64,000 nucleotides of DNA, from NCBI RefSeq assembly GCF_033344935.1, contig NZ_JAWPMM010000001.1, forward strand, positions 2,962,001 to 3,026,000. The letters are read 5' to 3'. This stretch comes from Reichenbachiella sp. Lineage in GTDB: Bacteria > Bacteroidota > Bacteroidia > Cytophagales > Cyclobacteriaceae. The notes under the pieces are model-generated. The model was not told the origin of the DNA, ran no database searches, and saw nothing but the letters and a program-made list of their open reading frames with translations. The position numbers were made by a program, and so were the translations under genes. Of this stretch, positions 1 through 64,000 are shown one piece after another (positions within the stretch are counted from its first letter, which is position 1; every line of letters starts with the position of its first letter).

Positions 1-1
1 T

Positions 2-3000
2 TTTACTACGGAGCAAGTCGTAATTAGAAGAGCAACACCAATAATGAGTTTGACTTATGATGTCAATCAGGATCAAACCGACTGTACACCTGACGGTGAA
101 GTTGAAGTAACAGCCATAGGACTTACTTATTCCGATGGAGGTGGAGCGCCAATTAACTTTACACCTTCCTACACTTATGAATTCTATGAAGGACAAGATG
201 AGTTTGGTACAGTACTACAAGCCAATAGTGTAAACCCAGTTTTAACAGGGCAAGTATCTGGATATTACACAGTTATTGCCACTGAAACTAATTCCGGTTG
301 TAAAAGTGACCCATTTACTCAATTTATAGATGATTTGACTCCAGCTGCCCCAGCTGTAAATATTGCCTATGGCATATTACCTACAGACTGTGCATCTGCT
401 ACAGGAACCATTGATGCCACATTAGGAGCTGATGCGAATATTACTTTTGAATGGTGGGAAGGTTCCGATGACTATACTGACGAAGTCCAAAATGGCATCG
501 ATGGCATATCCCCAATCAATCCTGCGGGATATAACACAGACGGTAATACAGGTACTACTACTTTAACTGGCCTTGAATCCGGATTGTACTCATTAATTGT
601 TGATTATACAGGGTCTACACAGTGTAGATATCAGATTGTTTATGACCTACCATTTGTTGGGCAGCAAGCTACAACTACAATTGCGGTTGAACATGTGGAA
701 GAGTGTCCAGACGATGGAAGTGCTGAAGTCGGTATTTCTGAAAGTATTTTCATAACCTATACGGCGACAAATGGTTTCAGCTTTGATGATGGTGAAACTG
801 TGGCTGCATTACCAAGTGGAGCAACGGGTACTGTGAGTAATAATACAGATGGAGTCTCAATGAGAATTTCTACCACTTCTTCTCCTGCTTCATTTACAGA
901 TGCAGATGGTATTACCGGTCAACTTAGTGGGGCTACTGCAGATATAGATATACTTACTCCAGGATATTCAGATGGCAACTTCGATGATATATCTGAATAT
1001 GACATCTATCTCTATGCTGGGGATGGTGTACCAGCAGATCCATTAGCAAACTATACTGTTAATGGCATTACCTATCCGTTAATCAATTTATCATCAGGTA
1101 GAGCCGCGGCAGATAATGATCCAGGAGATGTGGTTCAGTTCACAGGGTTGCCAGCAGGGGATTATACCGCAGTTGCCAGACAGATTAATAATCCTGCTTT
1201 TGCTCCTGCCAATACTGACAGATGTTTTTCTGCAAGCGCAGTGGAAACTATTGAGCAACGTGCCTATACACCATTCATTGATGGTTTTACAATTACAGAC
1301 AACACAGTATGTGATGGAGACCCTGGAGATGGTGAAATCACTGTAGTCGCGAAAAAAGATGCTGAAGACACATATGGTCCATTCGACCGTCCCGAGGACT
1401 TTGAATTTAGATGGTTTGTAGTAGGTGCAGAAACCTATCCTGGAGATGAATTATTGGTTGAGCAGCATGAGACCACTTCTACTCTATCCAATCTGGGCCC
1501 AGAAGACTACATCGTAAAAATTTATAGAATCGTTGGAGGAGCAGGTCCGGCATCTTATGTATATTCAGGCTGCTCCGTTGAAGGAACTTACACCATCAAC
1601 ACAGACCCTCAAGAACATACCATTGATGCGCTGACCTCCATTGCTCATATTGAAGACTGTGGTGCAACTGGCTCAGCTACTGTGGAAGATGCTGATGTTA
1701 CTTCTGGAGATAGAGATGATTATGACTTTACTTGGTATGAAGATGATGCGGTTACTCCTATAGCAACAGCTGCCAATGACTATGAACTCCTTGGTCTGGC
1801 TGCTGGTACTTACTTTGTAGAAGCTGAGCACGTATTGTTTGGCTGTAACACCCCAATGATTGAATTCGAGATCGAAGATCAAACGGTGGTACCAACGCTT
1901 AGCCTCACCCTTAATGCCATTGATACAAGCTGTGATACAGATCCAAACGAAGGAAATGGAGCAATTAACTGGTCTATCACTAACGATGATGGTGGTAACT
2001 ACTCTTACCAATGGTATGCAGGTACTTCTGTAGCCGGTGGTACGGCTCTAGTCAACGGAGCTTCTATAAACGGAGCCGTGGGGGCTGCTGCCGCTGTATC
2101 TTCGGGTACTTTGAGTGGTGTTGACGGTGGATTCTACACCTTGAGAGTCATTGACGAACAAAATACTAGCGACAATTGTTTTGTCGATGCTACTTTCGAA
2201 TTAGATGAAGATATTCCAACTATCACAATTGCCGCAGCCGGATCGAGTAACACCCCTAACGACAACTGTTCTGGTGGTGGATATAATGGTCAATTCCAAA
2301 TCACTAATGTGGCTGTTAATGGCGTGGCTCAAGGCAATACTACTGGGTTTGATTTCGCTTTCACTAAAGCAGGTGGCGCTCATGGAGGTACGCAGGTAGG
2401 TACTAATCCACTCATCACTGACTTAGAACCTGGTGATTATGAAGTCATTATTACTGATGCTACGGGATGTTCTAGTACTACTACCGACTTCACCATCGAT
2501 GACATCTCTGTCGATCCTATCGCTGAGTTGTTTGACAAAAACCCTGATACTAATTGTGTATCTCCAGGTACCAACATCGGTAATGGTGATCTGACTGTAC
2601 AGATCGTCGGTGGGGCTAGCGTAGCTAACTACTCCTTCAGATGGTTCAGAGGTACTGATGTAACTGACACCGATACCGAAATCACTGCCGTTGCATTTAC
2701 TAATACTGACCAAGGATCTGCGGTGATCACTGGTGGTAACGATCAAACAATCTCTGACCTCTCTCCTGGACAGTACACCGTACTAGTTACTGACAATGAT
2801 GCTGACGATGATAATGACGGATGTTTCTCTACCACTACTTTCACTATCACTAATGTGCCAGATGTGCATGAAATTACTGACATCACTTTAGCTCATGTAG
2901 AAGACTGTGGAGGAACTGGTTCTGCAACTATTCAAGATGCCCATGTTACTTCTGGAGATAGAGATGATTATGATTTCACTTGGTATGAAGATGACGCAGT

Positions 3001-6000
3001 TACTCCTATCGCTACTGCTGCCAATGACTATGAACTCCTTGGCCTGGCTGCTGGTACTTACTTCGTAGAAGCCGAGTATACAGCTAGTACACCGAACGAT
3101 GGTTGTATGACTTCTCTGTTCGAATTCGAGATCGAAGATCAAACGGTGGTACCAACGCTTAGTTTAACTCTTAACACCATTGATACCAGCTGTGATACAG
3201 ATCCAAACGAAGGAAATGGAGAGATTAACTGGTCTATAACTAACGATGATGGTGGTAACTACTCTTACCAATGGTATGCAGGTACTTCTGTAGCCGGTGG
3301 TACGGCTCTAGTCAACGGAGCTTCTATAAACGGAGCCGTGGGGGCTGCTGCCGCTGTATCTTCGGGTACTTTGAGTGGCGTTGATGGTGGATTCTACACC
3401 TTGAGAGTCATTGATGAACAAAATACTAGCGACAATTGTTTTGTCGATGCGACCTTCGAACTCATCGAAGAGCAACCGACCATCTCTATCGCTACCGATG
3501 GAGCTGATTTTACCAACACACCTAACGACAACTGTTCTGGTGGTGGATATAATGGTCAATTCCAAATCTTTGATGTGGCTATCAATGGTGTGCCTCAAGG
3601 CAATACTACTGGGTTCGATTTCACTTTCACTAAAGCAGGTGGCGCTGCCCATGGCGGTACACAGGTAGGTTCTAATCCTTTAGTTACTGATCTGGAACCT
3701 GGTGACTACCAAGTCCAAATTATCGATGCTACGGGATGTTCTAGCGGATTAACTGACTTCACCATCGATGACATCTCTGTCGATCCTATCGCTGAGTTGT
3801 TTGACAAAAACCCTGATACTAATTGTGTATCTCCAGGTACCAACATCGGTAATGGTGATCTGACTGTACAGATCGTCGGTGGGGCTAGCGTAGCTAACTA
3901 CTCCTTCAGATGGTTCAGAGGTACTGATGTAACTGACACCGATACCGAAATCACTGCCGTTGCATTTACTAATACTGACCAAGGATCTGCGGTGATCACT
4001 GGTGGTAACGATCAAACAATCTCTGACCTCTCTCCTGGACAGTACACCGTACTAGTTACTGACAATGATGCTGACGATGATAATGACGGATGTTTCTCTA
4101 CCACTACTTTCACTATCACTAATGTGCCAGATGTGCATGAAATTACTGACATCACTTTAGCTCATGTAGAAGACTGTGGAGGAACTGGTTCTGCAACTAT
4201 TCAAGATGCCCATGTTACTTCTGGAGATAGAGATGATTATGATTTCACTTGGTATGAAGATGACGCAGTTACTCCTATCGCTACTGCTGCCAATGACTAT
4301 GAACTCCTTGGCCTGGCTGCTGGTACTTACTTCGTAGAAGCCGAGTATACAGCTAGTACACCGAACGATGGTTGTATGACTTCTCTGTTCGAATTCGAGA
4401 TCGAAGATCAAACGGTGGTACCAACGCTTAGTTTAACTCTTAACACCATTGATACCAGCTGTGATACAGATCCAAACGAAGGAAATGGAGAGATTAACTG
4501 GTCTATAACTAACGATGATGGTGGTAACTACTCTTACCAATGGTATGCAGGTACTTCTGTAGCCGGTGGTACGGCTCTAGTCAACGGAGCTTCTATAAAC
4601 GGAGCCGTGGGGGCTGCTGCCGCTGTATCTTCGGGTACTTTGAGTGGCGTTGATGGTGGATTCTACACCTTGAGAGTCATTGATGAACAAAATACTAGCG
4701 ACAATTGTTTTGTCGATGCGACCTTCGAACTCATCGAAGAGCAACCGACCATCTCTATCGCTACCGATGGAGCTGATTTTACCAACACACCTAACGACAA
4801 CTGTTCTGGTGGTGGATATAATGGTCAATTCCAAATCTTTGATGTGGCTATCAATGGTGTGCCTCAAGGCAATACTACTGGGTTCGATTTCACTTTCACT
4901 AAAGCAGGTGGCGCTGCCCATGGCGGTACACAGGTAGGTTCTAATCCTTTAGTTACTGATCTGGAACCTGGTGACTACCAAGTCCAAATTATCGATGCTA
5001 CGGGATGTTCTAGCGGATTAACTGACTTCACCATCGATGACATCTCTGTCGATCCTATCGCTGAGTTGTTTGACAAAAACCCTGATACTAATTGTGTATC
5101 TCCAGGTACCAACATCGGTAATGGTGATCTGACTGTACAGATCGTCGGTGGGGCTAGCGTAGCTAACTACTCCTTCAGATGGTTCAGAGGTACTGATGTA
5201 ACTGACACCGATACCGAAATCACTGCCGTTGCATTTACTAATACTGACCAAGGATCTGCGGTGATCACTGGTGGTAACGATCAAACAATCTCTGACCTCT
5301 CTCCTGGACAGTACACCGTACTAGTTACTGACAATGATGCTGACGATGATAATGACGGATGTTTCTCTACCACTACTTTCACTATCACTAATGTGCCAGA
5401 TGTGCATGAAATTACTGACATCACTTTAGCTCATGTAGAAGACTGTGGAGGAACTGGTTCTGCAACTATTCAAGATGCCCATGTTACTTCTGGAGATAGA
5501 GATGATTATGATTTCACTTGGTATGAAGATGACGCAGTTACTCCTATCGCTACTGCTGCCAATGACTATGAACTCCTTGGCCTGGCTGCTGGTACTTACT
5601 TCGTAGAAGCCGAGTATACAGCTAGTACACCGAACGATGGTTGTATGACTTCTCTGTTCGAATTCGAGATCGAAGATCAAACGGTGGTACCAACGCTTAG
5701 TTTAACTCTTAACACCATTGATACCAGCTGTGATACAGATCCAAACGAAGGAAATGGAGAGATTAACTGGTCTATAACTAACGATGATGGTGGTAACTAC
5801 TCTTACCAATGGTATGCAGGTACTTCTGTAGCCGGTGGTACGGCTCTAGTCAACGGAGCTTCTATAAACGGAGCCGTGGGGGCTGCTGCCGCTGTATCTT
5901 CGGGTACTTTGAGTGGCGTTGATGGTGGATTCTACACCTTGAGAGTCATTGATGAACAAAATACTAGCGACAATTGTTTTGTCGATGCGACCTTCGAACT

Positions 6001-9000
6001 CATCGAAGAGCAACCGACCATCTCTATCGCTACCGATGGAGCTGATTTTACCAACACACCTAACGACAACTGTTCTGGTGGTGGATATAATGGTCAATTC
6101 CAAATCTTTGATGTGGCTATCAATGGTGTGCCTCAAGGCAATACTACTGGGTTCGATTTCACTTTCACTAAAGCAGGTGGCGCTGCCCATGGCGGTACAC
6201 AGGTAGGTTCTAATCCTTTAGTTACTGATCTGGAACCTGGTGACTACCAAGTCCAAATTATCGATGCTACGGGATGTTCTAGCGGATTAACTGACTTCAC
6301 CATCGATGACATCTCTGTCGATCCTATCGCTGAGTTGTTTGACAAAAACCCTGATACTAATTGTGTATCTCCAGGTACCAACATCGGTAATGGTGATCTG
6401 ACTGTACAGATCGTCGGTGGGGCTAGCGTAGCTAACTACTCCTTCAGATGGTTCAGAGGTACTGATGTAACTGACACCGATACCGAAATCACTGCCGTTG
6501 CATTTACTAATACTGACCAAGGATCTGCGGTGATCACTGGTGGTAACGATCAAACAATCTCTGACCTCTCTCCTGGACAGTACACCGTACTAGTTACTGA
6601 CAATGATGCTGACGATGATAATGACGGATGTTTCTCTACCACTACTTTCACTATCACTAATGTGCCAGATGTGCATGAAATTACTGACATCACTTTAGCT
6701 CATGTAGAAGACTGTGGAGGAACTGGTTCTGCAACTATTCAAGATGCCCATGTTACTTCTGGAGATAGAGATGATTATGATTTCACTTGGTATGAAGATG
6801 ACGCAGTTACTCCTATCGCTACTGCTGCCAATGACTATGAACTCCTTGGCCTGGCTGCTGGTACTTACTTCGTAGAAGCCGAGTATACAGCTAGTACACC
6901 GAACGATGGTTGTATGACTTCTCTGTTCGAATTCGAGATCGAAGATCAAACGGTGGTACCAACGCTTAGTTTAACTCTTAACACCATTGATACCAGCTGT
7001 GATACAGATCCAAACGAAGGAAATGGAGAGATTAACTGGTCTATAACTAACGATGATGGTGGTAACTACTCTTACCAATGGTATGCAGGTACTTCTGTAG
7101 CCGGTGGTACGGCTCTAGTCAACGGAGCTTCTATAAACGGAGCCGTGGGGGCTGCTGCCGCTGTATCTTCGGGTACTTTGAGTGGCGTTGATGGTGGATT
7201 CTACACCTTGAGAGTCATTGATGAACAAAATACTAGCGACAATTGTTTTGTCGATGCGACCTTCGAACTCATCGAAGAGCAACCGACCATCTCTATCGCT
7301 ACCGATGGAGCTGATTTTACCAACACACCTAACGACAACTGTTCTGGTGGTGGATATAATGGTCAATTCCAAATCTTTGATGTGGCTATCAATGGTGTGC
7401 CTCAAGGCAATACTACTGGGTTCGATTTCACTTTCACTAAAGCAGGTGGCGCTGCCCATGGCGGTACACAGGTAGGTTCTAATCCTTTAGTTACTGATCT
7501 GGAACCTGGTGACTACCAAGTCCAAATTATCGATGCTACGGGATGTTCTAGCGGATTAACTGACTTCACCATCGATGACATCTCTGTCGATCCTATCGCT
7601 GAGTTGTTTGACAAAAACCCTGATACTAATTGTGTATCTCCAGGTACCAACATCGGTAATGGTGATCTGACTGTACAGATCGTCGGTGGGGCTAGCGTAG
7701 CTAACTACTCCTTCAGATGGTTCAGAGGTACTGATGTAACTGACACCGATACCGAAATCACTGCCGTTGCATTTACTAATACTGACCAAGGATCTGCGGT
7801 GATCACTGGTGGTAACGATCAAACAATCTCTGACCTCTCTCCTGGACAGTACACCGTACTAGTTACTGACAATGATGCTGACGATGATAATGACGGATGT
7901 TTCTCTACCACTACTTTCACTATCACTAATGTGCCGGCCACGCACACACTAAATGAAGCTAACATAGATGCATCCATAGTACATGTTACTGATTGTGGAG
8001 GAGCCGACGGCACCATTACTATCGCCGATGCTGATGTCACTTCAGGTGATGTTGATGATTACAATTTCACGTGGTACTCGGATGGTCCTTTAACTGATAT
8101 GGGAGTACCATCCAATACGACAATGATCAACACATTAGCTCCTGGAACTTATTACATCAAGGCAACTCATATCGCTTCCGGATGTAATACAGGTCAAATT
8201 GCCTTTGAAATTGAAGATCAGTCAGAAGCACCTGGCCTTAGCTTGTCTGAGAACATAACAGATTCAAGTTGTGACCCTGATGTCAATGAAGGTAATGGAG
8301 CTATTGACTGGGTCATTCAAAATACAGTCGGTGGTGTCGCCCCGGCTGGTAGCTACGATTACCAATGGTATGTGGGTGCTACAGCCATTCCAGGTACTAA
8401 TGAGGTGACCGGAGCTGGTATTGTCGGAATATCTGGAACTATAGGTGCGGGCTACAGTGGTACAATTTCTGGATTAGATGGTGGAACTTATACTTTAAGA
8501 GTAACCGATGGTACAAATCCTAACAATACTTGTTTCGTGGATCAAACTATTACTCTTTCTGAGACAATCCCTACCTATGAAGTTACAGCATTCAACATTG
8601 ATCCGAACACAAACTGTGTTGGAGGTGGCTATAATGGGGAATTCGAAATAACAACAATAAGCGGTGGAGCACTTGCTGACTTCACTTATACATTTGCCAA
8701 GAATAATGATCCTGGTTATGTTTTCAACAATGTTGCTAATTGGCATGTGGATCAATTGGATCCTGGCAGTTATGAAGTATACTTCGTCAATACAGCCACT
8801 CAATGTGAGGGTAATATAGTCGACTTTGTAATTGAAGATGATACGGTACAACCCACAGTTTCATTTACTCTGGATAGCTCAGATGAATATTGTGTCGGAG
8901 GAAACGGGCAGATTACGGTAGTACCTGATGCGACCACCTTAGCTAATGGAGCTACTTATTCTTGGGCACCAGGAGGTGAAATCACTCAAACGATATCGAA

Positions 9001-11086
9001 CCTTGATCAAGGAACAACAAGCACCTACACTGTCACAGTTACTGATGGCCTTACAGGCTGTTCGGTTACAGATAGTTATGTATTACCATTCGATCCAGTG
9101 GATATAATAATTGATGTTAATGCTGATGTGATTGTCACACCAACCACCATGTGTGGAGCTAATGTGAATGGTGCAATAAATATCACTAATATTTCACCTG
9201 ACACACCTGGAGACTATACCTATACTTGGTATCAGGGTTCTTATGATGCTACTGGCCACACTGCTTGGACAGGCGGAGCCACTGCCAATGAAACTGGACT
9301 TGCAGCTGACACCTATTATGTTGAAGCCACCAATGGAAATTCTGGTTGTACTTCGAAAGTCTTTGAGTTTATCGTTGAAGATGAAAGTGTGAATCCAGTA
9401 GTTGCACTGGTTGACTTCGAATTACAAAACAATTGCGATTTAACTCCAGGCAATGGTAATGGTTTCCTTTCTGTTACGGCAGATGGGTCTACTAACTTGG
9501 GTGATTATAGCTTCGATTGGACAAGTGCTTCTGGCATACCTGGACCTGGTACCAATCCACTATACACAGATTTAGATGCTGGTTCCTACACGGTTGAAGT
9601 ACAAGATTTGACAACACTTTGTACTACGTCTGAGACTTATGGAATGATCAATGACACTAATAACCCATTGGTTCTAAGTATCACCACTATTCCAAATGAA
9701 AATTGTATAGATCCAAATGGAGCACTGGCTATTAATGTTCTAAATTCATTGAACCCTACGGCCGTATTTGAATACTATCTAATCGATGGAAGCGACTCTT
9801 CTCCTCTCCCATTTGATCCAACCGATCAGATGGCTGGAAACTTTGCTGATGACATTGTAGATGGTGACTATACAGTGATGGTTGAGGATACTGATGGAGG
9901 CTGTTTCTCAGAACCAACCTTTATTACTATCGGATCCGATAAAGATGACATGCAAATGACCATTGTTGAAGACCATCCATTGACTAAATGTGATTTTCAA
10001 AATGTAAGAGCAGATGGACAAGCTACTGTGACTCCTGGTCCAGAAAGTGCCTCCAGATATACTATATACTGGCACGACGGTGCCAGCTTGTCTGATGCAG
10101 TAATGGACTCTACGCTTACACTACACGAATTGTTAGGACAAACTTATACAGTGGAAATGATTGATAGAATCACAGGTTGTTCAATTTCTGAGTCCATTAC
10201 TATTAACTCAGACATCGAGCTTGTACCAACACCGCTTGTTGATCTTATCAGCGATGTGACCAACTGTATTACTCCAAATGGAGCAGTAACTGCAGCCATT
10301 GATTCATCAGGAACTGTATCTGGCTACACATTTGAGTGGACGGATAATAGCGGTGCGACCATTAGTTCTACATTCGGTGCAGCTGGTTTAGACTTGGGCA
10401 CTTACACTGTAAGAGCCACTGACTTAGTTTCAGAATGTGTATCAGATGCCGCATCCATCGAAATTGTAGATGCAAGAGTAGATCCAGAGTTCACAGTTGA
10501 AACCACTGAGTCTACGTGTTCTGAATTAGAATTTGGCACTGACGATTACGCAGGTAATGGTGAAGCATCACTTACATTCGCCTCGTTCGTTACTTCAGGT
10601 ATTGAAAATCAATATTGGGCAGAAGCAAGTGGAACAGATGACACTACACCAATTGATCCAACGGATACTGAAAGTATCATTAGTACTAACGAATTGATGA
10701 GTGGATTGAATCCGGGAGATTACAAAGTATTGGTGATAGATGATCAAGATTGTTCTTATCAAGCCAATTTCACAATAGAAACAGATATTGAAATATTTAA
10801 CGGGGTATCTGACAATGGAGATGGCAAGAATGATTACTTTAGAATCTCCTGTGCGGATAGATTCCCTAATAATAATATAAAAATCTATACGAGATCAGGT
10901 ACTTTGGTTTACAAGACATCAGGATATGAAGACGATGTTAGTGGAAATGTATTCACCGGTAAACGAAATACTGGAGTAGGTGGTGGAAGTGATGGCTTGC
11001 CTTCTGGAACTTATTTCTATATTTTTGACAAAGGTGAAGGCAACGATGGAGATGTATACCAAGGATATTTAGAATTGGTCAAATAG
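2..11086 (+). CDS. SprB-like giant repeat adhesin with T9SS type B C-terminal domain (5' end missing)
   Basis: Surface adhesin of the SprB type, which in gliding Bacteroidetes is exported by the type IX secretion system and moved along the cell surface. The frame is open from base 2, so the ATG at 44 is internal and the N-terminus and signal peptide lie outside the window; about 3,690 codons are visible. The protein is a long string of SprB-like modules, each ending in a pattern such as PGDY-x-V-x-I-x-D-x-TGC. Four 423-residue blocks (2861-7936) are tandem copies, flanked by diverged versions at about 1608-2485 and 7937-9120. The last 100 residues (about 10788-11086) are the gliding-motility/CHU_C-type domain, with NGVSDNGDGKNDYF, then a KIYTRSG strand and LPSGTYFY. 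It is acidic and rich in Thr, Asp and Gly, as usual for such adhesins. The sprF-like gene begins 6 bp downstream, which supports the assignment. Role in gliding is inferred from family and neighbour. Confidence 0.9.
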   Translation, partial: FTTEQVVIRRATPIMSLTYDVNQDQTDCTPDGEVEVTAIGLTYSDGGGAPINFTPSYTYEFYEGQDEFGTVLQANSVNPVLTGQVSGYYTVIATETNSGCKSDPFTQFIDDLTPAAPAVNIAYGILPTDCASATGTIDATLGADANITFEWWEGSDDYTDEVQNGIDGISPINPAGYNTDGNTGTTTLTGLESGLYSLIVDYTGSTQCRYQIVYDLPFVGQQATTTIAVEHVEECPDDGSAEVGISESIFITYTATNGFSFDDGETVAALPSGATGTVSNNTDGVSMRISTTSSPASFTDADGITGQLSGATADIDILTPGYSDGNFDDISEYDIYLYAGDGVPADPLANYTVNGITYPLINLSSGRAAADNDPGDVVQFTGLPAGDYTAVARQINNPAFAPANTDRCFSASAVETIEQRAYTPFIDGFTITDNTVCDGDPGDGEITVVAKKDAEDTYGPFDRPEDFEFRWFVVGAETYPGDELLVEQHETTSTLSNLGPEDYIVKIYRIVGGAGPASYVYSGCSVEGTYTINTDPQEHTIDALTSIAHIEDCGATGSATVEDADVTSGDRDDYDFTWYEDDAVTPIATAANDYELLGLAAGTYFVEAEHVLFGCNTPMIEFEIEDQTVVPTLSLTLNAIDTSCDTDPNEGNGAINWSITNDDGGNYSYQWYAGTSVAGGTALVNGASINGAVGAAAAVSSGTLSGVDGGFYTLRVIDEQNTSDNCFVDATFELDEDIPTITIAAAGSSNTPNDNCSGGGYNGQFQITNVAVNGVAQGNTTGFDFAFTKAGGAHGGTQVGTNPLITDLEPGDYEVIITDATGCSSTTTDFTIDDISVDPIAELFDKNPDTNCVSPGTNIGNGDLTVQIVGGASVANYSFRWFRGTDVTDTDTEITAVAFTNTDQGSAVITGGNDQTISDLSPGQYTVLVTDNDADDDNDGCFSTTTFTITNVPDVHEITDITLAHVEDCGGTGSATIQDAHVTSGDRDDYDFTWYEDDAVTPIATAANDYELLGLAAGTYFVEAEYTASTPNDGCMTSLFEFEIEDQTVVPTLSLTLNTIDTSCDTDPNEGNGEINWSITNDDGGNYSYQWYAGTSVAGGTALVNGASINGAVGAAAAVSSGTLSGVDGGFYTLRVIDEQNTSDNCFVDATFELIEEQPTISIATDGADFTNTPNDNCSGGGYNGQFQIFDVAINGVPQGNTTGFDFTFTKAGGAAHGGTQVGSNPLVTDLEPGDYQVQIIDATGCSSGLTDFTIDDISVDPIAELFDKNPDTNCVSPGTNIGNGDLTVQIVGGASVANYSFRWFRGTDVTDTDTEITAVAFTNTDQGSAVITGGNDQTISDLSPGQYTVLVTDNDADDDNDGCFSTTTFTITNVPDVHEITDITLAHVEDCGGTGSATIQDAHVTSGDRDDYDFTWYEDDAVTPIATAANDYELLGLAAGTYFVEAEYTASTPNDGCMTSLFEFEIEDQTVVPTLSLTLNTIDTSCDTDPNEGNGEINWSITNDDGGNYSYQWYAGTSVAGGTALVNGASINGAVGAAAAVSSGTLSGVDGGFYTLRVIDEQNTSDNCFVDATFELIEEQPTISIATDGADFTNTPNDNCSGGGYNGQFQIFDVAINGVPQGNTTGFDFTFTKAGGAAHGGTQVGSNPLVTDLEPGDYQVQIIDATGCSSGLTDFTIDDISVDPIAELFDKNPDTNCVSPGTNIGNGDLTVQIVGGASVANYSFRWFRGTDVTDTDTEITAVAFTNTDQGSAVITGGNDQTISDLSPGQYTVLVTDNDADDDNDGCFSTTTFTITNVPDVHEITDITLAHVEDCGGTGSATIQDAHVTSGDRDDYDFTWYEDDAVTPIATAANDYELLGLAAGTYFVEAEYTASTPNDGCMTSLFEFEIEDQTVVPTLSLTLNTIDTSCDTDPNEGNGEINWSITNDDGGNYSYQWYAGTSVAGGTALVNGASINGAVGAAAAVSSGTLSGVDGGFYTLRVIDEQNTSDNCFVDATFELIEEQPTISIATDGADFTNTPNDNCSGGGYNGQFQIFDVAINGVPQGNTTGFDFTFTKAGGAAHGGTQVGSNPLVTDLEPGDYQVQIIDATGCSSGLTDFTIDDISVDPIAELFDKNPDTNCVSPGTNIGNGDLTVQIVGGASVANYSFRWFRGTDVTDTDTEITAVAFTNTDQGSAVITGGNDQTISDLSPGQYTVLVTDNDADDDNDGCFSTTTFTITNVPDVHEITDITLAHVEDCGGTGSATIQDAHVTSGDRDDYDFTWYEDDAVTPIATAANDYELLGLAAGTYFVEAEYTASTPNDGCMTSLFEFEIEDQTVVPTLSLTLNTIDTSCDTDPNEGNGEINWSITNDDGGNYSYQWYAGTSVAGGTALVNGASINGAVGAAAAVSSGTLSGVDGGFYTLRVIDEQNTSDNCFVDATFELIEEQPTISIATDGADFTNTPNDNCSGGGYNGQFQIFDVAINGVPQGNTTGFDFTFTKAGGAAHGGTQVGSNPLVTDLEPGDYQVQIIDATGCSSGLTDFTIDDISVDPIAELFDKNPDTNCVSPGTNIGNGDLTVQIVGGASVANYSFRWFRGTDVTDTDTEITAVAFTNTDQGSAVITGGNDQTISDLSPGQYTVLVTDNDADDDNDGCFSTTTFTITNVPATHTLNEANIDASIVHVTDCGGADGTITIADADVTSGDVDDYNFTWYSDGPLTDMGVPSNTTMINTLAPGTYYIKATHIASGCNTGQIAFEIEDQSEAPGLSLSENITDSSCDPDVNEGNGAIDWVIQNTVGGVAPAGSYDYQWYVGATAIPGTNEVTGAGIVGISGTIGAGYSGTISGLDGGTYTLRVTDGTNPNNTCFVDQTITLSETIPTYEVTAFNIDPNTNCVGGGYNGEFEITTISGGALADFTYTFAKNNDPGYVFNNVANWHVDQLDPGSYEVYFVNTATQCEGNIVDFVIEDDTVQPTVSFTLDSSDEYCVGGNGQITVVPDATTLANGATYSWAPGGEITQTISNLDQGTTSTYTVTVTDGLTGCSVTDSYVLPFDPVDIIIDVNADVIVTPTTMCGANVNGAINITNISPDTPGDYTYTWYQGSYDATGHTAWTGGATANETGLAADTYYVEATNGNSGCTSKVFEFIVEDESVNPVVALVDFELQNNCDLTPGNGNGFLSVTADGSTNLGDYSFDWTSASGIPGPGTNPLYTDLDAGSYTVEVQDLTTLCTTSETYGMINDTNNPLVLSITTIPNENCIDPNGALAINVLNSLNPTAVFEYYLIDGSDSSPLPFDPTDQMAGNFADDIVDGDYTVMVEDTDGGCFSEPTFITIGSDKDDMQMTIVEDHPLTKCDFQNVRADGQATVTPGPESASRYTIYWHDGASLSDAVMDSTLTLHELLGQTYTVEMIDRITGCSISESITINSDIELVPTPLVDLISDVTNCITPNGAVTAAIDSSGTVSGYTFEWTDNSGATISSTFGAAGLDLGTYTVRATDLVSECVSDAASIEIVDARVDPEFTVETTESTCSELEFGTDDYAGNGEASLTFASFVTSGIENQYWAEASGTDDTTPIDPTDTESIISTNELMSGLNPGDYKVLVIDDQDCSYQANFTIETDIEIFNGVSDNGDGKNDYFRISCADRFPNNNIKIYTRSGTLVYKTSGYEDDVSGNVFTGKRNTGVGGGSDGLPSGTYFYIFDKGEGNDGDVYQGYLELVK
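2486..7936 (+). repeat. Tandem repeat, 1269-bp unit, about 4.3 copies
   Basis: Units run 2861-4129, 4130-5398, 5399-6667 and 6668-7936, and a partial fifth copy of 375 bp (2486-2860) precedes them. The period is exactly 1269 bp (423 codons), so the reading frame is kept. I compared several stretches between copies and saw no base differences. Identity stops abruptly at both ends: upstream of 2486 the related module has many silent and replacement changes, and after 7936 the sequence switches to a diverged module. Each unit encodes four SprB-like modules of roughly 100 residues. The pattern points to very recent unequal crossing-over or strong gene conversion; the true copy number could differ if the assembly used short reads. 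Confidence 0.95.
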
Positions 11087-11092
11087 TAATAA

Positions 11093-12022
11093 ATGAAAAT
11101 TGTAAAGGGACTTCTAATAGGTGTATTGGTTTGTGTATGCCAGCTAACTATGGCTCAGCAGAGACCTGTATTTTCTACGTATCCATATAATGGTCTGGCT
11201 TTAAACCCTGCGTATGCAGGTAGCCTAAACTTGTTCTCTGCTATATTGACCAACAGAAATCAATGGGTTAATATTGATGGAGCACCGGTTTATCAATCAC
11301 TTACTGCTCATACAACACTCCGTGAGAAGAATGTTGGGGTCGGCTTGAATGTGGTTAGAGATGTAGTTGGTGTACATGAGCAATATAGTGTTTACGGCAG
11401 TTTTGCTTACAAAATTCGAATGAGCAAAGGTATCCTTGCCATGGGGCTTCAAGGAGGCTTTGACCAGCGGACGTCGAACTTGGATCAAATAAACTGGTTT
11501 GAACAAGACGATCCCTTATCAGTCTTTACAAAAAGTTTTAATCCTAACTTTGGCATGGGGATTTACTTTGCGAATAGAGATTATTTCATAGGAGCTTCTA
11601 TTCCCTACTTTCTTACCCCTGACGTGATTGATGGTGGCGGAGACAGCGCTATCCCATCGGAAGGCAAGGCTTCAAGATACTACTATATCAATGCTGGTTT
11701 CGTTAAAGATATAAGTCGTAATCTAAAGATTAGCCCTTCAGTTTTGCTTCGTTTGCAAGATGACTCTCCAGTCGCGTTTGATGTTAACTTAAATTTCATC
11801 ATCAACGAAATTGTTTATGCAGGTGTTTCCTATCGCTATCAAGATTCGTTTTCGTTAATGACTCAATTGGTGCTGAATGAAAACTTTAGAATTGGTTATG
11901 CCTACGATATACCATTTGGGAGCTTGGGAACTTACACAGCTGGTTCACATGAAATATTCTTAAATTATAGAATACCATTGAAGTTCAGCAAGAAAGATGG
12001 ACTGTGTCCTGTATACTTCTAA
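11093..12022 (+). CDS. PorP/SprF family type IX secretion membrane protein
   Basis: Outer-membrane beta-barrel protein of the PorP/SprF family (309 residues, usual length about 300-340). Family members are encoded next to large T9SS cargo proteins and help the partner adhesin reach or stay on the surface. A signal peptide is visible at residues 1-21, ending in TMAQ, followed by the family signature NPAYAGS and then NRNQWVNIDGAP. The rest alternates hydrophobic and aromatic residues as expected for beta strands and ends with LNYRIPLKF. The start ATG lies 6 bp after the stop of the SprB-like gene, so the two are almost certainly co-transcribed, matching the sprB-sprF arrangement of Flavobacterium johnsoniae. 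A strong terminator follows at once. The name sprF is not given because PorP paralogues are numerous in this phylum and orthology cannot be decided here. Confidence 0.9.
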   Translation: MKIVKGLLIGVLVCVCQLTMAQQRPVFSTYPYNGLALNPAYAGSLNLFSAILTNRNQWVNIDGAPVYQSLTAHTTLREKNVGVGLNVVRDVVGVHEQYSVYGSFAYKIRMSKGILAMGLQGGFDQRTSNLDQINWFEQDDPLSVFTKSFNPNFGMGIYFANRDYFIGASIPYFLTPDVIDGGGDSAIPSEGKASRYYYINAGFVKDISRNLKISPSVLLRLQDDSPVAFDVNLNFIINEIVYAGVSYRYQDSFSLMTQLVLNENFRIGYAYDIPFGSLGTYTAGSHEIFLNYRIPLKFSKKDGLCPVYF

Positions 12023-12030
12023 AAATACTG

Positions 12031-12057
12031 ATCCCGCTCGTAGCGGGATTTTTTTTT
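12031..12057 (+). terminator. Rho-independent terminator after the adhesin/PorP operon
   Basis: Perfect 7-bp GC-rich stem (ATCCCGC / GCGGGAT) with a TCGTA loop and an eight-T tract, starting 9 bp after the stop codon of the PorP/SprF gene. Confidence 0.93.
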
Positions 12058-12132
12058 GACCGTTCATCAACTCTTCACCTTCAAATTTAGGATTTTCACT
12101 AAATTGGTTTTCCATTAAAGAAAATACCAAAC

Positions 12133-13389
12133 GTGAATAGAAGAAAATTTATAGAAAATAGTGCGATGGCTGGGTCGGGTCTTGCGCTAATTGGTTCAAC
12201 CTCATGCACCACTTCGGATCATACTGACAAAAAAGTAAAAATTCAATCTATCGTTGAAGGAGTAGACTATATCAATACTGAAGATAGAATTCAACGAATT
12301 GAAAAGGCTGCACAACTTATGCAGCAACATCAAATTCATTGCATATTCATCGAATCAGGTACTTCACTAGAGTATTTTACTGGAATTAAATGGTGGCCAA
12401 GTGAGCGGCTAACAGGAGTTCTCATTTTTTCTGATGGAACACTTCAATATATAGGGCCTGCTTTCGAAAAAGAACGATTAGAAGAAATGATCACGCTCGA
12501 AGGAGATGTCTCCAGTTGGGAAGAACATGAAAATCCGTTTGAGTTAGTTGCTCAACTATTCAAGGCCAAAAGCGGTGCTACAGCCACCTTAGGAATTGAA
12601 GAGAATGTTAGATTTTTTCAATCGGATGGCATTTCCTCTTATTTAGGGCAAGCCACTCTCATCAACGCCAAGCCAATCACAGCAGGATGTCGAGCTATTA
12701 AAACAACTAAGGAGTTAGCATTGATGAAAAAGGCCAATGAAATCACACTTGAAGCTTATAGAATTGGTTTTTCAAAACTCAAAGAAGGCATGTCACAATA
12801 TGATTTGAGTGCTATTGTAGCAGAGGCTAGTACAGCTCTAGGTGCTACGGAAGCAGGTTGGGCAGGTGCTATGTTTGGTGAATACACCGCATTTCCACAT
12901 GGAAGCAAAACGGTGCAACAATTGAAAGAGGGAGACATGGTTCTAATAGATGGTGGATGTAAGCTGGGTGGCTACCAGGCAGACATTACCAGAACTACAA
13001 CCTTCGGAAAACCAACCCAACGCCAACAAGACATTTGGAATATTGTGAAAGAAGCGCAAACGGCAGTTTACGAAAAAGCCAAAGCGGGCGTGCCATGCGA
13101 ACTCTTGGATGCTACGGCACGGGCGGTTGTAGATAAATATGGTTTTGGCAATGGGTATGAAAATTTCTTTCATAGGGTTGGTCACGGCATAGGAATGGAC
13201 TTTCATGAGTGGGAATACCTTGTCAAAGGCAACACTACTCCTATGCAACCAGGTATGTGCTTCTCGAATGAGCCGGGAATTTATCTTTATGGTGAACTTG
13301 GAGTAAGACTCGAAGATTGTTTCTATATCACCGAAAATGGCTACGAGGCCTTTACTCCGCAAAGTCCGTCAATAGAAAACCCGATTTGA
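12133..13389 (+). CDS. M24 family metallopeptidase (Xaa-Pro aminopeptidase-like), exported
   Basis: Dinuclear-metal peptidase of the M24 (pita-bread) family, likely an Xaa-Pro aminopeptidase or dipeptidase acting outside the cytoplasm. All five metal ligands are present: D273 (LIDGG), D284 (ADITRT), H351 (GHGIGMDFHE), E380 (SNEPG) and E394 (RLEDCF). The N-terminal creatinase-like domain covers about residues 45-190. The start is GTG. The first 25 residues look like a Tat signal (NRRKFI, then a hydrophobic stretch) ending at a cysteine (GSTSC), so it may be a Tat-exported lipoprotein. It stands alone between the terminator at 12031 and a long convergent hairpin at 13403. The catalytic family is certain; substrate preference is not. 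Confidence 0.88.
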   Translation: MNRRKFIENSAMAGSGLALIGSTSCTTSDHTDKKVKIQSIVEGVDYINTEDRIQRIEKAAQLMQQHQIHCIFIESGTSLEYFTGIKWWPSERLTGVLIFSDGTLQYIGPAFEKERLEEMITLEGDVSSWEEHENPFELVAQLFKAKSGATATLGIEENVRFFQSDGISSYLGQATLINAKPITAGCRAIKTTKELALMKKANEITLEAYRIGFSKLKEGMSQYDLSAIVAEASTALGATEAGWAGAMFGEYTAFPHGSKTVQQLKEGDMVLIDGGCKLGGYQADITRTTTFGKPTQRQQDIWNIVKEAQTAVYEKAKAGVPCELLDATARAVVDKYGFGNGYENFFHRVGHGIGMDFHEWEYLVKGNTTPMQPGMCFSNEPGIYLYGELGVRLEDCFYITENGYEAFTPQSPSIENPI

Positions 13390-13402
13390 TACTAGTGAAA
13401 TG

Positions 13403-13437
13403 ACTACTTGAACGAATATCGCTTTCGTTCAAGTAGT
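13403..13437. terminator. Long hairpin between convergent genes
   Basis: A perfect 14-bp inverted repeat (ACTACTTGAACGAA and its complement) with a 7-base loop sits in the 59-bp gap between the converging M24 and DUF6768-like genes. It has no T tract on either side, so termination is plausible from position rather than proven by a canonical signal. Confidence 0.45.
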
Positions 13438-13448
13438 GCACTAACATT

Positions 13449-13820
13449 TTAGTCTTTATGCGCCAACAGCAGCTGTAATCTTTTGATTTCGCGAAGGATA
13501 GCGTTGCGCTGCATTTGATGCCAATTCCACAACTTCAGCATCGTAGGGACAGTCATAGCCCCTATTAAAGCTAAACTCCATCGAATAAGAGAATTGGTCT
13601 CCTCGATCTCAAGTACCTTTAATAAACAAAATACAGATAATACTACAAAGCCAAGAGAGATAATACCACCTCCGATGGTCCACCATTTCATTTTTCCTTC
13701 GAGCAGTCCGCCAATCATTTCAAATGGCGATTGTTCTTTTAGATTTTCATAATAGGCAGCTTCTTCATTAGAAAGCGCCGTTTTGATCATTTCATCGATC
13801 TCTTCATTCTGGTTTTTCAT
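13449..13820 (-). CDS. Small membrane protein paired with ECF sigma factor (DUF6768-like)
   Basis: A 123-residue protein with a cytoplasmic-looking acidic N-terminus (residues 1-45), two membrane helices (about 47-70 and 80-98) and a basic, helical C-terminal tail. The N-terminal pattern, EEIDEMIKTALSNEE followed by MIGGLLEGKMKWW, matches what I know of the Bacteroidetes DUF6768 family. Its first 17 bp overlap the end of the ECF sigma gene, so the two are translated together, the usual position for an anti-sigma factor or membrane regulator. No zinc-binding HxxxCxxC anti-sigma motif is present, so an anti-sigma role is inferred from position only. Confidence 0.75.
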   Translation of the reverse strand: MKNQNEEIDEMIKTALSNEEAAYYENLKEQSPFEMIGGLLEGKMKWWTIGGGIISLGFVVLSVFCLLKVLEIEETNSLIRWSLALIGAMTVPTMLKLWNWHQMQRNAILREIKRLQLLLAHKD

Positions 13821-14397
13821 GATTCTGTGGTTTTAATAATTTCTTTAATTTTTCACGAGCATGAAACAGTCTTGATTTGACGGTTCCTTTTGGTATACTT
13901 AAGATGCCAGCAATAGACTCGATGGAGTTAGATTCTAAATAATAAAGCACCAAAATCAGTTTACTATCCGGATTCAATTGCTCCAAGGTATTTTCCATCG
14001 CTTTGATCAGGCCCTCACTAGATGCTGAAGTACTATCTGCAAAATCTGTAATACTAATGTTATCAATTTGATCAGCTCCATTTACATATTGCTTTTGATT
14101 CGCTCTTTCTCTTTGATGCTTTCGTACCCAATCAATTGATCGTCGATCTACTATGGTCCGAATCCATGCGCTGAACTTACTTACATCTTTGAGTTTATGC
14201 AGATTGCCTATCAACCATTGCCAAACATCCTGCACAATATCTTCAGACTGTTCCCAATCGTTCGTTCTGATGTAGGATTGATATAGCAGCTTTTTATGCC
14301 ATTTGGTGACCAAGTGGCGAAAAGCTATCTCATCACCCTGCTGTGCATTTAGCACCAGCCATTCGTCTAGCAGGTTTGATTTTTCGCGCATCATCAA
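13804..14397 (-). CDS. RNA polymerase ECF-type sigma factor
   Basis: Extracytoplasmic-function sigma factor of 197 residues. Region 2 spans about residues 20-95 (FRHLVTKWH, then EDIVQDVWQWLI and FSAWIRTIVDRRSIDWVRKH), the core-binding and -10 recognition part. Region 4 spans about 135-190 (LNPDSKLILVLYYLESNSIESIAGIL, a helix-turn-helix continuing IPKGTVKSRLFHAREKLKKLL). The gene starts MMMREK; the first of three consecutive methionines was taken. It overlaps the downstream membrane-protein gene by 17 bp. The regulon cannot be inferred. Confidence 0.93.
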   Translation of the reverse strand: MMMREKSNLLDEWLVLNAQQGDEIAFRHLVTKWHKKLLYQSYIRTNDWEQSEDIVQDVWQWLIGNLHKLKDVSKFSAWIRTIVDRRSIDWVRKHQRERANQKQYVNGADQIDNISITDFADSTSASSEGLIKAMENTLEQLNPDSKLILVLYYLESNSIESIAGILSIPKGTVKSRLFHAREKLKKLLKPQNHEKPE

Positions 14398-14503
14398 TAA
14401 GTAGTCGTATTCTTTGCTGAAAGGTTCAATTCATGAGATTTTATTAAGTACTTGAATTTATAAAATCTAGCATCTCCTAATCATATATTCTCGTATAATC
14501 CAC

Positions 14504-14511
14504 TAAGTTTG
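14504..14511 (+). promoter_or_regulatory. Bacteroidetes -7 element upstream of tmRNA
   Basis: TAAGTTTG matches the TAnnTTTG consensus at -7 used by the Bacteroidetes primary sigma factor and lies about 44 bp before the mature tmRNA 5' end. A matching TTTG at -33 is not clear. Confidence 0.5.
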
Positions 14512-14554
14512 CAACCGCAAAAAGCCGATGGCTAATTGTTGTTCATTGATTTAT

Positions 14555-14949
14555 GGGGTCGACCGGTTTTGACAGTAAGTGTGGATATTGTACTTGCATG
14601 TCGGGTGTTGAGTAAGCACACGTGATCAATTTACTCATATTCTATTTGGCGAATCTAATTACGCCATGGCTGCTTAATTTTTTGCGATAGCGAAAATTAT
14701 TAATCTTGGCTAAGAGTCAAGACAGACACATCCCTCCAGGCTTTTGTCTTATGAGCAGGATCAAGGGGTGTCACCTAGTAAGACTAGCTTGAGGCGAAGT
14801 TGCTAACCGATAGCGAAGCTAAAGTAACTGGTAGGAAAAGTGGGTTGTTGAACGCCAGCTCTCCTACGAGATCCTAAGTTTCAACTATGCATGTAGACGG
14901 TCCAATATGACCTTATCTGGACGAGGGTTCGATTCCCTCCGACTCCACA
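14555..14949 (+). ncRNA. ssrA: tmRNA (transfer-messenger RNA)
   Basis: One-piece tmRNA that rescues stalled ribosomes by acting first as alanyl-tRNA and then as mRNA for a degradation tag. The 5' end GGGGTCGACCGGTTTTGACAG and the 3' end GGGTTCGATTCCC-TCCGACTCC pair to form the acceptor and T arms (GGGGTCG with CGACTCC). The tag reading frame is at 14648-14677 and reads GESNYAMAA followed by TAA, ending in the usual protease signal A-M-A-A. CCA is not encoded (the sequence continues ACAA), so the tail must be added after transcription. The 3' boundary is uncertain by about 2 bases. SmpB is not in the window. Confidence 0.97.
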
Positions 14950-14954
14950 AAGAA

Positions 14955-14979
14955 AGCCTCGCGTTTGCGGGGCTTTTTT
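14955..14979. terminator. Terminator of ssrA, probably bidirectional
   Basis: The stem AGCCTCGC / GCGGGGCT (one G-T pair) with a GTTT loop is followed on the plus strand by TTTTTT. On the minus strand the same hairpin is followed by TTTCTTTG, so it can also end the SDR gene whose stop codon is at 14981. Confidence 0.9.
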
Positions 14980-14980
14980 A

Positions 14981-16549
14981 TTACCACGAAGTCGGTTTAT
15001 AATCCTTCAAAAATTTACCATTCCAGTGCTTGCCTGTATTAATACCCTCAAATAGAGGATCAAGGACTCTGGCAGCTCCATCTACTATATCCAATGGCGG
15101 CTGAAAATCGTGTAGTTCCTCTTTGCGTTTGGCCAATTCTACAGGATCTTCATCCGTAACCCAACCGGTATCAACGGCATTGGTATAAATTCCATGCTTG
15201 TGCAATTCGGCCGCAGAAGTCAAAGTCATCATATTTAATGCCGCTTTAGCCATATTGGTATGAGGGTGGCGTGACTCTTTATGGAATTGATGAAATTTTC
15301 CTTCCATGGCAGATACGTTGATAATGTGCTTCATTCCGGTATTCTCTTTCTTCATCAAATTCACCAGTCGGTTGTTGAGAACGAAGGGAGCTACGGAGTT
15401 CACCAATTGCACTTCAAGCATTTCGATAGTATCTACTTCACCGAGCTTTAGACGCCAACTATTGGTTTTCCTTAGGTCTATTTGCTGCAGATCAGCATCC
15501 AGTTTGCCTTCTGGGAATACTTCTTCGACCGTGAGCGAATTGTCAATGCTATAGGGAATCTGAGACAATTGTGCAGAAGCACTTAAGCCAATCCCAAGCT
15601 GTTTGCCATGCCAGGAAACGGGTATGTTCCTACTTTGACCTTGCTTGAAATCAGCACTCAATTCTTTTAGTTCCTGCACACACTGCTCATGATCAGAAAG
15701 CAAAGTTTGTGCGTGAATAGGAAGCTCCTCAAATGCTTGCTGCTCAGTAGGCATGAGATGTGAATAGAAACCGGCGGGTCTCCGAACCGTTTGCGCTGCG
15801 TTGTTGATCAATACATCCAATCGATCATATTGCTGTTCAATGAAATTACAAAATATTTCAACACTAGGAATGTGCCTAAGGTCTAGTCCATGAATTTTGA
15901 GCCGATGACTCCAATCCTTAAAATCTGGTTCTTTGGCATATCTCAGAGCCGAATCTTTAGGGAATCTTGTAGTGGCTATTACGGTTGCTCCTGCCCTAAG
16001 CATCATCAAAGAAATATGATAGCCGATCTTGAGTCGCGACCCAGTAACCAAAGCCACCTGCTCCGTCATATCAGCAGATTGAAAACGCTTGGCATAATTA
16101 AAATCACCACAAGACTTGCACATGGTGTCATAGAAGTGATGCAGTGTATGGTAACTGTTTTTACAGACATAACATTCTCTAGGAGATTCCAAAACCGTTT
16201 CTTGTTCATTTTCTCCAGTTAGCGCAATCATTTTGGGTGCCACAAATATTGACGCTTCTCTTGCACTCCTTATTCCAGTATTCTTACGGGCCTGTTTGTC
16301 CTTTTCTTGTTGCTTCTTTTTGATTGATTTCCTTGCTCCTTTTTTCCGTTTCAGGAGTTCTTCCTTATCCGGTCTCGACAGTTTTCCAGCAGCCATCAAT
16401 AAAGCCAAACGCTGCGCCTTGGGGATCTCAAAGATCTGATTCGTATCAACGGTAAGTGATTCTAATACCGCAATACATTGATTGATTTGTTCTTCAGACC
16501 ATGCAGTATGTTGATTTGAATCTGCCTGGCTATTGTTTTCTTCTTCCAT
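14981..16549 (-). CDS. Zinc-ribbon / SDR-fold protein lacking the catalytic tyrosine
   Basis: A 522-residue three-part protein. Residues 1-100 are charged and helical ([18 protein letters not shown] and similar). Residues 126-147 form a possible zinc ribbon with C126-x2-C129 and C144-x2-C147. From about 164 a short-chain dehydrogenase fold begins: TGSRLKIG at 169-176 as the dinucleotide loop, NNAAQ at 249-253 and NVSAMEG with S413. The usual YxxxK is replaced by T431-N-M-A-K435, so the catalytic tyrosine is missing while serine and lysine remain. Two large insertions (about 255-345 and around 345-375) separate the core strands. It is annotated in databases simply as an SDR oxidoreductase; a binding or scaffold role is as likely as catalysis. 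The gene stands alone after tmRNA. Confidence 0.82.
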
Positions 16550-16650
16550 GTGCTCGAGTGAATTACAAAAGTAGCTTGATTAGCCATAGCAATCCGAGTT
16601 CCATAAGAAAGGATTTTTAGTTCGTGTAACTTAGAATTCCATAAAACAAC

Positions 16651-16675
16651 AAAGGCTACGAAATTCGTAGCCTTT
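16651..16675 (-). terminator. Terminator of the M2 dipeptidase gene
   Basis: Perfect inverted repeat AAAGGCTACGA / TCGTAGCCTTT with a 3-base loop, 25 bp downstream of the M2 peptidase stop. On the minus strand it is followed by a T-rich stretch (GTTGTTTTATGG). Confidence 0.75.
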
Positions 16676-16699
16676 GTTCATTTTCCCTTATGCAGAAGC

Positions 16700-18496
16700 T
16701 TACATTGGTGAGTCGCCTAATGTATGGGCTCGTCCTTCATTTACTTCTTGTAAATAAGCCATCAACGGCTCGAAATATTTAAGCATGGCTTTGGCACTGA
16801 TTTCTTCCCCCGTGTTTTCTTTCATTAGCTTTCTCCAGTCTTCGGTAGCTCCCTTAGATAAGATATTTTGCAAGAACGCACCTGCTTCTTTGGAACCATA
16901 GTAGTTCGTAGCACGAGGATCTTGTTTCAAGATATTCTCCGCTATATAATTATGCAATTGAAACAAGATAACCGTAGACAAGCTATAGTCATAGTACTGT
17001 GCGGGGTCATTGTTGATATGAGTTTTTGATGCCGCATCGCAATACTCTTCTCCTCTTTCCGATGGAGGAACGATACCTTGATACTTCTTCTTCAACTCCC
17101 ACCATTTTTGATTGTATTGATCAACAGGCAAAGACTCGGCATAGAGACTATTTTCAAATTGAGTCATCACACCAGAACCCCACGGCATCACCACTACCAT
17201 GTCCAATGCTTCCTTAAGCAAAGTTTGCATTTCATCAGTGTCCACTCCTTCTTCAATCAAACCAAGTCCTTCTAAGAATGGCTTTTGCATAGCTGCAAGT
17301 CCCATTTGCGAACCTACACCTTCATGAAAAGCTCTATTAGCTCCGCCTCTGAGTAAAGGTGGCACATTCGGATTCGTGTATTCCATGTAGTAGTAAATAT
17401 GCCCCAATTCATGGTGAGTAGTTTCATACCATCTTGAATTTGGAGTCACACTCATTAAACTTCTTACATCATTTTGCAAATCCATGTGCCAGGCAGAGGC
17501 ATGATTGTTCTTTTTATAATCAGCACCTTCAGGAAGCGGATACAAACTTGACTTATCATAAAAGCTTTGAGGTAATGGCTCAAATCCCATACTCACATAA
17601 AATTGCTCAGCTTGTTTGACGAGCCATTCTGATCCTTTTTCTTCCAAAATGGCATCCAAGTCAATCCCTTCTACTTCGACCATCGAAGACCAGCTCTGTC
17701 CCCATCGATTTGGCAGCCAATGTGCAGGCAGCATTTCAGGAACTTCTTGTCCATACTTAGACGCCAACTCATATCGAGCATAGGTATGTAACTCTCTATA
17801 TAATGGCCAAATATCCTGAATCAATTTTTCGCACAACATGAGCATCTCTTCTCTGCTCATTCCATAGTCTGACACCTGATAAGTAAAATAGTCTTGGTAA
17901 TTCAGCGCTTGCACCGTTTGATTTCTCAATCTCACCAAATTGGAAAGCCCATCCTTTAGCCCCACACCTACTTCCTTACTGGTTTGCCATGCGGCTAATC
18001 GTTCTTCTAGATCATTGCTAGACTTCAATATTTCATCAAGTTCGTTGGTAGTTACAGATTTTCCATCGATTTGGAAGTCAAACCCAAACAGTGCTGCATT
18101 CTGAGCGGCATCCGCCTTAATCTTTTCTTCCACCAGGTCAGAAACTGTTCCAGGATTAGATGCCGCCGCATAGAGTATAGCCTCCAACTGTTTGACTTGA
18201 AGGTCTGTTAGTGATTCTTTATTCTGTAGAAATTTGGTTGCCTTTTCAATATTTTCAGCACTCCCAGTGAAGGTAGCATAAGCTCCTCCCGCTTGAGATA
18301 CATTGTAAGCAGCCAAGGTATCTCCATCTACAATTTTGGTATTGGCCTCCCATTCTGCTTCACTATATTCAGCATACAGTTTTAAAAATTGATCTGTATA
18401 GGAAGTAAGAAATCGGTCTACTTCTGAGACACTGTTTTCGGTTTTATTACTGCAGCCAACTGTGGCTACCAGTAAAAAGAAAGCTAGTTTTTTCAT
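16700..18496 (-). CDS. M2 family peptidyl-dipeptidase, lipoprotein (ACE-like)
   Basis: Zinc dipeptidyl carboxypeptidase of the angiotensin-converting-enzyme family (M2), which removes dipeptides from the C-terminus of peptides. The HHELGH motif gives zinc ligands His and His with catalytic Glu, and the third ligand is the Glu of FHEGVG about two turns on; the chloride and substrate region (PWGSGV, then GEEYCDAASKTHI) also follows the family. The reading frame opens at 18514, but the second Met at 18496 gives a clean lipoprotein signal, MKKLAFFLLVATVGC, so I prefer that start (598 residues, normal for the family). The protein is thus anchored in the periplasm or on the outer membrane. It is monocistronic with its own terminator. 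Confidence 0.9.
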   Translation of the reverse strand: MKKLAFFLLVATVGCSNKTENSVSEVDRFLTSYTDQFLKLYAEYSEAEWEANTKIVDGDTLAAYNVSQAGGAYATFTGSAENIEKATKFLQNKESLTDLQVKQLEAILYAAASNPGTVSDLVEEKIKADAAQNAALFGFDFQIDGKSVTTNELDEILKSSNDLEERLAAWQTSKEVGVGLKDGLSNLVRLRNQTVQALNYQDYFTYQVSDYGMSREEMLMLCEKLIQDIWPLYRELHTYARYELASKYGQEVPEMLPAHWLPNRWGQSWSSMVEVEGIDLDAILEEKGSEWLVKQAEQFYVSMGFEPLPQSFYDKSSLYPLPEGADYKKNNHASAWHMDLQNDVRSLMSVTPNSRWYETTHHELGHIYYYMEYTNPNVPPLLRGGANRAFHEGVGSQMGLAAMQKPFLEGLGLIEEGVDTDEMQTLLKEALDMVVVMPWGSGVMTQFENSLYAESLPVDQYNQKWWELKKKYQGIVPPSERGEEYCDAASKTHINNDPAQYYDYSLSTVILFQLHNYIAENILKQDPRATNYYGSKEAGAFLQNILSKGATEDWRKLMKENTGEEISAKAMLKYFEPLMAYLQEVNEGRAHTLGDSPM

Positions 18497-18597
18497 ATTT
18501 ATTTTTGGGTACATGAAAAGCTAAATTACTATAATGACATTTAGAAAATCAGCAATCCCCTAAAAGAAATGGCGCCCTTTGGACATTCGACTGTCTA

Positions 18598-19494
18598 TCA
18601 ATAAAAACGATCTGAAATGTATGCATAAATTTTACTAAGTCTCATACTTGTAGTAGAAGGTCCTGTCCGAATAAAAAACTCTTCCTTGCCATCAAAGTTT
18701 AAATAGGCGGGTGAAGCTGTTGAATGACAATCTACTCTTAAAACACTTTTCTCATCAATATTTACAAGATGCATATCAACAAACTTCAAGTGGATACTGC
18801 CTAATTTATCTTTTATCAAGTTCGTTAAATGAAGAAGCAACTTATCTGAATTTGGAAAACGGTCTGTTTCTGTACCAAGCACGTTACCATCATCTTCAAC
18901 ACCTATCAATAATGTTCCTCCCTTGGAATTCAGAAAAGCCGCAATAGTTTTCAAACTAGCCTTTTCAATTGCAGTATCTTTCTGTCCTGTCCTTAAATTT
19001 ATTCTTAGAGTAGATTTGAATTCAATGAAATCACCTTCGCCACGTCTTATGATTTCTTGGGTGGTAGCCTGCTCGCGAGTGATCAAATAGCTTGAAATAT
19101 TTGCACTCAACTGACGCACTACTTTCAATGCTATAGATGAGTTAAGAAACTCAGAATTGAATAGTTTCTCTCCTTCAATTCTAATGATAATAGAGTCCTT
19201 GGCAGCTTGAGTTTCACCAGAGCGAATAGCTTGATTGATAATACCAATTTCACCAAATATTTCTCCTGGCATCAAAGATTTAAATTCACTCCCATTGATC
19301 GTGAGTTTCACCAGACCATTCATAATGATAAACATATATTTAGGTATATCATTCATAGTAAAAATGACCTCACCTTTTTTGTATTCTTCCACAGACATGA
19401 TCTCAATGAATTCATTTAGTTCATTATCCTCAAGGGTTGGAAACAGTTGATTTTTTTTTATAAAGTCATTAATAATTAATGAATCTACAGGCAT
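18598..19494 (-). CDS. Cyclic-nucleotide-binding domain fused to AlbA_2 (Schlafen-like) domain
   Basis: A 298-residue two-domain regulator. Residues about 15-125 form a cNMP-binding beta-roll (EEYKKGEVIFTMND, GEIFGEIGIINQ, then SGETQAAKDS), as in Crp-type sensors, although the phosphate-binding Arg is not in the classic RSA context. Residues about 150-295 are an AlbA_2 or Schlafen-type putative nucleic-acid-binding domain, starting GEGDFIEFKSTLR and containing KTIAAFLNSKGGTLLIGVEDDG and FFIRTG. There is no HTH of the Crp family. Crp-like sensor plus AlbA_2 is an uncommon pairing; it could bind nucleic acid in response to a nucleotide. Its start lies 37 bp downstream of the epimerase stop, so they may share a transcript. 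Confidence 0.85.
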   Translation of the reverse strand: MPVDSLIINDFIKKNQLFPTLEDNELNEFIEIMSVEEYKKGEVIFTMNDIPKYMFIIMNGLVKLTINGSEFKSLMPGEIFGEIGIINQAIRSGETQAAKDSIIIRIEGEKLFNSEFLNSSIALKVVRQLSANISSYLITREQATTQEIIRRGEGDFIEFKSTLRINLRTGQKDTAIEKASLKTIAAFLNSKGGTLLIGVEDDGNVLGTETDRFPNSDKLLLHLTNLIKDKLGSIHLKFVDMHLVNIDEKSVLRVDCHSTASPAYLNFDGKEEFFIRTGPSTTSMRLSKIYAYISDRFY

Positions 19495-19531
19495 AATTTC
19501 ATGTGGTTATAATTTATCAAAATGCTTCCTT

Positions 19532-20512
19532 TTAATGGCTCTCAAAGTACCATTTGACAGTTTCTCTTAATCCCGACTGAAAATTAAATTTGGGATCATA
19601 GCCCAAAAGATTTTTCGCCTTATCAACGCTGGCTAATGAATGGGGAATATCTCCTTGTCTTTCGGGCCCATGAATAATTTCAATATTATTGATAGCAGGG
19701 TCATACTCACTAAGATATTTCTGTAACCAATTGGTCAAGTCATTGAGGGTGTTTCGTTCCCCATATGCCGTGTTGTAGACTTGATTCAATGCCGCTTCAT
19801 TAGTCGTGCCTAGCGCCAAAAGATTCATTTGAATCACGTTGTCAATGTATGTGAAGTCTCTAGAATATGCGCCATCTCCGTTGATTATCGGCGATTCATG
19901 CTTCATGAGAGTTTTAATGAACTTTGGTATTACAGCTGCATATGCACCATCCGGATCTTGTTTTTTTCCGAAAACGTTGAAGTATCGTAAACCAATTGAA
20001 TTCAATCCATAGGTTTTGTGAAAAATTTCCGCATAAAGCTCATTGACATACTTAGTTATGGCATAAGGTGACAAAGGCTTCCCAATGTTTGGTTCAACTT
20101 TGGGCAGCTTCTCCGAATCTCCATAAGTAGAAGAGCTGGCCGCATATATGAAGCGTTGAACTTTTGACTCTTTCGCAGCTACCAACATATTCAAAAAACC
20201 AGAGACATTGACTTCGTTAGTAATAATAGGGTCATTGATAGACCTAGGTACTGAACCCAGCGCCGCTTGATGCAAAACAAAATCTACATCCATAACTGCC
20301 GCATGGCAAACAGCCAAATCCCTGATATCCCCTTCGATCAGAGTAAATCCAGCATCTTTGATAAATGGCTCTATATTCTCCCTTTTTCCAGTAGAAAAAT
20401 TATCGAGACAAACCACCTGATTATCTAAGTCCAAGAGTTTTTCACAAAGGTTGGAACCAATAAAACCGGCACCACCAGTCACCAATATTTTCTTACCACT
20501 CACAAAATCCAT
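19532..20512 (-). CDS. NAD-dependent nucleotide-sugar 4-epimerase (WbpP-like)
   Basis: Extended SDR epimerase of 326 residues, interconverting UDP-GlcNAc/UDP-GalNAc or the corresponding uronates for surface polysaccharide synthesis. It has the NAD loop GGAGFIGS (13-20), the SSSTYG segment (126-131) and the catalytic Y150-x3-K154 in SPYAITK. The LRYFNVFGKKQDP segment and the substrate-binding region GAYAAVIPKFI resemble the WbpP/TviC subgroup more than GalE; this choice is by eye. No glycosyltransferase is adjacent; a GT2 gene lies about 15 kb away. It is followed on the same strand by the cNMP/AlbA_2 gene. Confidence 0.87.
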   Translation of the reverse strand: MDFVSGKKILVTGGAGFIGSNLCEKLLDLDNQVVCLDNFSTGKRENIEPFIKDAGFTLIEGDIRDLAVCHAAVMDVDFVLHQAALGSVPRSINDPIITNEVNVSGFLNMLVAAKESKVQRFIYAASSSTYGDSEKLPKVEPNIGKPLSPYAITKYVNELYAEIFHKTYGLNSIGLRYFNVFGKKQDPDGAYAAVIPKFIKTLMKHESPIINGDGAYSRDFTYIDNVIQMNLLALGTTNEAALNQVYNTAYGERNTLNDLTNWLQKYLSEYDPAINNIEIIHGPERQGDIPHSLASVDKAKNLLGYDPKFNFQSGLRETVKWYFESH

Positions 20513-20833
20513 AGTCGCAAATTAAAAGGAATATTATCAGATAGACCGAATTAAAAGACATACTAATCATAAGAATAATTGCGGCATTGATCGAAAAATA
20601 TTGATATATAGCCAATAAATCATTCACTTAGCAAAAGAATCAACTTCATATTCAATAATTATCAAAACAAATGAGGGTAACCCTCCCAATCGTTGTTTAT
20701 AAAATATCTTGCTCACGACATAATAATGGTATCATTATTGAGTTTTAAAAATGTGTTATGAATAGGTCTCATCGGAGACCAACAGTTTGTGTCGATCGGT
20801 GGGTCGGCCTTTGAAATAAAAAATGTTAAGCAG
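20513..20833. other. AT-rich divergent intergenic region with small hairpins
   Basis: This 321-bp region separates the minus-strand epimerase from the plus-strand secreted protein. It holds three short inverted repeats: GAGGGT-A-ACCCTC (20673-20685), AATAATG-GTAT-CATTATT (20722-20739) and GGTCTC-ATCG-GAGACC (20765-20780). None is followed by a T tract, so they are not terminators. I see no convincing coding sequence. Confidence 0.5.
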
Positions 20834-21283
20834 ATGAAAAAACTATTAACCGTGCTATTGGTTGGTGCTCTAGGAGCTACAGCGACCGCCCAGGAAATTA
20901 ATTCCTATACCCAGCACAAAATCAATCAGGGTGTCAGTATAGATGTCAAAAAGATTAATCGTGTAGAAAAATACGGCTGGGACAATTTTGAAGTTACCTA
21001 TCGATTGAAAAACAATACAGAGTTTGACTTATTCAAAGTAGATCTGACTTTGTATCTAGTAGACAAAAATGATCGACAGGTAGGCGTAGTAGAAATTCAT
21101 GATTTTAAAGTTCCTAAAAAATCTGACGCAGAATATCACTATGTTGATCTTCACTCTCCGTACGTCAATGAAAAATTTGACAAAATTGTAGTGGTAAAAA
21201 ACAATTTAGAAATTATGGTGGAAACACCTGAGGCAGTAAGCATTGCGAAAATCAATTGCGAACCAGCTTTCAGCATGAAATAA
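20834..21283 (+). CDS. Small secreted protein with a beta-sandwich-like domain, unknown function
   Basis: A 149-residue protein with a signal peptide (MKKLLTVLLVGALGATATAQ); the frame is open from 20789, but the ATG at 20834 gives the clean signal and is preferred. The mature part has alternating beta strands with the pattern VTYRLKNNTEFDLFKVDLTLYLVDKND, similar to the FxLYD-type domain that describes how a peptide bond or extracytoplasmic partner is recognised; I do not claim a family match. One cysteine is present near the C-terminus (INCEPAF). It stands alone, with its own terminator and a 5' region containing several small hairpins. Confidence 0.75.
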   Translation: MKKLLTVLLVGALGATATAQEINSYTQHKINQGVSIDVKKINRVEKYGWDNFEVTYRLKNNTEFDLFKVDLTLYLVDKNDRQVGVVEIHDFKVPKKSDAEYHYVDLHSPYVNEKFDKIVVVKNNLEIMVETPEAVSIAKINCEPAFSMK

Positions 21284-21308
21284 GAATTAAGATATTAAAC
21301 AGGTAATA

Positions 21309-21340
21309 AAGAGGGTCACTCATTGAGTTGCCCTCTTTTT
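21309..21340 (+). terminator. Terminator after the small secreted protein
   Basis: The stem AAGAGGG / CCCTCTT, with a two-base internal mismatch and an inner ACTC/GAGT stem, is followed by TTTTTGTTTT. The radical SAM gene begins 50 bp on. Confidence 0.85.
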
Positions 21341-21389
21341 GTTTTATGATGCTGGTATTTCAAAGACAATAGCGAACTTTACGTCCAAG

Positions 21390-23594
21390 ATGGCATCCAA
21401 AATTCATACACTACTTGTTACTCCCCCTTTCACCCAACTCAACACCCCTTACCCCGCAACTGCGTATCTCAAAGGCTATCTAAATACGATTAATGCTACA
21501 TCAGTACAAGTTGATTTGGGAATTGAAGTTATTCTGTCTCTGTTTACAAAAGACGGTCTATCTCGATTGTTTCAAACCATTGCTAATGTTGAAATAGCGC
21601 TTGAATCTAATGAGCAGAGAATAGTCTCTTTAATGGAAGAATATTTGGCTACCATCGAACCTGTAATATCTTTTCTGCAAAACAAAAACCCAACACTTGC
21701 CTACTCCATTGCTGAAAGAGACTATCTGCCCGAAGCTTCAAGGTTCAGGCAATTAGATGATTTGGATTGGGCTTTTGGCAATCTGGGCATTCAGGATAAG
21801 GCCAGGCATCTGGCTACTTTGTATTTGGAGGACCTAGCTGATTTGATTAAAAATACCATTGATCCTTTTTTTGGATTTAGTCGATATGCGGAGCGTTTGA
21901 GTCTTTCAGCAGAATCGTTTGACCCACTCTACGAATCACTCAATCAAGAACCCTCATTTACAGATGACATACTATTTGATTGTTTGAAACAAAAACTAGA
22001 GCAACACAAACCTACCTTAGTCTGTCTATCCGTACCCTTTCCTGGAAATCTATATGGAGCACTGCGTTGCGGGCAGTTCATAAAAGAGCATTACCCAGAC
22101 ACCAAAGTGGCTATGGGTGGAGGCTACCCAAATACTGAACTGAGAAATTTGAAAGACGTCCGTCTTTTTGAATTTATTGATTTCATTACTTTGGATGATG
22201 GCGAAAGACCTGCGCAATTGCTATTAGAGCATCTAGAAGGTAAGATTTCCCTTGAACATCTAAAAAGAACACTTACTGAACAAAATGGAAAAATAGAATA
22301 CCTCAATGGAGCTAAGCTTCCCGATGTACCATTTAGCCAAACGGGTACACCCAGTTACGAAGGGTTAGAACTTGACAAGTACCTTTCGGTAATCGAAATT
22401 ACAAACCCTATGCACCGCTTGTGGAGCGACGGTCGATGGAACAAATTGACCATGGCACATGGATGCTACTGGAAAAAATGCACGTTTTGCGATATTTCAC
22501 TCGACTACATAAAAAACTATGAGCCCATCAGCGCATCGATCATCTGTGACAGAATGGAAGACCAGATCAATCAGACCGGTGAAACCGGTTTTCACTTTGT
22601 AGATGAGGCGGCTCCTCCCGCACTCATGAGAGAAGTTGCTATTGAAATCCTACGAAGAAAAATGAAGGTCACCTGGTGGACTAACATCAGGTTTGAAAAG
22701 AGATTTACGCCAGATTTATGTCGGCTATTAAAAGCTTCAGGTTGTATTGCTGTATCAGGGGGTCTTGAGGTGGCCTCAGATCGATTACTTGAACAAATTC
22801 AAAAAGGTGTAACTGTAGCGCAAGTGGCACAAGTAACTGATAACTTCACGGCAAGTGGCATTATGGTACATGCTTATTTGATGTATGGATTTCCTACTCA
22901 AACAGAACAAGAAACCGTAGATTCTCTTGAAATGGTTCGCCAGTTGTTTGAACTGGGCGTTATCCAGTCCGGTTTTTGGCATCAGTTTGCTATGACTGCC
23001 CATAGTCCAGTTGGCATGAACCCCGAGGCTTTTGGTGCAAAATCACTTTTAGCGGAAACTGGAAGTTTTGCACACAACGATATCCCGCATGAGGATACGC
23101 AGGGTACGGATCATGCGATTTTTAGTGAAGGCCTAAGAAAATCATTGTTCAACTACATGCATGGTGCATGTTTTGATTTTCCACTACAAGAATGGTTTGA
23201 TTTTGAAATTCCGGAAACCACCATTTCTCCTTATCAGATTGAAATGGCCATTCAGAATAATCCAGGCACTCAAGCCAGCGACAACAACAAACTACTTTGG
23301 ACTCTCCCAATTCCGGCAGCTTCATTTTACACCAAAAAGCAAAAAGGAAAAACATCAGAAAAGTGTAAGTTTCTAATTCACACCAATCAAGCTTCTGAAA
23401 CAGCCATTTTTAGTAAATCACAAGGTGAAGTATTGAACAAACTTTTTCCAAGCCTAACACTCAACAATGAAGTTTCAATCACACTAGGCAAATTTCGCGA
23501 GGCTTACGAATCCAACAATTCAGAAAGTTTTGATAAGCTGACAAAATCTCAAGGCTGGCAGACCTTACGAAAAACGGGATTGTTGATTGTTTAA
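21390..23594 (+). CDS. B12-binding-like radical SAM protein with CX4CX2C cluster motif
   Basis: A 734-residue radical SAM enzyme of unknown substrate. The N-terminal half (about residues 1-300) resembles a cobalamin-binding fold (LLVTPPFTQLNTPYPATAYLKGYL at the start, then KVAMGGGYPN) but lacks the DxHxxG motif, so cobalamin is not coordinated in the usual way. The Fe-S ligands are C359, C364 and C367 (GCYWKKCTFCD), spaced CX4CX2C rather than the canonical CX3CX2C. The radical SAM barrel continues with FVDEAAPPALM, then AVSGGLEVASDRLL and MYGFPTQTEQE. The frame opens at 21339; the ATG at 21390 (MASKIHTLLVTPPF) starts the domain directly and is preferred. It ends convergently, overlapping the histidine kinase by 4 bp. 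No precursor peptide or partner is adjacent. Confidence 0.83.
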   Translation: MASKIHTLLVTPPFTQLNTPYPATAYLKGYLNTINATSVQVDLGIEVILSLFTKDGLSRLFQTIANVEIALESNEQRIVSLMEEYLATIEPVISFLQNKNPTLAYSIAERDYLPEASRFRQLDDLDWAFGNLGIQDKARHLATLYLEDLADLIKNTIDPFFGFSRYAERLSLSAESFDPLYESLNQEPSFTDDILFDCLKQKLEQHKPTLVCLSVPFPGNLYGALRCGQFIKEHYPDTKVAMGGGYPNTELRNLKDVRLFEFIDFITLDDGERPAQLLLEHLEGKISLEHLKRTLTEQNGKIEYLNGAKLPDVPFSQTGTPSYEGLELDKYLSVIEITNPMHRLWSDGRWNKLTMAHGCYWKKCTFCDISLDYIKNYEPISASIICDRMEDQINQTGETGFHFVDEAAPPALMREVAIEILRRKMKVTWWTNIRFEKRFTPDLCRLLKASGCIAVSGGLEVASDRLLEQIQKGVTVAQVAQVTDNFTASGIMVHAYLMYGFPTQTEQETVDSLEMVRQLFELGVIQSGFWHQFAMTAHSPVGMNPEAFGAKSLLAETGSFAHNDIPHEDTQGTDHAIFSEGLRKSLFNYMHGACFDFPLQEWFDFEIPETTISPYQIEMAIQNNPGTQASDNNKLLWTLPIPAASFYTKKQKGKTSEKCKFLIHTNQASETAIFSKSQGEVLNKLFPSLTLNNEVSITLGKFREAYESNNSESFDKLTKSQGWQTLRKTGLLIV

Positions 23595-25903
23595 TCGACT
23601 TGAATAAGGTTAGGTATTGAAACCACAAAGGTACTTCCCTCTCCTTCCTTTGAGTCCACCTTTATATTTCCTTCCAGTTTGGTCACTGCTTCTTTTACAA
23701 TAAATAAACCCAAACCTGTCCCGGTCGCATAGTTGGTCGCACGGTAGAACATATTGAAGACTCTACTCAGGTAGCCTTTTTCGATACCAATTCCATTGTC
23801 TTCTATCACTATCACTAATTTCTCTTCATCGATATCGACTACTATATTTATAAAACCATTTTCTTCCTTTTTGGAATATTTGATGGCGTTAGAAAGTAGG
23901 TTATTGAAAATGACTTGCAGGTTGTGTTTATCATTGACGAATTCAGAAGTAGCATCTATCTTAATAGTCTTTTCTACATGATCATAATTTTCCATGAATT
24001 GCATGCCTTTCAGAATATTATTGATCATTTCTTCTATTGAAATCACATCTTTTGTGAGTCCTAATTTGGCTACCTTCCTGTAGGTAATGATGTCCAGAAT
24101 GATGCTATCCAATTGCTTGAGTTGGCCCTTCATGATGCCCAAAAGTTCGCGTTGTTCTTCGTCTTTTACTCTGACATCCAATAAACTTTCCAAACCTAAC
24201 AACGAGGCAATTGGTGCGCGAAGATCATGTGAAGTTCTATACACCAGCTGATCCATCTCAGAATTCGTCTTGATGAGATTTTGACTCATCTCTTTAAGAA
24301 TGGTAATATTCGTAATAACCCCGTCTATCAATTGCTCTTCCCCATCTACAGTCAAAGTGCAATCTAAAAGACCCCAAAATGTAGTTCCGTCTGTTTTCTT
24401 AAAGTGTACCTCCTTATTTTCCACGGAACCATTTTGCAGAATTTCATTATAAATCTTGAGGTGCATGTGCTTGAACACATGAAAATTTTGCAGGTCCACC
24501 ACTTTCTCTCCAGGTGGTTCAACACCAAACAAATCGAGCAAAGCACTATTCGAATACAAAAAACCTCGACTCACACTGTACCTAAAGATGCCATCTTTAA
24601 TGTTTTCATTGATGGTCTGAATTAGCCTTTCCCGCTCTTCCAACTTCAATGAAACCATTTTTTCATCGGTGATATCACGAATAAATGCTGTTACACCTAT
24701 TATCTCACCATCAATGGAATACAACGGAGAATAGAACTTATCCAGATAGCTGATTGAGCCATCTTTCTTGTTTCTATATTTTTCCAAAACAGCAAAATCA
24801 GAGCCTTTCAATGCCATTTCAAAACTCATTCGATATTCTTCCCTCTCGGCTTCATCGTCTACAAAATCAAGCACGTTCATCCCGATTTCAATGTCCACGT
24901 TAAAATCATCTTTGATAATTCTTGCATGATTTTTATTGAATGACCTATAGCAAAACTCATTATCTATGGAGTAGGCCATTAGATCTTTCGGACTTTCAAG
25001 AATTTGTTTTAGGTATTGTTCCTTTTCACTTACGTCCTTTAGATTTCTTAACTCAGAAATTTTCAACGCAGCAATAGCAGCGATTGCCTCTAGAAAATCC
25101 TTGTGTTTGATATTGTAAAAGCCAAATTCAGGAGACTCACTATCAATCACTCCAATCACTTTGTCTTGAAACAGGATAGGTACGCTAATTTCACTCAAGG
25201 CAACATAGGCATCCTCTACATAATCCTTGTCTTTTGTGAGGTCGTCTACCAAAATTGTTTTCTTCAGTTGAGCACATTTACCTACGATACCCTCACCTAC
25301 TTTCAGGCTAATAGGTGACAAAACGACTCTTCCTTTTCCTTTAGCCCCATAAGCGGCTTTTTGAGCCAATTGTTGATCATTTTCATTATAGATATAAATC
25401 ACACAATCGCTCAGAGATAGCAACCTGGCACATTCTTGGGCAAGTTCCCATAAGATAGCTTGCTCGCTATTTAATTTGGAAATGGAGAGTGTCAGCTGTT
25501 GTATGTTTTGGTAATGTTTTACACCTCGAGCCAACAGATTGCTACTTATATAATTCTCACCGATGGGAGTAATATGAGCACTTATACCAATTACATTCCC
25601 TTTATCATCAAAAATGGGAGATTTTGAAGTTCTTGCTTGATCAATTTTGTAAGATGACTTACTTCTAAAATCATAAAAATTCTCTTGTGGTTGTTTGGAG
25701 GCCAATACTTTCTGATCCTCCAATCCAAGCAATTCAAAATCTTTATATTCAGAATCGATATTAGCCAGTTTATTTTTAAGCAAAATAGATTCTTCTATTT
25801 CGAAAAGGTCAAGCATGGCCCTATTGGCATAAGTCACTAAACCTTTGTCATTGGTCAAATAAATAGCATCTGACATAGCATCCAAGGCGGATCTATAGGT
25901 CAA
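23591..25903 (-). CDS. PAS/GAF multi-sensor histidine kinase
   Basis: Soluble sensor kinase of about 770 residues: a PAS domain (about 1-115), a GAF domain (about 135-290, with SVPILFQDKVIGVIDSES), two more PAS domains (about 310-430 and 435-545), then HisKA with phospho-acceptor H559 (TSHDLRAPIASL) and a HATPase domain (N-box NNLLSNAIKYS, DNGIGIEKG, TGTGLGLFIVKEA). No membrane helix is visible, so it senses a cytoplasmic signal. The start is uncertain: TTG at 25903, or ATG at 25876 (MSDAIYLTNDKG), which begins exactly at the first PAS domain. No response regulator is adjacent, so it is an orphan kinase. The 3' end overlaps the convergent radical SAM gene by 4 bp. Confidence 0.92.
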   Translation of the reverse strand: MTYRSALDAMSDAIYLTNDKGLVTYANRAMLDLFEIEESILLKNKLANIDSEYKDFELLGLEDQKVLASKQPQENFYDFRSKSSYKIDQARTSKSPIFDDKGNVIGISAHITPIGENYISSNLLARGVKHYQNIQQLTLSISKLNSEQAILWELAQECARLLSLSDCVIYIYNENDQQLAQKAAYGAKGKGRVVLSPISLKVGEGIVGKCAQLKKTILVDDLTKDKDYVEDAYVALSEISVPILFQDKVIGVIDSESPEFGFYNIKHKDFLEAIAAIAALKISELRNLKDVSEKEQYLKQILESPKDLMAYSIDNEFCYRSFNKNHARIIKDDFNVDIEIGMNVLDFVDDEAEREEYRMSFEMALKGSDFAVLEKYRNKKDGSISYLDKFYSPLYSIDGEIIGVTAFIRDITDEKMVSLKLEERERLIQTINENIKDGIFRYSVSRGFLYSNSALLDLFGVEPPGEKVVDLQNFHVFKHMHLKIYNEILQNGSVENKEVHFKKTDGTTFWGLLDCTLTVDGEEQLIDGVITNITILKEMSQNLIKTNSEMDQLVYRTSHDLRAPIASLLGLESLLDVRVKDEEQRELLGIMKGQLKQLDSIILDIITYRKVAKLGLTKDVISIEEMINNILKGMQFMENYDHVEKTIKIDATSEFVNDKHNLQVIFNNLLSNAIKYSKKEENGFINIVVDIDEEKLVIVIEDNGIGIEKGYLSRVFNMFYRATNYATGTGLGLFIVKEAVTKLEGNIKVDSKEGEGSTFVVSIPNLIQVD

Positions 25904-26243
25904 TTGCTCGTTATATCCATCTACAGTTTGTTGCTTTGAGTTTGGTTTTTTTATGATTGTAAAATTTGGGTAAAATGTTGAAAAGGAGCTTAAACTTAAT
26001 AACGCTCTCCTAAATCTATAATATCAAAAATTTCGAATGGGTTTAGATCAATACAATTGATGGAATACAGGGGGTGGTCAAATAAACCAAAACCCGGCTT
26101 CACCGGGTTTTGGGCTAAGCAAGCATTTTTAAAGATGGATTAAATCTCGCCGGCTAACCGTGCCAACCGTTCAAGGACGGCTTCGGATATTTAAGTTAAT
26201 CATTCTTGAGATCAAGAGCAATCTGTTTGTGAAAATATTTGAG
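25904..26243. other. Intergenic region between phosphatase and histidine kinase
   Basis: This 340-bp stretch lies between two minus-strand genes. It contains the terminator-like hairpin at 26089-26111 and a GC-richer segment around 26148-26190 with imperfect repeats of CCGT/ACGG. I see no tRNA or small gene; the remaining part nearest the kinase should hold its promoter. Confidence 0.5.
26089..26111 (-). terminator. Terminator of the histidine phosphatase gene
   Basis: Perfect 9-bp stem AAAACCCGG / CCGGGTTTT with a CTTCA loop. On the minus strand it is followed by GGTTTATTTG. It lies 133 bp downstream of the phosphatase stop, so it is a plausible rather than certain end point. Confidence 0.55.
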
Positions 26244-26861
26244 CTAGCTACCCAAATGTTTTGTACTTCCGTGCTCGATCACTCGGTATTGTCCTTCACC
26301 ATATTGCAATTGGTACAAACAAAGGTTCGAATGTTGAAATGAATCCATTTTCTCAAGCGGATAGTTTAGCAGCCAACACACCAACATACGCATGGCACGT
26401 CCATGAGTAGCGATCAATACATTTTCTTCGGATTTATTGGCCATAATACAATCCATGGCAGTTTTTTGTCTTTCAACCACTTCTAAGGGAGACTCACCTT
26501 CCCCCACCGCCAGATCTAATTTACCTTCAGCCCAACCTGCAATAGTGTCTAGATAAATTTGATGCATGACTGGATCATAAGGTTGTCCTTCATGTTTGCC
26601 CCAACTGATTTCATCCAATCCGTCATGAGATTCGTAAGGAATTCCCAGATCGATAAATTGCTGTACGGACTCCTTCGTACGTTTCAATCCCGAAACATAA
26701 ACTTTATCAAAAGGTACCTCTTTATAATATTCAAAAAAATCTTCAGCTTGCTTACGACCCGTGGCATTAATAGATGAATCTATCCCCCGTCCTTGTACCT
26801 TATTTTCAAGATTGAAATCAGTCTGACCATGTCGGATGATGTATATATTTTTGGTTTTCAA
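26244..26861 (-). CDS. Histidine phosphatase (phosphoglycerate mutase-like)
   Basis: Phosphatase of the histidine phosphatase superfamily, branch 1, 205 residues. The phospho-acceptor motif is R10-H11-G12 (IIRHGQTDFN), the acid Glu lies in DEISWGKHEGQ, and the second catalytic His is in ATHGRAMRM. These residues form the catalytic pocket of GpmB/CobC-like enzymes; true phosphoglycerate mutases have a longer core, so a small-molecule phosphatase is more likely. The substrate is not identifiable. It is divergent from the menaquinone operon with only 56 bp between the two start codons, so their promoters must overlap. Confidence 0.88.
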   Translation of the reverse strand: MKTKNIYIIRHGQTDFNLENKVQGRGIDSSINATGRKQAEDFFEYYKEVPFDKVYVSGLKRTKESVQQFIDLGIPYESHDGLDEISWGKHEGQPYDPVMHQIYLDTIAGWAEGKLDLAVGEGESPLEVVERQKTAMDCIMANKSEENVLIATHGRAMRMLVCWLLNYPLEKMDSFQHSNLCLYQLQYGEGQYRVIEHGSTKHLGS

Positions 26862-26917
26862 GTGAATTGTCTTTTTGTTTGTATCAGGCGAATATAACCC
26901 ACTAATTGAAAGAAAGA

Positions 26918-27337
26918 ATGTTCCTCCCCACGTTTACCCTCGAAGGTATCAATGCCTTCTCAAAAAACACAATGACAGATCACATTGGTATAGAATTCAC
27001 TGAAATTGGAGAGGATTACGTAAAAGCCACCATGCCGGTAGATAGCCGAACGGTACAACCCTTTCGAATGCTGCATGGAGGGGCTTCAGTGGTTTTAGCA
27101 GAGACGCTAGGAAGCATAGCCGCAACAATGACTGTTGACCCAAATGACAAGTACTGCGTAGGACTCGATATCAACGCTAACCATATTAAATCAGTAAAAA
27201 GTGGATTCGTAGAGGGTACTGCTCGTCCACTTCACGTTGGAAAAAAAACTCAGGTTTGGGAAATAAAAATCACCAATGAGGACCATCAACTCGTATGTGT
27301 AAGTAGAATAACTATGGCCGTGATTGATAAAAAGTAA
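26918..27337 (+). CDS. Hotdog-fold thioesterase, probable DHNA-CoA thioesterase of menaquinone synthesis
   Basis: A 139-residue hotdog protein of the PaaI/YdiI group. The motif LHGGASVVLAETLGSIA has the His-Gly-Gly and the helix Glu used in thioester hydrolysis by YdiI-type enzymes, and VGLDINANHIKSV forms the beta-bulge region. YdiI (MenI) hydrolyses 1,4-dihydroxy-2-naphthoyl-CoA; the position directly before menF and menD supports this role. The frame can start at a TTG (26906), but the ATG at 26918 (MFLPTFTLEG) is preferred. Its stop overlaps the menF start by 1 bp (TAATG), so they are translationally coupled. Confidence 0.85.
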   Translation: MFLPTFTLEGINAFSKNTMTDHIGIEFTEIGEDYVKATMPVDSRTVQPFRMLHGGASVVLAETLGSIAATMTVDPNDKYCVGLDINANHIKSVKSGFVEGTARPLHVGKKTQVWEIKITNEDHQLVCVSRITMAVIDKK

Positions 27338-28554
27338 TGGAAGCAAGCAAACAATCTACTCAAACCACACCTACCACTGCATTTTACGAAAAACTAGAAA
27401 GTTTTTTCAGTGCAGGCATAAAAATGGATTTGCCTTTTGCCATATGGCGCAACCCACGTGAATCTATTATTCAATCCACGCTTCAACTCGATCAGGACAA
27501 CGATGTTCCAGAGGAAATAGAAAATTCCCCAACAGGCTTTCTTGTAAGTCCTTTTGAATCTTCTGAAAATCATGATACACAGTTTATAAAGTCGGACGTA
27601 CTACTTGACAGTGACCTCAATGAAATTCTTTTAAGTCCAGGGTTTAAAGACAAAGAGGGAAAATTTGAAAAATTCGTTCAGCAACTCTCTCAAATTCATG
27701 AAGACCAATCTTTTGACTATCGTGATTTTCTGGAGGCTCCAGCTCCATTCAAAACATCAAAGGATTCTTTTCTCCAATTGGTACAAAAATGTAAAGAGTC
27801 TATCAACGAAGGTTACTATCAAAAAATCGTTCCCTCCAGAAGAGAAAAATTCAGAACTGAGAAAAGTTTCCATCCGGTAAAAGAACTGGCCAAACTATGT
27901 GAAGCCTATGAAAATGCATTCGTGTCACTAGTCTATTTACCAAATCAAGGGTTATGGTTGGGAGCAACTCCTGAGCTTCTTATTTCGGTAGATGAAGAAC
28001 AGAATTTTGAAACTATATCCTTAGCAGGCACACAAGAAATAAGACCAGGCTTTGAACTTGCACAAGTGAGCTGGACACAAAAAGAAATTGAGGAGCAAGC
28101 ACTCGTCAGTCGATATATAATCAATTGTTTTAAAAAAATTAGACTGCGTGAGTTTGATGAATACGGTCCAAAAACGGTCAAGGCAGGAAACCTCATACAT
28201 CTCAAGACTACTTTTAAAGTAAACATGAAGGAGGTTAACTTCCCTCAATTGGGTAGTGTTATGCTCGATTTGTTACATCCCACTTCTGCAGTTTGTGGCA
28301 TGCCAATGATTCCAGCTGCCAAGTTTCTTCAAGAAAATGAGGCCTATGACCGTGCCTATTATAGTGGTTACCTGGGCCCCGTGAACTATGATGGGAAAAC
28401 AGCATTATATGTGAATCTCAGGTGTGCCCAGGTTTATAAGAACGACCTTATTTTGTTTGCCGGAGCAGGTGTAACGGAAGATAGTGATCCAGAAAAAGAA
28501 TGGACTGAAACTGAAATTAAATTTCAAACCTTGCTCAATGTCATTCAAGCCTAA
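27337..28554 (+). CDS. menF: Isochorismate synthase
   Basis: Chorismate-binding enzyme that converts chorismate to isochorismate, the first committed step of menaquinone synthesis. The 405-residue protein has the family pattern in its C-terminal half: KIVPSRRE, SLAGTQEI, HPTSAVCGMP, and the active-site run YDRAYYSGYLGPV, ending in GAGVTEDSDPEKEW, which includes the Mg-binding Glu. The N-terminal 120 residues are divergent, as usual for MenF/EntC. A siderophore role (EntC) is excluded only by context: menD follows after 3 bp and a hotdog thioesterase precedes with a 1-bp overlap. Confidence 0.93.
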   Translation: MEASKQSTQTTPTTAFYEKLESFFSAGIKMDLPFAIWRNPRESIIQSTLQLDQDNDVPEEIENSPTGFLVSPFESSENHDTQFIKSDVLLDSDLNEILLSPGFKDKEGKFEKFVQQLSQIHEDQSFDYRDFLEAPAPFKTSKDSFLQLVQKCKESINEGYYQKIVPSRREKFRTEKSFHPVKELAKLCEAYENAFVSLVYLPNQGLWLGATPELLISVDEEQNFETISLAGTQEIRPGFELAQVSWTQKEIEEQALVSRYIINCFKKIRLREFDEYGPKTVKAGNLIHLKTTFKVNMKEVNFPQLGSVMLDLLHPTSAVCGMPMIPAAKFLQENEAYDRAYYSGYLGPVNYDGKTALYVNLRCAQVYKNDLILFAGAGVTEDSDPEKEWTETEIKFQTLLNVIQA

Positions 28555-28557
28555 CGC

Positions 28558-30228
28558 ATGAACCTTCAATCTGTATTTGATTTAGTACAAATTTGTCATT
28601 TGAAAGGTGTCAAACATGCCGTAATTTCCCCAGGTTCAAGAAATGCTGCTTTAACCATTGCCTTTTCTAGGCATCCTGAAATTGAATGCTATAGCGTACC
28701 TGATGAACGATCGGCCGCCTTCATTGCGCTAGGCATAAGTCTTAAAACAAAATTACCGACAGTGCTCATTTGCACCTCTGGATCGGCAGCTTTGAACTAT
28801 GCTCCAGCGGTGGCGGAAGCCTATTTCAATCAAGTGCCTTTGCTCATTCTTTCTGCCGATCGCCCTCCTGAATGGATCGGACAACGAGACGGTCAAACGA
28901 TCTATCAAGAGCAACTCTTTGGCAATCACGTCAAAAAATCCTTGGTTTTTCCTTCATTAGAAGAAACTGAAGAAGGTACAGCACTCGGCCACGAAACAAT
29001 CAACCAAGCAATCAATTGCTGTTTGGAAGCTGAAATGGGACCCGTTCACATCAATATTCCTTTCAGAGAACCTTTTTATCCTACAACCGAACAAGGTCAT
29101 AATTTTTCGAAAAGTCTACCGGTTTTTATTTCAGACAACGCTCCTTTAAATAACTGGAAGTCAGAACTAAAAGATCTTTCTAATTTCTCTCGAGTACTAA
29201 TAATCGTTGGGCAATCAACGAAAGATCCATCAACGATCAAACTCCTCACTTCCCTTTCAATTGAAAGTAAAATCCCAATTGTGGCGGATGTTATATCCAA
29301 TGCCCATCAAGTGGAAGATGTCATCAGTAGTCAGGATGTATTTCTGAAAGGTTCAAAGGACACAAACCTGCAACCAGATTTATTGATCACTATTGGCATG
29401 TCCGTAATTAGCAAAAACTTAAAGCTCTTTCTTCGTGATTTGAGACCTAAAGCCCATTGGCATGTTCGTCAGGAAACTAAGGCACCAGACACCTATCTCT
29501 CATTAGCCAAGCATTTCGCTGTGTCTGAAATTGATTTCTTGAAAGAACTTGAACAAATATTTGTCGCCAGCGACAGCCAAAGAACTTTCCAAGGCGAATG
29601 GTCAAATATTGATTCCAAAACCAAAAAGCATATAGAACATTTCGGGTCTGATGATATCTCTGACTTTGATTGTTACAAAAAAGTCCTTCATGCGCTTCCC
29701 TCAGGCTCGGACTTACATCTGGCCAACAGCATGGCCGTGAGATACGCCAACGTAATTGGCTTGAGCAATGACAAGGATATTGAGGTCTATTGCAATAGAG
29801 GAACCAGCGGGATTGATGGTTCTAATAGCACAGCTGTAGGAACAGCCATAGTCTCCCAAAGACCTACGTTTCTACTCACTGGAGATATGGCATTTCTTTA
29901 TGACAGAAATGGTTTTTGGCACAATCACGTTCCTGAAAATCTAAGTATTGTGGTGTTCAACAATCATGGTGGAGGTATATTCAGAATGATTGAAGGTCCA
30001 TCTGGCCAACCTGAGCTCGAAGAGTTTTTTGAAACTCATCAACAAAAGGATGCCAGCCATGTAGCCAAAGAATTTGGGTTCGAATATTATCCATGCACTT
30101 CATTAAAGGAATTGGAACAAAACCTCATCCCTTTCGTGAAAACAGGAAAACGCAAAATACTAGAAGTATTCACTGATGCAGAAGTGAGCAAGAACGTATA
30201 TAAAGAACTATTCAGGAGTTTATCCTAA
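28558..30228 (+). CDS. menD: 2-succinyl-5-enolpyruvyl-6-hydroxy-3-cyclohexene-1-carboxylate synthase
   Basis: Thiamine-diphosphate enzyme joining isochorismate with 2-oxoglutarate-derived succinic semialdehyde in the menaquinone pathway. At 556 residues it has the normal length. Visible signatures are ISPGSRNAALTIAF and PDERSAAFIALG (containing the Glu that activates the cofactor) in the N-terminal domain, SADRPPEWIGQRDGQTI, and the TPP/Mg site TGDMAFLYDRNGF with FNNHGGGIFRM in the C-terminal domain. It is the third gene of the operon (3 bp after menF). The remaining men genes (menB, C, E, A) are not in the window. Confidence 0.97.
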   Translation: MNLQSVFDLVQICHLKGVKHAVISPGSRNAALTIAFSRHPEIECYSVPDERSAAFIALGISLKTKLPTVLICTSGSAALNYAPAVAEAYFNQVPLLILSADRPPEWIGQRDGQTIYQEQLFGNHVKKSLVFPSLEETEEGTALGHETINQAINCCLEAEMGPVHINIPFREPFYPTTEQGHNFSKSLPVFISDNAPLNNWKSELKDLSNFSRVLIIVGQSTKDPSTIKLLTSLSIESKIPIVADVISNAHQVEDVISSQDVFLKGSKDTNLQPDLLITIGMSVISKNLKLFLRDLRPKAHWHVRQETKAPDTYLSLAKHFAVSEIDFLKELEQIFVASDSQRTFQGEWSNIDSKTKKHIEHFGSDDISDFDCYKKVLHALPSGSDLHLANSMAVRYANVIGLSNDKDIEVYCNRGTSGIDGSNSTAVGTAIVSQRPTFLLTGDMAFLYDRNGFWHNHVPENLSIVVFNNHGGGIFRMIEGPSGQPELEEFFETHQQKDASHVAKEFGFEYYPCTSLKELEQNLIPFVKTGKRKILEVFTDAEVSKNVYKELFRSLS

Positions 30229-30268
30229 ACGTATTAGCCAAAAGCCTGATCCCACAAAATCTACAAAC

Positions 30269-30805
30269 ATGAGATTAACACTCTGGTTTATCATTTTCAT
30301 TCTTATCCAATCCTGTGCTCCTCCTAAGGTGATCAAGTTTCTGAATAGTGAACTGGATTACAGTAAATACCATACCTACAGACTTATTAACTACAAAAGC
30401 GATGACAAGTCCTATGCCGCTGATGGCATGGCCTTTTATAATGAAATTGAAAATGGCATAAAACAAAACATGAGAGCCAAAGGCTATGAGCCTGCCGATC
30501 GCCCAGATCTTATTGCCAGATATGAAATAGTTTCGACTACTGCAACAGAAACACGCAATCAAAACTACGATCCTTATGGATACAACTACTACATCCCTCC
30601 TACAACCAAGAAATTTACTGAGGGAATTGTACTTATTGAACTTCGGGACCGCAAAGAGAAAAAACTCGTTTGGCAGGCTAGTTTAGATCTCAAATACAAT
30701 ATGCGAGGCGAGGCCAAGCTAACTCTACTCCAATCAATCAACCGAATATTTGAAACTTACCCTTACCAAGCGGGGTCTAACGACCAAGTGCCTACCGAAC
30801 AGTAA
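30269..30805 (+). CDS. DUF4136-like lipoprotein
   Basis: Lipoprotein of 178 residues with signal MRLTLWFIIFILIQSC; Cys16 is the lipidated residue. The mature part starts with strands around YSKYHTYRLINYKS, followed by IENGIKQNMRAKGYE and then PDLIARYEIV, the pattern of the DUF4136 family (function unknown, common in outer-membrane lipoproteins of Bacteroidetes). A Tyr-rich segment (YDPYGYNYYIPP, about 95-106) replaces the loop before the last strands, which include GIVLIELRDRKEKKLVWQA. It lies 40 bp after menD and may be on that transcript. Its 3' end overlaps the convergent NlpC/P60 gene by 14 bp. Confidence 0.8.
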   Translation: MRLTLWFIIFILIQSCAPPKVIKFLNSELDYSKYHTYRLINYKSDDKSYAADGMAFYNEIENGIKQNMRAKGYEPADRPDLIARYEIVSTTATETRNQNYDPYGYNYYIPPTTKKFTEGIVLIELRDRKEKKLVWQASLDLKYNMRGEAKLTLLQSINRIFETYPYQAGSNDQVPTEQ

Positions 30806-31979
30806 AAGCAGACTTTACTTCTTCAATATTACCTTCTAGGTTTCTCAAATATCTTCTACTACCCAAATACCTATTTTTATTAAACTCATCATAATTTGGA
30901 CGATTTGGATCAATAGAACTAATCCTTACTTGTTTGGATGCGTGAATAAACTCATTATTCCCTAACCAAATACCAACATGGGTAGTCTTCTGCCTTGTAG
31001 AATCAGTAGCCGGTTTACCAAAGAAAAGTAGGTCTCCCTTTTTCAAACCTTCGAAAGAATTATTTTCATCTACTACGACACCGGCATTTATTTGCTGCGA
31101 AGCATCTCTAGGAATAATCAGTCCATTCATGAAATAAACCGTCTTAGTAAAACCACTACAGTCCATTCCTTTGACCGAAGTCCCTCCCCAGAGGTAAGGT
31201 GCGCCCATAAGAGATCTGGAATAGTATTCAACCAGCAATTCTGAAGGTTTCATGCTGTCCAACCACGCTTGGAAGTCACTTATATCTGCTGTAGCGATAT
31301 AACCCCTTCTGCCATCCGGAAATTCTACGCGAGTCACTTCATTATCTGTGGCCACCCATTCTAGTACATTACCAAGAACCACATCAGAAACTACAGCAGT
31401 CAACTTCTCATTCTTAAAAACTTGACCATTTGTTTTCGTAACGATTACTTTCTTTGCTTTTTGCCAGTTTTCAATTTGAAATCTAGTTTTCAAAACTACT
31501 CCACCGTGATCCACCCAAGCAATGTAATCATCAGGTGTTTGAACTAAATACCACTCTTCTGTAATCTTCAGCACTTTCAATACTGTACCGAGAATTGCTT
31601 GTGTCGCCAATTCAGCCGAGTGCTTTGGTTTGGTTCTGAGGTTTGCAACGGAATTGTTGACCAATGCATACCTATATTTTAAAGTCGAAGAATCAGGAAG
31701 AAGTTTAACATCATCTTTTATTCGAATACCCTCAGCCAATAATTTATTCATAAAAGTGGCTAACACATACGTTTGATCTGTATCTCCAGACACTTTCAAC
31801 AGACCGCCGTCACTACTCACATCAATGTTAAACAAGGCCACTCTACTATCAAGTACATATTGCGTCTTCAAACTATCTCTTATAGCAATGGCTCTTTCTA
31901 AATCAGGGCTACTATCTCCTTGCTCACAAGCAACTCCAAACCATAATGCTGAAATGAAAATGAGTATGCGTTTTATCAT
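30792..31979 (-). CDS. NlpC/P60 family cell-wall hydrolase lipoprotein with SH3 domains
   Basis: Peptidoglycan endopeptidase of the C40 family, 395 residues. The signal MIKRILIFISALWFGVAC marks a lipoprotein (Cys18). Two SH3-like wall-binding domains are seen at about 105-165 and 172-232 (LRTKPKHSAELA, EWYLVQTP, then a second repeat ending GRRGYIA). The catalytic domain follows: C274 (GMDCSGF), H334 (THVGIWLG) and H346 (FIHASKQ), a complete Cys-His-His triad, with the usual PYLWGG substrate loop. It probably cleaves within the stem peptide, anchored at the outer membrane. The gene converges on the DUF4136 gene (14-bp overlap). Confidence 0.92.
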   Translation of the reverse strand: MIKRILIFISALWFGVACEQGDSSPDLERAIAIRDSLKTQYVLDSRVALFNIDVSSDGGLLKVSGDTDQTYVLATFMNKLLAEGIRIKDDVKLLPDSSTLKYRYALVNNSVANLRTKPKHSAELATQAILGTVLKVLKITEEWYLVQTPDDYIAWVDHGGVVLKTRFQIENWQKAKKVIVTKTNGQVFKNEKLTAVVSDVVLGNVLEWVATDNEVTRVEFPDGRRGYIATADISDFQAWLDSMKPSELLVEYYSRSLMGAPYLWGGTSVKGMDCSGFTKTVYFMNGLIIPRDASQQINAGVVVDENNSFEGLKKGDLLFFGKPATDSTRQKTTHVGIWLGNNEFIHASKQVRISSIDPNRPNYDEFNKNRYLGSRRYLRNLEGNIEEVKSAFTVR

Positions 31980-32085
31980 TATTGTACAGAATTTAATGAG
32001 ACACTAATCTACAAAATTTATCTATTGCCCATTAGGTGAAAATAATAAATAGAGGAATCGAATTGCTTTGAAGAGAGTCGATTCT

Positions 32086-32093
32086 TAGTTTTG
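32086..32093 (+). promoter_or_regulatory. Bacteroidetes -7 element upstream of hisS
   Basis: TAGTTTTG fits TAnnTTTG, and a TTG at 32063-32065 lies 20 bp upstream, close to the expected -33 position. The leader to the hisS ATG would be about 15 bases. Confidence 0.6.
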
Positions 32094-32113
32094 CTGCGAA
32101 CAAAGAAAATCAA

Positions 32114-33484
32114 ATGCAGAAGCCTTCTATACCAAGAGGAACACGAGATTTCGGCCCACTACAGATGGCCAAAAGAAACTATATTTTCAATACCATACGA
32201 GGAGTATATGAGCGTTATGGCTTTGCTCAACTGGAGACTCCAACCATGGAAAATTTATCCGTATTGACTGGTAAGTATGGAGACGAAGGTGATCAATTAC
32301 TTTTTAAAGTATTGAATTCTGGAGATTTTCTTTCAAAAACACAAGCAGAAGATTTCTCAGCTGGCAGCAAAACCATGTTGCCTAAAATATCGGAAAAAGG
32401 ACTTCGATACGACCTCACCGTTCCTTTTGCTAGATATGTTGTAATGCACAGAAATGAAATTTCATTTCCATTTAAAAGATATCAAATACAGCCCGTATGG
32501 CGTGCCGACCGACCACAAAAGGGCAGATACAGAGAGTTCTATCAGTGTGATGCTGATGTGGTAGGCACTGACTCCCTACTGTGCGAGGCGGAAATCATAG
32601 CCATGATCAACGAAGTATTCACTGGCTTGAAACTTCCAGACTTCACCATAAAACTCAACAATAGAAAAATACTTGTCGGTATTACAGAAGCCATTGGTGC
32701 TGAAGGCAAAGAAGCCGACTTCTGTGTGGCCATTGACAAGTTGGATAAAATAGGGCTTGATAAAGTCAATGAAGAATTGATCCAAAAGGGTTTTACAGAA
32801 GAAAACATCAACTTGCTGAAGCCAATATTCGAATTTGAAGGAAGTTTAGAGGAAAAACTGGTTTTCTTAAAAGACTACTTCAGCTCAAGCGAAACTGGCC
32901 TGAAAGGCGTGAGTGAAACCGAAGAGATTATGACCTACTTGCAATCTTATCAGTTGGAAAAAAATCACCTCGAACTCGATCTTACACTGGCACGTGGACT
33001 CTCCTATTATACCGGTACCATTTTCGAAGTAAAAGCCAACGGAGTAAAAATTGGAAGCATCACAGGTGGAGGTAGATATGACAACCTTACTGGCGTATTT
33101 GGACTTAAAGATGTATCCGGAGTAGGTATTTCATTTGGAGTGGATCGAATATATGATGTACTCGAGGAACTGAACTTATACCCAGAATCTACAGCGACTC
33201 AAGTTCAGGTGATGATTGTGAACTTTGGTGAAGAAATGACCGCTCAAGGTATAGCTCTACTTCAGCGTTTGCGTAATGAGGGAATTCGGGCTGAAATGTA
33301 CCCTGACACAGCAAAAATGAAGAAACAGATGACATATGCTAATAATCTCAACATTCCATTCGTTGTGATGATAGGTGAAGATGAAATAGCATCTGGAAAC
33401 TATACCTTGAAAAATATGGTCGAAGGTGAGCAAGCCGCTTACAAAATCGATGATCTTATTTCTAAAATCAAGAATAGTCACTAG
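32114..33484 (+). CDS. hisS: Histidyl-tRNA synthetase
   Basis: Class II aminoacyl-tRNA synthetase charging tRNA-His. The 456-residue protein begins [11 protein letters not shown] (N-terminal signature). Motif 2 lies in [25 protein letters not shown], the histidine-binding region in [14 protein letters not shown], and motif 3 around [11 protein letters not shown]. The anticodon-binding domain covers the last 90 residues ([10 protein letters not shown], then [10 protein letters not shown]). The preceding promoter is the clearest in the window. Confidence 0.97.
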
Positions 33485-33529
33485 ATTGATCACTTGAATT
33501 TACTGTCAAACAGATCTGGTAAACCACTC

Positions 33530-35455
33530 TTGAAACATTATCAATATAGCCTTCTAATTTTATTGTGCCTTGGCTCTCTAATGGTCAATGCTCAGCACAC
33601 CAGTTTGCTGGGAAGGTTTGATATTGATTACATAAAAGGCTGCACAGGAATGACGATAAATGTATCGGTCAATGCCAATGTGCCTGCGTGGACGGATGCT
33701 CAATTCTGGTATGAAGGCTTTGATATTAATATTGCAGGAGATGTCACTGGTAATTACACCTACACCACTCCGGGAGAATATTATGTCACTATGCTTGTTT
33801 CCAATGGAGACGCAGATACTGGAGGAGAAAAGAAAGATTCTATTCGTGTAGAAGTCTTAGAAGCTCAGTTGCCCGAATTCACTATTCATAACTGCGCCTC
33901 GCACAATGTTCGGGTAGAAGTAGAAGATGACTATTATGACAGCTACTTCGTTGAATTCACAGGTACTGACAATGAAGAAATTGGGCCTCTTTCCTTCACT
34001 ACAGCCTATAATTATGGAACACAAGGGAATTACAGAATAGATGTTTCTGGACGATTCAATGGCGGTAATAATTCAAGTTGTGGCACAGACAACAAAGCCT
34101 TCAATAGTATCAATTCCATTATCAGTCCAGTACTTACTTCAGTAGAAACCACTGATGAAGCTGTCAATGGAGAAATTCAATTAGGTTTCACGCTTGGCGA
34201 TGATATTATATACAACCTGGAACGCTCCACCAATGGCACTGAAAATTTTGAATTGGCGTCAATCGTCACAGGTGCAACTGAAGTAGATGCAAATCTGAAT
34301 ACCATGAGCGAATTTCATTGCTATCGTATCAACACATATGACGCTTGTAATGAGGTGAATTTACTCTCTGAGATTATTTGTTCGGTCTATTTTGATGTAG
34401 CTGGTACTGAAAGCGCCAATACGATTACCTGGCAAACGGATACCGTAGAAGCACTCTCTTACAATATCATTCGAGATGGGGATTTACTTACTAATATCAC
34501 CAACTCCTCTATAGTTACTTATGACGATAGTGAAGTCATCTGCAATAAGGAATATGTTTACAATGTTCAGCCCATTTTTCAAACTGGATCATCGGTTTCT
34601 GTAGACACAGCTGTAATCGCGAGTAAATCCGCCGAATTACCAGCCGTCGGAAATCCAGCTTCTACAGTGAATATTGACAATGATGTGGAGCTGAGTTGGG
34701 GGCCACCCGATACTGGGGAAATTCCATTCAGGCGATATATTATAGAACGTAACATAAGAGATCGAGCCTGGAAGTATTACGATGCCTCAGATGACACTAC
34801 ATACGTTGACACCGAAGCCAACTTTATAGGCAAGCATGCCTATAGAATCCGATATGATGATGATTGTGGAAATCTTGCGACTCCTTCTCCTGAGACCGTT
34901 CCTATGATTATAGAACAAGGTGATGTAAGAGGAAAAGAGGTGAAGTTCAATTGGAGTAAATATGAGACTTGGGCAAATGGCATTCGTAACTATACTATTG
35001 AGAGAATTGACGAGAACGGATCTATCATTGAAGAGTTTGATGTACTCAGCGGACGAGAAAAGGCAATTACCTTTTCACCAAATGACTCGGAGAATAAATT
35101 GATTCGAGTACGAGCAGAATCTCTAGATGCTACTCCCCTGTTCACCTATTCCAATATTGTATTGACAGAACTGAGTACGACTATGTTCTTGCCCAATGTG
35201 TTTACACCAGATGACGATGGCTTAAACGATAGATTCGTTGCCAAAGGGCCTAAAGTATTTAATTTTGAAATGGAAGTATATAGTCGATGGGGTGTTTTGA
35301 TTTTCTCAACTACCGACAATTTCAATGGCTGGGATGGGAAAATAAATGACAATGAGGCCCCTGAAGGCACCTACATTTACAAAATATATTATGAAGATGC
35401 CGAAGGCAGAAAATACGATCAGTCTGGGTCTATGTTACTCATGAGAAAAGGATAG
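33530..35455 (+). CDS. T9SS type B sorting domain protein (PKD/FN3-like repeats, gliding-type C-terminus)
   Basis: Secreted protein of about 641 residues exported by the type IX system. After the signal peptide (KHYQYSLLILLCLGSLMVNAQ) comes a PKD-like domain (about 20-110, ending PGEYYVTMLVSN), FN3-like strands in the middle, and a type B CTD: FLPNVFTPDDDGLNDRF, the VYSRWGVLIF strand, then NGWDGKINDNEAPEGTYIYKIYY. There is no ATG before the signal peptide. The frame can start at TTG 33494, but the TTG at 33530 (giving MKHYQYSLL) directly precedes the signal and is preferred. It follows hisS by 45 bp. Function unknown; it lacks the long repeats of the SprB-like protein. Confidence 0.85.
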   Translation: MKHYQYSLLILLCLGSLMVNAQHTSLLGRFDIDYIKGCTGMTINVSVNANVPAWTDAQFWYEGFDINIAGDVTGNYTYTTPGEYYVTMLVSNGDADTGGEKKDSIRVEVLEAQLPEFTIHNCASHNVRVEVEDDYYDSYFVEFTGTDNEEIGPLSFTTAYNYGTQGNYRIDVSGRFNGGNNSSCGTDNKAFNSINSIISPVLTSVETTDEAVNGEIQLGFTLGDDIIYNLERSTNGTENFELASIVTGATEVDANLNTMSEFHCYRINTYDACNEVNLLSEIICSVYFDVAGTESANTITWQTDTVEALSYNIIRDGDLLTNITNSSIVTYDDSEVICNKEYVYNVQPIFQTGSSVSVDTAVIASKSAELPAVGNPASTVNIDNDVELSWGPPDTGEIPFRRYIIERNIRDRAWKYYDASDDTTYVDTEANFIGKHAYRIRYDDDCGNLATPSPETVPMIIEQGDVRGKEVKFNWSKYETWANGIRNYTIERIDENGSIIEEFDVLSGREKAITFSPNDSENKLIRVRAESLDATPLFTYSNIVLTELSTTMFLPNVFTPDDDGLNDRFVAKGPKVFNFEMEVYSRWGVLIFSTTDNFNGWDGKINDNEAPEGTYIYKIYYEDAEGRKYDQSGSMLLMRKG

Positions 35456-35459
35456 CGAT

Positions 35460-35798
35460 ATGTTTGATATGATGAAAATGATGGGCAAGGTGAAAGAGGT
35501 TCAGGAGAAAATGAAAGAAGCTCAGGCTGCCCTATCCCTAATAGAAGTAGAAGGAGAATCTGGCGCTGGCCTAGTCAAAGCGACGGTCAATGGCCAAAAA
35601 AGAGTCATTAAAGTAGAAATTGATGATTCGTTAGTCAATACCGCAGACAAGGATATTGTACAAGATCTAATTGTCGCTGCAATCAACAAAGCGATGGATG
35701 AAGCCGACGTACTTGCCAAAGAGCATATGCAAAAGCAAACCGAAGGCATCTTGCCCAATATTCCAGGATTCGATTTAGGCAATATGTTTAATGGCTAA
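35460..35798 (+). CDS. YbaB/EbfC family nucleoid-associated protein
   Basis: Small DNA-binding protein of 112 residues, homologous to YbaB/EbfC, which forms dimers that bind and bridge DNA. It shows the expected helix MGKVKEVQEKMKEAQAAL, the beta hairpin GLVKATVNGQKRVIKVEID and a long C-terminal helix. In many bacteria the gene follows dnaX and recR; here it instead follows a T9SS protein by 5 bp and overlaps the next glycosyltransferase gene by 8 bp. Confidence 0.92.
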   Translation: MFDMMKMMGKVKEVQEKMKEAQAALSLIEVEGESGAGLVKATVNGQKRVIKVEIDDSLVNTADKDIVQDLIVAAINKAMDEADVLAKEHMQKQTEGILPNIPGFDLGNMFNG

Positions 35799-36807
35799 AA
35801 CAGCCGTTGTCATATTAAATTATAATGGTGCTCATTACCTTGAGCAATTTTTGCCGTCAGTAACACAACACAGCACTGACGCCGAAGTTATTGTTGCGGA
35901 CAACGCGTCTACTGATGATTCAATCGCCTTTCTAAAGTCCAACTATCCAGATCTTAGAATCATTCAGTTTGAGAAAAACCTCGGGTTCACTGGTGGATAT
36001 AATGCTGCATTAGATGAACTCGATCATGAATATTGTGTCCTACTCAATTCTGATATTGAAGTCACTCCTAATTGGGTAAAGCCTGTAATAGACTACATGG
36101 ATAGCCATCCAGAAGTGGGTGCCTGCCAGCCTAAAATTCTTGACTTCAATGATAAATTAAAATTCGAATATGCCGGAGCAGCAGGCGGTTTTTTGGATTT
36201 TATGGGATTCCCCTATTGTCGAGGAAGGGTCTTTGATACGTTAGAAGAAGATCAAGGCCAGCACGATACAATTGAACAATTGGATTGGGCTACTGGGGCC
36301 TGTATGTTTGTAAGGACTACTGATTTCAAGAAAGCCGGTGGTTTTGACATTGACTTCTTTGCACACATGGAAGAAATAGACTTATGCTGGCGCCTTCGAC
36401 TCATGGGTAAATCGCTTTTCTGTATCCCTGAAAGCAAAGTTTATCATGTAGGTGGTGGTACACTCAACAAGCTGAACCCAAGAAAAACCTATCTCAATTT
36501 TCGAAATAATCTTTCCCTATTATTCAAAAATGAAAATGCGTTAAACCTGATTTGGAAATTTCCATTTAAATGCATGCTAGATATGGCAGCGGCATTAAAG
36601 CTTGGCTTGGGACAATCTTGGGGGCATGGCTGGGCTGTTCTTCGAGCGCATTTCGACTTCTTGCTTCTTCTTCCTAAGAACTTCACTAAAAGAAAACAGG
36701 TCCGAGCCCTTAGGAGAAAAGCTATCAGAAACTCACCGTTTCTTTTGCCGTATCAATACTTTATCAAAGGTCGAACAACTTACGTGGATCTTCAACAAAA
36801 ACAATAA
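35791..36807 (+). CDS. Glycosyltransferase family 2
   Basis: GT-A fold glycosyltransferase of 338 residues, resembling rhamnosyltransferases that elongate surface polysaccharide. VVILNYNGAHYL opens the nucleotide-binding region, DNASTDD and KNLGFTGGYNAAL form the pyrophosphate-binding segment, and LLNSDIEV carries the metal-binding position. FAHMEEIDLCWRLRLMG contains the ED of the acceptor-activating region. The C-terminus (about 240-338) is basic with two hydrophobic helices, probably peripheral to the membrane. It overlaps YbaB by 8 bp and is followed after 2 bp by a phosphoesterase gene. Confidence 0.9.
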   Translation: MAKTAVVILNYNGAHYLEQFLPSVTQHSTDAEVIVADNASTDDSIAFLKSNYPDLRIIQFEKNLGFTGGYNAALDELDHEYCVLLNSDIEVTPNWVKPVIDYMDSHPEVGACQPKILDFNDKLKFEYAGAAGGFLDFMGFPYCRGRVFDTLEEDQGQHDTIEQLDWATGACMFVRTTDFKKAGGFDIDFFAHMEEIDLCWRLRLMGKSLFCIPESKVYHVGGGTLNKLNPRKTYLNFRNNLSLLFKNENALNLIWKFPFKCMLDMAAALKLGLGQSWGHGWAVLRAHFDFLLLLPKNFTKRKQVRALRRKAIRNSPFLLPYQYFIKGRTTYVDLQQKQ

Positions 36808-36809
36808 AC

Positions 36810-37823
36810 GTGGCAGCTGAAAACATCAGCATTTTACTCTTTTCTGACACCCACATTGGGTTTGACCATCCCTCTAATAATAAACCAAGCAAAGCTAGAA
36901 GAAGAGGTTTTGACTTCTTTAACAACTTTAAGCTGGTGATAGATAAAGCGCTGGAACTACAAGTCGATTATGTTGTTCATTGTGGCGATGTTTTTGAAAA
37001 AGACTCGGTACCCTCATTTTTAATAGACCAGACTTATGCTGAGTTTTTACGACTGGCTAACACAGGAATTCATCTTTTCATAGTACCTGGCAATCACGAG
37101 AGATCCGCTCTTCCCACCTCTCTTTTTTTAAATCATCCAAATATTCATGTATTTGACACCGCTCGTACTTATTCATTCCCTCAGATTTCTATATCTGGTT
37201 TTCCGTACTTCAAAGGAGATATCAGAAGTCAGTTTTCAAAAATACGCCAGCAATTAGAAAGCAATCTCGATGTAACTAATTTCAATATCCTTTGTTTGCA
37301 TCATGCAATAGATGGGGTAAAAGCTGGCTATAATTTCTTTGAATTCCGAAACAGAAAAGACACTTTAAATATAAATGACCTTCCTGGCAACTTTGATTTG
37401 ATCCTTTCAGGACATATTCACAAACACCAAACTCTTGTAGCACCTGGTTCCAATGGAAAAAACATTCCGATTCTGTTTAGTGGTTCGACCGAAAGAACCA
37501 TGTTTGATGAAATGCACGAGGTGAAAGGTTATCATACCTTTAATATTTCCAAAAAAGCACATCAGCACGAATTTCATCCGATTCAAACAAGAGTCATGCA
37601 TCAGATCGACCTAAGAAACGAATCGTTAAAAACTAACCAGATCAAGAAGTTTCTAGCAGAAAAAATGAATGGTTTAGAACCTGATGCCATATTGCAAGTC
37701 AGGTCCGATCAAAGAGAAATATTAATTGAATTGTCTAAATTAAAAACAATAGGATTCTTTTCTAACTCAATGAACGTAACGATTTCAGGCTTCTCTACTT
37801 TACATCGAAAAGAACAAAATTAA
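36810..37823 (+). CDS. SbcD/Mre11-like metallophosphoesterase
   Basis: Calcineurin-like phosphoesterase of 337 residues, closest in pattern to the nuclease subunit SbcD. The metal-binding motifs are complete: FSDTHIG (with D and H), CGDVFEKD, PGNHERS, the single His pair in LHHAI, and SGHIHKHQ. The start is GTG at 36810, 2 bp after the glycosyltransferase. No SbcC ATPase is adjacent, so DNA end processing is possible but unproven; some family members are plain phosphatases. The 3' end overlaps the convergent DUF5723 gene by 4 bp. Confidence 0.85.
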   Translation: MAAENISILLFSDTHIGFDHPSNNKPSKARRRGFDFFNNFKLVIDKALELQVDYVVHCGDVFEKDSVPSFLIDQTYAEFLRLANTGIHLFIVPGNHERSALPTSLFLNHPNIHVFDTARTYSFPQISISGFPYFKGDIRSQFSKIRQQLESNLDVTNFNILCLHHAIDGVKAGYNFFEFRNRKDTLNINDLPGNFDLILSGHIHKHQTLVAPGSNGKNIPILFSGSTERTMFDEMHEVKGYHTFNISKKAHQHEFHPIQTRVMHQIDLRNESLKTNQIKKFLAEKMNGLEPDAILQVRSDQREILIELSKLKTIGFFSNSMNVTISGFSTLHRKEQN

Positions 37824-39283
37824 TTATCTATATCATGTAAGTGATGTAATTCATACTCATCTGGAAATGGCCCAATCTTTTCCTTTTTGTTTTTTTCCTT
37901 CGTTGTCACGCCAGAATCTACGGCTTCTTGTTTTTTCTCCTTTTTGACAGAACGATGCCCGAATAAAAAGTTAACACCGAAACGAACATTCAAGTTTTGC
38001 ATATTTCTAATGTCAGTAAATCCAATGGTATTATCCACCGAAGTGTATAGTTGGATAATTCCCAATCTCGCACCAAAACCACCACCGAATGCTATTCCTT
38101 GTTTTGGTTTTCTAGATACTGTAGCAGAAACAGTCAACATTTTCCCGACATAATGGGTATAACCTACCCCATAAGTCAAGCTAATATCTCCTAAATCATT
38201 TCTAGTCATAACAGTGGCCGTTACAGTCCCTTTTGGAATTACCTTGTAAGACCCCGAAACAAATACTCTTGTATTTAGTTTTGTTTTGAACTCCCCGTCC
38301 TCAATTACTTGATAGTCGAATAGCTGATTTAAAGTATCCTTGAGAACATCTCCTGCATTATCCAAATCTCTTAAATCCATTCCCCCGAAAGTTGCTTCCG
38401 ATTCAATGAGTTCATAGTTTTTTACATCCTCTGTCCAATTGATACTTCCAATATCATTGACCGCAAGTGAAACATTCAACTTCGGATTTATTTGCAAATC
38501 AGCTCCGATATCAAATCCATACCCATTGTTTCCATTGGACATTAGATAATCTGCATTTTCCATGGAATTAAACCCTGCGGTTCTTAGGACGGATTGATTT
38601 GTAGACACTCGTACAGAATAAGTGTCTTGTTCGGTTAGAATATTCACTGATGCATTTTCATCTACTCCGGCCTGGACAAAACCTTGTAAATATTTGAATT
38701 TTAAACCTACTCGAAGCCTCTTACTTCCCATAATAGAGAGCTCATGTGAATAGCCTGCGCCATATTCTCTGTAGTAAGAACCTTGTCCACGAAGATTGCC
38801 TTCAGACACCTCTTCCCCTAAGTAATCTCCATTTCCAGCCAACAAATATTGCATTAGTGTTTTAGGATAATACAATCTGGTCTTTACTCTTTCATTGGCA
38901 AAAATTTGAACAGCCCCCATCTTTCCAATATGAAAACCTACTTGTAAAAGAGAAATAGATCCATCAAAAGACAGCCTATCTCCGTCGCTCACATTTGACA
39001 GAAAGTTATCCGGATCAAATTGTACGGAATCCGTTCCGGCAATGGCAACAAACATATCATTGTAGGTAAAGCTATTATTGACATTCGTACTTATGCCTGA
39101 AATAACAGGAAGTGAAACATAAAAATCCGCATCAGGGAAAAACACTGGATTAAAAATATTATTCTGAGGCGTCAATTCTCCCAAGTGATAAAATGACAAG
39201 TCACTTTGCGCTTGTACCATTGTTTTTAGTCCCATGAGTCCAACAATCAGACTCATTATGACAGTTTTGAAATTCTTGATCAT
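37820..39283 (-). CDS. DUF5723-like outer-membrane beta-barrel protein
   Basis: An exported 487-residue protein with a signal peptide ending MVQAQ and many amphipathic strands, including GVNFLFGHRS at the end of the barrel. It follows the pattern of the Bacteroidetes DUF5723 family: LSFYHLGELTPQNNIFNPVFFPDADFYVSLP near the start is its most typical feature. The C-terminal 40 residues are highly charged (KKEKKQEA, then TKEKNKKEK), unusual after a barrel, and probably form a periplasmic tail. The start ATG overlaps the stop of the preceding lipoprotein by 4 bp, so the two are coupled. Function unknown. Confidence 0.8.
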   Translation of the reverse strand: MIKNFKTVIMSLIVGLMGLKTMVQAQSDLSFYHLGELTPQNNIFNPVFFPDADFYVSLPVISGISTNVNNSFTYNDMFVAIAGTDSVQFDPDNFLSNVSDGDRLSFDGSISLLQVGFHIGKMGAVQIFANERVKTRLYYPKTLMQYLLAGNGDYLGEEVSEGNLRGQGSYYREYGAGYSHELSIMGSKRLRVGLKFKYLQGFVQAGVDENASVNILTEQDTYSVRVSTNQSVLRTAGFNSMENADYLMSNGNNGYGFDIGADLQINPKLNVSLAVNDIGSINWTEDVKNYELIESEATFGGMDLRDLDNAGDVLKDTLNQLFDYQVIEDGEFKTKLNTRVFVSGSYKVIPKGTVTATVMTRNDLGDISLTYGVGYTHYVGKMLTVSATVSRKPKQGIAFGGGFGARLGIIQLYTSVDNTIGFTDIRNMQNLNVRFGVNFLFGHRSVKKEKKQEAVDSGVTTKEKNKKEKIGPFPDEYELHHLHDIDN

Positions 39284-40878
39284 AGCTGAATAGTTACCTC
39301 ACCTGCAAGTGACAATTCGATGTTTAGTTTATAATCTGAGTAGAGGGTCACATAACGATTCTTCTCATGCTCGAAAGTTGAAATGTTAGCCGTAGCTAAA
39401 ATTTTATGAGCATTAATCAAGGCATCTATACCTTCCGATGACAAGTCTATTCCAGAATTTGATACATGTGGCGCGGTTGTTTTCCCATCACTACCAACGA
39501 TTGGTGATTCGATATTTGCCGCGTTTGGAAGACTGAATAGCAAGTTTCCTTGATCGTCTATAAAGCTCAAGTCAATTGCGCCTGAAAAGGGAATCTCGTT
39601 TGTTGCGATAATATTGAAAATGATGCTTTCTGCACTTTCAATATCCAAATCGTTTAATTCAAAATCAAAATCTACAGAAAAACCGTCCATCTGAAATTGC
39701 ATTGGAATAGCAATTAAACTTTCGATCTCTACTCGACTATCCTCTAATAAAAAGTTATTTAACCTACTACTGGAAGCTGGATTGGGAATTCCTGATATCT
39801 CAAATTCCATCAAGACTGGCGTCGAATTCAACAAATCATCAATGTTGCTATTTTGATTGTTTAATTCAATCGTATCAATTTTCACCTCTCCTTCTATCTC
39901 AGGTGAAGAAACAAAGCCATCTATTCCAGGGGGAGTGATTTCCTGCAGAAGAACTTGATTCCCATCAGCATCTATAGCTTTGAGTTCATCAAAAGATAAC
40001 TCGATATCCATACCGTAAGAATTAGTTGTTATCAGATAAACTCGAGGGTCTTCAAGTTTTAGTCCGTCACCGGAAAAATCATTAAAAGCAGTCATATCTA
40101 TTGACTGATTTTGTAAATCAATAGGATCACTTCCAAACTTCCCATAAATATGTGTGAAGCCGGGGTTATTAAAAGCCAAATCAAATGTCATTCGCTGCTC
40201 TGGTAAAATTTCAGTACCAGCTTCGAAGGTAATAGTCCCTACAACATGCACTTGAAATTCATTTTCGTTAAATGCATTTTTATAAAATTTTGATTTAAGA
40301 CCTTCTAAAGGCCTTGAGTAGCTATCTGTGACATCAGCACCTGTATATACCAACTCTTCTGAGTTCGTAAGATCTACATTGGTAGTAACGAGCTTCGTTC
40401 CTTCAATCGTCCAGGTATAGTCTATATCACCTTTAAAAGTTGAGAGCATCTCAAAATCGAGTGTTCCAGCACTATAAATTAAAGAATCTATTTCCTCCCC
40501 ATTATTGGCTGGAAATGAAAAAGTGAAGACTTCGTCAATCTCAATTTCATATCCGATAGGAGTCGCTGGAACGTTTTCAGCAGGAGCGAATTCCTCTTCA
40601 TTACTTACGGAATTAATTGCTATTAAATCATCATTGCCATCATACACCGTCGATTCACTAAAGTATAGCGCGATAGTTTGGTCTGCATTAGTCGTGATTT
40701 CAACGGACTCATCTTCCAAGTCCTCCAACAGTTCCTGAACTGTATATTCTGAATAGCCTAAGTTGATAGCAATATGCGGGGATACAGTACCTGGTTTTAT
40801 CTTCCCGAGGTCCTCAATATTACAGGAAGTAGCCAAAAGGCAGGGCAAGGTTAGTACCCAAATAAGATTCTTTCTCAT
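39280..40878 (-). CDS. Lipoprotein of unknown function coupled to DUF5723 protein
   Basis: A 532-residue lipoprotein with signal MRKNLIWVLTLPCLLATSC (Cys19). The mature protein is acidic and appears all-beta, with repeated segments such as FTFSFPANNGEEIDSLIYS and DFDFELNDLDIESAES. I do not recognise a domain. Its stop codon overlaps the start of the DUF5723 barrel gene (ATGA, 4 bp), which suggests that the lipoprotein and the barrel form an outer-membrane pair. The long region upstream (40879-41240) should carry the promoter. Confidence 0.75.
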   Translation of the reverse strand: MRKNLIWVLTLPCLLATSCNIEDLGKIKPGTVSPHIAINLGYSEYTVQELLEDLEDESVEITTNADQTIALYFSESTVYDGNDDLIAINSVSNEEEFAPAENVPATPIGYEIEIDEVFTFSFPANNGEEIDSLIYSAGTLDFEMLSTFKGDIDYTWTIEGTKLVTTNVDLTNSEELVYTGADVTDSYSRPLEGLKSKFYKNAFNENEFQVHVVGTITFEAGTEILPEQRMTFDLAFNNPGFTHIYGKFGSDPIDLQNQSIDMTAFNDFSGDGLKLEDPRVYLITTNSYGMDIELSFDELKAIDADGNQVLLQEITPPGIDGFVSSPEIEGEVKIDTIELNNQNSNIDDLLNSTPVLMEFEISGIPNPASSSRLNNFLLEDSRVEIESLIAIPMQFQMDGFSVDFDFELNDLDIESAESIIFNIIATNEIPFSGAIDLSFIDDQGNLLFSLPNAANIESPIVGSDGKTTAPHVSNSGIDLSSEGIDALINAHKILATANISTFEHEKNRYVTLYSDYKLNIELSLAGEVTIQL

Positions 40879-41241
40879 AGTATTAAAAAGGTCAAACGCA
40901 ATATTACCCTACGTCTATTTAAGAACTTATATTAATTATTTTTAAATATCTGGTAATTGAATTTTTTCGATGAATAAGCCCTTATATCCTATAAATGAAT
41001 CATTACACTTGTATTAATCAAAGAGAATACATCCTTCCAAAACTGAATATTTAGGATATTTCCATGTTTGTTTTGTATGTTTTTTATTTAGACTTTTTGT
41101 CATTGCTTATCTAATTCTGTATTTTAGTTAGAAGAATTAGAACCTAACTAAGATCTTAATCCATTTTTCAAATTCCGTTCTACTTGAGGAAGTGATGAAA
41201 ATGAGCTTTGGAACATCAGTTTCAAAAAGTAGAAAAAGAAA
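40879..41241. other. AT-rich region upstream of the lipoprotein/barrel operon
   Basis: This 363-bp stretch has no credible gene. It contains two interleaved inverted repeats, CTAATTC/GAATTAG (41111-41117 with 41134-41140) and TTAGTTA/TAACTAA (41124-41130 with 41145-41151), which could form alternative hairpins or operator half sites. Confidence 0.45.
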
Positions 41242-41268
41242 AAAGAGCCACTCAATGAGTGGCTCTTT
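41242..41268 (-). terminator. Terminator of the quinone oxidoreductase gene
   Basis: Perfect 13-bp stem AAAGAGCCACTCA / TGAGTGGCTCTTT around a single A, followed on the minus strand by TTTTTCTTTTTC. The same hairpin is followed by ACTTTTTATATTTTTC on the plus strand, so it may work in both directions. Confidence 0.88.
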
Positions 41269-41292
41269 ACTTTTTATATTTTTCTCACACGA

Positions 41293-42267
41293 TCAAGTAA
41301 CAAAAATAATTTTCCCTTTTACTTTTTTACTTGTTAATTCAGTCATTGCTTCTGCGACTTGTTCCAAATTGTATTTTTTATGAATCTGCGCTTGAACCTT
41401 TCCCTCGACCAACCACTTAACGATGGTTTGGAAATTCTCAGCATTCACATGAGGTTCGTTTCTAAAGAAGCCTCCCCAAAACACGCCAACTATAGAACAC
41501 CCCTTAAGTAATGGCAAATTGAGAGGAATCTTTGGGATTTCTCCAGCTGCAAAACCCACGACCAAATACCTACCTTTCCAAGCGATGGCTCTCAAAGCTG
41601 GTTCTGTGAAGCGATCTCCCACAGGATCATAAATCACATCTACACCATTGCCATTCGTTAGCGCCTTTGCTTGTGTTTTTAAATCCTCTTGGCTGTAATT
41701 GATAGTCATGTCAGCCCCAATGGATTTACAGTAGTTTAGTTTTTCATCTGAACTAGCAGCAGCTATTACTTTAGCTCCTAATGCTTTACCAATCTGAATG
41801 GCTGCGGTACCTACTCCGCCAGCAGCACCCAACACAAGTAAAGTTTCCCCAGCCTTCAACTTAGCGCGATTGACCAATGCGTGGTAAGAAGTACCAAAAG
41901 TCATCATAGTTGATGCTGCCTGTTCGAAACTAATACCATCAGGCAAAGGAAATACGTTACTGGCCTTCCCAATTACCTCTTCCGCAAATCCGCCCCAACC
42001 TGTACCCGCCATTACTCTGTCTCCGACCTTTAAGTGGCTAACACCTTCACCTACAGTTTTTACTATACCTGCTACTTCTCCGCCTGGAGAAAATGGCATT
42101 TCTGGCTGAAACTGATATTTACCTTCAATGATGAGGGTGTCTGGAAAGTTTAACCCACTCGCCTTCACCTCTATCACTACTTCTCCTATTCCTGGAATTA
42201 AAGACTCGACTTCTTTAACGACCAAATTCTCTGGTGGCCCATAAGACTCGCACAACACTGCTTTCAT
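41293..42267 (-). CDS. NADPH:quinone oxidoreductase (zinc-free MDR family)
   Basis: Medium-chain dehydrogenase/reductase of 324 residues. The N-terminal GroES-like domain (LVVKEVESLIPGIGEVVIEVKASGLNFPD) lacks the Cys/His zinc ligands of alcohol dehydrogenases, typical of quinone oxidoreductases. The Rossmann part has LGAAGGVGTAAIQIGKALGAKV, the nucleotide-binding AXXGXXG type. It reduces quinones or conjugated carbonyls using NADPH; the substrate cannot be told. It is a single gene with its own terminator, 11 bp after the helicase-nuclease gene on the same strand. Confidence 0.9.
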   Translation of the reverse strand: MKAVLCESYGPPENLVVKEVESLIPGIGEVVIEVKASGLNFPDTLIIEGKYQFQPEMPFSPGGEVAGIVKTVGEGVSHLKVGDRVMAGTGWGGFAEEVIGKASNVFPLPDGISFEQAASTMMTFGTSYHALVNRAKLKAGETLLVLGAAGGVGTAAIQIGKALGAKVIAAASSDEKLNYCKSIGADMTINYSQEDLKTQAKALTNGNGVDVIYDPVGDRFTEPALRAIAWKGRYLVVGFAAGEIPKIPLNLPLLKGCSIVGVFWGGFFRNEPHVNAENFQTIVKWLVEGKVQAQIHKKYNLEQVAEAMTELTSKKVKGKIIFVT

Positions 42268-42278
42268 ATCTATATTTT

Positions 42279-45200
42279 TTAATTAACGGCCAGTACACCC
42301 GGCTCTGACAAATAAATCAAATAACCATCAACCTGGTCATACCCCATTTGTCCAAGTATGCTTTTATACTCACTTACCTGACGAAGATGACTTTCAGACC
42401 TGGCACCTGTTTTATAATCGATAACAATGGCCTTATTACTTCTTACAATTACCCGGTCAGGTCTTTTCAATTTACCATCAGTCAGTAATATGGACGATTC
42501 GTTCTTCACTTGCCAACTAGACTCGAACCAGCCTGATATCTGTGGGATCTCCCATATTTCTCTCAGCTTAATTTTTATGTCCACCATTTCCTCATTGGAT
42601 AACCCAAATTTGATTTGAGCTTTATCTAAGGCCATCGTGAAATCCTTTTTAGATTGAATCAAGGAGAATATCCAATGAATAACCTGGCCATAATTGATGG
42701 ATTCAATAACAGATTCTTCAAGAATTCGAGCTTTATGCCTCAACTTGACCCTGTCTACTGGAACCGAAAAGCTAACGGGCAATAATGACTCTCGATTCAA
42801 TAGTTCTTCTACATAACTACTATAAGCTGGAAGTCTCCCAATTTCTATAGACTCCAAACCTTCCTGAATTAATGCTTTTTCCTTAGCATAATTGAATAAG
42901 ATATCTCCAACATGGCTAATTCCTCTTGAATTGGCATTGACTTGAGAAAGAATAAAAAGCGCCTCCTCTGCCCTTGTAAGGGCTACATAAAGCAGGTTCA
43001 GATTATCTAAATAGATATCGGACTTTTCTAAAAAATAGTCTTGTGCAAATACCGTATTCGACAGATCGCTCTTATACCTGACGGGTACAAAGGGAATCTG
43101 TTCTAAAACTGGTGAACCGTTGGTTTCACACCAAAGCAACTGTTCGTTGGTGCCTGAGTGATCAAGTTTCCATTGACAATAGGGTACGATTACCACCTTG
43201 AACTGAAGGCCTTTGGACTTATGAACGGTCATCAAACGCATGGCTTCCTGATCCTCTGACACCTGTATAGATCGGGTATCATGATCAGCCCACCACACAA
43301 GAAAGTCATTGAGACTGTCTCGTTCATACTTCAGGTAATCTATTACAAGATCTTGAAAACAAAGAATATAAGCATGGTCCTGGGGCTTGCTAAAAAGGTT
43401 AAAATGGCCGATTAGTGTTTCCACCATCTGAGACAAATTCATTCTTGTAAGTTCGTCAGCTCTAACAATCAACTCCTCCACATTTATATGATCACCTATC
43501 CTTTCTGCATATTGTTGACAAGCATATTTTAGTTGTGATATGGCTAGTGGCTGTTCTGTATTTGCAATCCAGGTCAAACTCTGCAAAACAAGGTGGACGG
43601 CCGGGTTGTTTTTAATGAATAGAGATTCATTAGAAATGACATCATACTTGTATCCATCATTCCCTACCTTCAAATGATATTCCATCAATCCTTCTGTAAT
43701 TTTTCGTCCCTGAGGATTGGTTCTAACCAGAATAGCTATGTCATTCAATTGATAATTCGCGTCCTGCAGTCGCTTTATTTGCTTTACCAATTCCTCAATT
43801 ACAAATTCATCAGCATCTTCTATTTCATTATTCTTCTCATAGAATTGTAGATTAATTAAACCTTCTCCAGATTCATCGAACAATTGTTGAGCACTGCTGT
43901 GATAAGCTGCCTTCATGTTCAAATTAGCCTGTATCGCTTCCGCGTGATTTGCCCCTAAATGACTCTCTAGCATTTCTGGTGCTTGATTGAACAAGTCATT
44001 GTTGAATTCCACAATATTCTGCTTACTACGACGGTTCGTGCTCAACCCTTCATCTTTTATTTGGCTTTCACCTATATCTTTTCTTATCTGATCCAGAAGG
44101 ATCTTCCAATTGCCCCCACGCCAGCGGTAAATAGATTGTTTGATATCACCTACCACCATAGAGAAATTGCCAGCACTCAGGGTATCCTGAATGAGTGGTT
44201 TGAAATTGTTCCATTGCAAACCACTCGTATCCTGGAATTCATCAATCAAATAATGTTTGTATCTCGTGCCTACTTTCTCATAGATGTAGGGTGCATCACT
44301 ATCATTGATGATTTCATTAAGAAAAACTGGGAAATCGGAAATAAGCAATAAGTCGTTGTCTTTCCGGTAGTTGTTGATCTCTTCGGAAATTCTAGATAAC
44401 AAACCGAAAGTATAGATATACTTAATGACTTGTTCAAGCGATTGGTATTCCTTGTTATGCTTAAAATAATAATCAATTGCCGTGGATAACAGATCTGCCA
44501 AGCCATCAGCAATAGCATTATCTACGGCAACTCCAGTATCAGAACCCTTGCTATACCATTTGCCCTGCTCCAATGCGTCGTAGACACGCTTACCCGGTTC
44601 AGCAAATTCTCCATTAACCACCTTATCCAAATAACCGCCCACTCCTGCTGCCTTGTAGGTGAAATCATCTCGAGTCAACCCATGTCCTTCCAGATTCAAT
44701 TTAATTTTCTGACCTATTTCCTTTAGGCCTGATACTAACTCTTTGCTTTTATTATTTAGGCTTTTTATAAAACCTCCGATAAAATTCTCTTGACTCAATT
44801 GAGCAAACACTTCGTGCTTGTTTTGCACTAAAAACTCATTGAAGAGCTCATTTGACAGACTCTTGATATCACTCCTTGTATCCCAAGATTTACCTTGATT
44901 GATTTGATAGATGGCAAAATCTGTCAGCCAGCGAATCAGTTGCGGATCATCAACCATTTCCAAAAGCATTTTATCTATGACTTCTGAAATAACTTTAGAT
45001 TGATCCAACTCAATCTTAAAACCAGTCTGAATACCTATCTCTCGAGCGAAAGACCTGACAATTTTCTGAAAGAAAGCATCAATGGTAGTAACTGCAAAAA
45101 AGGAATAATTATGAAGAATGCTTCGAAGTAAGGCATCAGCCCTTTCAGCAAGCTGTCCCTCTGTAATATTCAATTCCTTCTGTAAATCTGAAGACATCGT

Positions 45201-45398
45201 ATGCTCCCCCTTGGAGAGTTGCTCCAATGTTTCCAAGATTCGTGACTTCATCTCTTCTGTCGCCTTATTGGTAAATGTAACGGCAAGTACCGTCTTGAAA
45301 TAATCAGGATATTTCAACGCCAGACGGATGTAGTTGTAGGTCAGAATGTAAGTTTTACCTGATCCGGCAGAAGCTCGATAGATGCTGAAGTTTTTGAT
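42279..45398 (-). CDS. UvrD/RecB-like helicase-nuclease, AddA type (non-standard start)
   Basis: ATP-dependent DNA helicase fused to a PD-(D/E)XK nuclease, used in double-strand-break repair. Superfamily 1 motifs in order: Walker A SAGSGKT (45351-45371), TFTNKATEEM, DEFQDTSGLQW (motif II), VGDIKQSIYRWRGG (motif III), TVHKSKGLQFKVV (motif V) and YVALTRAEEAL (motif VI). The C-terminal nuclease has RPDRVIV followed by IDYKTG. No ATG, GTG or TTG lies upstream of Walker A in frame: a TAA at 45411-45413 precedes SerThrValThr and then an ATC at 45396-45398, giving MKNFSIYRASAGSGKT, which matches family N-termini if ATC starts translation. The TTG at 45317 would delete Walker A. The partner AddB is not adjacent. 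Domain assignment is certain; the start is not. Confidence 0.85.
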   Translation of the reverse strand: MKNFSIYRASAGSGKTYILTYNYIRLALKYPDYFKTVLAVTFTNKATEEMKSRILETLEQLSKGEHTMSSDLQKELNITEGQLAERADALLRSILHNYSFFAVTTIDAFFQKIVRSFAREIGIQTGFKIELDQSKVISEVIDKMLLEMVDDPQLIRWLTDFAIYQINQGKSWDTRSDIKSLSNELFNEFLVQNKHEVFAQLSQENFIGGFIKSLNNKSKELVSGLKEIGQKIKLNLEGHGLTRDDFTYKAAGVGGYLDKVVNGEFAEPGKRVYDALEQGKWYSKGSDTGVAVDNAIADGLADLLSTAIDYYFKHNKEYQSLEQVIKYIYTFGLLSRISEEINNYRKDNDLLLISDFPVFLNEIINDSDAPYIYEKVGTRYKHYLIDEFQDTSGLQWNNFKPLIQDTLSAGNFSMVVGDIKQSIYRWRGGNWKILLDQIRKDIGESQIKDEGLSTNRRSKQNIVEFNNDLFNQAPEMLESHLGANHAEAIQANLNMKAAYHSSAQQLFDESGEGLINLQFYEKNNEIEDADEFVIEELVKQIKRLQDANYQLNDIAILVRTNPQGRKITEGLMEYHLKVGNDGYKYDVISNESLFIKNNPAVHLVLQSLTWIANTEQPLAISQLKYACQQYAERIGDHINVEELIVRADELTRMNLSQMVETLIGHFNLFSKPQDHAYILCFQDLVIDYLKYERDSLNDFLVWWADHDTRSIQVSEDQEAMRLMTVHKSKGLQFKVVIVPYCQWKLDHSGTNEQLLWCETNGSPVLEQIPFVPVRYKSDLSNTVFAQDYFLEKSDIYLDNLNLLYVALTRAEEALFILSQVNANSRGISHVGDILFNYAKEKALIQEGLESIEIGRLPAYSSYVEELLNRESLLPVSFSVPVDRVKLRHKARILEESVIESINYGQVIHWIFSLIQSKKDFTMALDKAQIKFGLSNEEMVDIKIKLREIWEIPQISGWFESSWQVKNESSILLTDGKLKRPDRVIVRSNKAIVIDYKTGARSESHLRQVSEYKSILGQMGYDQVDGYLIYLSEPGVLAVN

Positions 45399-45412
45399 AG
45401 TAACAGTAGATT

Positions 45413-45436
45413 AATGCTCTTCTAAGAAAGAGCATT
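45413..45436. terminator. Hairpin just upstream of the helicase-nuclease
   Basis: Perfect 9-bp stem AATGCTCTT / AAGAGCATT with a 6-base loop, in the 102-bp gap after the hybrid kinase. No T tract follows on the minus strand. It may end the kinase transcript or lie in the helicase leader: its foot is 14 bp from the suggested ATC start. Confidence 0.4.
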
Positions 45437-45500
45437 AGTGGCTTCTAAACAAAAAAGGTGACGATTAATTTCTTCGCCTCTTCTACTTAATCAGCTTAAG

Positions 45501-47288
45501 TTAAGCTTCAATCAAGTCGTTTCTTAATATCTCTAATTGTAATTTCTTTATTATCTTATTGGTGGTTTTCTCGACGTTCTTCAAGTGCTCAATTTTATAT
45601 TCATCTGAGTGATAATTTTTATTGTTTTTCACAAAGGATTGTTTACTTTCTTTCATCAAATGCATAAGCTCTTTTATTTCAAAATTGTTGATGCTAGAAT
45701 AAATTTTATGCCGCGTATTACTCAACTTTTCAAAATCATCTGTTAAAAGACCCGAAGAATATTCCGATATAAATTCTTCAAAAGCTTTAATAGAAAGCTT
45801 GAGTACTTTTTTAAAGAAATACTGATCTCCTTTAGCTAAATTTTTAATATATGTGAACTTCAAATCTGAATTTTGGTGTTCAAAAATTAGATCACTTGCC
45901 TGATTTATTATTTTTTGTTTTGAGCCATTTTCAGATGCTGGTTTTACGTATTTGGCAATTGTCTTGTATAATTCAGCAGGGTTAATTGGTTTTGAAACAA
46001 TATCATTCATTCCTGCATCATATACTTCCGATGATACTTCACTTATAGAGGCTGCAGTCAAAGCAACAATTGGCAGGTGTCTGTATTTGTTTCTAGGGAG
46101 TTTTCTGATTTCAGAAGTAGCAATAAATCCATCCATTACTGGCATTTGAAGGTCCATGAGTACCAAATCAAATTTTCCCGAGATTACTCTGTCAATTGCC
46201 TCCATTCCATTCTCTGCGAAGTCAGTAATTACCTCCCATTCAGTAAGAAATTTTTCCACTACTAGTCGATTAACGGCAATATCCTCCACTATTAACACTC
46301 TAGCTCCTTTAAGACTTAAATCTAGGTAGTTTGTAGATGTACCTTGCCTTTCTCTAATCTCTAATTCATTTGGTAATTTAAAGGGAAGTACAATTTTAAA
46401 ACTGGAACCAATACCCAATTCACTATTGACACTTATTTGACCTCCTTGCAGTTCTATGAGTTGCTTAGTTATGGTTAATCCTAGCCCAGTGCCACCAAAT
46501 TTCCTATTTATTTTTGAATCTGCTTGACTGAAGTGTTCAAATATTTGCTTTAATTTGTCCTCCGATATTCCTATCCCACTATCAGAAACATTGACTTCCA
46601 ACTCGATCATAGTCTCATCAATTGACCTATATTGAGCGTCTAATCTCACGGTCCCATTCATTGTGAATTTGACAGCATTACTAACCAGATTATTCAGAAT
46701 TTGAATAAATCTGGTAGGGTCACCGACCAAAAAATCTGGCAAATTATCTTCAATAGATTTGATCAACTTGCAATTTTGCTCGTTGGCCTTCATTCTCATG
46801 GATTCAAGTACTCCACTGATAGAATTGCGAATATTGAATGGCGTGGATTCAAAATTGACTTTACCAGCTTCAATTTTATTAAAGTCTAAGACGTCGTTTA
46901 TTATTGCAAGCAAATTATCTCCTGACCATCTAAGATTTTGGATGTAAGTCATTTGATCTGATCTAGGTGACTCATGCGTCAAAATATGACCTATTCCTAT
47001 GATAGCATTTAACGGAGTCCTGATTTCATGACTTATCATAGAAAGAAACTCTGCTTTTGCTTTCGTTGCCATTTCCGCTTTGCGCTTTTGCTTGTTAAGT
47101 TCTTCTATGATTAATTCGGATTCTTTCTTCTTAAATTTAATGTCCTCACTGAGCTCAAGTAACGCGACAAGCACCTCTTTGTACCTATCGTCTTTCTCTG
47201 CTTCAATCATTTGTTCAGTAACTCGGCTTTCTCCGTTTGCAATATGCAGGAGTTCGTCTAGCACCAAATTTTGAAAATCATTTCTCAT
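45501..47288 (-). CDS. Cytoplasmic hybrid histidine kinase (HisKA-HATPase-REC-Hpt)
   Basis: A 595-residue complete phosphorelay in one chain: an N-terminal helical region (1-75) with no recognisable sensor domain, HisKA with H87 (SMISHEIRTPLNAI), HATPase (NNLVSNAVKFT, DSGIGISED, FGGTGLGLTI), a receiver with phospho-acceptor D379 (LVLMDLQMPVMDG) and K433, and a C-terminal Hpt-like domain with H527 (NTRHKIYSSI). No membrane helix. With no sensor of its own, its input must come from a partner protein. It is the last gene of a run of six same-strand genes that includes two globins and a STAS-like protein, with 14 bp to the STAS-like gene. The output regulator that receives phosphate from the Hpt is not in the window. 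Confidence 0.93.
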   Translation of the reverse strand: MRNDFQNLVLDELLHIANGESRVTEQMIEAEKDDRYKEVLVALLELSEDIKFKKKESELIIEELNKQKRKAEMATKAKAEFLSMISHEIRTPLNAIIGIGHILTHESPRSDQMTYIQNLRWSGDNLLAIINDVLDFNKIEAGKVNFESTPFNIRNSISGVLESMRMKANEQNCKLIKSIEDNLPDFLVGDPTRFIQILNNLVSNAVKFTMNGTVRLDAQYRSIDETMIELEVNVSDSGIGISEDKLKQIFEHFSQADSKINRKFGGTGLGLTITKQLIELQGGQISVNSELGIGSSFKIVLPFKLPNELEIRERQGTSTNYLDLSLKGARVLIVEDIAVNRLVVEKFLTEWEVITDFAENGMEAIDRVISGKFDLVLMDLQMPVMDGFIATSEIRKLPRNKYRHLPIVALTAASISEVSSEVYDAGMNDIVSKPINPAELYKTIAKYVKPASENGSKQKIINQASDLIFEHQNSDLKFTYIKNLAKGDQYFFKKVLKLSIKAFEEFISEYSSGLLTDDFEKLSNTRHKIYSSINNFEIKELMHLMKESKQSFVKNNKNYHSDEYKIEHLKNVEKTTNKIIKKLQLEILRNDLIEA

Positions 47289-47302
47289 ATTGCCTGAAAA
47301 TT

Positions 47303-47725
47303 TTATATTCTGGCCAGGTTGATAATATCTAATACTTCTTCTTTACTGCTGTGAAATGTGATTAACTCAAAGTAATTTCTCATGAGAAGCTTTGTAGTTA
47401 ACCTTAAAAAAGTCTGATTCTTTGTTACTATATATGCATGCCGCAACTTATTTTGGTTTATATCAAAGAACCTTCGACATAGTATTCTTTGTATAGGGTT
47501 AAGCCTAATTTCTGAAATTTGTTTGATATCAAAAATGATATCAACATTGTCAAATTCAGAAACCAGTTCATCGAATTTTTTATAGAGTCCTGGTATCTTT
47601 TTCTCAAAAGTTTGCTCCGTCTCTGACCAAATCAAAGTATTACCACTTACCTTTCTAATTCGGCTTTCAAATTCATATTCATTTATACTTTGAAGTTCAC
47701 AAAAACTGTTTTCATTTCTTACCAT
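47303..47725 (-). CDS. STAS/SpoIIAA-like small protein, upstream of the hybrid kinase
   Basis: A 140-residue soluble protein with alternating strand-helix pattern: NVDIIFDIKQIS, then LRHAYIVTKNQTFLRL and FELITFHSSKEEVLDIIN, which resembles SpoIIAA-like (STAS) proteins, whose last helix typically ends in a DSEEEAL-type segment. No clear phosphorylatable Ser is placed as in SpoIIAA. The gene starts 55 bp after the preceding small gene and ends 14 bp before the hybrid kinase. It may be the protein that couples the cluster's sensors to the kinase. Fold assignment is by eye and moderate. Confidence 0.65.
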   Translation of the reverse strand: MVRNENSFCELQSINEYEFESRIRKVSGNTLIWSETEQTFEKKIPGLYKKFDELVSEFDNVDIIFDIKQISEIRLNPIQRILCRRFFDINQNKLRHAYIVTKNQTFLRLTTKLLMRNYFELITFHSSKEEVLDIINLARI

Positions 47726-47780
47726 AGCATTTTTTGTTTTAAACAGATCTTCAAATTAAATAATGGTATAACCATTAATC

Positions 47781-48011
47781 TCAGTAGGACAACCTTTGCG
47801 TAGATTCAAGAATACCGACTCCATACATTTTTTTAATTGTATCATGTACAAGTTTCAGCTCCTGTTTAGAGAACTGCGACTCAGCGTTGGGGTTTTCTAA
47901 TTCCTCTAGACTAAAATTCTCTATCTCAGGATATATGGCAAGTATTACTCTTAGCCAAGCCAATGGGGATAAATTCTTCTGAGACCATTTTTTTAATTTG
48001 ATAATCTTCAA
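47781..48011 (-). CDS. Small unknown protein, paralogue of the next gene upstream
   Basis: A 76-residue protein. Its first half (KLKKWSQKNLSPLAWLRVILAIYPEI) matches residues 15-40 of the product of the gene at 48065-48445 (KIKNWCIETFSSASWLIIISRCYPEL): K-x-K-x-W, x5, S-x3-W-L, x7, Y-P-E. The C-terminal helix (LKLVHDTIKKMYGVGILES) also matches IGVLNRCIMELYDCVIPEA. I recognise no known family. The tight spacing and shared pattern show that both are real genes and probably form one functional pair. Confidence 0.8.
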   Translation of the reverse strand: MKIIKLKKWSQKNLSPLAWLRVILAIYPEIENFSLEELENPNAESQFSKQELKLVHDTIKKMYGVGILESTQRLSY

Positions 48012-48064
48012 TCTTTATTAATTTTAGGTTTGGTTGGTACAAAAAAGCAACAGTAATATTCTTA

Positions 48065-48445
48065 TTATTCATTAAATAAATCAGTGAACCAATTAAGTGG
48101 TCGTTTCAATGTGTAAGATATTTTCATCCTGCCCGTCACCCTATCTAGCCATTCTATCTTAAATCCCTTTTTGCCTTCAAAATCGCTGCTGTAAGAACTT
48201 ATAGCTTCTGGAATTACGCAATCATACAGTTCCATAATACACCTGTTCAAAACACCAATATGATCTTCGTCAAACACTGTTCGATCATGAATATTGACAA
48301 TGGACACTTTTCTGTCGCACTCTAGCAATTCAGGGTAGCACCTTGAAATGATTATAAGCCAACTGGCCGAAGAAAAGGTTTCGATACACCAATTTTTAAT
48401 CTTTAAAGCATTAGGCTTTCTATTCTTTGGAAAATTATTATTCAT
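48065..48445 (-). CDS. Unknown protein, longer paralogue in the globin cluster
   Basis: A 126-residue soluble protein, paralogous over its first 75 residues to the 76-residue product of the gene at 47781-48011 (shared W, WL and YPE positions). It adds a C-terminal extension of about 45 residues (FKIEWLDRVTGRMKISYTL, then PLNWFTDLF) which looks like two beta strands and a helix. The start ATG overlaps the stop of the globin-like gene by 4 bp, so it is made together with that protein. No known domain is recognised; a protein-interaction role in the signalling cluster is inferred. Confidence 0.8.
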   Translation of the reverse strand: MNNNFPKNRKPNALKIKNWCIETFSSASWLIIISRCYPELLECDRKVSIVNIHDRTVFDEDHIGVLNRCIMELYDCVIPEAISSYSSDFEGKKGFKIEWLDRVTGRMKISYTLKRPLNWFTDLFNE

Positions 48446-48888
48446 ATTATCTGGGATTCAAATTCTATTTTTGATTCCATCGTTACAGCCAAAATAAGCG
48501 TCAAAAGTCTGTACCATGATATAGCAATTTCTTTTGTCCACAAACCTCTCAAAGTAGACTTCATAGCCTGTAGACAAGCTTTCATCACTTTTTGATCATC
48601 ACTCTTCTGGATATATTGATGATCATTAAAAATACTCTCCAAAGCTTTTTTAATCCCTTCTCTGGCCACAATCAAATTATCGAGAGAGGCGACCACAAAA
48701 CCCAATACGTATAGGGCCTTATCTCCCTGTTTGATAATTTCAAATTCGTTTTCGAATGACGGCACAAGAGAAGAATCTAAAGAATGCAGATTAGAATAAA
48801 ATGAAAAAGCAAATTCATGAATATTGGGAGCAAGCACTTTCCATGTTTCTTTAATATTTTTTCGCTCTCTAATATTGAGGTCTTTCAT
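48442..48888 (-). CDS. Globin-like protein lacking the proximal histidine
   Basis: A 148-residue globin-fold protein homologous to the globin gene just upstream. Both share TW/CW at helix A (ETWKVLAPN versus SCWQTVAPN), FYSNL versus FYDDL, the CD-corner Phe (F45), a distal Gln (Q54) and LGFVVASLD versus LGFLMANVD. At the proximal heme position (H81 in the neighbour) this protein has Ile86 in my alignment; the nearest His is H90, one turn away. It is therefore likely heme-free or binds heme differently. The stop overlaps the next gene by 4 bp, and it lies 39 bp after the globin gene. A role as a non-heme partner or sensor is inferred. Confidence 0.78.
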   Translation of the reverse strand: MKDLNIRERKNIKETWKVLAPNIHEFAFSFYSNLHSLDSSLVPSFENEFEIIKQGDKALYVLGFVVASLDNLIVAREGIKKALESIFNDHQYIQKSDDQKVMKACLQAMKSTLRGLWTKEIAISWYRLLTLILAVTMESKIEFESQII

Positions 48889-48927
48889 TTTTCAAATCTT
48901 TTCTTTGAAACCAAAGCAACTCTTGGT

Positions 48928-49362
48928 TTATTTCCAGAATTTCCAAGAAAACTTTTTCTTTGCCGATCCTTCAATCATCATATCTCCAACAGCGGAAATG
49001 AGTTTATTCCAAGCTGCTTCGTGCTCATAACTCCATTCATCATCCATAAACTGTGCAATGGCACCAACGAGGGCTTTTTGAACAGGTGGGTAATACTCTG
49101 GCAAAACCTTAAACTTCACATGTAATGCACCCAGTTTATGTATGGCATCTTTGATTTTATCTACCCTGTCCACATTAGCCATCAAAAAACCCAGTGTCAT
49201 CATCAGCTTTTCGGCTTGCTTATTCATGTCACCACTAAATAGTTTTCTATACTCAGGTTTTGCCTCAAACAAATCATCGTAAAATTTCATCGCCAAAGGA
49301 ATTGCATTCGGTGCTACGGTTTGCCAACATGATTTCACAAGCATCAACTCTCTTTCATTCAT
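48928..49362 (-). CDS. Single-domain globin
   Basis: A 144-residue heme globin. Helix A starts RELMLVKSCWQTVAPN; the CD corner has F42; the distal residue is Q49; the proximal heme ligand is H81 (HKLGALHVKF). The distal Gln and the LGFLMANVD segment are as in bacterial haemoglobins of the Vitreoscilla/neuroglobin type. The C-terminal ten residues are basic (SAKKKFSWKFWK). It is likely to bind oxygen or nitric oxide. It is the first gene of the cluster, and the region upstream holds two AGTATACA boxes. Confidence 0.9.
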   Translation of the reverse strand: MNERELMLVKSCWQTVAPNAIPLAMKFYDDLFEAKPEYRKLFSGDMNKQAEKLMMTLGFLMANVDRVDKIKDAIHKLGALHVKFKVLPEYYPPVQKALVGAIAQFMDDEWSYEHEAAWNKLISAVGDMMIEGSAKKKFSWKFWK

Positions 49363-49428
49363 ATTTCTTTTGTTTAATAAGTTTTGGGTAAATCTATATC
49401 TGCTCCACTATTGATCACTTATTCACCC

Positions 49429-49459
49429 AGTATACAAATGGTATTCATAGGAGTATACA
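49429..49459. promoter_or_regulatory. Paired AGTATACA boxes, possible operator
   Basis: Two copies of AGTATACA start 23 bp apart, about two helical turns, 67 and 90 bp before the globin start. Each contains the palindrome GTATAC, so they may bind two dimers of a regulator. Function is inferred from position and spacing. Confidence 0.4.
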
Positions 49460-49640
49460 GACTGGATATGATGGTTACAAATAGTATATAGAAGAGGAAC
49501 AAAACATCCCAAAAACAAAATAAAGGCACTTTTGAATTGATAGAGAAAATATAACATCCAATGATTGCCCGCGATCAATATATGGCCTCTCCATTCTTGG
49601 AACCTGTCGGTATTACGGAGAAGGCTACCAATCAACCTCT

Positions 49641-49658
49641 AAAAAAAGGCGAGCCTTT
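49641..49658 (-). terminator. Terminator of the TPR/LuxR regulator gene
   Basis: Short stem AAAGGC / GCCTTT, 35 bp after the TPR gene stop, followed on the minus strand by TTTT. The stem is short, so efficiency is uncertain. Confidence 0.6.
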
Positions 49659-49692
49659 GTAGTCAAAAGTATGCTTACAAGAATTTCAGAAA

Positions 49693-51537
49693 CTAGAGCT
49701 CTTGAACATATTTGTTAAGATCAATATGTTCTTGTAATCCTATCTTTTTCTTGATTCTATACTTGATCATTACTGCGCTTCTATTTTCAATATTCAAAAT
49801 TGTAGCAATTTCTCTATTGCTTAGGTTCAATTTGATTAGAGCACAAACTCTTTTTTCATGGTTCGATAATTTATCATTGAGGTCTGATAATTTTTCGTAA
49901 AACTTTGAATGGGAATTAGAAAAGTAATTATTAAAATTCTCCCAATCCTTCTTTAAAGATTTATTCATCCTAATGGTCTGAAGAATTTTGCGGTATTCCG
50001 GATCTCTATTCTTTATCATGATATCCTTGACTTGTTTTTCAAGGTTATCCATCAAATTATTCATATGGATCATATTGAGTGTCTGTTTATAAAGATCTGC
50101 TTGACCAAGTTCCAGATCATTTTTTAGTTTCATCTGCTTCACCTCTTCACTTTTCAATCGATTCTTATGACGATAAATTAACATTATGATTAGCAGAATA
50201 CTTACAATTACTACCCAGGCCACAACCATACTTAAGCGTTGTTTTTTAAGCGATTCCAACTCTTTATCTTTTTGGAGCAACTTGATTTCTTTATCTTTTT
50301 CTAATGTCTCCATTTTTGTATATAGCTCAGTTATCTTTCTCTGACTCTCCTTATTAAACAAAGAATCTTCATATGCGTGATGCGATTTTAGATAATATAA
50401 TGATGAATCCAACACTCCGAGTTGTTCGAAGGTTTTAGACATTAAATGTGTAATAATCGATGAAAATTGCCTATGTGAATATTGAGCAGTTGATGATAAC
50501 GCTCTTCTAGAATAGAATAATGTACTGTCATATTCCTGCTTTTCAAAAAACACTTCCGCTTTAATAATGTCAAATTGTTCTTCTACACTATTAATCCCTA
50601 CACTATCAGCCAGTTGTAAAGCTTCTGTCATCATTGAATTGGCAAGATCAAGCTCTCGTTTTAGTACATAATACTGGGCAAGGTTTCCTAAAGAAATAAC
50701 GGCCGTACTATAGTTACCAAATTTCTGTGCTGCTTCAAAGGCCTTTTTGTCAAAATAGATAGCACTATCTAGATTGTTCAGTTGTTTATATATGGTTGCC
50801 AGCCCATTATACTTATTCATTTGACTACGCCATCCATTTTTTAGATCTAGCTTAAGCCCGTCACGAAAATATTGAGCAGCCTTTTCCACATGCCCCATAT
50901 GTTTATAGCATAGTGCAATATTTCCTAATACAACTGACGCATTTAGTGACTCTTTGCTTTCACTAAGGTCATAAGCTTTTAGAAAATAGTCCAAAGCCTC
51001 AGAAAAATTACCTTTCATCCCATTAATACGGCCTAAGGAGTTTAGACAATGACGATACCTCATCGTATCCCCTTCTTGATCAAACATCTTCATTCCTCTT
51101 TGCAAAAGTCGTTCGGCTTCGTCAAAATTTCTTTTATAGATACTCCATGCTCCCTTGGTTAAAAACAAATAATGATATTTGGACTGAATGGTATCGCCAA
51201 ATAGATTGTTCTTTTGATAGATCTCTTCGGCCTTAGAAAAAAGGATTTCACATGAATCCAACTGTGCTTTGTTTAAATAATAGCTGGACTGTACTACGAG
51301 CGATCGGGCCTGCCCAAAATCATAATCTAGCTCAATACTCCTCTCCAAGGCATACTTGGTTAAGACTAGTACACTGTCGTTGTTGTTGTCTTGAATAAGC
51401 CTCGAAGCGGCAAGAATTAGAGAGTCAATTTGCTGTGTGGACTTGGCTTGACTTAACGCAACTTGTGCATTGGATTGATATAAACTTAAGAAAAAAAAGA
51501 AAGTACTAATTCTGAAATGATTTAAGTTTTGCTGCAT
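49693..51537 (-). CDS. Membrane-bound TPR regulator with LuxR-like C-terminal HTH
   Basis: A 614-residue one-component regulator in which an exported sensor part controls a cytoplasmic DNA-binding end. A signal peptide (ending QSNAQ, residue 25) is followed by about 350 residues of TPR repeats (for example GMKGNFSEALDYFLKAYDL and YKHMGHVEKAAQYFRDGLKL), a membrane helix at 436-455, a coiled coil, and a C-terminal helix-turn-helix (about 560-605: LSNHEKRVCALIKLNLSNREIATILNIENRSAVMIKYRIKKK), resembling LuxR/GerE output domains. It is on the same strand as the globin cluster and directly upstream, so it is a candidate to control it. This is inferred; no binding site is proven. Confidence 0.85.
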   Translation of the reverse strand: MQQNLNHFRISTFFFFLSLYQSNAQVALSQAKSTQQIDSLILAASRLIQDNNNDSVLVLTKYALERSIELDYDFGQARSLVVQSSYYLNKAQLDSCEILFSKAEEIYQKNNLFGDTIQSKYHYLFLTKGAWSIYKRNFDEAERLLQRGMKMFDQEGDTMRYRHCLNSLGRINGMKGNFSEALDYFLKAYDLSESKESLNASVVLGNIALCYKHMGHVEKAAQYFRDGLKLDLKNGWRSQMNKYNGLATIYKQLNNLDSAIYFDKKAFEAAQKFGNYSTAVISLGNLAQYYVLKRELDLANSMMTEALQLADSVGINSVEEQFDIIKAEVFFEKQEYDSTLFYSRRALSSTAQYSHRQFSSIITHLMSKTFEQLGVLDSSLYYLKSHHAYEDSLFNKESQRKITELYTKMETLEKDKEIKLLQKDKELESLKKQRLSMVVAWVVIVSILLIIMLIYRHKNRLKSEEVKQMKLKNDLELGQADLYKQTLNMIHMNNLMDNLEKQVKDIMIKNRDPEYRKILQTIRMNKSLKKDWENFNNYFSNSHSKFYEKLSDLNDKLSNHEKRVCALIKLNLSNREIATILNIENRSAVMIKYRIKKKIGLQEHIDLNKYVQEL

Positions 51538-52200
51538 TATTATTTTTTATGAATTAAGAAATAAAACGGATGAACGATAGATTGCATATCCAATTCAAAC
51601 AACGATATAGTCATTTGGAAAAAAGCATATTACCATCTAAATGCCCGCAAGTAAAAACAGACAGAAGTCAACCTATATAAAACCTTAACTCATAGCAAAA
51701 AAAGACAGATTAGGCTGGTCTCAATTACTCTGAATAGGCAATGATGTATGGTTAGATGGGCTTACTAAAAATAAGATATTTATATCACTACGACAAGGGA
51801 ATTCTTCTATGGAATGGTTCCATCCTATAGCAGTATTTATTTAATTGTATTCTAATAGTATCCCTTGAATTTTGAAGAGAATCATTCATGCTGCGTGATA
51901 TTTTCTTTGTAGCCTCAAAAAAAGGAATTGCTGACTAAATTCATGTAGGATATTGACTCAATCAAGTACTTGTAGACTCTTTGTAGACGTTGTTTTTTAT
52001 TTAACGATACAATTTTGAAATCATGCTCGATAGACTGAGAACCAATGGAACCAATAATTCGAACAATAACTAAATAATGAGTCATTCGAATCGAATGATC
52101 TCACCTTCCTTCATGACGAAGTGTACAACTTTAATATTTTCAATATCTACCGATGAGTTATTCTTCGCCTTTCAAAATCATTTTCGAAAGTTTGGTCCTT
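51538..52200. other. Gene-free region with a tandem TTGTAGAC pair
   Basis: This 663-bp stretch lies between the TPR regulator start and the adaptor gene's stop, both on the minus strand. It is AT-rich and has no credible gene. The sequence TTGTAGAC occurs at 51970-51977 and 51981-51988, 11 bp (one helical turn) apart, which is typical of a direct-repeat binding site. Confidence 0.5.
51970..51988. promoter_or_regulatory. Direct repeat TTGTAGAC x2, 11-bp period
   Basis: Two exact TTGTAGAC copies start 11 bp apart, as for dimer sites of LytTR-type or other direct-repeat-binding regulators. The target is unclear: the nearest start codon reading away from it is the TPR regulator at 51537, about 430 bp off. 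Confidence 0.3.
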
Positions 52201-53538
52201 TTATCTGCGATCTTTTTTTTCATCCTCTTTCTTTTCCTGAGCCTTTACCAAATCCCCCTCTTCTAGTTTCTTAGAAACCGCCAAATAAGGTCCTACAATT
52301 ACCTGATCAGCCTCAGAAACACCTTCTACAATTTCGATATTATCAAAATCACTAATTCCTGTCTTCACCACTCTCAATTCAGCCTTGCCATCCACATTTA
52401 CAAAAACCACTTCTTTTAATTCCTCGTCACGATTTCTTTTCTTAGACTCTTCCTCTCCATCTTTCTCATTTTTGGGAATTCGAGTGGTTACTGCTCCAAG
52501 AGGAACGGAAAGAATGTCACGTTTGGTGTTAGTTATAATATCTACACTAGCTGTCATTCCAGGACGAAAAGGCACTTTATTATTGGATACCAAATCAGCA
52601 TAAGAGCTGTTTAATATTATGATTTTCACTTCGAACTCCGTTACCGCATCCGCCGAAGCTTTTGCATTGGCCGTGTTGGCAATAGCTGTAACTCTACCCT
52701 TGAACTTTTTATCCAAATAAGAATAGGCATCCACATCAATATCCACTTCATTGCCTTGAGCAACTCTCACAATGTCATTTTCATTAACATCTACTCGTAC
52801 TTCCATATTACCCAAATCAGCGATACGCATCATCTCCGTACCAGCCATCTGAGAGGTCCCCACCACGCGCTCTCCTTTCTCTACATCCAGTTTGGAAACA
52901 ATTCCACCCATTGGAGCGGTGATAGTAGTAAACATCAAGTTTTCATTGGCTTCCTTCACCGTTGCCAGAGCACTCTGAACAACATATTTGGAGGCTTCCA
53001 CATTCTTTTCTGCAGATTTCAAATCTTGCTCTGCAATCTTAAAATTAGCTTCAGCCAATTCCATATCCGCATTAGAAATTGCTTTTGATTCATGCAATTG
53101 CTTCTGCCGGTTGTACTCCAATTCAGATCGCTTGAATGAAGCCTTAGCTGAAGCCAACCTTGCTTCGGCGTCTGCTAAATTGGCTCTTTGCTGATTGAGT
53201 GATGCCCGTGCACGATCTAAGGCAGATTTTAGATTATCTGGTTTCAAACGAATAAGCACGTCACCGACTTTTACCGAATCTCCCTCTTCTACATTTAGCT
53301 CGATAATTTCTGCTGAGACCTCAGGACTTATCTTAACTTCAACAATGGGTTGAATCATGCCAGAAGCACTGACCTTCTCCGTAATATCCACTTTTTTGAC
53401 TTCTCCAAAAACTACTTCGGTTCTTTCTCGTTCGCCTATCCAACCCTTCTTTTTTCCTATCATTAGGAAAACTATCAACACTACTGCTCCGCCGATCAAA
53501 CCATAGATCAACTTATTGTTATTTTTTTTCTTAGCCAT
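52201..53538 (-). CDS. Efflux periplasmic adaptor subunit (MacA/HlyD family)
   Basis: Membrane-fusion protein of 445 residues linking an inner-membrane pump to a TolC channel. An N-terminal membrane helix (about 8-26, LIYGLIGGAVVLIVFLMIG) is followed by a biotinyl-lipoyl half (GMIQPIVEVKISPEVSAEI), a long coiled-coil hairpin (LKSALDRARASLNQQRANLADAEARLASAKASF to SALATVKEAN), the second lipoyl half (TITAPMGGIVSKLDVEKGERV) and beta-barrel domains. The C-terminus is lysine-rich. It follows the TolC gene after 4 bp. The pump expected downstream (MacB-type ABC or RND) is absent; only a gene-free region follows. Confidence 0.9.
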   Translation of the reverse strand: MAKKKNNNKLIYGLIGGAVVLIVFLMIGKKKGWIGERERTEVVFGEVKKVDITEKVSASGMIQPIVEVKISPEVSAEIIELNVEEGDSVKVGDVLIRLKPDNLKSALDRARASLNQQRANLADAEARLASAKASFKRSELEYNRQKQLHESKAISNADMELAEANFKIAEQDLKSAEKNVEASKYVVQSALATVKEANENLMFTTITAPMGGIVSKLDVEKGERVVGTSQMAGTEMMRIADLGNMEVRVDVNENDIVRVAQGNEVDIDVDAYSYLDKKFKGRVTAIANTANAKASADAVTEFEVKIIILNSSYADLVSNNKVPFRPGMTASVDIITNTKRDILSVPLGAVTTRIPKNEKDGEEESKKRNRDEELKEVVFVNVDGKAELRVVKTGISDFDNIEIVEGVSEADQVIVGPYLAVSKKLEEGDLVKAQEKKEDEKKDRR

Positions 53539-53542
53539 GAGT

Positions 53543-54991
53543 TTAGAAAGTAATTGGTTTGCCTAGATAGAAGTCCAGCACTTTTTGTTTGAAAATAAAA
53601 TCGAATTTCGACCTGACTAGATCGGACTTTGCCATATACAAATTATTAGTAGCTACTTGATAGTCTACAAAATTCACTGCCCCAAGGTTGAACTGGTTTT
53701 CGGTCACCCGAAAAGCCTCTTCTAGTGCTTCAACTTGTTTTTGATTAGCCGTATGTGTTTTGGACGCAGCCATCATATCATTGTAAGCCGATTCAATATT
53801 TTGTCGAAGTTGATTGCGTACTTCTTGAGAAGTCACCTCAGCCCTATACTTACCAAGCATTGATCGCTGAACATCAGCACGAGTCCTGAATTTATTAAAA
53901 ACCGGAATACTCAAATTGAAAGCAATGTTCTTACTGATGTTTTCTTGAAACTGTTCTCCTAGTGGGAAATCAGGCTGAGTTTCTACTACATTAGGTACAT
54001 TCACATCGGATAATACTGTTTCACCTGTAGAAGGCACGTAGCCAATGGGAACAGTTGAAGGCACAGTACCATCGAAAATATTACGTTCTCTATCAGCAAA
54101 GCTAGAATAGTTAGTATTGAAACCTGCAGAAACAGTCAATGTTGGAGAGTAAGCACCCTTCGAAATTTTATAATTCAAATCAGCTTCTTCTATCCTTAGC
54201 TGTGCACTTTGGATCTCTGGCATAACCGCTTCCGCCGTTTGATAAATCTCACCTGGAGTCATTAGGGCTGTTTCATCTAGGGTCAACTCCAACGCTGGAA
54301 TCTCTATTTCAAATCTATCTCCTGCCGGAATCAATAATGCCTGCTTTAAGTTCAAAATGGCCAAATTATAGCTATTCTCCGCATTGATAACACTTACTTC
54401 ATTGCTTGCTGACTGTGCCTGTAAATCCAATAGATTTGTAACAGGCAATGCTCCTGCATCCACCAATTTTTTGGTTCTTTCCAATTGCTGATTAGTACTA
54501 TTCAATTGGTATTCTGCATTGGCTAAAAGTTCCTGATTAAAAATCACATTAAGGTATAAAGTAGCGACATTAAGACCCACATCATTCTTTGCTTTGGCCA
54601 ATTCTGCTTCTGTAGCGGCGTAATTAATGTTGGCTTGTTTGATGCTGTTATGGATCTGCATTCCGTTGAACACTGTCAGATTACTTCGACCATTTATATT
54701 TGAAGAGTTCAGCTGTTCTGTCACGAAATTATTAGTTGTAGGATCGATGGTACGCCCCCAGTTGATGCCATAATTCGCACCCATATTGAAGTCTGGTAGA
54801 CGTTCGAGTTTTGACTGATTCTTTGTCACCTCACTCACTTTCAAATCCAATTGACTACGCTGAATAGTGAGATTCTTTTCATAGGCGATTTTTATGCATT
54901 CGTCTAAAGAATATTGGTAATCTTGGGCGCTTACGTTCCCTATAAAAAGGCAAAGCAAGCCGCTCCATATCAAGCTTGTTAGGTTTTTCAT
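53543..54991 (-). CDS. TolC family outer-membrane efflux channel
   Basis: Outer-membrane efflux protein of 482 residues, forming the channel for an adaptor/pump complex. A signal peptide ends FIGNVSAQ (residue 22). The family pattern is seen twice, as expected for internally duplicated OEP domains: YSLDECIKIAYEKNLTIQRSQLDLKVSEV near the start, LNSTNQQLERTKKLVDAGALPVTNLLDLQAQ, then KQVEALEEAFRVTENQFNLGAVNFVDYQVATNNLY near the end. It lies 4 bp upstream of the adaptor gene and 7 bp after sdaAB, so sdaAB-tolC-adaptor may be one transcript. Confidence 0.92.
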   Translation of the reverse strand: MKNLTSLIWSGLLCLFIGNVSAQDYQYSLDECIKIAYEKNLTIQRSQLDLKVSEVTKNQSKLERLPDFNMGANYGINWGRTIDPTTNNFVTEQLNSSNINGRSNLTVFNGMQIHNSIKQANINYAATEAELAKAKNDVGLNVATLYLNVIFNQELLANAEYQLNSTNQQLERTKKLVDAGALPVTNLLDLQAQSASNEVSVINAENSYNLAILNLKQALLIPAGDRFEIEIPALELTLDETALMTPGEIYQTAEAVMPEIQSAQLRIEEADLNYKISKGAYSPTLTVSAGFNTNYSSFADRERNIFDGTVPSTVPIGYVPSTGETVLSDVNVPNVVETQPDFPLGEQFQENISKNIAFNLSIPVFNKFRTRADVQRSMLGKYRAEVTSQEVRNQLRQNIESAYNDMMAASKTHTANQKQVEALEEAFRVTENQFNLGAVNFVDYQVATNNLYMAKSDLVRSKFDFIFKQKVLDFYLGKPITF

Positions 54992-54998
54992 TTATACT

Positions 54999-55700
54999 TT
55001 ACTTATCAATGTCAGGTATGTATATGACATTTTTAATCCACTTTAAATTTCTCAAATACTCTAAGGTAATATCGTTGATACCAGAGTCCATCTCTAGAAT
55101 TTGACAGGCCAGGTCATTTTTGCCTTTTCGAGATACCGTCATAGTAGCAATATTGCAATCATCATGAGCGATTACACTCGTAATGAAAGTAATACTCCCT
55201 GGTCGATCATCTGCTTCAATGATAATTGTATGCAAATTGGCTGTAAAGCCAGCTTCAAAACCATTGACCTCTACTATTTTCACTACACCACCGCCTCTAC
55301 TTTCGCCTACCATGGTGACTTTTTTATCACCCTTCTTTAGTTTTAGCTCTATGGTATTTGGGTGTCTGGTAGAAGCATTTCCAATGGATTTAAAACTGTA
55401 TTTAAAACCGACCTTCTTAGCTTCATCAAATGAAGTTTTAATTCGTTTGTCATCGGTTTTAAAATCCAATAAACCAGCAATAATGGCTCTGTCACTACCG
55501 TGTCCCTCATAGGTACGAGCAAATGAGTTGTAGAAAATCACCTCAGCTTCCTCTGGAATACCACCAAGTAATCTGACACCAACTCTGGCAATTCTGACGA
55601 CTCCTGCCGTGTGAGAACTAGAGGGCCCTATCATCACAGGACCTATCATATCGAATACACTACTTTTTTCCACTAGATTTTGGGTTGCATCATCTGACAC
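54999..55700 (-). CDS. sdaAB: L-serine ammonia-lyase, beta subunit (iron-sulfur type)
   Basis: Beta subunit of the Fe-S L-serine dehydratase, which converts L-serine to pyruvate and ammonia. The 233-residue protein has the domain signature GPVMIGPSSSHTAGVVRIARVG and an ACT domain at the C-terminus (HTIIIEADDRPGSITFITSVIAHDDCNIATMTVSR), typical of the regulatory part. The Fe-S-binding alpha subunit is not adjacent; it must be elsewhere, or this subunit serves another role. It is first in the sdaAB-tolC-adaptor run. Confidence 0.9.
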   Translation of the reverse strand: MSDDATQNLVEKSSVFDMIGPVMIGPSSSHTAGVVRIARVGVRLLGGIPEEAEVIFYNSFARTYEGHGSDRAIIAGLLDFKTDDKRIKTSFDEAKKVGFKYSFKSIGNASTRHPNTIELKLKKGDKKVTMVGESRGGGVVKIVEVNGFEAGFTANLHTIIIEADDRPGSITFITSVIAHDDCNIATMTVSRKGKNDLACQILEMDSGINDITLEYLRNLKWIKNVIYIPDIDK

Positions 55701-55840
55701 AAGATTTTATTACAAACACTCATTAGACCGAGTCCATGTGATAATCGTTACATCAGGTGATTAGTTGTCTGAATAAAAAATTTATTACAGCAAGTTAAAA
55801 TTAATGTGCTGAATAATTGAAAAAGCTTATATAACAGCAG

Positions 55841-56635
55841 TTAAACTGCCACAGCGCCTTTGATATGTGGATGCGGATCATAATTTTCCAAGGTGAAATC
55901 CTCGTATTTGAATCCGAAAATATCTTTTACTTCTGGATTAATTTTCATCTGAGGTAATGGCCTGCATTCCCGACTCAATTGCAACTCTGTTTGTTCCATG
56001 TGGTTGGAGTATAGATGAGCATCTCCCAACGTATGAACAAAATCACCCAGTTCTAAGTCACAAACTTGAGCAACCATCATCGTCAGCAAGGCATATGAAG
56101 CGATATTAAATGGTACACCTAAAAACACGTCAGCACTCCTTTGATACAATTGACAACTCAACTTACCTTCGGCTACATAAAACTGAAAGAATGCATGACA
56201 AGGAGGCAAAGCCATATTTTGAACTTCGGCTACGTTCCAGGCGTTTACAATTAGTCTTCTGGAGTTAGGATTGTTTTTAATATCATGTATCAACTGACTA
56301 ATTTGATCTATAGTCTCGCCGCTCTGTGTAGGCCAACTTCTCCACTGCACACCGTAAACCGGTCCTAATTCCCCATTTTCATCTGCCCATTCGTCCCAAA
56401 TTGACACTCCATTGTCCTTCAAATATTTGATGTTGCTGTCTCCTTTCAGAAACCATAAGAGTTCATGAATAATTGATCTCAGGTGTAGCTTTTTTGTGGT
56501 AACTACAGGAAACCCTTCTGACAAATCAAATCGCATTTGATGACCAAAGACACTTTTAGTTCCTGTACCTGTTCGGTCTCCTTTCTGAACACCTTCGTCC
56601 AGAATCCTTTGCATGAGTTCGTGATATTGCTTCAT
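55841..56635 (-). CDS. thyA: Thymidylate synthase
   Basis: Makes dTMP from dUMP with methylenetetrahydrofolate. At 264 residues, it is the short form identical in length to the E. coli enzyme. The catalytic cysteine is C146 ([13 protein letters not shown]), the phosphate-binding arginines are in NSRRLIV, and [11 protein letters not shown] carries the dUMP-binding Asn. No folA (dihydrofolate reductase) gene is adjacent, though the two are often paired. It is followed by a 140-bp gap before sdaAB. Confidence 0.97.
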
Positions 56636-56725
56636 GAGTAGCTATGAAATTAATGGATAAAACTTGAAGCGATAAAGGTAATTGATCGACTCGAATTGCA
56701 CGAATTTACTCCAGTACTTCTACAC

Positions 56726-56755
56726 AAAAAAGGCCCACTCGAAGAGCAGGCCTTT
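56726..56755 (-). terminator. Terminator of the SMP-30-like gene
   Basis: Interrupted stem AAAGGCC / GGCCTTT with an inner CTC/GAG stem around GAA. On the minus strand it is followed by TTTTTGTG. It lies 23 bp after the stop of the 56778 gene. Confidence 0.82.
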
Positions 56756-56777
56756 CACTTAGCATACAATTATATTT

Positions 56778-57770
56778 TTACTGAGCGTTGTCCTGAGTTT
56801 TGTAAAAATTACTTTTTACGCCTTTTACTCCTGGTACAGCTACAAAAAGGCTTCCAGCCAAAGGATACTTTTCTAACTCCTCATCGCTCATATCTACTCG
56901 AGCCGAAGTAATAATCAAAGAATCCAATTGTTCACCTACAAAAGCGACTGAGGTTATGTTGTGTGCTGGAACGTTTATTTTACCAATCAACTCTCCTGTG
57001 TTGGGATCCCATCTACTTACCATATTTCCATTCCAAAGTGCAATCCAAAGTTTGTCTTCAGCATCGATGGCCATACCATCAGGGTAGCCAATTCCTCCAA
57101 TCTCTACTACCACCCGACCATTGGAGATTTTTCCAGAAGCCACATCATAATCAAACGCTTTTACGTTTTCATCCGGTGTATCGATATAATACATGGTTTT
57201 TTGATCTTTCGACCATACTATTCCATTAGAAATAGTGATACTATCCAACTGTTGATTAGCCACTCCTTTCTCCAAACTATATAAAGATGCCCGAAAGGAT
57301 TTTTGATCTAGCCCCATTGACCCAACCCACAATCTGCCCGCAGGGTCGCATTTCCCATCATTGAAGCGAATATTATCAATGGAATCTAAGGGATTAGTTA
57401 TTAAATTCTGAGTCTTGGATTCAAAATCATAGGTATATAAACCGCTTTGCAACGCAACAATCGCTTGCCCCAGATCATTCGGCACAATCGTACCTATCCT
57501 TTGTCCCACGTCAAAAGTTTTTTGCTCTTTGGTTTTGATGTCCGTAGTAAAGAACTGCTTTCCTTCAATATCTATATGCCAAAACTCCTTCGTCTCTTGA
57601 TTGTAAATAGCACCTTCGCCCAACTCATTTTGCATTTCCACATACAAGGTAGCATCCCATTCCTGAACAGGACTAGTTGATGCTATGGTCTCTACTGATT
57701 CGCTTTTCACCTGACATGCAATTAATGCACAACCTAAACTAAAAATGCCAAGGGCATTTAATACTTTCAT
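56778..57770 (-). CDS. SMP-30/gluconolactonase family lipoprotein
   Basis: Six-bladed beta-propeller of the SMP-30/regucalcin/gluconolactonase family, which hydrolyses sugar lactones with one divalent metal. The expected ligands are visible: Glu in NELGEGAIY, Asn in NDGKCDPAGRLWVGSMG, Asn in ISNGIVWS and Asp in GYPDGMAID. The frame opens at 57833, but the Met at 57770 begins a proper lipoprotein signal, MKVLNALGIFSLGCALIAC (330 residues in total), so that start is preferred. Location is the periplasm or the outer-membrane face. It stands alone with its own terminator. Confidence 0.9.
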   Translation of the reverse strand: MKVLNALGIFSLGCALIACQVKSESVETIASTSPVQEWDATLYVEMQNELGEGAIYNQETKEFWHIDIEGKQFFTTDIKTKEQKTFDVGQRIGTIVPNDLGQAIVALQSGLYTYDFESKTQNLITNPLDSIDNIRFNDGKCDPAGRLWVGSMGLDQKSFRASLYSLEKGVANQQLDSITISNGIVWSKDQKTMYYIDTPDENVKAFDYDVASGKISNGRVVVEIGGIGYPDGMAIDAEDKLWIALWNGNMVSRWDPNTGELIGKINVPAHNITSVAFVGEQLDSLIITSARVDMSDEELEKYPLAGSLFVAVPGVKGVKSNFYKTQDNAQ

Positions 57771-57858
57771 TCGTCTTGATTTTAATTTTCTATAGCGAAA
57801 TTGGCAATTCTTCGCTGTTTCAAAGATGGGCATTTGTCACAAATAACAGGGTCAAAGT

Positions 57859-58059
57859 TTACTTCTCCCAAATACTGAAGTCTTTCCCTCTTCCTCGACC
57901 TATTAATTCTGACATCATGTAAAACTCCAATGTGTTTAAATCCTTCAATACAAACTCATCATTGGGCTTAATTTCTACAACCGTAAATTCATACTTTTCA
58001 CCATAATTGGTGAGAACATATTTTTTGTTGGTTCGGATATTATCTAATGCAATACTCAT
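57859..58059 (-). CDS. Small conserved-looking unknown protein (66 residues)
   Basis: A 66-residue soluble protein with a KOW/SH3-like pattern: RTNKKYVLTNYGEKYEFTVVEIKPNDEFVLKDLNTLEFYMMSEL, a small beta barrel followed by GRGRGKDFSIWE. No family is recognised with certainty. It is divergent from the PorV-like gene, and its start lies 77 bp from that gene's ATG; an alternative upstream start of the PorV-like frame would overlap it, which is one more reason to reject that start. Confidence 0.7.
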   Translation of the reverse strand: MSIALDNIRTNKKYVLTNYGEKYEFTVVEIKPNDEFVLKDLNTLEFYMMSELIGRGRGKDFSIWEK

Positions 58060-58136
58060 TGGTAAATTTCAGTGGGCAATATTACAATTTTGTTAAATGC
58101 CATGAATTGAAAACAAGAATTATTAGTTTGCAACTG

Positions 58137-58952
58137 ATGAAAAAATACTTTCTGGCTGGACTTATTTGCCTCTCTTCTCATACATGGGTTGAAGCTCAAA
58201 ATGGCAACTATACGATGGGTGCCAGGTCTGCCGCAATTGGTGGTTCTTCTATCACACTTGGAGATGAATGGGCTTTATTCAATAACATTGGTGGACTTGC
58301 CCATTTTCAAGAAAAATCCATATTCACTTCTTTTAAGAACAAATATGGAATTTCAGAGTTTACCAGCTTGGCACTAGGTGGTACCTACCCCGTATTAGGC
58401 GGCACAGCAGGCCTGGGTATGTTTCGGTTTGGGGATGATTTGTACAACGAACAGCGCCTGAATCTCGGGTTTAGTAATCAATTCGGCATAGTTAGTCTTG
58501 GCCTCAATGTGAGCTATTACCAGCTAAATATTGAAGGAGCCGGTAGCAGAAAAACGGCGATGATTGATTTTGGAGGAAGAGCTCAACTCACAGAACAGCT
58601 TTTTTTCGGGGCTCATGTTTCCAATCTAAATCAAGCGAAACTCTCAACCATTAGCGATGAAAGAATACCAACCATTATGAAAACTGGACTGAGCTATAGG
58701 CCAAGTCAAGACCTTATGATCAATACAGAAGTAGAGAAAGAAATAGATCAAGAGGCAGTATTGAAGTTGGGTTTGGAATATAAGATACTCGATAACCTTA
58801 GTTTAAGAACCGGATTTAACACTAAGCCATTTGAAAGCAGTTTTGGATTAGGCTTTTATCCTGGAAAGCTGAAGGCTGATTACAGCTATAACAACAATCC
58901 TGATTTGGGGGGTATTCATGAGATATCAATTGGCTATATTTTCAGTGATTGA
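58137..58952 (+). CDS. PorV/PorQ-like outer-membrane beta-barrel protein
   Basis: An exported protein of 271 residues with signal MKKYFLAGLICLSSHTWVEAQ. The first mature segment (YTMGARSAAIGGSSITLGDEWALFNN) is the pattern of PorV/PorQ-like barrels, in which GARs-AGMG-a-t precedes the first strand and the N-P-A motif; here the equivalent is FNNIGGLA. The rest is a beta barrel ending in ISIGYIFSD. The frame opens at 58047, but the ATG at 58137 begins the signal. It overlaps the next gene by 4 bp and so forms a coupled pair with the HHH barrel protein. It may be a T9SS shuttle-type protein or an unrelated porin-like protein. Confidence 0.82.
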   Translation: MKKYFLAGLICLSSHTWVEAQNGNYTMGARSAAIGGSSITLGDEWALFNNIGGLAHFQEKSIFTSFKNKYGISEFTSLALGGTYPVLGGTAGLGMFRFGDDLYNEQRLNLGFSNQFGIVSLGLNVSYYQLNIEGAGSRKTAMIDFGGRAQLTEQLFFGAHVSNLNQAKLSTISDERIPTIMKTGLSYRPSQDLMINTEVEKEIDQEAVLKLGLEYKILDNLSLRTGFNTKPFESSFGLGFYPGKLKADYSYNNNPDLGGIHEISIGYIFSD

Positions 58953-61021
58953 AAAAGCTTATCACCATAGCATTATTGTTTTGTACTTCGGTACCTGACG
59001 TGTTGGCACAACAGTACAACAGGAATGATATTGATATTCAGGAGTTTATTGAGGATTTGTTTCAAGTACCAGATGAAGACATCAACTATGATGATCTGTA
59101 TGAGACTCTGTATCAATTGTATTCAAATCCAATCAATCTGAATGAAACTACCAAAAATGAGCTCAACAGTCTTTTTCAGCTCAATATCAACCAGATTAAC
59201 AATCTGATTGATTACCTAAATGTTAATGGGCCACTATTATCCATATATGAGCTACAAGTCATAGACGGGTTCGATAGAACTACAATCAACAATCTCTTAC
59301 CTTTTGTAGAAGTCCGATCTCCAGGAGATCACTCTACTCGCGGGCATCTGTTTAAACGAATTGCATCTGAAAAAAACAACTACCTTATTCTTAGAACGGA
59401 AAGAGTTTTAGAAGACCAGGCCGGTTATTTACGATCCGATTCATCCAGATACTTAGGCTCTCCCTATAAAATCTATGGCCGATTCCGATCCAGTCATTCC
59501 AAAGACTTTAGTGTAGGTCTTACATTTGAAAAAGACCCAGGTGAACAAGTGATTCTAGATCAGGATACCAAGCAATACGGTTTTGACTATTATTCCTATC
59601 ACCTATTCTTGTACGACAAAGGGGCCTTTAAGAGCATTGCCATAGGTGACTATCAAATGCAATTCGGGCAAGGCTTAGTCCTTGGCTCAGGATTTAACCC
59701 AGGAAAAGGTGCGGAGACCATCACAACTGTAAAAAGAGGAAATTCAGGACTAAGACCTTATACTTCAGCGCTTGAAACTAACTTCATGAGAGGAGCTGCC
59801 TTTACCTATACGTTTAAAAACCTAGAAGTTACTCCTTTCTATTCTCGATTAAAGCAAGACGGTATTATTAGATCTGAAGATTTTGGAGGAGACTACCAAG
59901 AATACATTACAGGCATTCAGGACATTGGCATGCATAGAACATACAGCGAGTTATCTTCACGAAAAGGTATTCAGGAAGAGTCGGCTGGGATCAATCTTAC
60001 TTACAATGATCTGAAAAACAGCAATTTACAATTCGGGGCTACCTTTTTGCACAACAGCTTTTCTATTCCCATTCAAAAGACTCCCAACAACTACAATCAA
60101 TTTGAGTTCAAAGGAGATAAAAACTATAATGCAAGTCTATTCGCGAACTACAACTGGCATAACTTTCTGCTTTTTTCAGAAGTGGCGCGTTCCAAGTCGG
60201 GCGGCATGGCTATAGTAGGAGGCTTTATGGGTAGTCTCTCTCCCATTGTTTCTATGAGCTTTTTGTACAGGAATTATGCTAAAAATTACCATTCCTTCTA
60301 TGGCAACTCATTCGGTGAGGGATCAAGGAATATCAATGAAGAAGGCTTATACTGGGGTATTAAAGTAACACCAAGTAAACAAACCTCCTTTTCCGCCTAT
60401 TATGATAGATTCAAATTCCCCTGGCTTCGATTTGGAGTTAACTCACCTTCTCAAGGATATGAATATTTAATTCGAGCTGAGTATAAACCTACAAGAAAAA
60501 TTAAACTTTATGCGCAACTCAGAGAACAAGCCAAAGAAGTTTCGGTTTCTACAGAAGGAGGAAATTTACACTTGCTTGAAAATGGAGTAAAACGAAATTA
60601 TGCTGGCAATTTAGATTTTACCGCCAATGAGATGTTTACGCTGAAATCGAGAGTACAATTCAGTACATATGATCTGTCCGGTAGCCAAACAAAAGGCTTA
60701 GCCGTTATTCAGGATTTCAATGTCAAAATTAGCAAGTTCACGGTAAGTACCAGATTTGCCTTATTTGACACTGAGGATTACGAGAATCGACAATATGTTT
60801 TTGAAAAGGATCTACTGTATGTATTTTCCATTCCCGCGTATGCTAACCAAGGAACTCGGAGCTATGTAATGCTACAATATAAGCCTACCAGAAAAATGAC
60901 GATTTGGGCTAGGTATGGAAGGTATGACTACCGAAACTTGACAAGTATAGGGTCAGGATTGAATGAAATTGAAGGGCAAACTAGAAGTGATGTAAAATTT
61001 CAAATCAGGTATAAAATTTAA
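58949..61021 (+). CDS. Helix-hairpin-helix domain outer-membrane barrel protein
   Basis: An exported protein of 690 residues with signal MKKLITIALLFCTSVPDVLAQ. Residues about 25-125 are helical with repeated helix-hairpin-helix-type units (NPINLNETTKNELNSLF, then LSIYELQVIDGFDRTTINNLLPF) like those of ComEA, a DNA-binding protein. The remaining 550 residues form beta strands with abundant aromatic residues, ending in DVKFQIRYKI, typical of an outer-membrane barrel. The HHH end would lie on the periplasmic side. It is coupled by a 4-bp overlap to the PorV-like gene. The family exists in many Bacteroidetes, but its role is unknown; DNA uptake has been suggested by the HHH domain only. Confidence 0.85.
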   Translation: MKKLITIALLFCTSVPDVLAQQYNRNDIDIQEFIEDLFQVPDEDINYDDLYETLYQLYSNPINLNETTKNELNSLFQLNINQINNLIDYLNVNGPLLSIYELQVIDGFDRTTINNLLPFVEVRSPGDHSTRGHLFKRIASEKNNYLILRTERVLEDQAGYLRSDSSRYLGSPYKIYGRFRSSHSKDFSVGLTFEKDPGEQVILDQDTKQYGFDYYSYHLFLYDKGAFKSIAIGDYQMQFGQGLVLGSGFNPGKGAETITTVKRGNSGLRPYTSALETNFMRGAAFTYTFKNLEVTPFYSRLKQDGIIRSEDFGGDYQEYITGIQDIGMHRTYSELSSRKGIQEESAGINLTYNDLKNSNLQFGATFLHNSFSIPIQKTPNNYNQFEFKGDKNYNASLFANYNWHNFLLFSEVARSKSGGMAIVGGFMGSLSPIVSMSFLYRNYAKNYHSFYGNSFGEGSRNINEEGLYWGIKVTPSKQTSFSAYYDRFKFPWLRFGVNSPSQGYEYLIRAEYKPTRKIKLYAQLREQAKEVSVSTEGGNLHLLENGVKRNYAGNLDFTANEMFTLKSRVQFSTYDLSGSQTKGLAVIQDFNVKISKFTVSTRFALFDTEDYENRQYVFEKDLLYVFSIPAYANQGTRSYVMLQYKPTRKMTIWARYGRYDYRNLTSIGSGLNEIEGQTRSDVKFQIRYKI

Positions 61022-61048
61022 ATCCTCATCGATTCACAATGAGGATTT
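61020..61048 (+). terminator. Terminator after the PorV-like/HHH barrel operon
   Basis: Perfect 10-bp stem AAATCCTCAT / ATGAGGATTT with a 9-base loop, followed by AATATTTTCC. It begins within the stop codon of the barrel gene. Confidence 0.75.
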
Positions 61049-61071
61049 AATATTTTCCATTTCCTATCATA

Positions 61072-61305
61072 TCAACCGCACATTTCCCTTACTACTGATA
61101 ATTCATTTTTATTCAAGTATTCGCCCTTGGCATCAATCATCAGTGCTAGCAATTCGGCAGGCTTATCTATTGGAATCAGCTCTTCCTCTGCATCAATCTG
61201 ATTAAACCACTGTAATACATTTCTTGTAGCTTCCTTTCTTGCATTTTCATTCATCAAAGCATCCTCGATCACTTTCAATGAGACATTTGGATTTTCAATT
61301 TTCAT
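61072..61305 (-). CDS. Small unknown protein (77 residues)
   Basis: A 77-residue acidic, all-helical protein (SLKVIEDALMNENARKEATRNVLQWFNQIDAEEELIP, then PAELLALMIDAKGEYLNKNELSVV). No family is recognised. It has a clear ATG start and stop, base composition like its neighbours, and no overlap with other genes. Confidence 0.6.
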   Translation of the reverse strand: MKIENPNVSLKVIEDALMNENARKEATRNVLQWFNQIDAEEELIPIDKPAELLALMIDAKGEYLNKNELSVVREMCG

Positions 61306-61514
61306 AACTTTTGTCTTTAATTATATTGGCAAGTTAAGATCAATATATACTTCAAACTATGTCAGAAAAACCTATTTATCAAAATTGGTAAAATACCTAT
61401 TAGTCGCTAGTGGAGCTAAAAACTCTTAAAAGAACCAACCTTTTAATAGACATAAACTTAAAGTATCGCCCATTTTTTGGTAATTTCACTCCTCCAACTA
61501 CAGCCTATGAGAAA

Positions 61515-61901
61515 ATGAAAATTATCCATCGAATCCTAAAATTCATTCAGAAAGAGTCAATCAGTTCTGACCAACTCAAAAGCAGCTTAGGTCTGGGAAA
61601 AGACGCACTGCAACTCGCCGTGTCTGAAGATGGATCGGTAAGCACTGATGTGCTAGAGGAAATTTGTAAGCAATATCCGCAGCTCAATCCCATTTGGCTA
61701 GTTACAGGAAAAGGAGAAATGCTAATCGATGATTACCACGAAATAGGAAAGGCAATCGAAAATGTAGAATCTCAGGACGGAATCTATAATGTCATCGCAG
61801 GAAAGGATATTGAAATTCAGCTACTCAAAGAGCACATAGAAGGACTCAATGAACTAATTAAAGTGAAGAACAAACTTATTGATGAGTATAAAAATGCTTA
61901 G
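61515..61901 (+). CDS. Small HTH-type protein with CI-repressor-like motif
   Basis: A 128-residue protein. The N-terminal 70 residues are a helix-turn-helix-like unit (IIHRILKFIQKESISSDQLKSSLGLGKDALQLAVS) ending in LEEICKQYPQLNPIWLVTGKGEML, a motif typical of Bacteroidetes phage-CI-like regulators that place a conserved WLLTGEGEM segment after the HTH. The last 45 residues form a coiled coil (IQLLKEHIEGLNELIKVKNKLIDEYK). The frame opens at a GTG (61410), but the ATG at 61515 starts the domain directly. No peptidase (LexA-type) domain. Target unknown; no prophage genes are near. Confidence 0.75.
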   Translation: MKIIHRILKFIQKESISSDQLKSSLGLGKDALQLAVSEDGSVSTDVLEEICKQYPQLNPIWLVTGKGEMLIDDYHEIGKAIENVESQDGIYNVIAGKDIEIQLLKEHIEGLNELIKVKNKLIDEYKNA

Positions 61902-61910
61902 GGAAATGGA

Positions 61911-63221
61911 TCAATTTCGAATCTTTTGATCCATAGATTTTTTCATTTCTTCTTTTTCCTTCCTAAACATATCGAGAAGGTAGACCATTTCATTCGAATT
62001 TTTTATCAGTGCCAGTCCTTTCTCCGCAGATTTGTAATGGTAAATCTTCCAAAGCCTGACTGATAATACGCCTGACATAAAAATAAAAGTCATAATAAAT
62101 GCCATTAACCAAGAAGTTTTAGCGTATTGCTCTTTTTCTGCTTTTTCTCTTTCATGATCCTGATACTTTGTGAGCAAGGCAATTTTCTCATCCTCTTTCT
62201 TTAGCCAAGATTGATTTTGAATCAACGGTAAGGCCATGTCATTAATTAACATGGTATAATGTAAGAGACTATCTGGTTGATTAAGTTTTTCAAATGTCTT
62301 CTTTAGTGCCTGATTAGTGATGGCCAATTCATTCATCTCACCCTTTTCACTATTATAAACCAAGCTATGCTTAAAACAATTCCAGGCTTTTTCATACTCC
62401 CCTTTTTCATTGTATACTTTACCCAAATTATTATAGGTTATCCAGAGTTGATTGGCACTTGACTTATATGCTAACGATTTTTCAAGAAACTCTTCTGCCG
62501 TATGAAAGTCACCTTTCTTCAAATAAACATTCCCCAAATTATTATAGAGTTGCCATGAATGAAAATTGGGATCATGAGTGAAAGGTAATATTTCTTCAAC
62601 CTTTTTATACATTTCAATGGCCTGATCAAAATTACCAACTCTTCTTTGTGCAACAGCTATTCCATAATAACTATTCACTAGACCTCCAAAATCTTTTAGG
62701 TCTCTATATATATCTACAGATTTCAACAAGAAGTCAACTCCTTCTTCCTCCCTATCTAGCATTTTCAAGGTTTTCCCTACACCATAATTGTAATGACCTC
62801 GATCTTGAATGGTTGCATAATCTCCTAAACTAAGGGCTGTCTGAAAATGAATTAGTGCTTGATCATACAATTCACTTTCATAAAAGATCTGTCCAATTTC
62901 ATTATGTAACCTCGAAACTCTTAATAAATCCCCCAATTCATTGGCTATTTCAATTGCCAAAAGGTAATCCTTATAAGCTAGCTTATTATCATCCTTTAAA
63001 TAATAAATAAACCCACGGAGGTATAACGATTTAACAGTCAATTCAGACTCATCACCGTCAATATTTTTGAAAACAAATTCTAATGACGTCAGAGCCTTTT
63101 TATAATCACCATCCTTATAAAGAGACATTGCTTTTTCGTACTCATTTGTAGCCTCAATAGTCAGTTCATCGGCACAAGAAAAAAGTACAAATACCAAGAA
63201 GAGTAGTTTTAATATCTTCAT
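61911..63221 (-). CDS. TPR-repeat lipoprotein with a C-terminal membrane helix
   Basis: A 436-residue protein with lipoprotein signal MKILKLLFLVFVLFSC (Cys16), followed by about eight TPR units (for example LGDYATIQDRGHYNYGVGKTL and GDFHTAEEFLEKSLAYKSS), a membrane helix near 370-392 (SWLMAFIMTFIFMSGVLSVRLW) and a short, charged C-terminal tail. It resembles the TPR/HTH regulator at 49693-51537 but has lost the DNA-binding end, so its cytoplasmic part is only about 40 residues. It may pass a signal to another protein. A TAGGTAGGGTTAGA element lies just upstream (63236-63249). Confidence 0.85.
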   Translation of the reverse strand: MKILKLLFLVFVLFSCADELTIEATNEYEKAMSLYKDGDYKKALTSLEFVFKNIDGDESELTVKSLYLRGFIYYLKDDNKLAYKDYLLAIEIANELGDLLRVSRLHNEIGQIFYESELYDQALIHFQTALSLGDYATIQDRGHYNYGVGKTLKMLDREEEGVDFLLKSVDIYRDLKDFGGLVNSYYGIAVAQRRVGNFDQAIEMYKKVEEILPFTHDPNFHSWQLYNNLGNVYLKKGDFHTAEEFLEKSLAYKSSANQLWITYNNLGKVYNEKGEYEKAWNCFKHSLVYNSEKGEMNELAITNQALKKTFEKLNQPDSLLHYTMLINDMALPLIQNQSWLKKEDEKIALLTKYQDHEREKAEKEQYAKTSWLMAFIMTFIFMSGVLSVRLWKIYHYKSAEKGLALIKNSNEMVYLLDMFRKEKEEMKKSMDQKIRN

Positions 63222-63292
63222 TTTGATATCAAAGATAGGTAGGGTTAGATTGATTTAGAGGAAGCAATTTTATTTTTGAAACATTTTATTTA

Positions 63293-63454
63293 TCACCCAG
63301 GCCCAGAAGTATTGTGGCCAGATGAGGTTTCACCTTGATTTGTCTTCTCCGGAACCACATTATCATAGATTTCGTCTGCCTGAGCGTCAGCACAAGAGGA
63401 TAATAAAGTACCTGCGAAAATAACTACTAGAAATAATGAACCTAATTTTTTCAT
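63293..63454 (-). CDS. Small lipoprotein (53 residues)
   Basis: A 53-residue protein with a clear lipoprotein signal, MKKLGSLFLVVIFAGTLLSSC (Cys21), followed by a short, hydrophilic mature part (ADAQADEIYDNVVPEKTNQG and then TSSGHNTSGPG). ATG at 63454, TGA at 63293. The signal peptide, with Ser-Ser-Cys at the lipobox, is too good to be chance. It sits between the TPR lipoprotein and the SiaC-like gene, on the same strand. No function is known. It is the kind of small lipoprotein missed by length-filtered gene calling. Confidence 0.8.
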   Translation of the reverse strand: MKKLGSLFLVVIFAGTLLSSCADAQADEIYDNVVPEKTNQGETSSGHNTSGPG

Positions 63455-63641
63455 AACTGTAATGTTTGGTATAACTGATTAATTTTCAATGCTGCATTTA
63501 GGTCGAAACCAGTCGGAAATTATTGAAATAGTGGTTGAAAAAACCTGTGTAGGTAGGTTAGAAATTAGGTTAGGTCGGTTTACCTTCAGTTTTTTTCTTT
63601 CAATATTTCCTCTTGGTTTCGGCTTAAAATCAAAATTTCAT
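63455..63641. other. Intergenic region with repeated TAGGT elements
   Basis: The 187-bp gap between the small lipoprotein and the SiaC-like gene holds TAGGTAGGTTAGA (63550-63562) followed by TTAGGTTAGGTCGG (about 63565-63577). No gene or terminator is seen. Confidence 0.4.
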
Positions 63642-64000
63642 TTAATATCTTGAAGGCGAGGTCGGTACCAATTTCAATTCTAATTGGGTGTAGCTGCTGA
63701 AATTCTTACCAGACAACAGCATATCCTCGTCATCAATTTTATAATACCAATTCACATTTATATCCATCCCATCCTCCTGATACTCCTTTAGTTGAGTCAT
63801 AAGAAGATACAGATAACGTGCAGAACTGGTATTGAAATATTCTAAACTAAGATTGACAGTCAATGACTTTCTTCCATCCGCCAAATAGAAGGCAAGCAGT
63901 TTGTCAACTTTATCATAAAATTCTCTTGGGTCCTCAGGGTGCGATGTCCCTTTGATAAGCAATGTACGGTTGGCCATCTCGAGCGCAACAAAAGGTGTCT
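63642..64000 (-). CDS. SiaC family regulatory phosphoprotein (DUF1987-like), 5' end beyond the window
   Basis: A protein of the DUF1987 (SiaC) family, small STAS-like phosphoproteins of partner-switching signalling. The family pattern is seen: LLIKGTSHPEDPREFYDKV, then LSLEYFNTSSARYLYLLM with the phosphorylatable Ser/Thr region, and INVNWYYKIDDEDMLLSGKNFSS. An ATG at 63977 would give 111 residues, but the frame stays open to the edge and reads TPFVALE before that Met, matching the TPxVxFE strand that begins this family, so the gene starts outside the window. The cognate kinase/phosphatase (SiaB, SiaA) would be expected next to it, upstream. Confidence 0.83.
   Translation of the reverse strand, partial: TPFVALEMANRTLLIKGTSHPEDPREFYDKVDKLLAFYLADGRKSLTVNLSLEYFNTSSARYLYLLMTQLKEYQEDGMDINVNWYYKIDDEDMLLSGKNFSSYTQLELKLVPTSPSRY

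Follow-up and report, generated by a model that had tools for sequence, protein, structure and literature searches.

A globin, P3 and hybrid kinase gene cluster in Reichenbachiella as a candidate split heme-gas sensor

The stretch of DNA analysed here (64,000 nucleotides, referred to as the window) carries a minus-strand cluster that is, by comparison of related genomes, a real unit: its two globin genes, its P3 gene and its kinase gene lie together, with their order kept, in all three clusters that we found. Our preferred reading, to which we give about an even chance, is that the globins and P3 form a split cytoplasmic heme-gas sensor, which would control a dedicated hybrid kinase in trans. 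It builds on the conserved unit, on a kinase confined to these clusters in the genomes searched, on catalytic and heme-pocket residues that are intact, on purifying selection, and on the contexts in which P3 is found.

An acquired gene block and its kinase

Six open reading frames run on the minus strand from 49362 to 45501, and the layout of the initial annotation was recovered when we re-derived them, with spacings from globin1 to the kinase of 39, -4, 53, 55 and 14 bp across the five junctions. Judging from this spacing, the six are probably co-transcribed. The promoter motif TTTG-N17-23-TANNTTTG has no match in the window against 3.5 expected, sigma-70-like sites occur there at chance level (16 observed, 16.7 expected), and one terminator-like site was seen in the window, on the plus strand, against 2.3 expected. 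The features are as follows.

globin1, 48928..49362, minus strand: single-domain globin of 144 aa, probable heme sensor (Pfam Globin 62.6 bits; 3wfw; heme-pocket residues)
globin2, 48442..48888, minus strand: second globin, 148 aa, proximal His kept (3s1i match)
p3, 48065..48445, minus strand: 126 aa, long-form globin-linked P3 member, candidate adaptor (neighbour table, clade, dN/dS)
p4, 47781..48011, minus strand: short P3-family ORF of 76 aa with a TTG start, decayed in R. faecimaris
p5, 47303..47725, minus strand: 140 aa, putative STAS-like protein (sub-threshold SpoIIAA-like match)
kinase, 45501..47288, minus strand: soluble hybrid HisKA-HATPase-REC kinase with a putative Hpt-like C-terminus and a private N-terminal segment of ~60 residues
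TPR gene, 49693..51537, minus strand: Pfam TPR_12 at 75.2 bits, weak LuxR-type (GerE) C-terminus
acquired block, 45398..52210, no strand: missing between the corresponding flanking genes in the sister species G002

The cluster and the upstream TPR gene make up a block of ~6.8 kb without a counterpart at that site in the sister species. Genes inside the block have an overall GC content of 0.342, against 0.39 and 0.41 for the flanking genes, and the block is a small acquired unit. The TPR gene, not mentioned in the initial annotation, is gained or lost along with the cluster; its GerE match scores 19.5 bits, under the Pfam cut-off of 23.5. We considered it as a conserved partner, but the similar gene near the diverged R. 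faecimaris copy shares just ~24% identity with it and closer relatives sit elsewhere in both genomes, so it is kept as block content only.

The cluster was found in two of the eight Reichenbachiella genomes searched. R. faecimaris holds one orthologous cluster and one diverged second copy (globin1-globin2-P3-kinase). Compared with the R. faecimaris orthologues, five of the ORFs are under purifying selection, with NG86 dN/dS of 0.035 for globin1, 0.038 for p3, 0.076 for the kinase, 0.095 for p5 and 0.097 for globin2. Globin1 (94%) and p3 (93%) are better conserved against R. faecimaris than the flanking helicase (80%) and the kinase (78%). Since the second R. faecimaris cluster lacks p5, and p4 is decaying (stops in all frames in one R. 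faecimaris copy, an apparent frameshift in the other), both are dispensable and outside the core. Against the refuting conditions set in the initial annotation, the proposal of a single system thus stands for the globins, P3 and the kinase, but not for p5 and p4.

The kinase had been described as HisKA-HATPase-REC-Hpt. HisKA, HATPase_c and REC score above their Pfam cut-offs, whereas Hpt has no Pfam match; a His527-Lys pair, conserved in 3/3, is compatible with Hpt and presumably resembles the Hpt motif. The phospho-acceptor residues His87 and Asp379 are present, and the absence of a membrane helix was borne out (highest 19-residue Kyte-Doolittle mean 1.21). Among 196 family genomes, the kinase with the private N-terminal segment was found only in the three clusters. 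In this survey, which scored six candidates per genome and can miss weaker members, 15 kinase matches passed E 1e-135: three exceed 1100 bits, span the N-terminus and lie inside clusters, and the other 12 reach at most 478.6 bits, with alignments starting at position 58-62. Deeper kinase scoring in 19 genomes gave the same exclusivity.

The neighbourhood check suggested in the initial annotation gave a divided answer. The kinase with the private N-terminus is found with the globins only, but beyond Reichenbachiella some P3-globin pairs have no kinase next to them (L032, L033), and another pair (L034) is flanked by kinases on the opposite strand. Because P3-globin occurs outside the genus without this kinase, the wider conserved core is P3-globin, with the kinase a property of this lineage.

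The globins and the P3 family

The assignment of globin1 as a globin was upheld by its Pfam score (cut-off 22 bits) and an invariant His81, and its closest solved chain is HGbRL (3wfw, E 1.7e-19). Globin2 has no Pfam match, and HGbI (3s1i) aligns with it at E 3.5e-9 with Tyr, Gln and His. Its earlier description as histidine-less was wrong: the His aligned with F8 is invariant in 6/6 and in 14/14 globins, and aligns with the His of HGbI. The heme-pocket Tyr, Gln and His are invariant across all 14 globins aligned; those reported for HGb-I include Tyr29 (B10) and Gln50 (E7) (PMC11203436). Given these pocket residues, both globins probably bind heme. The STAS-like label of p5 fared less well, as its Pfam SpoIIAA-like match reaches only 13.7 bits against a cut-off of 25. 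No PDB sequence matches p5 at E 1, and at E 0.01 matches occur in four of 118 order genomes, including this one, the other three being weak (3.1e-4 to 3.9e-3).

The two proteins noted previously as paralogous unknowns, p3 and p4, are indeed related, both belonging to P3, an unannotated family of ~75 residues without a Pfam or NCBIfam match. When 16 members were searched against Pfam at E up to 10, just four families appeared, all at chance level (best E 0.041). Among 59 distinct P3 genes, 16 come directly after a gene for a REC-PP2C protein, 13 lie ahead of one for a V4R-like protein, six touch a globin gene, two are fused (PP2C, V4R-like) and 22 have other contexts, the globin, SpoIIE and V4R profiles used for these counts having been built partly from the very loci counted. 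Pfam SpoIIE scores above its cut-off in the neighbours at L035, L037 and L085 and below it at L038; Pfam V4R falls below its cut-off at L088 and L092 and has no match at L157. The table leaves out L043, L044 and L065, which are false or partial matches, L060 and L061, which are closely related to L091 and L092, and G109:C91, and counts L031 and L076, a single contig, once. The surveys scored 12 or 11 candidates per genome, so that weaker members can be missed, and in the 11-genome match set the G162 and G185 matches sit within longer unrelated ORFs and look false. In all eight genus genomes, this one included (L075), a P3 gene lies directly downstream of a REC-SpoIIE (PP2C) gene.

In a tree built on 79 columns only, all six P3s linked to globins group together in a single clade, with support of 95/94 and recovery in 92% of 200 bootstrap trees. 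A simple tandem duplication of p3 and p4 is not favoured, since p3 falls in this clade and p4 elsewhere: its branch is long, and it groups weakly (91/67) with the genus's eight PP2C-linked P3s and with three tandem P3s from another family.

A relationship between P3 and the H-NOX N-terminal subdomain was also considered. Among 50 Foldseek matches listed for a first P3 model (pLDDT 76.8), 12 were H-NOX, all weak, and the best of any kind had E 0.63. A short-P3 model (pLDDT 93.9) gave 28 rows, with five H-NOX or guanylate cyclases, seven acyl or alanyl carrier proteins and none below E 2.9; the best H-NOX row had E 5.5 and TM 0.49. Profiles were compared by hhalign using 31 H-NOX sequences; the controls were 100 profiles with shuffled columns, one reversed profile and eight further families. 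The local score of 12.6 lay within the shuffles, of which at least 5/100 reached 13.6 or more, and SiaB scored 15.1. The global score of 11.2 exceeded all 100 shuffles (largest 9.2) but paired P3 residues 55-79 with H-NOX residues 1-29, which is the wrong register. In view of the local score, the register and the weak Foldseek rows, the H-NOX idea was dropped as unproven.

Proposed mechanism and its alternatives

We propose that an acquired cytoplasmic module of separate proteins signals heme-gas state. Globin1 and globin2, perhaps joined in a heteromer, would bind heme and serve as the sensors of O2 or NO. P3, a small helical domain encoded beside the globins, would be the coupling adaptor; elsewhere in the Bacteroidia its relatives accompany other proteins that are regulated or sensory (REC-PP2C, V4R-like), either as neighbouring genes or as fusions. 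The globin state would pass through P3 to the private N-terminal segment of the sensor-less hybrid kinase, and phosphate could then move from His87 by way of Asp379 to His527 and on to a response regulator encoded elsewhere, with p5 and p4 as lineage-specific extras. We infer that the globins bind heme, which ligand they sense, which proteins touch, which way control runs, how phosphate travels and what the output is.

Some observations run against the split sensor. The stronger conservation of globin1 and p3 also fits a kinase-independent globin-P3 function, and besides the P3-globin pairs that lack an adjacent kinase, of the 16 single-domain globin loci that were examined in the family, 13 lack a kinase gene on the same strand within 500 bp. 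Globin and P3 might accordingly stand by themselves with another target, such as a partner-switching or PP2C pathway, the kinase being a block neighbour that answers to something else. The REC-PP2C or V4R-like genes tied to most P3 relatives, and the weak grouping of p4 with PP2C-linked P3s, also favour such an arrangement. We nevertheless think it unlikely, although it is the strongest competitor, as the window and both R. faecimaris clusters retain the kinase with the private N-terminus, which was seen nowhere else in the 196 genomes.

We give rather less credence to the globins working on O2 or NO chemically, through storage, NO dioxygenation or detoxification, under the control of the kinase and regulators of the block rather than as their input. 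Flavohemoprotein is the nearest NCBIfam profile for both globins, below cut-off, the heme pocket looks capable of binding O2, and the frequent lack of a kinase beside single-domain globins fits here too. Yet the block holds no reductase gene, two diverged globins are retained beside P3 and a kinase without a sensor domain, and P3 would be left unexplained. It seems more improbable still, and by some distance, that the globins relay a non-gas signal (lipid, pH or redox) to the kinase: heme coordination in HGb-I, a close solved relative by sequence match, is described as shifting upon lipid binding (PMC11203436), but the pocket residues here suit ordinary ligand binding.

Beyond the split sensor itself, we tentatively put forward, as a possibility short of probable, that P3 is an unrecognised Bacteroidota signal-coupling domain serving various sensors and regulators (REC-PP2C, V4R-like, globins), and that in its globin version paired free-standing heme globins and P3 regulate a sensor-less hybrid kinase in trans. 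Our literature searches found no description of such a globin pair with P3 and a trans-regulated kinase. If true, globins would join H-NOX and NosP as heme proteins controlling hybrid kinases in trans, and P3 would be a marker for modules of sensory or PP2C type in Bacteroidia. From the clade of globin-linked P3s it is predicted that P3 binds globin here and a REC-PP2C protein elsewhere, even in one genome. With few, soluble parts, the system should be feasible to rebuild in the test tube.

Comparison with known systems

The logic proposed is that of H-NOX and NosP, described as stand-alone heme proteins that regulate a histidine kinase, sometimes hybrid, in trans (PMC8738867), except that globins together with P3 would take the sensor's place here. 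PF07700 (HNOB) is absent from the cluster proteins, its best score in the genome being 11.9 bits (cut-off 25.5), and no FIST match, as for NosP, was found among the seven proteins scanned. Globin-coupled sensors such as AfGcHK (PMC8697598) likewise feed a globin input to a histidine kinase, but there the globin is fused to the kinase, whereas here the ORFs are separate, the kinase has no globin match, and a second globin and P3 are added.

In the O2-sensing stressosome of Vibrio brasiliensis, a heme globin is tied to STAS and kinase signalling (PMC4976288), as may be the case here. Globin and STAS share one protein there (RsbR, with RsbS and RsbT); our cluster has no sensor-STAS fusion, its globins and the doubtful, sub-threshold p5 are separate, and its kinase is a hybrid histidine kinase of the HisKA type. 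HGbRL of Methylacidiphilum infernorum, the protein closest to globin1 among solved chains, was put forward as a putative globin-coupled sensor by those who described it (PMC4476040); its globin is fused to a Roadblock/LC7 domain, which has no equivalent here. A further comparison is with the REC-SpoIIE (PP2C) regulators of the same bacterial family, where a short P3 gene sits directly downstream, much as P3 adjoins the globins in our cluster, although its neighbour there is a phosphorylatable REC-PP2C protein and not a globin.

Gene content and conservation of the cluster

The window covers positions 2,962,001–3,026,000 of the host genome, a single contig of 4.88 Mb. The initial annotation described six minus-strand open reading frames running from 49362 to 45501 (globin1, globin2, p3, p4, p5 and a hybrid kinase), and we reproduced both the frames and their gaps. 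Pfam matched globin1 to Globin, gave the kinase the domain order HisKA-HATPase-REC, placed a SpoIIAA-like match to p5 below threshold, and matched nothing in globin2, p3 or p4. In NCBIfam, both globins showed flavohemoprotein similarity below the cut-off, and nothing convincing was found for the remaining cluster proteins.

The cluster is a real, conserved yet patchily distributed signalling unit. The syntenic copy in R. faecimaris has identities of 94% (globin1), 82% (globin2), 93% (p3), 84% (p5) and 78% (kinase), with p4 broken in every frame; a second copy at another site carries globin1, globin2, p3, p4 (apparently frameshifted) and the kinase, without p5. The proposal of a single unit thus held up in the neighbourhood comparison, where the cluster genes stay together in both copies, with p4 and p5 varying. 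Against the R. faecimaris orthologues, dN/dS for the five genes other than p4 is 0.035–0.097 (NG86). We scored six candidates in each of 196 family genomes; 14 of these genomes contributed 15 kinase matches passing the E 1e-135 threshold. Three cover the N-terminus, each above 1100 bits and all within these clusters; the other 12 start at position 58–62 and reach at most 478.6 bits. Deeper scoring of up to 70 candidates in 19 genomes again separated the three cluster kinases, all at E 2.7e-189 or better, from the next match at 1.0e-118.

The second R. faecimaris cluster is followed, 10 bp past its kinase, by a LytTR gene (L010:5568-6158). Pfam did not find a receiver domain in the LytTR protein, which is a candidate output of that cluster.

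The cluster belongs to a variable block. Compared with the sister species G002, whose helicase is 73% identical to that of the window, the alignable flank stops at 45398 and picks up again at 52210, and the two genes flanking the block are only 396 bp apart in G002. Five further genomes of the genus were also compared, and none has such a cluster in the 14–16 kb around its helicase. GC content is 0.342 in both the cluster and the upstream TPR gene (49693..51537, minus strand), against 0.39 and 0.41 in the flanking genes; globin1 by itself is at 0.39. The low GC, together with the presence of the cluster and its globin-linked P3 in two of the eight genus genomes searched, leads us to favour, tentatively, gain of the block over loss.

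The P3 family

p3, p4 and a set of short proteins share a domain of ~75 residues, a family that the initial annotation missed and that is more interesting than the supposed histidine-less globin. Counting this genome, P3 occurs in 11 of 148 genomes in the family (two of them apparently false), 21 of 390 in the order and 7 of 395 in the class, and the short form in all eight genus genomes searched. The predicted structure of a short member is confident (pLDDT 93.9, pTM 0.82) and largely helical; comparison with solved structures gave no significant match.

The 61 rows of our neighbour table represent 59 distinct P3 genes. A same-strand REC-SpoIIE (PP2C) gene lies directly upstream of 16, a V4R-like gene (417–455 aa) directly downstream of 13, and six touch a globin gene; 22 have other contexts, among them nine tandem pairs (18 genes) and p4 with its R. 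faecimaris counterpart. Each of two fusions is the only one of its kind among the 59: a 379-aa protein joining P3 to a SpoIIE/PP2C phosphatase domain (L085:5074-6213), and a fusion of P3 with a V4R-like protein (L088). In a tree of just 79 columns, the six globin-linked members group as a single clade with support of 95/94, recovered in 92% of 200 bootstrap trees. A REC-SpoIIE gene also precedes a short P3 in this genome, with genes for a histidine kinase and a DUF6272 protein alongside; of the names SiaB, SiaC and DUF6272, only the last is a database match.

The V4R-like protein looks like a further uncharacterised sensor paired with P3. An HCH(H/Y)YN-type motif is present in those following P3 (L156-L161, L089, L091-L094), and in the L088 fusion; these V4R-like proteins measure about 420–436 aa.

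Globins and kinases at other loci

From 17 single-domain globin regions fetched, the globin frame was recovered in 16. Three (L135, L138, L142) have a same-strand histidine kinase within 500 bp and 13 have none; at L145 and L143 the same-strand neighbour within that distance is a TPR-SpoIIE protein and a TPR-LuxR-type gene, respectively. Since these genomes carry dozens of kinase matches each, any enrichment of globin-kinase adjacency would be mild at most.

L142 also carries an H-NOX gene (122.6 bits). It and the globin lie on the same strand in a single run flanked by two histidine kinases (L142:3841-10457), perhaps as two heme sensors within one pathway. At L147, L148 and L149, in three genomes and judged by eye from sequence starts, a single-domain globin adjoins a glutamyl-tRNA-reductase-looking gene, with a flavin-reductase-looking gene nearby. 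Three proteins of 439–447 aa have a C-terminal globin:

L152:6472-7815, an unusual globin-linked cyclase, with 2Fe-2S, adenylate/guanylate cyclase and globin domains by Pfam
L153:7658-9001, C-terminal globin protein
L154:7177-8496, C-terminal globin protein

Proposed signalling and heme pockets

In the simplest mechanism proposed, the globins would sense O2 or NO, P3 would link their state to the kinase N-terminus, and the kinase would pass phosphate via REC and then an Hpt-like part to an unlinked regulator. We put the chance that globins and P3 control the kinase at about even. What the genomes show is that the genes are conserved and under selection, that among the genomes searched the kinase is exclusive to these clusters, that key residues are intact, and in which contexts P3 occurs; every biochemical step is inferred. 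A globin-P3 function apart from the kinase also fits: P3-globin pairs occur without this kinase at L032 and L033, and globin1 and p3 are more conserved than the kinase, which counts against kinase control and agrees with a separate role. None of the titles and abstract openings listed from the open-licence literature describes such an arrangement.

Both globins probably bind heme, as suggested by conserved pocket residues, the retained His and the alignment to HGbI. The initial annotation had called globin2 histidine-less, which is incorrect: all of the three globin1 and three globin2 sequences aligned carry the His found at position 81 of globin1, and Phe-Tyr, Gln and His are among the invariant columns of 14 single-domain globins. 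In the match of globin2 to HGbI (3s1i; E 3.5e-9), the Tyr, Gln and His line up, and we transferred the B10 and E7 positions of HGb-I to the cluster globins by alignment. In HGb-I itself, Tyr29 (B10) and Gln50 (E7) form hydrogen bonds to the bound ligand, according to PMC11203436.
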